From: a virus
IMG/VR virus record: IMGVR_UViG_3300018080_000672
Location: 1 to 20,917 of that record
Direction: 5' to 3' (one strand)
Length of the DNA: 20,917 nucleotides
Shown here: in pieces, positions 1 to 20,917 of the stretch
How positions within the stretch are numbered: the stretch's first letter is position 1
How the letters are laid out: each line of letters starts with the position of its first letter
Position numbers and translations under genes: made by a program
The notes under the pieces: generated by a model
Databases searched by the model: none
Seen by the model: the letters and a program-made list of their open reading frames with translations, nothing else
Told to the model about the DNA's origin: nothing

Positions 1-822
1 ATTTTTATATATATTTCCTGTTACTAGCTCACCGGCATCGAATGCTGAATTGAAATATCCAAAGGCCTTTATATCGTAATAATCAGCAATTGGTGCTGTA
101 AACTTCCATGAAGAGCCTACTGTTACTGCGGAATAATTATCTTTAACTTTAGTTCCAAAATCTACTATCTCAATGCTATTATTATCGATTGTTTGACCTG
201 CGCTTGTCTCGTAGATTGCTCTAATTCTATAAGATTCAAACTTATTAACTTGCCATTGTGAGACAGTTTCAATGATGTCGCTGCTTCCGTCATTATAAAA
301 TCTTGCAAGTACTCTATCACTTCCATTCATCCCATTGGTGCCGGGGGGAGTGACTGAAACAACTGGTGTAAGTGTTGCTCCATCGGAAAGACTATCTATA
401 TAAACATAATAAAACGTGCTAGCAGCTTCCGCTCCAGTATCTAAGTCAGACCATGCAACGGCAGTACCTGTTGCTGTTTTTATCCAGTTGTTATTTACAG
501 ATGCAATGCACTCTCCTATTAAAAGTGTCGCTGCTGAATCTCTGGTCACTTTACAACCATCAAAGACGCCATTTAGTGGTGCCGCAAAACCTGTTGCCAC
601 TGTTTGGTCTAGAGAATCTGCCTCTAGAGTTTGCGATGAGATACACCCGGCATCATAAGCGTTTACAAAATTGTAAACAGTAGAGTTATCAGTATTGTAC
701 TTGGTACTCGTTAAAGTAGAGTTAGCAGTGCTTGAAGTATAAGAAATGGAAGAACAAGTGCCAGCAAAAGCATTAAAATTTATTATAAATGCTAGTAGTA
801 ATAAAAAAGATAATGTTTTCAT
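1..822 (-). CDS. Tail-fibre/appendage-like protein with signal peptide and C1q-like C-terminus (partial)
   Basis: Reading the minus strand from ATG at 822 gives 274 codons with no stop before the window edge, so the 3' end is missing. Residues 1-20 look like a Sec signal peptide: MKT, a Leu-rich core, then AFA before GTC. Residues about 25-60 have the Thr/Ser/Asn-rich look of phage fibre N-termini. Residues about 195-274 resemble a C1q/TNF-type jelly roll (Q-T-I-D near 210, WKFTAPIADYYDI near 239-251, IYKN at the end), a common trimeric tip of receptor-binding fibres. The gene starts 4 bases after the nozzle gene; AGGA about 9 bases before ATG is an acceptable ribosome site. Role as a receptor-binding fibre is inferred from position and fold; the signal peptide is unexpected for a virion protein. 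Confidence 0.7.
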   Translation of the reverse strand, partial: MKTLSFLLLLAFIINFNAFAGTCSSISYTSSTANSTLTSTKYNTDNSTVYNFVNAYDAGCISSQTLEADSLDQTVATGFAAPLNGVFDGCKVTRDSAATLLIGECIASVNNNWIKTATGTAVAWSDLDTGAEAASTFYYVYIDSLSDGATLTPVVSVTPPGTNGMNGSDRVLARFYNDGSSDIIETVSQWQVNKFESYRIRAIYETSAGQTIDNNSIEIVDFGTKVKDNYSAVTVGSSWKFTAPIADYYDIKAFGYFNSAFDAGELVTGNIYKN

Positions 823-826
823 AAAA

Positions 827-2737
827 TTAATTCCTATTCCCATTTTTATTAAAATCTATTTGTGCTTTTATTAAACTCATTCTGCCGTCTAGTTTATCTA
901 GATAGAAACCTATCGCAAATGTTTGTCCGGATCGATTAATATCTGCATATTGAACGTTTGCCGCCCTGGAATCACCAAGGGCATCCTCATCTAATTTAGA
1001 CGAATCAAGTATAAATCCACCGCCTGGAGCATCAAATGCAAATGTTTTAGTTACAAAATCTGAAAGGTCATAATTTATAAACCCTTTCACTGTAATATCG
1101 TCGTCTTCACCTATCTGTTGAATGAAGATGTCTCTAAAGTTGTAAGTTGTTGCAAAATCATCAATGTCAATCCACGACAAAATAGCGAATGCATTCAGTG
1201 TTACTCTTTCATTGTTTGAATTAGTGTCTGATTTACTTTCTTTTATAGAGTGCTTGTAAATATACCCTGCCTCATCTCCAAGCAGGACGATAGAGTTATT
1301 GCTGCTATCTTCTGCAATAGAGGATGAAACTATGCTCATCGGGAAATTATAGACTTTAAACCCATGTGACGTTGAAAACTCATAAACATATGCTTTTGTA
1401 GTGTCTGTTGAGCTCCCTTCTGCAATCCATGTAATATATTGGTCTAGTCTAGGGTAATAAACAGAATGAAAAAGGGAAGATTGGTTTATATTTATTTCAT
1501 TTTCATACCCGGTACCAATTGTGAAAATATCGTCGATGTCACCGTTTCCTAGGGTAAGGACATTGTCCTTTGAATCCTTAACTAGACGCCCATCGATTAT
1601 CGCATGCCAACCTCTTTCCGATAAAAAGAAGACATCACCGTTTCTAATTTCAACAGTCGCGTCATTAAGACAACCGACTGTGTCTGATAAAACAGAGAAT
1701 CTTGCATTGTCGCCAATCTCTGAATAAATTAAAGTCCGATTCCTTTTGAATATAACCAAATATGGATCAAGGTTTGAGTCATTAAAAAATCCTGTTGCAA
1801 TCGCTGTCACCGCTCCATTTCCTGAAGCGAATAAGACAAGCTGGGAATCACCGTTATCGTCAAAAGCATCTGGAAGATCTTGCTCAGAAAAGAAAATATC
1901 GTTCTTATAGGTATCATTCCCACTATAAACAAGCTTCTTATTAAATTCAGTTAGAAACTTCCCACCGCCTGAAAGAGGAGCTGCATGGGTTGTTGGTGGA
2001 GTAGAGGAACTTGTTGGATCGGCATCTAGGTCATATGTTGTCGTGCCCAAAGCTATCTCAGCAGCGAAAAAATAGCTCCCTGCGTCCTTTGAGGCGTAAA
2101 TCCTGACCTTGTCAATAGTCGCATTGTCTGCAGTCGATGGGATAGCGGTAAGAGCTACCCTTGAGTTTGGTGCCGATGTTGTCCTTGTTGTGCCTGCAGT
2201 GCCTGCATTTGTCTCGAAACCTGTCGTAGAGGAGTAGAAGGTAAGCTTAACAAGCCAAACTGCATCTGATAGCGATCCTGCAGCTTCGAGTGCCGTTGTA
2301 GGGGCCGTTGGTGCATCTTGTCCTAGCTGTGTAAATCCGTTAGTTGAATCATATTGATAAAGACCGTCTGATTCTATTGAAATGATATGTCGGTTGTTGA
2401 GCGTTAGCCCACGGTGTTTTGTTGTAGAGGTTAACCCAGTCTTTAATTCGGTGTGAGTACCAACTTCATCGACTGAATAGAGCACCGTCCCAACTTTAGC
2501 AAAAATGACAATTGTATCATCAACATCTTTGAAATAAGAAATCGATGAAACCTTTGTGCTACCATCACCTAGCTTTGTTGAATTATACCTAGACATCCCA
2601 TATCTGGTTTCTAGTCGCCCTTGATTCGAAAAAACATTTGAAACTGATAAAAATCGATCATTTTCGTCATTTATCCGATAACTCAAAGGAAGATCAAAAG
2701 TCTTATAAGTTTTCTTTGTTCTTTTTGAAAGAGGCAC
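827..2737 (-). CDS. Tail nozzle/hub protein, beta-propeller-like with inserted Ig-like domain
   Basis: This 636-residue protein has repeated strand-turn blades (for example DDTIVIFAKVGTVLYSV, HIISIESDGLYQY, YLVIFKRNRTLIYSE, NGDVFFLSERGWHAI) like the propeller of podovirus nozzle/hub proteins (T7 gp12 or P22 gp10 type). It follows the adaptor gene, as expected for a protein that closes the tail. Residues about 140-255 form a Thr/Ser-rich Ig-like insert that resembles one in the adaptor next door. I chose GTG at 2737 because GGAG lies 6 bases upstream and the GTG overlaps the adaptor's TAG (TAGTG); a TTG at 2749 is an alternative without a good ribosome site. Family placement is by pattern and context, not by close sequence match. 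Confidence 0.7.
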   Translation of the reverse strand: MPLSKRTKKTYKTFDLPLSYRINDENDRFLSVSNVFSNQGRLETRYGMSRYNSTKLGDGSTKVSSISYFKDVDDTIVIFAKVGTVLYSVDEVGTHTELKTGLTSTTKHRGLTLNNRHIISIESDGLYQYDSTNGFTQLGQDAPTAPTTALEAAGSLSDAVWLVKLTFYSSTTGFETNAGTAGTTRTTSAPNSRVALTAIPSTADNATIDKVRIYASKDAGSYFFAAEIALGTTTYDLDADPTSSSTPPTTHAAPLSGGGKFLTEFNKKLVYSGNDTYKNDIFFSEQDLPDAFDDNGDSQLVLFASGNGAVTAIATGFFNDSNLDPYLVIFKRNRTLIYSEIGDNARFSVLSDTVGCLNDATVEIRNGDVFFLSERGWHAIIDGRLVKDSKDNVLTLGNGDIDDIFTIGTGYENEININQSSLFHSVYYPRLDQYITWIAEGSSTDTTKAYVYEFSTSHGFKVYNFPMSIVSSSIAEDSSNNSIVLLGDEAGYIYKHSIKESKSDTNSNNERVTLNAFAILSWIDIDDFATTYNFRDIFIQQIGEDDDITVKGFINYDLSDFVTKTFAFDAPGGGFILDSSKLDEDALGDSRAANVQYADINRSGQTFAIGFYLDKLDGRMSLIKAQIDFNKNGNRN

Positions 2738-3723
2738 TAAATACTCCAACCATCGCTATTGCCTACAACATCCCTTACCCTTGTTGGTGTTTTTTTATTT
2801 CGTCCTTGCTTGGATATGTAACTTTGCAAATATGTTTCATAATTTGCAAATTTTTGTTGAGTACCAGCGCGGTCTCTAAATTCATATCCTAGAGCAATGA
2901 CTCCGGCCTTTAAAACCCTTTTCATCCAAATAGGAATAGTGGGAATGCTAGTTGCATCTGCGAAAATCATTGATGGTAATTTAAAATAATAAAAACTTAA
3001 TGTTAATGCTGAGCTAGGTTTTGGATAAATTATCACCGATTGATCATCAATATCTGACCAAAATTCAGGAGTACCAGTAGACCAAGAACCTTGGAACATT
3101 AACCTTAATTGATCGATTGATTCATAGTTAATATAACCAGAGCTATCTCCTTCTAGAAAAAGATTTCCCGATAGTTTATTAAAATATGAATGATCTGGTG
3201 CCTCTATTGTGCTTGAGGAGTCAGCAGTGATAGATGCCGTTGTTGTCGTGTTGTCACTTATTGTTGAGTAATAGAGCGGTTCACCGCTGTCTTTTACCAA
3301 GTAAACCTTCCTTGCAGTGACCAAAGGATCACTAGAGGTTGGAATATCCGTGACAGTTATCGTTTTGTTTGCAGAAGTGGCGGTAACATTGGAACTAGCT
3401 ACTCCTGCTTTGCTCTCAATGGCCGCCACGCCCTCAACAAACGTGATTATCACTGAATAAACAGAATCCTCAGTTAATGATCCACCGGCAGCAATTACAG
3501 CTGTAGGGGCCGTTGGTTGACCTAAGTCCAGTAATTGCTGTTCTGTTTCTGCTGTTAGGACTTTCTTGCCTTTTTGTCGCAAAAAATTCCACGCAAAACG
3601 CGAACAAATATCAATCTGGATTTCATTCATCCATCGCAATACTTCTGTTTTGAAGGAAGTACTAGTATCATTCAGTATTGTACTAAACTCAGTTTGTAGA
3701 TCAAGACCGTTCCATGCGCCCAA
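2737..3723 (-). CDS. Head-tail adaptor protein with inserted Ig-like domain
   Basis: The 328-residue product starts with a helical part (residues 8-50, TEFSTILNDTSTSFKTEVLRW...DICSRFAWNFLRQKGKK) typical of phage adaptor/connector proteins that bind the portal. It returns to this fold after residue 180 (YINYESIDQLRLMF, PEFWSDIDDQSVIIYPKP, then a helical tail KFANYETYLQSYISKQ). Residues about 69-176 are a separate beta-rich, Thr/Ser-rich insert beginning QPTAPT. The start is TTG at 3723, supported by AGGAG about 8 bases upstream; the next in-frame ATG would remove the adaptor N-terminus. The gene sits 3 bases after a small virion gene and its stop overlaps the nozzle start. P22 gp4/T7 gp11-like role is inferred from fold pattern and gene order. 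Confidence 0.65.
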   Translation of the reverse strand: MGAWNGLDLQTEFSTILNDTSTSFKTEVLRWMNEIQIDICSRFAWNFLRQKGKKVLTAETEQQLLDLGQPTAPTAVIAAGGSLTEDSVYSVIITFVEGVAAIESKAGVASSNVTATSANKTITVTDIPTSSDPLVTARKVYLVKDSGEPLYYSTISDNTTTTASITADSSSTIEAPDHSYFNKLSGNLFLEGDSSGYINYESIDQLRLMFQGSWSTGTPEFWSDIDDQSVIIYPKPSSALTLSFYYFKLPSMIFADATSIPTIPIWMKRVLKAGVIALGYEFRDRAGTQQKFANYETYLQSYISKQGRNKKTPTRVRDVVGNSDGWSI

Positions 3724-3726
3724 ATT

Positions 3727-4008
3727 TTACACTCCTATGCAATAGAGATATCCGACATCATCTTGAGTTACGCCATCAACATAAACACTGCCAAAGTCGT
3801 CTTCTGTTGCGGAAGCTGATGCGCTATTCATATAAACAACGCCATGATCATCAGAAGTTTCAGGTTGGTAAATAGCTCCTATAACTTGACCAAATCCAGT
3901 TTTAACTTCTCCACCAGTTACTGATGTAAATGTACACTTGATTATTTTTAATTTTACAGCTCCCAAGTTAATTATATTCGGTCCTCGTACTGCAGTTATT
4001 AAGGCCAT
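3727..4008 (-). CDS. Small virion-associated protein of unknown function
   Basis: The 93-residue product has no signal peptide or membrane segment and looks beta-rich (GGEVKTGFGQVIGAIYQ, DDHGVVYMNS, DDFGSVYVDGVTQDDVGYLY). Sequences of this style are common as small head or tail completion/decoration proteins next to capsid and adaptor genes; exact function is not known to me. The ATG at 4008 has a strong AAGGAG site 7 bases upstream. That site and the first 13 codons lie inside the 3' end of the O-antigen ligase-like gene in another frame, which suggests this gene was here first and the ligase gene was inserted upstream. Confidence 0.6.
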   Translation of the reverse strand: MALITAVRGPNIINLGAVKLKIIKCTFTSVTGGEVKTGFGQVIGAIYQPETSDDHGVVYMNSASASATEDDFGSVYVDGVTQDDVGYLYCIGV

Positions 4009-5122
4009 TTTTTTCTCCTTTAATAAGACAAAACGCTACTAATAAAATCCCAATTATAGCGGTCGCACTTATGTGTAATGTAATGCTTGTGATCATTGTT
4101 ATTAAATAAGCAATGACTATACTAATTATTATAGTGTTATTTGCTCTCTTGAGCATTACAAATAAAGTTAATAATAAAATTAATAATCCAATTATGCCAT
4201 ATGCAAGAAAAACCTCTAAATATTCATTGTGCAAATGTCTGAAAGGTTCTCCATAAATTGGATAAACCCTACTATAATTATCTGCTATAAATCCAAGCCC
4301 TCTTCCATAAAGAACATTAATTCCATCAATAAAAGTCAAAGATTGCTTCCAAACAATAAACCGATTGTTATCGTCTAATAAAGAAAACTTTTCACGCCCA
4401 AATGCGACCAAAACACTCCCTAGAAAGATTAAAAAACCAATCGATAGGAAAGTAATCTTCTTTGATTTGAAATATTTCATCATAAAATATGTAAACAACC
4501 CAAAGAAACAGCTTACTATTCCAGAAGCGCTATCTGTTAAATAAATGGCCCACAAATTTAATGGCAAAAATAAGAACCATTTATTCCTTAACAATGAAAT
4601 AGTCGTAATTGATAGAAAAGTAGAGCAAACCATAGGATTGCCCAGACTTCCTAGATATGGAATCATCGAGCTTCCTAGCTTATAGTTAGCTCCCCAGTTG
4701 AAAATCTTTATAATGTAATAATATAAATTAATGTCTGCATAAGTGAACACGACCAAAACGGCCTGTATAATTGCAGATATTGACAATATATTTAGATAAA
4801 AATTTTCATCATTCTTTTTTAGTTTTGAGTGAAATTGAATGAAGCAAAGAACGCCCATTACAACGCAAATAAACTGATTTATTACAGCGTAAGATGTAAT
4901 GAGCCATTGATTATAGAATGAAACAAAGATAATTCCTAAACAGATACTTAGTATTTTAATATCTATCTTTTTTCTTCTGGCAAATAGAACTAAAGACATC
5001 ATTACACAAACATTAAAAAACATGTCCTTGGTGAAACGCATGTCTACCGGTATTTTTTCTATTCTTATCCAAAGAGGGAGCAGTAAAATTACTGCTCCCC
5101 AATATATATTAAAATGATCCAT
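3968..5122 (-). CDS. O-antigen ligase/polymerase-like membrane protein (Wzy_C family)
   Basis: The 384-residue product has about 10-11 hydrophobic segments and one long hydrophilic loop near residues 245-300, the layout of the O-antigen ligase/Wzy polymerase superfamily. The loop holds family-typical features: NRFIVW at 253-258, GRGLGF at 273-278, and HLHNEYLEVFLAYGIIG from 296, with the conserved His-Asn before a membrane helix. Such enzymes join or polymerise undecaprenyl-linked glycans in the inner membrane; in a phage they can alter the receptor or exclude other phages. ATG at 5122 has AAAGG 6 bases upstream and is preferred to TTG codons at 5128/5125. The gene lies between decoration-like and small virion genes, overlaps the latter by 41 bases, and is much more AT-rich than both. 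Substrate and activity are unknown. Confidence 0.8.
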   Translation of the reverse strand: MDHFNIYWGAVILLLPLWIRIEKIPVDMRFTKDMFFNVCVMMSLVLFARRKKIDIKILSICLGIIFVSFYNQWLITSYAVINQFICVVMGVLCFIQFHSKLKKNDENFYLNILSISAIIQAVLVVFTYADINLYYYIIKIFNWGANYKLGSSMIPYLGSLGNPMVCSTFLSITTISLLRNKWFLFLPLNLWAIYLTDSASGIVSCFFGLFTYFMMKYFKSKKITFLSIGFLIFLGSVLVAFGREKFSLLDDNNRFIVWKQSLTFIDGINVLYGRGLGFIADNYSRVYPIYGEPFRHLHNEYLEVFLAYGIIGLLILLLTLFVMLKRANNTIIISIVIAYLITMITSITLHISATAIIGILLVAFCLIKGEKNGLNNCSTRTEYN

Positions 5123-5131
5123 CAACAACCT

Positions 5132-5668
5132 TTATAGAAAATTAACGAATGCCTCAACAGAAGCTGATGCGGCACTTGCATCTAGGAATTGACCAACTGG
5201 TCTATTGTAAGCGTTGACACTTCCATGAGCAATGGCCATAAATCTACCGGCACTATTTGGTGATCCACAAAAGATTGGCTCACCGGCAACGGCAGTTGTT
5301 CCACCGTCAAATAGTAATGCATCTGTATAACCAAATACTAGACATTTTCCGTCTTTATTTACTGCAATCGCTTCCATGGCCATGCATGCTGGGAAAAGTG
5401 AAGTTCCAGTCTTGCCATCAGTAGGAAGGATTAAAGGAATAGCATCAACGGTAATACCATCATCTGATGTTGTATTATAATAAACACACTGACCTTTTGT
5501 TATTGCAGTGGTGCCATTCGCTCTAACTTTAATAACAACGCGGTCTCTGAATTTAACAGTTCCTGTGTTGTCAAAAGAATTTGAATAAGGGGTTGTTATT
5601 AATGCTTGAACAGATGTTACAAATAACAAACCAAACATTAAAAGTAAGCTTGTGAGGAAAGATTTCAT
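5132..5668 (-). CDS. Decoration/cement-like capsid protein with an N-terminal signal peptide
   Basis: The 178-residue protein directly follows the major capsid gene, the usual place of a head decoration protein, and residues 36-178 have the short-strand pattern of DUF2190-like cement proteins (VVIKVRANG, KGQCVYYN, PACMAMEAI, CLVFGYTDALLFDGG, GEPIFCG). The same pattern occurs near the N-terminus of the large fibre-like protein at 13171-15021. Residues 1-22 form a textbook Sec signal peptide: MKS, a Leu/Phe core, then SVQA. ATG at 5668 has AGGAG upstream. A signal peptide on a capsid protein is hard to reconcile with cytoplasmic assembly, so the protein may instead be exported, or the segment may be kept in the virion. 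Function is therefore open. Confidence 0.6.
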   Translation of the reverse strand: MKSFLTSLLLMFGLLFVTSVQALITTPYSNSFDNTGTVKFRDRVVIKVRANGTTAITKGQCVYYNTTSDDGITVDAIPLILPTDGKTGTSLFPACMAMEAIAVNKDGKCLVFGYTDALLFDGGTTAVAGEPIFCGSPNSAGRFMAIAHGSVNAYNRPVGQFLDASAASASVEAFVNFL

Positions 5669-5721
5669 ATTTTTTCTCCTGTAAATTAGTTAATTAATCA
5701 ATACTTCCTAGAAAATTTTTA

Positions 5722-6681
5722 TTATGAAGCAACTTCAATATCGTCTAGTAGACCATTTGATCTTCTAGAGTGAGTAACTAAGTTACCCATTGTGAAAATT
5801 CTAGATAGCATTGAATTTGATGTCTCAAGTCTTTCTAGAGTTTCAACTCTCATGTTTTCATCGCGATGGAATGCCAAATAAGTATTCTTCTCGTCAATGA
5901 AAAGCATTTGATTTGCAGAAGCATGCTCGTCTACGATTATAGGTTTACCATTGAATTCTAGAACATCTTCAAATCCAAGTTTGGCCATATTTGAGTTAAA
6001 GATTCTTTGGTGAGGTTGAAATAGCGCCCATACTTGATCGTAAACATCTTTGTCACAAGTTAGCATTGTTGGTTTCGCGCCTTTGTATCTTGCCGCGTTG
6101 TCTGTCTGTTGCATTAAATTCAATGATAGAGCGCGATTTGTTCCGCTATTGTTCTTAACGGTCGCAATCCATTCTGCAAAGTCAGCAACAGCAATACCGC
6201 CAAGTGTTGAGCTAGTGCTAAGAATAGCTGCAAATCCTGTTAATTGCTTTGTTGTCAATGCACCAGTGTCAGCTGTTCCATCAGAATAAAGACCTAGAGA
6301 AAGATTTTCTCTGATATTTGTTTCAGCAATTGTCATTTTACTTTCAATTAAAGAAAGTTTTTGGGCATCACCAGAGTTCTTTAGGATGTCGCTTCTAGAA
6401 ATACGTACAGGTTCGTAAATTTGCTTCCAGTCATAAGAAGCAGCGGTCAAATTGTCAGTGCTGCTGGTCGATAATTCATCAAGGTCTGAGTAATATCCAC
6501 CTTCACTTGGCTTGCTGTTGACGATAGGACACATGATACTTGTTCCACCGGTCTTTAACTTGAAATATTCGCCCTTGATCATTCTCATCAAGATAGCAGA
6601 TTCGTCATAAACTCCGTCTACTAGACGAGGGATATACAATTTTTCGGTAATCGCGGTCAGTTGTGTATAAGTTAAGGACAT
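5722..6681 (-). CDS. Major capsid protein (HK97-fold type)
   Basis: At 319 residues the product matches the compact major capsid proteins of many podoviruses and siphoviruses. It has the expected mix: an N-terminal arm (MSLTYTQLTAITEKLYIPR), an extended-loop region around residues 40-90 rich in Gly/Ser, a central helix with ESKMTIAETNIRENLSLGLY, and a C-terminal beta-rich domain (KPIIVDEHASANQMLFID, ENMRVETLERLE). Its place directly after a scaffold-like gene and before a decoration-like gene supports the call. ATG at 6681 has GGAG 6 bases upstream, and that site can pair with an upstream TCTCC. Precise subfamily is not assigned. Confidence 0.85.
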   Translation of the reverse strand: MSLTYTQLTAITEKLYIPRLVDGVYDESAILMRMIKGEYFKLKTGGTSIMCPIVNSKPSEGGYYSDLDELSTSSTDNLTAASYDWKQIYEPVRISRSDILKNSGDAQKLSLIESKMTIAETNIRENLSLGLYSDGTADTGALTTKQLTGFAAILSTSSTLGGIAVADFAEWIATVKNNSGTNRALSLNLMQQTDNAARYKGAKPTMLTCDKDVYDQVWALFQPHQRIFNSNMAKLGFEDVLEFNGKPIIVDEHASANQMLFIDEKNTYLAFHRDENMRVETLERLETSNSMLSRIFTMGNLVTHSRRSNGLLDDIEVAS

Positions 6682-6686
6682 TATAA

Positions 6687-6704
6687 TCTCCGTTTTTTAG
6701 GAGA
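6687..6704 (-). promoter_or_regulatory. Small inverted repeat covering the capsid-gene ribosome site
   Basis: TCTCC at 6687-6691 and GGAGA at 6700-6704 form a perfect 5-base inverted repeat with an 8-base spacer. In the mRNA the arm next to the ATG is the GGAGA ribosome site of the capsid gene, so pairing would hide it. The stem is short and may be chance. Confidence 0.25.
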
Positions 6705-6718
6705 CTTTGCTTATTGCA

Positions 6719-7798
6719 TCAATACCCGATTAATCTTTTTGTAATATCATGGTAACTAGATTTTTTTGTTCTTGTAGGTTCCACTTTCTTAGCGGCCCTC
6801 ATGCTTGAAGCTGTCGGCACTTTTCTAGTCGCGGCCTTGCGTTTTGCTGAATTCAATTTAATCTTTGATTCTTGGAGTTTCCTTATTTGGTCTCCATAAA
6901 TTGAATAAGTCGCGGCCTTTACGTTTTCGGCACCTTTTATCCAAGCATCTTTAATCTTATTTTCGTCTACTTTTATACCTAGCTTTTCTAGAGTAGGTAT
7001 CAAGGTAGATTTAACTTCATTTAGTTCCCTATGATATTGATTCGCAATTTCCTGGTCTTCTTTCTCAACGCCTCTATTTTCTAAGGTATTGACTTTTTCG
7101 ATCAATCCTTGAACTAGAGGGTTTTGGTAGTTGACCATTAATTCCTCTGTGAATCCTTTAACTTCTTCAAAAAGATCTGGGTTTTGCTTTTGTAATGCAG
7201 TAAGAACAAAGTCCCATTGTTTTTTTTCGTTCAAATCTTTTGTAAATTTCTGTCTTTGCTCATCGTGTTTAGCTAGAATAGAATTTTCTTTTTCTTCTAA
7301 ACCTTTTAACTTCTCTTCCAACTCAAGATTTCTTTTCGAAATTTCCTGAGTTTTTTGTGTATAATCAAAACCTTTTTGGGCATAATCTTTTAGTTCAGAT
7401 TTACTAAGCTTTCTTTCTTCACCTTTATAGATAATCGATTCTAATTCTTCTAAGTCCTTGTCAGGTTGCTTTGAATTATCCTCTTTATCCTGGGCAAGCT
7501 TGTCTTCAATCTCTTGATCGTGCTCCTTTGGGTTTTTCGCTAATTCACCAATAATATCGTCTAGCGAAGCATCTTCACCAAGCTTTTCGATTCCATCTTC
7601 TGGTTGATCTACTTCGCTTTGATTACTGCTATCGTCAAGGATGATACCCATTTCCTTTAATGCATCAACACTGATATCAGAAGATAGCCCGTCGGCATTA
7701 TCTAGTTTTCCGATATCAAGATTTTCCGCATTAAATTCATCTGCATTTAAATTGGCGTTAGCTTCAACATTATTTCCTGCATTCTCTAATTCTGGCAT
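6719..7798 (-). CDS. Capsid scaffold protein
   Basis: The 359-residue protein lies between portal and major capsid genes, the classic position of a scaffold. Residues 1-115 are very acidic and low in hydrophobics (many Asp, Glu, Asn), so probably disordered. Residues about 125-190 are charged and heptad-like (TQKTQEISKRNLELEEKLKG and onwards), suggesting a coiled coil. The last 60 residues are basic (KRKAATRK, RAAKKVEPTRTKK), the usual capsid-binding end of scaffolds. ATG at 7798 has AGGAG 5 bases upstream. The call rests on composition, architecture and position, because scaffold sequences diverge fast. Confidence 0.75.
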   Translation of the reverse strand: MPELENAGNNVEANANLNADEFNAENLDIGKLDNADGLSSDISVDALKEMGIILDDSSNQSEVDQPEDGIEKLGEDASLDDIIGELAKNPKEHDQEIEDKLAQDKEDNSKQPDKDLEELESIIYKGEERKLSKSELKDYAQKGFDYTQKTQEISKRNLELEEKLKGLEEKENSILAKHDEQRQKFTKDLNEKKQWDFVLTALQKQNPDLFEEVKGFTEELMVNYQNPLVQGLIEKVNTLENRGVEKEDQEIANQYHRELNEVKSTLIPTLEKLGIKVDENKIKDAWIKGAENVKAATYSIYGDQIRKLQESKIKLNSAKRKAATRKVPTASSMRAAKKVEPTRTKKSSYHDITKRLIGY

Positions 7799-7846
7799 GT
7801 GACTCCTAAATAGGTTGGTCTTTGTTCAATTAATAATTATCTCTAA

Positions 7847-9826
7847 TTAAATTGCCTCTGTGGGCGCATTGTCAATATTATTTTCCTCGGCACCTAGAAC
7901 CTTGTCTGCTTCTTGAAGCATTCCTTTCAACTCTTCATTTTCTGCGGCCAATGCCTCGGCCTGCATTCTTAATTGGTCGTTTGCTTCAATGTCTTCTAGG
8001 ATTTTATTTTTGTAAGGGATGTCTACAGATTCTATAAAAGTCTTAGGTGGAATCATTCCCTTATCGGCCAAGTTGGACATAACTGTAAAGATCGATTCCT
8101 TGTCTAGTCCTGCTGTTGATCCTGGAACGACTTTAACTTCATATCGCATTTGCTGAATTCTATCAGGATCATATTTAACATATTGTATCTTTCCGTTTTG
8201 ATCGTAGATACGGAGCATCCTTTCAGTGTTCCAGTAATTAACGATTCTTGCTGTAATAAGCTTACCAAGTCTTAACAGAGAGTATTCTTCAAGCATCCTT
8301 GTCTTTAGTCTTATTCGGCCTACGGATTGTTCTTGTAAATATCTAATGGCCTGTGCAGCGGTCACTCCAACAGGTCTTCGACCTTGTGTTGCCTCATTCA
8401 CTCCGGAAATTTGCTCCATAGCAATTTGATCATTTTGTTTCCTCATCCCTAGTTGAGGAGATACCGTTCCAGGATCAAGTCGTCTTACCTCTGTGCCTTG
8501 CACCTTGGTAATTACAAGTCCCTCAACATTGGTAAGGGTATCGCTGTCGACTCCGCTATTTTCGTCCTTTACGAAACCGCTGTTAGTGTTAAGCTTAAGG
8601 CCCTTGTATTCCGAATAATCCATTTCGTTATACGACTTTTGGCTTGATATAATATTTCTAATTTCTGAAAACCCATAAATTGAATCTCCTGTTTTATAAC
8701 AATAGTAAGCTACCAGAGGAATCATTCCGTCCTCAACATCTGGCGTTCCATCAAATAAAACTAAATGATCAATGCTGATTACCAATCTTAGATTGTTTAC
8801 ATATTTAGGTCTTTCAGCTTTTGGATTATCTTCATTGTGTATAACATGCTCGTCGATATGGTCGTCCAAAAGAGTAAGCATTAATGCAATATTTGGATCG
8901 CTAGCTTTGACCTGTTCTATCATTTCATCTGTTATTAACTCTTCTGGAACTCCTAGCGCAGAGGCAGCAATTGCGACTTTATGCTCCTCATGGCCTCTCA
9001 TATGCTCCTCATGGTTTTCATAAAGACCAATATCAGGGTTAATCCCTTGCATTATTTCTTGGGATTCTTTTACTATTTCCTCTTCTGTTATCTCTGGTGG
9101 AATCTTCTCCATGGAATAGTCTTTTATCCATGATTCCCTTAATGTTAGTGTGTCCTCTGACTGATACCGACTCTTTTCAAAGGTATCATCAGTAATACCG
9201 CCAATACCATCCCAGCGTGTTGGATCAATATATTCGTCTTGAGTATCACCAATTGCATTATTGTTTGATGTCGATAGTTCTTCTATTTTCTTTTTCTTTT
9301 TAGGCCAAAGTCGGATTGCATCTTCTTTTTTTGTTGGAATCTCTAGGATTGCATAAGCAACATCCTCAATTAAATTGGCAGATGGATCAAGATAAACTTG
9401 ATCCCACGGCATTGTCTTAATTGTGATCTTGCCTTCACCTTTCTCACCGCATGGATCATGACCAACATAGTGATAACCGCAAGGGCCTGCCTTCAATGCA
9501 TTCCTCATCACTTCACTGACTTTAAGCATCAAGTTTTGCTCGTCATAAATATAGTGCATTCCAGACGAAAGAACCTTGGCATCTTCCATTTCTTCTGCTT
9601 GATAGGGTACGACATCACTTGCCGGCCTGCTATCTGTTAGGATTGGAAGCTCGCCTTCTACAATTGTAAAACACCAGTTCTTTACTGGGCGCTTATCTGC
9701 AAACTTCCATTGTTTGCCCATGTAAAAACGTTGTTCTTCCTTCCATTTGCTTTCAAATTGTTTTCTATATTCTTTTGCTTCTTTATATAATTTATCAATC
9801 TTGACAATTATTTCTGGTTTATCCAC
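7847..9826 (-). CDS. Portal protein
   Basis: The 659-residue product fits podovirus portals (P22-type portals are about 700 residues). The N-terminus has a helical segment with EYRKQFESKWKEEQRFYMGKQW, followed by KNWCFTIVEGELPILTDSRP, a motif style common in portals. A central part (MPWDQVYLDPSANLIEDVAYA) and a helical crown/stem follow (SGVNEATQGRRPVGVTAAQA, then VGRIRLKTRMLEEY). The last 60 residues are a probable coiled coil (EALAAENEELKGMLQEADKV). The start is GTG at 9826 with AAGGA 7 bases upstream. Scaffold and capsid genes follow directly. It is the first minus-strand gene after the lone plus-strand gene, so it may have its own promoter in the 54-base gap; none is clear on the minus strand. 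Confidence 0.85.
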   Translation of the reverse strand: MDKPEIIVKIDKLYKEAKEYRKQFESKWKEEQRFYMGKQWKFADKRPVKNWCFTIVEGELPILTDSRPASDVVPYQAEEMEDAKVLSSGMHYIYDEQNLMLKVSEVMRNALKAGPCGYHYVGHDPCGEKGEGKITIKTMPWDQVYLDPSANLIEDVAYAILEIPTKKEDAIRLWPKKKKKIEELSTSNNNAIGDTQDEYIDPTRWDGIGGITDDTFEKSRYQSEDTLTLRESWIKDYSMEKIPPEITEEEIVKESQEIMQGINPDIGLYENHEEHMRGHEEHKVAIAASALGVPEELITDEMIEQVKASDPNIALMLTLLDDHIDEHVIHNEDNPKAERPKYVNNLRLVISIDHLVLFDGTPDVEDGMIPLVAYYCYKTGDSIYGFSEIRNIISSQKSYNEMDYSEYKGLKLNTNSGFVKDENSGVDSDTLTNVEGLVITKVQGTEVRRLDPGTVSPQLGMRKQNDQIAMEQISGVNEATQGRRPVGVTAAQAIRYLQEQSVGRIRLKTRMLEEYSLLRLGKLITARIVNYWNTERMLRIYDQNGKIQYVKYDPDRIQQMRYEVKVVPGSTAGLDKESIFTVMSNLADKGMIPPKTFIESVDIPYKNKILEDIEANDQLRMQAEALAAENEELKGMLQEADKVLGAEENNIDNAPTEAI

Positions 9827-9830
9827 TAAT
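9801..9830 (+). promoter_or_regulatory. Candidate sigma70-type promoter for the plus-strand gene
   Basis: A perfect TTGACA at 9801-9806 is followed after 18 bases by ACTAAT at 9825-9830, about 50 bases before the plus-strand ATG at 9881. It lies inside the 5' end of the portal gene. The -35 is perfect, the -10 matches four of six, so this is a moderate candidate only. Confidence 0.3.
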
Positions 9831-9838
9831 GCATCCTT

Positions 9839-9850
9839 ATATTTAAATAT
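9839..9850. repeat. 12-base palindrome in the divergent gap
   Basis: ATATTTAAATAT is a perfect palindrome between the divergent portal and plus-strand genes. It could be an operator or simply AT-rich promoter DNA; the sequence alone does not decide. Confidence 0.3.
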
Positions 9851-9880
9851 GACACGTCCCTTTAATAATAAGGTAATTTT

Positions 9881-10285
9881 ATGGCAAGCACAAGATACTA
9901 TAAATATGAGTTTAGCGACGGATCATTAATGTTCTTTTCTCCAGAAGAGGCAGAGGCGTTTCTGAAAAAGAAAAAGAATATTCATACTATTTTCGACGGG
10001 TATAAAGAAGAGCTACAAAACCCCCCTAGAATAAGGGATGGATTCAAACCTGGTTATCAACATAGCCTTGGAAGAGAAGTCAGTCATTACGACGAATACA
10101 AAAGAATCTGCAAAGAAAGAGGGTGTATTATTGGTGGCAATGATAAACCTTCACCTAAAAAGAAAGTGCAGAAAAGTAAATATGTTAATGATTCGACTTT
10201 GAAAAATGCAGTTGAAAGGGGAGCTAAAATATCTGGTAATGAAGCAAGCGCATTAAAAAAGGGTGTTAAGTTTCATCGGGATTAA
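9881..10285 (+). CDS. Small basic phage protein, only plus-strand gene
   Basis: The 134-residue product is the only convincing plus-strand gene in the window. ATG at 9881 has AAGG 8 bases upstream. The centre (FKPGYQHSLGREVSHYDEYK, then CKERGCIIGG) resembles small proteins of unknown function found near portal and terminase genes in other phages, with a G-Y-x-x-S-L-G-x-x-V signature. A C-x5-C pair is present. The C-terminal 45 residues are Lys-rich (SPKKKVQKSK, SALKKGVKFH) and could bind nucleic acid. There is no membrane segment or signal peptide. Its stop shares the four bases TTAA with the stop of the opposing gene. Transcription from either side would run antisense through its neighbour. 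Function unknown. Confidence 0.7.
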   Translation: MASTRYYKYEFSDGSLMFFSPEEAEAFLKKKKNIHTIFDGYKEELQNPPRIRDGFKPGYQHSLGREVSHYDEYKRICKERGCIIGGNDKPSPKKKVQKSKYVNDSTLKNAVERGAKISGNEASALKKGVKFHRD

Positions 10286-10557
10286 TCAAAACTCCCGTCA
10301 ATTTCTCCCTCTAATTTTTTCGCCTCATCCCTGGATGGATCATAGGTGCCTGTTTTTTTCATTGGTATAGTTTCAACATATCCACCGTCTTCTTCTTCAA
10401 CATCAAACTGGTCTATTTTGTTAGGTACATATTTTTCATATTTATAAACTGGAACGCCCATAAAATAATATGCAGTAACAAAAGAAATATGAGGATAAGT
10501 CCTATCATCAATTAGTTTGATCCTTTCCCATTTATAATACTCTTTTTTCTTGATCAT
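10282..10557 (-). CDS. Hypothetical protein, 91 residues
   Basis: The product is soluble and Tyr/Lys-rich at the N-terminus (KKKEYYKWERIKLIDDRTYP) and acidic at the C-terminus (DVEEEDGG, AKKLEGEIDGSFD), with no signal peptide. ATG at 10557 has AGGG about 6 bases upstream. It ends tail-to-tail against the plus-strand gene, sharing TTAA between the two stops. I do not recognise the family. Position between a lysis-like block and the portal says it is a late-region accessory gene. Confidence 0.5.
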   Translation of the reverse strand: MIKKKEYYKWERIKLIDDRTYPHISFVTAYYFMGVPVYKYEKYVPNKIDQFDVEEEDGGYVETIPMKKTGTYDPSRDEAKKLEGEIDGSFD

Positions 10558-10565
10558 TGTTTTCC

Positions 10566-10724
10566 CTATTCATGATAATTATCTGAACACCACTTGTAAG
10601 CATCTTCCATCGACACTTCTTTGCTATTCTCAACACAATATTTCATTTCAACAATGCATTCTTTTTTAAAATCCAATGCATTGCTGTTACAAAAATTACT
10701 GATTAGAATCAATATAGCTACCAT
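10566..10724 (-). CDS. Mini-protein with hydrophobic N-terminus and C-x6-C-x15-C pattern
   Basis: I chose ATG at 10724, giving 52 residues, because a strong AAGGAG lies 7 bases upstream; a longer frame from 10838 would overlap the transglycosylase gene deeply and has no comparable site. The N-terminus is a short hydrophobic segment (MVAILILISN) ending in SNA before LDF, so probably a small signal peptide. The mature part has Cys at 23, 30 and 46. The same C-x6-C-x15-C spacing, with another Cys at position 12, occurs in the mini-protein at 18248-18475. It overlaps the transglycosylase gene by 29 bases. Periplasmic localisation is inferred; function unknown. Confidence 0.55.
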   Translation of the reverse strand: MVAILILISNFCNSNALDFKKECIVEMKYCVENSKEVSMEDAYKWCSDNYHE

Positions 10725-11250
10725 CTTCAACTCCTTGATTAAAAAATCTAACACTGTTCTGCAAATTAGAACAAAATGAATTATCGTTATAAATATCCAT
10801 AAACCTATCCACATTTTCTTGATTCTGGTATTGCCCATCGACCATGATCACACTTCCAGCATTATAGGCAGCATACAAGCTTGCAGGGTTATCACCCCAT
10901 TTCTCTTTTAGCCACTTTAGCAATTTACAAGCTATCTCTATGTTAAGATTTGGTTCCAATAACTGAGTACAGAATCCTTTATATCCAAATTCGTAGAAGT
11001 GACTTCCCATTATTTGACACAATCCATAAGAGAAAGACTGCATTCCATCAATAGTATCTTTTGAGCATTTAAAACCATTCAAGTCTGGATTTTTGACCGC
11101 CCATCTATAACCAGGTTCATACTTGACCGCCCATTGATCCCAATTACTTTCCGCCTCAATAAGCGCAAAAATAAAATGAATTTCAATGGAATGGACTTCG
11201 GCCACTGTTTTGACCATTTCTTTTATATCAACTATTGATTTCTGTCTCAC
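10696..11250 (-). CDS. SLT-type lytic transglycosylase (lysozyme-like fold)
   Basis: The protein carries the soluble lytic transglycosylase pattern: FALIEAESNWDQWAVKY with the likely catalytic Glu in AESNW (residue 34 from this start), SYGLCQIMGSHFYEFGY for the G-L-x-Q-I motif, and ASLYAAYNAGS for the A-Y-N-A-G motif. Such enzymes cleave peptidoglycan between MurNAc and GlcNAc. GTG at 11250 is preferred over ATG at 11265 because GGGGAG lies 7 bases upstream and GTGA overlaps the previous stop. No signal peptide is present, so it either acts as an endolysin with a holin or enters as a virion component. It follows a single-span membrane protein, which makes a lysis role plausible but not proven. 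Confidence 0.8.
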   Translation of the reverse strand: MRQKSIVDIKEMVKTVAEVHSIEIHFIFALIEAESNWDQWAVKYEPGYRWAVKNPDLNGFKCSKDTIDGMQSFSYGLCQIMGSHFYEFGYKGFCTQLLEPNLNIEIACKLLKWLKEKWGDNPASLYAAYNAGSVIMVDGQYQNQENVDRFMDIYNDNSFCSNLQNSVRFFNQGVEDGSYIDSNQ

Positions 11251-11684
11251 TCTAATTCTCCCCATTCAGATATAATATTTGGTGTCCTTATTAATTTGCA
11301 TCTATATATTTTCTCATCAACCATGAAATTGCTATTAGATTTAATTGAGTGTTTTAGACCGTCCCTTACAATATCTTGTATTACGAGAATTACTCCACTA
11401 ATAGCTATGAAAAACAAAACGAACATAAAAACATTTATTGATTTACCTTTCTTGTTTTCTAATTCAATCTTTTTTCTTCTATGTTCCATTGCTCTCATGT
11501 TTATATCGTTATCTTTTTTGTACATGTCATTGTCATTATGTTTAAAAGATTGCTTTGGTTGTACATATACACCGTTTAGATATTCATCAATAGACACTGT
11601 GGCACCGCATGACAATGCCTCATCTATTGCCTTATACATTTCCTCTTTATTAAAATGCAGATTCGAGTCGCCTTCTGTTTTCAT
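11247..11684 (-). CDS. Single-span membrane protein before the transglycosylase
   Basis: The 145-residue product has about 80 hydrophilic residues (with HRRKKIELENKKGK just before the membrane), one clear transmembrane segment at about 84-106 (INVFMFVLFFIAISGVILVI) and a 40-residue tail. Positive charge before the span predicts an inside N-terminus. Stop and start overlap with the transglycosylase (GTGA), so the two are probably translated together; a role in lysis, such as a holin or release factor, is possible but the long soluble N-terminus is unusual for a holin. The 5' end overlaps the terminase gene by 35 bases; the GGAG upstream of ATG 11684 is rather far (about 13 bases), and ATG 11639 is an alternative start. 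Confidence 0.5.
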   Translation of the reverse strand: MKTEGDSNLHFNKEEMYKAIDEALSCGATVSIDEYLNGVYVQPKQSFKHNDNDMYKKDNDINMRAMEHRRKKIELENKKGKSINVFMFVLFFIAISGVILVIQDIVRDGLKHSIKSNSNFMVDEKIYRCKLIRTPNIISEWGELE

Positions 11685-12966
11685 AGTATTTTAGTTTCTC
11701 CTCTAGTGTTTTGCCCTTCTTTAATCTATCGATCGGTGAGGTAGCTTTGTACTTGTCCTCGTAAACCATTCTGAATTTCATAGAACAACAGTATCTAGTA
11801 GCGTCCCATAAATGGTTAAAGGCATCTACTGGTTTATTTAATATCTTTCCGTCCTTGCTTTCGGCCCACTTGAAATTATTTCGCTCTTTTATAAAGTCCA
11901 ATGAATCTTCTGTAATATAAGTCTTATATCTTAATATATTCTGAATACCATTAACTATTGAATCCTTCCCCTTGTCCGCTCCTTGCAAATTGAAATATCC
12001 AGCATTTTGAAGATCTTTAATTGTCTTTGGTTCGGCACTGTCGGCCCATATCTCGGCATTTTTTGGTATCTCAAGCTCTTCAAGTCTTTGCTCAATTGAC
12101 TTTTGTTGAGGATTTCTTGGATCTTTCCTGTTCACTAGTCCCTTTTCATAAAGAAGCTGTTTAAAATATAACTCACCTTGTGAAAGGACAACTAAACTTA
12201 GGGCAGTCGGATCATTACTATAACCCATATCCATCCCATAGGCGTGTTTCTTCCACTCTTCCTTTGGCGGTAATTCTTTACATATTTCAGTTCCACCAAA
12301 AATAAGACCTTTGTGTGCGGCCCTTTCTCCTAGACCGTAAATCTTCCACAGAGTTTCATCTGCAGTCCCCATTTTTATGTTTTCAGCAGTAGGTTTCAGG
12401 CGCTCTATTTCGTCTATAATGGCCTGTTCAAGGAAAGGGTTGTCCTTGTAGGTTGACTTAATGAAGGTGCAATCGTCACGTGGTATAACTGTATCATAAA
12501 TCCAATGTGATTCTGCGCTTGGATTGTAATCAATGTATATCTTTCCGGTCGTTCGCATTGCTAGTTGGGTGAATGAATTTTTTGAGCATTCCATGGCCTC
12601 ATTGATCCAAAGAATATCGCCCTTATATCCATGCAGCTTTTGGGTTTCATCAAGACCTAGGAATCTAAATGTTGATCCGTTTTGGAAAGTGTAAATCGAT
12701 TCAGTTTTGTTCATTGCATTTGGATCATATAGATTGAAGTGATTTTGCAATATATCGATGAAGTCTAAGAAAATTGTAGCTTTTACCCAAGTTAACTTAA
12801 GACGCGCAGCCGTACAACGCACCTTCCTAGCAAGGCAAAATGATATCAGTAATTGGATAACGCTATAAGTCTTTGCGCTCCGAGACGACCCCTCTAGTAC
12901 GGCGATCCGGCGTTTATCCTTTCTCAGTGTAGTAAACTGTTTCGTGTGTTTTATTGTGATATTCAT
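11650..12966 (-). CDS. terL: Terminase large subunit (ATPase-nuclease packaging motor)
   Basis: The 438-residue protein has all expected parts of a PBSX-type large terminase. The ATPase half shows a P-loop at 25-33 (EGSSRSAKT), a Walker B at 117-123 (DILWINEA, ending in the catalytic Glu) and IDYNP at 145-149. The nuclease half shows the three acidic sites: GMDMG with Asp246, WADSAEP with Asp309 and NHLWDAT with Asp388. It pumps DNA through the portal into the prohead and cuts concatemers. The P-loop has Ala where Gly is usual before Lys-Thr. The ATG at 12966 has no clear ribosome site in the 31-base gap, unlike almost every other gene here. The 3' end overlaps the next gene. Confidence 0.92.
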   Translation of the reverse strand: MNITIKHTKQFTTLRKDKRRIAVLEGSSRSAKTYSVIQLLISFCLARKVRCTAARLKLTWVKATIFLDFIDILQNHFNLYDPNAMNKTESIYTFQNGSTFRFLGLDETQKLHGYKGDILWINEAMECSKNSFTQLAMRTTGKIYIDYNPSAESHWIYDTVIPRDDCTFIKSTYKDNPFLEQAIIDEIERLKPTAENIKMGTADETLWKIYGLGERAAHKGLIFGGTEICKELPPKEEWKKHAYGMDMGYSNDPTALSLVVLSQGELYFKQLLYEKGLVNRKDPRNPQQKSIEQRLEELEIPKNAEIWADSAEPKTIKDLQNAGYFNLQGADKGKDSIVNGIQNILRYKTYITEDSLDFIKERNNFKWAESKDGKILNKPVDAFNHLWDATRYCCSMKFRMVYEDKYKATSPIDRLKKGKTLEEKLKYYENRRRLESAF

Positions 12967-12997
12967 TAAATAGAATGACCAAGGTTCGTTCTTTTTC

Positions 12998-13174
12998 TTA
13001 GACTATGTTAGCTTTTGACCTATCGCTTTTGAATTTCTCAAGTGCCTTTGCTCTTTTGATTCTGATTATTTCTTTTTCCCTTTCTTCTGCTTGAAGTTTA
13101 GTGGGAAACTCCCCAAGGCGTTTTTTACCGTCCTTGGAGAGTAGCAAAAATCTATCGCCTATGCGTTTTATCAT
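12998..13174 (-). CDS. Small basic phage protein, 58 residues
   Basis: ATG at 13174 overlaps the stop of the fibre-like gene as ATGA, with GGAG about 10 bases upstream, so translational coupling is likely; a longer frame from TTG 13210 has no support. The product (MIKRIGDRFLLLSKDGKKRL, then GEFPTKLQAEEREKEIIRIK) resembles very short phage proteins of the form strand-KDGK-strand followed by a charged helix that are common in structural clusters. It has no Cys and no membrane segment. Function unknown. Confidence 0.6.
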   Translation of the reverse strand: MIKRIGDRFLLLSKDGKKRLGEFPTKLQAEEREKEIIRIKRAKALEKFKSDRSKANIV

Positions 13175-15021
13175 AATACAATTGCTCCAATTGATCCAAT
13201 GGCAAACCAATTAGTTCCATCGGAAATATAAGTCCTAGATTCATATTGAGCTACAAACGTGTAATTTGCGGCACCGTCAAACGTTTCGGCACCATTTGGA
13301 AGTAATCGAACTGTGTTACTAATATCGATCGCCTTAATTGTTATAACCCGACCGTCAGATGGAGTTGGCGCTGTTATATCAACACTTGCACCATTGCCGT
13401 CCGCTAAAATGACCTCGTCTGCAGCAAGCATTGCATAATCCCCGGTCTTTGTAGCTCGAGGTTTAATTATTCTTTTTGCACCTGCAATTGTTTGAGATTG
13501 ATCATCGATATGACCGTAAGTGATGCTATCCGCGGCCAAATTTAAATCTGACAAGGCCTGATGAGAAACTCCAACATAGTTTGTAGAAGGTAATGTAGAA
13601 ACTTCACGATAATCAACCGTTCTTTCTACTGTCTCGCTTGTCGTGGTTCTTTTCAATATTACCTGATAAAGGAGCTTCATCTCTGGACTTGGAAGAGTGC
13701 CGAGGGTTAAGCTGCTTGGATTTTGATTTAAAATAGCATTTGCCAGAGTGCTATCTGTTCTTTGACCCATTATACTCCAAATAGAATCATTACTATCATT
13801 TGAAGCAAATATATAATAGGAGACATGTGAGCTATTCGGTACATCAGTTAATGTGCCGGCATTATCATATTGAATTACATCTGCAGTTTCTTTGTAGAAT
13901 TTTGCATCATTAATATCAAAATTCCAGTCAAGACTTCCATCTCTGTAAAGGATAGTGCAATCTGTTGTTTCTGAAATGCTTATTTCTAAGTCTTCATCGT
14001 GTATTATGCCAGCGGTTATAGTAAAAGCTCCATTATCATTAAATGTTCCTGCTAAACCACTTTCATACCTACAAGATATCGTTTCATGCAGATATTTATG
14101 GGTTGACCAGTCCATTACATTTAAATGTCTCTCATCTAACAATAAACCTTTCCCACCAGGTTGATACCAATAGACGATTGCGGTGTAAGTTAAACCACTT
14201 CCAAACGTCCAAGGAGTCATTGAGTTTTGTAACTCTCCATCAGCATCAAAATAGATGAAATGAAGTCCAGTTGTATCTCCAATTGTAGTTTGTTGCGTTG
14301 ATGTCTTTCTAAATTCCCTACCTTTCGACCAAAAATTGAAATAAGTTTGTCCGCCTTGAACTGCGACAGAAACCGTTCTTGTCGAAATAGAAATGTCTGG
14401 GACTAATTGCGATTGATCACCGTCATAACCAGTAGGTTCACCGCTTGCCTGCATTCTTTTAAGCCACTGGTCACCGTTGATAGAAATAAAGACAACACCC
14501 TCGGTGTTATGCGCTCTTAAAACATAACCTACTTTTATTCTAAAGTTTGGATGATCTAATTTTGTTTTAGTAAATGCTCCTGGTGTTGCATCTAGATATA
14601 TTGGATCGCCGTCCGAATAAGTAGCTACCGGAACAGGGATATCTCTTACGAGGCCAAAGGCCGTAACATAACCCAATTGACCGCTGCCAATATCTTCCGT
14701 TGCCATTGCGAGCGTTTTAGATGCACTGACAGCGCTTGCATCAGCAAGTGAAGCAGTCGGATTTGTTCCGTCCGCACCATCTATGTAAACAAGTTCACCG
14801 TTGTCGATTGCTTCTGATGCCTTTACTCTGATAACGGTTTCTTGACCTATTTGGAGCTTAACCTCACCACCAGGTAATCCTATTTCAAGCGTTCCACTGT
14901 CATCATCCCAATGCAGTCGTCCTTCTTGATGATCTGGAGTAGCAGTTAAATCGAAATCAATATATTCCATATTAGAAAGTTTAGTAATACCGGCGCTACC
15001 GCCTTGTTGACCGAATAACAT
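13171..15021 (-). CDS. Large fibre- or spike-like virion protein with decoration-like N-terminal domain
   Basis: The 616-residue product starts with the phage structural pattern EGRLHWDDDSGTLEIGLPGG at about 34-53, followed by a DUF2190-like domain at 55-185 (ETVIRVKASEAIDNGELVYI, then GYVTAFGLVRDI and GDPIYLDATPGAF). The middle is beta-rich and ends fibre-like, with HQALSDLNLAADSITYGHI at about 492-510 and TYISDGTNWFAI near the C-terminus, a motif found in many phage fibre ends. No signal peptide is present. ATG at 15021 overlaps the previous stop (TGATG), with a G-rich site upstream. The gene lies between the probable small terminase and TerL, an unusual place for a fibre. It may be an adsorption appendage or a head fibre; sequence cannot tell. 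Confidence 0.6.
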   Translation of the reverse strand: MLFGQQGGSAGITKLSNMEYIDFDLTATPDHQEGRLHWDDDSGTLEIGLPGGEVKLQIGQETVIRVKASEAIDNGELVYIDGADGTNPTASLADASAVSASKTLAMATEDIGSGQLGYVTAFGLVRDIPVPVATYSDGDPIYLDATPGAFTKTKLDHPNFRIKVGYVLRAHNTEGVVFISINGDQWLKRMQASGEPTGYDGDQSQLVPDISISTRTVSVAVQGGQTYFNFWSKGREFRKTSTQQTTIGDTTGLHFIYFDADGELQNSMTPWTFGSGLTYTAIVYWYQPGGKGLLLDERHLNVMDWSTHKYLHETISCRYESGLAGTFNDNGAFTITAGIIHDEDLEISISETTDCTILYRDGSLDWNFDINDAKFYKETADVIQYDNAGTLTDVPNSSHVSYYIFASNDSNDSIWSIMGQRTDSTLANAILNQNPSSLTLGTLPSPEMKLLYQVILKRTTTSETVERTVDYREVSTLPSTNYVGVSHQALSDLNLAADSITYGHIDDQSQTIAGAKRIIKPRATKTGDYAMLAADEVILADGNGASVDITAPTPSDGRVITIKAIDISNTVRLLPNGAETFDGAANYTFVAQYESRTYISDGTNWFAIGSIGAIVL

Positions 15022-15341
15022 CACGCACCCCCATTAATATGAAGATCACCGCTACTTGTGTCTCTGATAACCGCTAGCTTATCGCCTCTTTTAACTCGAT
15101 ATGCTCTCATTAATGTTGATGGAAGATAGGTGGAGCTTCCATCATCTGCTGCTGCAGTTGGCGAACTACCAAACCTCACCCAACAATTTTCTGTGCAAAA
15201 CAATGTGATAATGTCGGTCTTAAATGCAGCTGACTGACTGCTAGCGTCCGTGAATGACACTTTTTGTTGAGCGTTTTCCTCAGGAGTTAATATTCCGTTA
15301 AATATCGCAATTTCATCCAGGCTTGGTTCTCTGTTAGGCAT
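15021..15341 (-). CDS. Small beta-rich virion-like protein, 106 residues
   Basis: ATG at 15341 is chosen because AAGGA lies 7 bases upstream; a longer frame from TTG 15392 has no ribosome site. The C-terminal half (CWVRFGSSPTAAADDGSSTY, then LPSTLMRAYRVKRGDKLAVI, ending with SSGDLHINGG) matches a pattern common in small phage structural proteins: a strand with VRFG, a disordered loop, LP, then a pGDKLAVI strand and a final beta turn. These often sit beside decoration or fibre genes. The stop overlaps the next gene's ATG. Function as a virion accessory protein is inferred from pattern and place. Confidence 0.6.
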   Translation of the reverse strand: MPNREPSLDEIAIFNGILTPEENAQQKVSFTDASSQSAAFKTDIITLFCTENCWVRFGSSPTAAADDGSSTYLPSTLMRAYRVKRGDKLAVIRDTSSGDLHINGGA

Positions 15342-15397
15342 AAAGACATCCTTTTTTGTAGGTATAAGGATATAATATCTCTGTTTCGGCAACTATT

Positions 15398-15781
15398 CTA
15401 GTCGCTAGTTTTGTCAGGTTCTTCAATAAATTTAATATTAATGACAGATCCCTCTTCATTGCCAAGTTTTATGGTTTTATCTTCTGGCATAAACTCTTTA
15501 CATAATTTCATTATAAGGTCGACCTTCTCCCTTTCCTCTAACTTTGAATCCTTGTCTAAAATCAACTGGTGCAACTTGGCCTTTACGGTTCCCCAGAAAT
15601 CAATTATTCTACCATCTGGGAGTTTAACCTCACAAAGCTGTTCAAAGAATTGCTTCCTAGACTTCCTGTATTCCCAGTACTTTTTCATTCCTGCTATTCT
15701 ATTTTTAGGATCAGGTTGATATTCAGAGGTAAACTGTTTTGCATTTGGTATTGGCGACCTTTTCGGTTTATCTTTGGGCAT
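15398..15781 (-). CDS. Probable terminase small subunit
   Basis: The 127-residue basic protein has helical segments suited to DNA binding (NRIAGMKKYWEYRKSRKQFF at about 28-47; TVKAKLHQLILDKDSKLEER in the middle) and an acidic C-terminal tail (FIEEPDKTSD), with an N-terminal Lys/Pro-rich arm. It is the first gene of the packaging block, the usual place for the small subunit that recognises viral DNA and regulates TerL. ATG at 15781 has AAGGAG 5 bases upstream. Three genes separate it from TerL, which is unusual. The call rests on position, size and composition; a DNA-binding accessory protein is the main alternative. Confidence 0.45.
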   Translation of the reverse strand: MPKDKPKRSPIPNAKQFTSEYQPDPKNRIAGMKKYWEYRKSRKQFFEQLCEVKLPDGRIIDFWGTVKAKLHQLILDKDSKLEEREKVDLIMKLCKEFMPEDKTIKLGNEEGSVINIKFIEEPDKTSD

Positions 15782-15855
15782 CGATACTCCTTCGTTAACA
15801 TACCGCCCCTTTTTTTTATTTTAGAACGACAGCTTTCCCTATAATATGTTCTTTT

Positions 15856-16845
15856 TTATTTTAGGTATAACTTTCTGTATCCAAAATCATTTATGTAAAT
15901 TTTTTCTTTCTTTATTAACATTTCTTTTTTTGCTGAAATTAATGATCTTTTTTTTATTATTTTGACAAGCTTAAATCTTTTATCACTTATACTATACTCT
16001 GAAATATATACAGGATGTTTAATTTTATTTGCCCATTCAAAGAATTCTTTATGGTTGAAAGACTTATTTTTATCGTATTCTGCAGTTCCTTTATAAGGTA
16101 TATCACAATATATAATTGAGTCTTTTTCAATTGGCACTTTCTCGTAAGATGCATTGTAATAATTAAGCTGTTCGAGCTGTTCGAGCTGTTCGAGCTGTTC
16201 GAGCTGTTGGAGCTGTTCGAGCCGTTCGAGCTGTTGGAGCTGTTTGAGCCGTTCGAGCTGTTGGAGCCGTTCGAACCGTTCAAGCTGTTGGAGCTGTTCT
16301 TTACTCAAAAATTGATGTAATATTTTAGGAATCCCATTTTTCCTGTAATATTCTATTTTATTTCTTAAGCATAACCGCCTTGATTTTACTCCTGATTTAT
16401 CAGGAAATTTATTTATGCCAATTACTCCTTTTGCCAAGTCGTCAAATTGGTTAAAGACTATTGCATTATGCATTGATTTTTTATATTTCTCAATCTCTTT
16501 GCTAAAAATATATGTTTCCCCAGTATTCCCAAATGACCATATGATTTTTATAAATATATCTTTTTCTTTCTCCCTAAGAAACCTATCTCTATCGATAAAT
16601 TCAGGCCTATAAACCTTATAGGAATATTTCCCTTCTATTGCATCTTTTATCAAGTCACACATTCCTGGTCGTATTTCATTAAAATGGAAGTGCTTAAATC
16701 CATTTTTACGATGTAATAACATCGCATGAGTTACAGAAAAACCACCACCAAATAAATCATAAAAATGTTTGGCATTTGGGAATACCTTGCAAACTTCTTT
16801 TGCAATTTTTGACTTTGATCCCATGTAAGAAAGACCATAATTCAT
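15856..16845 (-). CDS. Adenine-specific DNA methyltransferase (D12/Dam class) with tandem-repeat insert
   Basis: The N-terminus (YGLSYMGSKSKIAKEV) and SAM-binding motif (HFYDLFGGGFSVTHAML, residues about 27-43) are typical of D12-class N6-adenine methyltransferases. The catalytic motif is IIYCDIPYKGT at about 244-254, so Ile replaces the usual second residue of DPPY. Between the two lies a Leu-Glu-Gln repeat (residues 183-227), encoded by 9-base tandem repeats in the region where the target-recognition part is expected. ATG at 16845 overlaps the ParB-like stop as ATGA; ATG at 16869 has no ribosome site. In phages such enzymes protect DNA from host restriction or act in control. The gene is very AT-rich (about 15% GC in one 60-base line). 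Recognition site unknown. Confidence 0.85.
   Translation of the reverse strand: MNYGLSYMGSKSKIAKEVCKVFPNAKHFYDLFGGGFSVTHAMLLHRKNGFKHFHFNEIRPGMCDLIKDAIEGKYSYKVYRPEFIDRDRFLREKEKDIFIKIIWSFGNTGETYIFSKEIEKYKKSMHNAIVFNQFDDLAKGVIGINKFPDKSGVKSRRLCLRNKIEYYRKNGIPKILHQFLSKEQLQQLERFERLQQLERLKQLQQLERLEQLQQLEQLEQLEQLEQLNYYNASYEKVPIEKDSIIYCDIPYKGTAEYDKNKSFNHKEFFEWANKIKHPVYISEYSISDKRFKLVKIIKKRSLISAKKEMLIKKEKIYINDFGYRKLYLK
16165..16299 (-). repeat. 9-base tandem repeat inside the methyltransferase gene
   Basis: On the plus strand the unit is CTGTTCGAG, near-perfect for several copies at the 16168 end and degenerate towards 16299. It encodes Leu-Glu-Gln or Leu-Gln-Gln/Leu-Glu-Arg triplets, about 15 in all. 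Gain or loss of units keeps the frame, so the length of the helical insert could vary between related phages. Confidence 0.85.
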
Positions 16846-17390
16846 ATTATCATTCCACAATGTGGGCATAGCTTTTGGTTTTTTTCATCATCTTTTGTTT
16901 CTGCATCATTGAAATCACTAGCTCCCAAATCACCGCTATCAATATCAATTTCCCTAAAATCTCCAAGATTAATCGAATCAAAAGAAAACATTTCCTTAAG
17001 ATCATCCACTGAAATATCAATATCCTCAATAAAATGATTAAGACCAAGCTCTGTCATTTTCCCATATTGACTAGAAATTGCTAAAATTCTTTCTTTAGCA
17101 TCCTGATAATTTTCTGCATTGACCAAAACGATAGGATATTCATCAGGAATTTTAATCCCCTCTTCTTTCATTTTCAACAAAGTCAATTTTCTTTGAGTTC
17201 CGTCTAATAAATTATTGGCCTTATCTTTCTTCCAAACAAAGAACGGAGCAAAAAACCCTTTAGCAAGCATCGACTTTTTTAATTTCTGATAATTTCCCTC
17301 GGTTAAATCCTTTAAGTCGTCTTGGATAATATGAAGGTCTTCTAGTGTCGAAATGCTTCCAGTAGATTGACATGTTATTTCTATATTCAT
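16842..17390 (-). CDS. ParB-like protein with C-terminal half zinc ribbon
   Basis: The 182-residue product has a ParB/sulfiredoxin-type domain in residues about 15-115: a partition-like start (IIQDDLKDLTEGNYQKLKKS), FFAPFFVWKKD, and the motif LLDGTQRKLTLLKM at 61-74 (DGTQR in place of the more common DGHHR). The C-terminus ends in CPHCG (Cys175, Cys178), half of a zinc ribbon. Phage proteins of this type are common next to DNA methyltransferases. The ATG at 17390 has AGGAGAGGGG upstream, and its stop overlaps the methyltransferase ATG (ATGA), so the two are probably coupled. A DNA-binding or nuclease-related partner of the methyltransferase is inferred, not shown. Confidence 0.75.
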   Translation of the reverse strand: MNIEITCQSTGSISTLEDLHIIQDDLKDLTEGNYQKLKKSMLAKGFFAPFFVWKKDKANNLLDGTQRKLTLLKMKEEGIKIPDEYPIVLVNAENYQDAKERILAISSQYGKMTELGLNHFIEDIDISVDDLKEMFSFDSINLGDFREIDIDSGDLGASDFNDAETKDDEKNQKLCPHCGMII

Positions 17391-17399
17391 TCCCCTCTC

Positions 17400-18152
17400 C
17401 TATAATGATGGTACCAATCTTTTATCACCTTTTAAATTACGATCGTGAACAGCTATTAAATGATCAATATAATCTTTTTTGCAACTTTGCTTTTTTAAAT
17501 ACCGATCATTCTTTTCTAAAGTAACTAAAAACGAGCGATAATTTATCTTGAACTGATATATTATCCTGGTAATTGAAAAAATGAATTTGTTCTTGTCCCA
17601 ATCTTCAAAGCCAATCTCTTTCATCCTATCTAAAAATGCTAACAACCGATAAGTTTCGTCTCTGTATCTAATTTTATACTTCCCCTCTATAATTGCCTTA
17701 ATTGTGTGCCCTGAACTATTGTTGAAGTGAAAAAAAAGAATTGCCAATGTTGATATTAACAATCTTGTATCCTTATAATCATCGTAAATAGCAAGTAAAT
17801 CAGTCAATTCATTATCATGGCCATGATTATACTTACCAATAAGCATTATTAATTCAGAAATATTGTGTTTTTTCCCGGTTGTATTCATGCTGTAGACATC
17901 TTGCCAATTAGCAGCAACTTCCATAATCATGTAATAAATAGGTAGACCGAGCATTTTGCAGACTTCAAACCTATGTTGGCCGTCCACTATTTTAAGGGAT
18001 TGATCCACTATAATAGGATAATACATCATCCTATTCTTTTCTTTGGTCAATTTGATCAATCTTTTGACTGTACTAGAGTTTATGTCTCTGTTGAAATGAA
18101 GAAATCCAAAACTATCATAGTCCAATGATGAATATATTTTTGGACTTTTCAT
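17400..18152 (-). CDS. ParB/sulfiredoxin-like domain protein
   Basis: The 250-residue product has the ParB N-terminal fold in residues about 15-90: LHFNRDINSSTVKRLIKL, then PIIVDQSLKIVDGQHRFEV with the key DGQHR at 57-61, followed by CKMLGLPIYYMI. Residues 95-250 are helical and basic, with no recognisable HTH, and end in KGDKRLVPSL. Stand-alone ParB-like domains in phages can bind DNA, hydrolyse nucleotides or act as nucleases. ATG at 18152 has AGGG about 6 bases upstream. It is followed 9 bases later by the second ParB-like gene and then the methyltransferase, forming an AT-rich three-gene unit. Confidence 0.75.
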   Translation of the reverse strand: MKSPKIYSSLDYDSFGFLHFNRDINSSTVKRLIKLTKEKNRMMYYPIIVDQSLKIVDGQHRFEVCKMLGLPIYYMIMEVAANWQDVYSMNTTGKKHNISELIMLIGKYNHGHDNELTDLLAIYDDYKDTRLLISTLAILFFHFNNSSGHTIKAIIEGKYKIRYRDETYRLLAFLDRMKEIGFEDWDKNKFIFSITRIIYQFKINYRSFLVTLEKNDRYLKKQSCKKDYIDHLIAVHDRNLKGDKRLVPSL

Positions 18153-18178
18153 TTCGCGCCCTTTTTTTATCTTATTTA

Positions 18179-18238
18179 TTAGTCACCGTAACCGTAACCG
18201 TCACCGAAACCGTAACCTCTAAAGTCTATTTCTTCCAT
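18179..18238 (-). CDS. 19-residue Gly/Tyr-repeat micropeptide
   Basis: The minus strand from ATG at 18238 encodes MEEIDFRGYGFGDGYGYGD and stops with two TAA codons in a row. AAGGA lies 6 bases upstream, as good as the sites of accepted genes around it, and spacing to both neighbours (9 and 26 bases) fits the operon. The second half is a 6-base tandem repeat (GGT plus TAC, TTC or GAC). It is too short for standard gene finders. Gly/Tyr/Asp repeats of this kind occur in some phage small proteins; no function is known to me. Translation is inferred from the ribosome site and spacing. Confidence 0.55.
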   Translation of the reverse strand: MEEIDFRGYGFGDGYGYGD

Positions 18239-18247
18239 ATTTGATCC

Positions 18248-18475
18248 TTAATCTGCCAAACAGGTTGATAGCGGCCATTTAACCTTTTCCCTCTTATTTT
18301 TCAACCAACATTTAATGAGCTTTTTCTGGCATTGCCTTTGAGCTTGAATCTGATTTTCAAAATTAATCTTTTGATTTTTTATGGCCATTTTAGTGAAAGA
18401 CATAAAACCAGAATCAAATTTAGGCGGTGATATTAATTGGCATGCCAACATAATTATCTTTAATGCTTCGATCAT
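18248..18475 (-). CDS. Mini-protein with hydrophobic N-terminus and C-x6-C-x15-C pattern
   Basis: The 75-residue product begins with a short hydrophobic stretch (ALKIIMLACQLI) and then is basic (KKLIKCWLKNKREKVKW). Cys lies at 12, 49, 56 and 72; the last three have the same spacing as in the 52-residue protein at 10566-10724. ATG at 18475 has AAGGA 7 bases upstream and starts one base after the previous stop. The N-terminus could be a weak signal peptide; MLAC is not a good lipobox. Function unknown. Confidence 0.55.
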   Translation of the reverse strand: MIEALKIIMLACQLISPPKFDSGFMSFTKMAIKNQKINFENQIQAQRQCQKKLIKCWLKNKREKVKWPLSTCLAD

Positions 18476-18476
18476 C

Positions 18477-18686
18477 TTAGTTTCCTTTTTCTACTTTCAT
18501 ACCATTTAGTAATTTACCGGACTTTAATCGACAAGAAATCAAGGCCGGCGAACATCCTAGTTTTAGTGCGGCCTGAGCAATTGATGGATAGACAATATCC
18601 CCTATCTTTACAGGTTTTCTTGCCTTAGCGTAAACATACTTTCTATTAATATGGTATTCACGGTCTATTGTTTCTTTTTTACTCAT
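18477..18686 (-). CDS. Small DNA-binding protein with NUMOD1-like helix-turn-helix
   Basis: The 69-residue product is basic and carries YPSIAQAALKLGCSPALIS (residues about 33-51) followed by RLKSGK, the pattern of the small HTH repeats found at the ends of homing endonucleases (NUMOD1-like) and in stand-alone phage regulators. ATG at 18686 is preceded by a run of seven G residues at 18691-18697, which serves as the ribosome site with a 4-base spacer. The 76-base gap upstream holds a small CTAC/GTAG hairpin (18726-18737) and no gene. A regulatory role is inferred from the fold alone. Confidence 0.6.
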   Translation of the reverse strand: MSKKETIDREYHINRKYVYAKARKPVKIGDIVYPSIAQAALKLGCSPALISCRLKSGKLLNGMKVEKGN

Positions 18687-18762
18687 ATTACCCCCCCTAA
18701 AAAGTATAAGGCCGACTCATCCATACTACCCCGGTAGCGTTTTGTTAGTGCGACCATGGCTA

Positions 18763-19383
18763 TTAACCATTATCTATTAAATCCTCTATTGGTGTCGTTT
18801 TTGACCTATCTATTTCACAATCGTCTAAATTACCACTCAAACCAGAGCAATCTCCGATTAATCCTGAACAGTCACCACTTAAACCAGAGCAATCTCCTCT
18901 TAGACCTGAGCAATTTCCTGCTAATTCTGAACAAATGCCAACCATTCCTGAACAATCCCCAAATATATTAGTGCAGTCCCCCTTTAACCATGAGCATGTT
19001 CCACCTAAACCAGAGCAATCCCCCACTAATTTAGAACAATCCCCTATTAAACCGGAACAGTCGCCTCTTAACACTGAGCAATCTCCGATTAACCATGAGC
19101 AAATTCCACTTAGGCCGGAACAATTTCCTCTTAATTCTGAGCAATCTCCAATTATCTTAGAGCAATCTCCACTTAGGCCGGAACAATTTCCTCTTAAACC
19201 GGAACAGTTTCCTCTAAGTCTCGAACAGTCGCCTATTAATCGTGAACAGTCGCCTATTAAATTTGAGCAATTACCTCTAAGTTTGGAATAGTCGCCCATC
19301 ATGCTATTATTTGGACCTAAAACTTGCTCATTACCTACGAAATGATATAACTCATCTCTTACTATTCTTAGTCTTCTTTTCAT
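18763..19383 (-). CDS. Heptad-repeat protein (G-D-C-S-x-L-x), probable solenoid
   Basis: The 206-residue protein has a short basic N-terminus (MKRRLRIVRDELYHFVGNEQ) and then 22 consecutive seven-residue repeats of the form G-[DN]-C-[ST]-x-[LIM]-x (residues 30-183), ending GNLDDCEID. Cys is present in all but the first unit (Tyr). The regular spacing would stack Cys and Leu in ladders, as in a beta-solenoid. Similar repeat proteins of unknown function occur in other phages. ATG at 19383 overlaps the ERF stop (ATGA) with AGGAG about 10 bases upstream, so it is probably co-translated with the recombination gene. The high Cys content (about 20 residues) suggests metal binding or a reduced cytoplasmic fold; neither is shown. 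Confidence 0.75.
   Translation of the reverse strand: MKRRLRIVRDELYHFVGNEQVLGPNNSMMGDYSKLRGNCSNLIGDCSRLIGDCSRLRGNCSGLRGNCSGLSGDCSKIIGDCSELRGNCSGLSGICSWLIGDCSVLRGDCSGLIGDCSKLVGDCSGLGGTCSWLKGDCTNIFGDCSGMVGICSELAGNCSGLRGDCSGLSGDCSGLIGDCSGLSGNLDDCEIDRSKTTPIEDLIDNG
18835..19296 (-). repeat. 21-base coding tandem repeats
   Basis: Twenty-two in-frame 21-base units encode the heptads of the overlying gene. Some neighbouring units are nearly identical in DNA (for example two GAACAGTCGCCTATTAA copies on the plus strand near 19224-19260), while others have drifted, which suggests expansion by slippage or unequal recombination. Confidence 0.85.
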
Positions 19384-20111
19384 TTTGAGTTATCTCCTAA
19401 TACTGACAATTCATCATATTGGAATACATAGGCACTAATTTGGGCCAACATACTCTTTTGAATATCATTGAGTTTATTCTTTTTGGCCCAATCCTCAATT
19501 GCATGCTGTCTATTCCTTAAATCCTCAATATCAATCTCTTTTAATGTTTTGCCTTTAATACTACCTGTTGGAATAACCCAGTCCCTATTATCAATCTTAG
19601 CTATAATATGAGAGTATTTAGATTTGATTTGATTCTGACTTGATGATGAGGCCACTTGCTCAGGTTTGGCAAACTTGTTCTTGATTTCTTTGGTATCTTT
19701 TTTAACTGTACTGTTAGTCTGATATTTTTGTTCGTTAGCATCAGAATCCTTTGCATCGTCTATTAAGAGCAAAGCATTAAGCGCATACTTCCTGGCATAA
19801 CTGCTTGCTGTTCCAGAAATTTGACTTTCATCCATTCCCTTTTTTTGCAATGCCTCTCTGGCGAAACTAGTCGCGCTTATCTTGAAATCACCATGCATGA
19901 AGGTTGCAGTAGCTACAAAATAATACCTATCGCCAACTACAACCACATTATCATTCATTATTATTATAGAATCCTCTAGAAGAGGTTTAACTCCTTCAAG
20001 AATATCCTCACATGACCTATATTTATACCGGCCAAAATTATTATATTGGTTTTTAGGTGCCTTTAGATTTTGTTGTATCTTTGCAAGCAACTTCATTCCT
20101 TTCTCACTCAT
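19380..20111 (-). CDS. erf: ERF-family single-strand annealing recombinase
   Basis: Residues 1-125 match the ERF family closely: GRYKYRSCEDILEGVKPLLE at about 28-47, FAREALQKKGMDESQ at 83-97 and TASSYARKYALNALLLIDDA at 101-120. ERF proteins form rings and anneal complementary single strands in phage recombination and genome circularisation. After a Lys/Ser-rich linker (about 125-165), residues 175-230 (DWVIPTGSIKGKTLKEIDIE and following) resemble the small GKxKGKTL domain seen at the ends of exonuclease X-like proteins and of some ERF proteins. ATG at 20111 overlaps the Gp157-like stop (TAATG), and the stop overlaps the next gene (ATGA), so these three genes form a coupled unit. Confidence 0.9.
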   Translation of the reverse strand: MSEKGMKLLAKIQQNLKAPKNQYNNFGRYKYRSCEDILEGVKPLLEDSIIIMNDNVVVVGDRYYFVATATFMHGDFKISATSFAREALQKKGMDESQISGTASSYARKYALNALLLIDDAKDSDANEQKYQTNSTVKKDTKEIKNKFAKPEQVASSSSQNQIKSKYSHIIAKIDNRDWVIPTGSIKGKTLKEIDIEDLRNRQHAIEDWAKKNKLNDIQKSMLAQISAYVFQYDELSVLGDNSK

Positions 20112-20626
20112 TACTTACCGCCCTTGAAGTATTTTCTTACTGCTATAATTGACTTTAGCTCTGCACCTTCTACATAGTCCCCGGCCTCAAGATCTTCTTT
20201 GATCAACTTTTTGTTAACTTCTGTTACTATCGTTTCGGTTAAGTAACATTTATCAAACTTAGTGCTACTATCTATAACCAATTTCTTGCCTTGATTGACT
20301 GGTTTATAGGTGTAATAGTCCCCTTTAAGCTCGCCAGTCTCAATTACAACTTGTTTAATCCGTGCATCAATGTTCTTGTAGACGTTTTCAACCGCCTTTC
20401 TTTTGGAAGAAATTGTATTCTCAATCTCTTTCAAATAGCTAACATCTGATTTCAATTTGTCCATAAATGTTGCGTAATTATCGACTTTTTTTGGAAGCTC
20501 GGTCGAAACCTGTTTAATCAATTCCTCGACTTCCGGTGTTAGCTCACCGTCATTCTCCATTAATCTTTGGGAAATAGACGATTGTTTTTTAACAAGGTCG
20601 TAAAGTGTTGCCTTTTTTTCTGTCAT
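20111..20626 (-). CDS. Gp157-like protein
   Basis: The 171-residue protein has the layout of the siphovirus Gp157 family: ATLYDLVKKQSSISQRLMEN at the start, then an acidic ELTPEVEELIKQV, a long helix (VSYLKEIENTISSKRKAVEN, then KNIDARIKQVVIETG) and a short beta end (YYTYKP, KKLVID). The family is found in recombination clusters of many phages, usually beside ERF or other annealing proteins, and has been linked to phage resistance in Streptococcus; its molecular role is unclear. ATG at 20626 is preferred because GGAG lies 6 bases upstream; GTG 20638 and ATG 20629 are alternatives. A long central coiled coil is likely. Confidence 0.75.
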   Translation of the reverse strand: MTEKKATLYDLVKKQSSISQRLMENDGELTPEVEELIKQVSTELPKKVDNYATFMDKLKSDVSYLKEIENTISSKRKAVENVYKNIDARIKQVVIETGELKGDYYTYKPVNQGKKLVIDSSTKFDKCYLTETIVTEVNKKLIKEDLEAGDYVEGAELKSIIAVRKYFKGGK

Positions 20627-20650
20627 CATGTTCTCCACTACATATTGTTA

Positions 20651-20785
20651 TTATTTTTTTGCCTTGATTGCTTCTTTAAGGATCGTTTCTATCTTTTGTT
20701 GCAATGTTGTATCTTCCTTAATTGCAAGGATTTTCAATTTCTTTACTAATTCTCTGTTGATTCTAACTGTTGTATCAATGTCCAT
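20651..20785 (-). CDS. Ribbon-helix-helix (Arc/MetJ-type) regulator, 44 residues
   Basis: The minus strand from ATG at 20785 encodes 44 residues that fit the ribbon-helix-helix fold throughout: a strand (DTTVRINREL), helix one (VKKLKILAIKED), a turn with TT, and helix two (LQQKIETILKEAIKAKK). Such dimers insert the paired strand into the major groove of inverted repeats and often repress their own operon. AGGAG lies 6 bases before ATG, within a perfect inverted repeat that is a natural candidate for its operator or an RNA hairpin. It is the first gene of the leftward operon and is followed 24 bases later by the Gp157-like gene. The gene is short enough to be missed by standard annotation. Confidence 0.75.
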   Translation of the reverse strand: MDIDTTVRINRELVKKLKILAIKEDTTLQQKIETILKEAIKAKK

Positions 20786-20788
20786 TAC

Positions 20789-20811
20789 TCACTCCTATTA
20801 TATTGGAGTGA
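20789..20811 (-). promoter_or_regulatory. Inverted repeat covering the RHH-gene ribosome site
   Basis: TCACTCC at 20789-20795 and GGAGTGA at 20805-20811 form a perfect 7-base inverted repeat with a 9-base AT-rich spacer. On the mRNA the arm nearest the ATG contains the GGAG site. It can act as an RHH operator in DNA or as an RNA hairpin that hides the ribosome site; both are inferences. Confidence 0.5.
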
Positions 20812-20812
20812 C

Positions 20813-20841
20813 ATGCTATTATAATTGCATAAGATTGTAAA
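20813..20841 (-). promoter_or_regulatory. Candidate early leftward promoter
   Basis: TTTACA (20841-20836) followed after 17 bases by TAGCAT (20818-20813) is one candidate; a perfect TATAAT at 20823-20818 with a weak -35 is another. Either lies 30-60 bases before the RHH start and is the first possible promoter of the leftward operon. A TTGCAT hexamer at 20825-20830 lies between the elements. Confidence 0.4.
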
Positions 20842-20870
20842 CCTTTAATTTCACACCAATACAAGTAAAA

Positions 20871-20890
20871 ATGCAAACAACATGTTGCAT
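20871..20890. repeat. Overlapping inverted repeats upstream of the promoter
   Basis: ATGCAAACAACATGTTGCAT holds two nested dyads: ATGCAA/TTGCAT with an 8-base spacer, and the perfect 10-base palindrome CAACATGTTG at 20878-20887. A further TTGCAT occurs at 20825-20830. This is a plausible operator for a regulator encoded beyond the window or for the RHH protein. Confidence 0.4.
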
Positions 20891-20917
20891 TGTTTCTATT
20901 GATGCGGCATATTAAAC

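Follow-up and report, generated by a model that had tools for sequence, protein, structure and literature searches.

The window analysed here, a 20,917-bp IMG/VR virus record, encodes a predicted orphan N6-adenine DNA methyltransferase of the Dam-like D12 class, with an in-frame array of nine-base units that each specify L-[QE]-[QR]. The reading that we favour, and hold to be probable, is that of an anti-restriction enzyme paired with a ParB-like protein, in which a variable number of such units at a domain junction is maintained by selection on the peptide. In nearly all relatives the array lies at one place, its units are homogenised at the DNA level and its length changes by whole units between near-identical genomes, with the frame kept.

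Nearly all genes of the window lie on the minus strand (Table 1), with packaging, head and tail genes to the left and the ERF and Gp157 recombination genes to the right. The repeat genes thus stand, as an earlier note on this DNA had it, between recombination genes on one side and the terminase on the other. All genes of the repeat region are co-directional and separated by short gaps or overlapping, the heptad gene running at its start into the ERF stop. The single operon proposed in that note holds in its shared direction and tight spacing, whereas one common transcript is likely rather than established. Two ParB-like proteins were correctly recognized, each by profile matches, while the supposed HTH protein, though similar to the DNA-binding tail of intron endonucleases, scores below the curated cut-off.

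Table 1. Features of the window, with the matches on which each assignment rests.
Feature	Position	Strand	Basis or remark
Terminase large subunit (TerL)	11650-12966		phrog_2 6e-35
Candidate small terminase	15398..15781	-	position only, upstream of TerL; family searches without match
D12-class (Dam-like, alpha-group) N6-adenine DNA methyltransferase, predicted, 337 aa	15856..16869	-	PF02086, phrog_56, Foldseek
In-frame array, 14 nine-base units L-[QE]-[QR]	16168..16293	-	aa 193-234 of the methyltransferase
ParB2, ParB-like protein	16842..17390	-	phrog_498 3.7e-8, phrog_620 1e-4; overlaps the methyltransferase start
ParB1, second ParB-like protein	17400..18152	-	phrog_12305 4e-23
19-aa Gly/Tyr peptide MEEIDFRGYGFGDGYGYGD	18179..18238	-	
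75-aa Cys-containing small protein	18248..18475	-	no family match above cut-off
69-aa protein, like the DNA-binding tail of intron endonucleases	18477..18686	-	PF20987 21 bits (curated cut-off 27), phrog_314 0.004
Cys-heptad repeat protein, 206 aa	18763..19383	-	start overlaps ERF stop
22 in-phase heptads G-x-[CY]-[ST]-x-[LIM]-x	18835..19296	-	
ERF single-strand annealing protein	19380..20111	-	PF04404 3e-33
Gp157 / Mu Gam-like protein	20111..20638	-	PF05565 2.2e-19

The class of the methyltransferase follows from its score of 32 bits against PF02086 of Pfam, above the gathering cut-off of 22, and the protein also matches phrog_56 at 1e-23. Its motifs come in alpha-group order, motif I (FYDLFGGGFS) being followed by a DPPY-type motif IV (IYCDIPY), and residues D256, P258 and Y259 are invariant in 84 relatives. 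Against the curated Dam family for GATC (TIGR00571) it reaches 27.4 bits, below the cut-off of 114.85. Protein and pattern searches together gathered a family of 120 homologous ORFs; the array pattern was used for part of this collection, and 80 loci came from patterns outside the array. With an iterated profile built from ParB2, 75 of 97 methyltransferases were seen to have a ParB-like homologue immediately upstream, and this upstream gene is the conserved partner of the enzyme.

Almost all of the 120 ORFs contain the array. Arrays of the family comprise 4-24 units; in most of them 15 or 17 residues separate the last unit from the DPPY-type motif, and in the window about 18 aa do. Over 1055 units from 104 genes, the family array METHYLTRANSFERASE has L in 96%, Q or E in 93% and Q or R in 80% of the units, percentages that are upper bounds because the unit-finding pattern itself favours those residues. 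Within the units E and R are associated, LQQ and LER being over-represented (chi2 p 2e-22). The DNA is repetitive as well: an 18-mer made of two units of the window array matches 12 times when <=3 mismatches are allowed, whereas 100 shuffles give 0 matches, and of the 14 array Leu codons that were counted 12 are CTC, a codon not commonly used for Leu elsewhere in the gene. Across 89 genes, the chance that two Leu codons are the same is 0.86 within the array and 0.23 in the remainder of that gene. Codon choice recurs from unit to unit of an array and yet differs from gene to gene, which points to repeated duplication at the DNA level combined with selection on the peptide. DNA hairpins were discarded as the driver of the array, their energies being no better than those of homogeneous synonymous recodings (z -0.17, not significant); for the strands of the window, z is -1.1 and -1.6. 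The array is not required across the whole D12 class, since the D12 methyltransferases of Bacteroides phages are short forms of 242 aa that lack it, and isolates of these phages were for that reason rejected as a test of array variation. It is absent from Xenorhabdus methyltransferases as well, and a plasmid search gave no useful result.

In the AlphaFold model of the methyltransferase (pLDDT 84), helices flank the array at both ends and confidence falls below 50 at array residues 209-224. E. coli Dam and T4Dam are the top Foldseek matches (E down to 4e-8), with TM-scores of about 0.35-0.5 that, together with high rmsd, leave the domain arrangement uncertain. A profile search also puts T4Dam nearest, with the end of the array aligning near T4Dam residue 145. 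The DNA-binding domain of E. coli Dam covers residues 57-144 and the catalytic domain residues 1-56 and 145-270 (PMC10073500). Judged by the T4Dam alignment, the array would be placed where the DNA-binding domain of Dam rejoins the catalytic domain. The two Dam enzymes, the nearest solved structures by both profile and fold, share their domain order with the window enzyme, but they recognize GATC and have no array.

Comparison of close relatives reveals how the array changes. Two of them (L256 and L260) align over 11,133 bp with 0 mismatches, their sole difference being one 18-bp gap in the array, and a third (L254) departs from L260 by 36 bp in the array, with identical 4-kb flanks and 99.1% identity over 18.6 kb. 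Arrays differ by 18 bp in the pair L311/L336 (97.3% alike) and by 72 bp in L268/L274 (97.6% alike). Errors of assembly cluster in repeats, and most array-variant pairs are metagenome assemblies, which may mis-size them; isolates were therefore sought. In the single isolate pair that was read directly, dairy phages LP0109 and LP0209, which share a host strain, the arrays are 18 bp apart in length and the 909-bp methyltransferase gene shows 20 substitutions. Moreover, gene lengths are specific to isolate clades and stand 72 or 99 bp apart, both multiples of 9, the arrays of phages phi15 and phi145 differ severalfold in unit number (see below), and every directly read array change is in frame. 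Assembly errors are accordingly a very improbable cause of most of the copy-number differences. Among dairy isolates with more than about 97% identity, gene length is mostly constant, so that array change, though real, is not rapid in these tight clades. At the scale of the family, the coefficient of variation of length is 0.29 for the array and 0.04 for the rest of the protein, and the mean difference in array length is 14.4 aa for the 5 pairs with core identity >90% and 10.9 aa for the 862 pairs at 30-40%: array length varies independently of relatedness. The earlier note had remarked that unit sizes are all multiples of three, so that copy number could change without loss of frame, and had called for repeat numbers to be compared among close relatives. 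Changes are indeed in frame among relatives of both the methyltransferase and the heptad gene, and repeat numbers are not fixed, differing by 18, 36 or 72 bp in the close pairs of the former and by 84-126 bp in those of the latter.

Such variability would also be expected of a tolerated, near-neutral microsatellite, in which an L-Q-Q-like triplet expands by slippage in a surface loop while selection does no more than purge forms that break the frame or misfold. This explanation accommodates an array length unlinked to relatedness, the low structural confidence of the array, the shorter D12 relatives devoid of it and a hairpin potential not above that of homogeneous recodings. We nevertheless find it rather unlikely, as the array is near-universal at one position across about 30-60% identity, and both its strict grammar written in lineage-specific codons and the pairing of E with R inside units argue for selection on the peptide. 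According to the selected-peptide reading that we prefer, units would be gained and lost by slippage or by recombination between identical units, and selection would retain an amphipathic, charge-paired and probably helical extension.

The earlier note had reported three in-frame tandem-repeat genes in the window, and all three are present, although the third is weakly repetitive. The heptad gene belongs to a separate repeat family, whose copy number is also variable. Scanned with the heptad coding pattern, IMG/VR yielded 77 stretches, and 88 heptad ORFs lie in the loci examined. Gene lengths differ by 126 bp between L009 and L010, by 84 bp between L024 and L043 and by 63+42 bp between L028 and L038, all three pairs being metagenomic. 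The mean DNA identity between heptad units is 0.60-0.67 in the window, lower than in any other of the 37 family members and against a family mean of 0.83; the repeats are thus old at the DNA level, recent slippage is not evident, and the pattern in this copy is held at the protein level. No superperiod was found among the heptads, lags 1-7 being alike. The protein matches none of the pentapeptide-repeat families of Pfam, where its low-complexity matches are to MSG and TigB only. In the heptad family, 23 of 34 members match the minor-head phrog_19577 (best 2.5e-15), and the window protein does so at 0.0024 in a match confined to the repeats. Its profile matches in the PDB look compositional, and a fold assignment by Foldseek was rejected, an AlphaFold pLDDT of 58 making the matches meaningless. 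Neighbours of heptad genes include recombination and replication genes.

Unrelated to either of these is the third element, the Gly/Tyr peptide. An AAGGA Shine-Dalgarno-like stretch accompanies its ORF and, with just 5.5 six-base units counted by TRF, its repeat character is weak and marginal. The peptide recalls the longer G-x arrays of some phages, and Gly/Tyr arrays also occur in L072, a heptad contig.

The same note had suggested that these three genes form one diversification module aided by the neighbouring ERF annealing protein, an idea that we now consider scarcely credible. The genes do adjoin in the window, Gly/Tyr arrays do occur in L072, and a 12.5-kb record (G040/L063) carries heptad, ParB2 and methyltransferase genes in the window order with others interposed. 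However, among the contigs searched this record alone combines methyltransferase and heptad genes, the methyltransferase turning up in 1 of 50 heptad contigs, the heptad gene in 1 of 50 methyltransferase contigs, and beyond these three genes it has no window gene at the blastp level. A second heptad record (G014) was dismissed as a methyltransferase carrier, since its LQ repeat matches are spurious and contain internal stops. Gly/Tyr arrays are present in 2 of 50 methyltransferase contigs and in 3 of 50 heptad contigs, where a single array is long; of 50 further viral contigs, 0 carry one. The association of methyltransferase and heptad genes is above the frequency of the heptad pattern across the whole collection, and that of the Gly/Tyr arrays lies above collection-wide chance, yet the former is no conserved cassette and the latter falls far short of one; as many records are fragments, absence of co-occurrence is soft. 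Nothing observed links ERF to the array changes, and a part for it in diversification is not supported. The three repeat genes of the window are not one device, and their functioning together is unsupported.

Closer to function, the lactococcal 936 phages (Skunavirus) possess orphan alpha-group N6-adenine methyltransferases in their replication region with a matching L-[QE]-[QR] array shortly before the DPPY motif. The window enzyme, with 14 units, shares this array with M.Phi15I and M.Phi145II/M.Phi93II, proteins to which it is about 35% identical; M.Phi15I has 6 units and M.Phi145II 18, and these two are 85% identical over aligned positions. According to the sections of the methylome study drawn on here, motifs inferred from SMRT data are CC6mAG for phi15 (M.Phi15I) and CY6mAG for phi93 and phi145 (M.Phi93II/M.Phi145II), and the demonstrated protection against HphI and DpnII is due to other methyltransferases of those phages (PMC4190342). 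The study left out of its alignment figure "55/15" residues which, by length and position, appear to include the array, and the sections drawn on here leave the array undiscussed (PMC4190342). By analogy with what has been proposed for the 936 relatives, the window protein is likely an anti-restriction methyltransferase with a length-variable repeat extension, which would methylate phage DNA against host restriction. Changes in array length would then modify DNA engagement rather than turn the enzyme off. They may possibly alter specificity, the comparison of M.Phi15I with M.Phi145II being confounded by other substitutions. A bolder proposal, which we regard as speculative and unlikely, makes the array a length dial: in-frame gain or loss of units would shift target recognition or activity while the enzyme stays on, and a phage population would sample methylation patterns.

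The best-known precedent for in-frame repeats altering recognition is EcoR124, where 2 versus 3 TAEL repeats in the HsdS subunits of EcoR124I and EcoR124II change the target gap from N6 to N7 (PMC3874165). The likeness resides in the in-frame repeat number within a DNA-modification system. In EcoR124, however, the 12-bp unit belongs to a helix that joins two specificity domains of a Type I S subunit, whereas the window enzyme is a single Dam-like chain with its array at one domain junction, and the array is not a gap repeat of that kind. Phase-variable Type III mod genes likewise bear repeats inside an adenine methyltransferase gene, and these switch expression ON or OFF by frameshift (PMC10073500); such phase variation was rejected for the window enzyme, as the 9-bp unit keeps the frame and the variants are in frame. 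PARCEL repeats, with a 25-residue DUF285-type unit and palindromic coding DNA (PMC2996958), are similar in being amphipathic coding repeats of variable number that are spread through mobile DNA. Membership in that family was excluded by window units of 3 and 7 residues, of unrelated sequence and with no such Pfam match.

Searches with array peptide strings gave no literature matches and broader literature searches nothing on point, and a length-variable in-frame array in this large methyltransferase family appears undescribed in the literature searched. The Cys-heptad proteins provide a second uncharacterised repeat family of phages with copy-number change. Orphan phage methyltransferases are a major counter to restriction, and the presence of the array in well-studied dairy phages makes it suitable for testing whether in-frame repeat number tunes a methyltransferase. 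If the length dial were true, M.Phi15I (6 units, CCAG) and M.Phi145II (18 units, CYAG) would illustrate it in nature, and phages could sample methylation patterns against the shifting restriction of their hosts.

Adenine methyltransferases (MTases) with the nine-base-unit array also occur in cellular genome assemblies (bacterial and archaeal contigs L305-L345; 39 of 85 matches); these contigs may be prophage or contaminating phage. These assemblies span many phyla, and the majority are MAGs. Adjoining pairs of array MTases with unequal array lengths occur within single genomes (L341, L240, L128 and L388, phage 16W23).

Other repeat-built ORFs lie on MTase and heptad contigs (table below). Those of the heptad-bearing contig L072 begin with ME-R-I-D/G, resembling the MEEID peptide of the window, and those of L273 and L208, both MTase contigs, constitute a separate Gly-x family with a common C-terminal motif.

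Repeat ORFs and the O-antigen ligase domain protein
Feature	Location	Strand	Remark
Several adjoining Gly/Tyr/Ser/Asp repeat ORFs	L072:4907-5846	-	
Gly-x repeat ORF	L273:1653-1975	-	C-terminal W-[DE]-E-V-T-S
Gly-x repeat ORF	L208:112-250	+	C-terminal W-[DE]-E-V-T-S
Hexapeptide-type repeat protein (NAQVYGNA...)	L007:13038-13886	+	Near array MTase
386-aa membrane protein, O-antigen ligase domain	Window 3968-5128	-	Wzy_C, PF04932, 2e-13

Within the phage structural gene block of the window lies the gene for the Wzy_C protein, possibly a host surface-modifying gene.

Several contigs carry at least two genes for the Cys-heptad repeat protein (L035, L054/L069, L061, L074, L083 and L086). These genes reside together, in several cases in tandem, and have differing copy numbers, so that the heptad family seems to have undergone duplication at the gene level as well.
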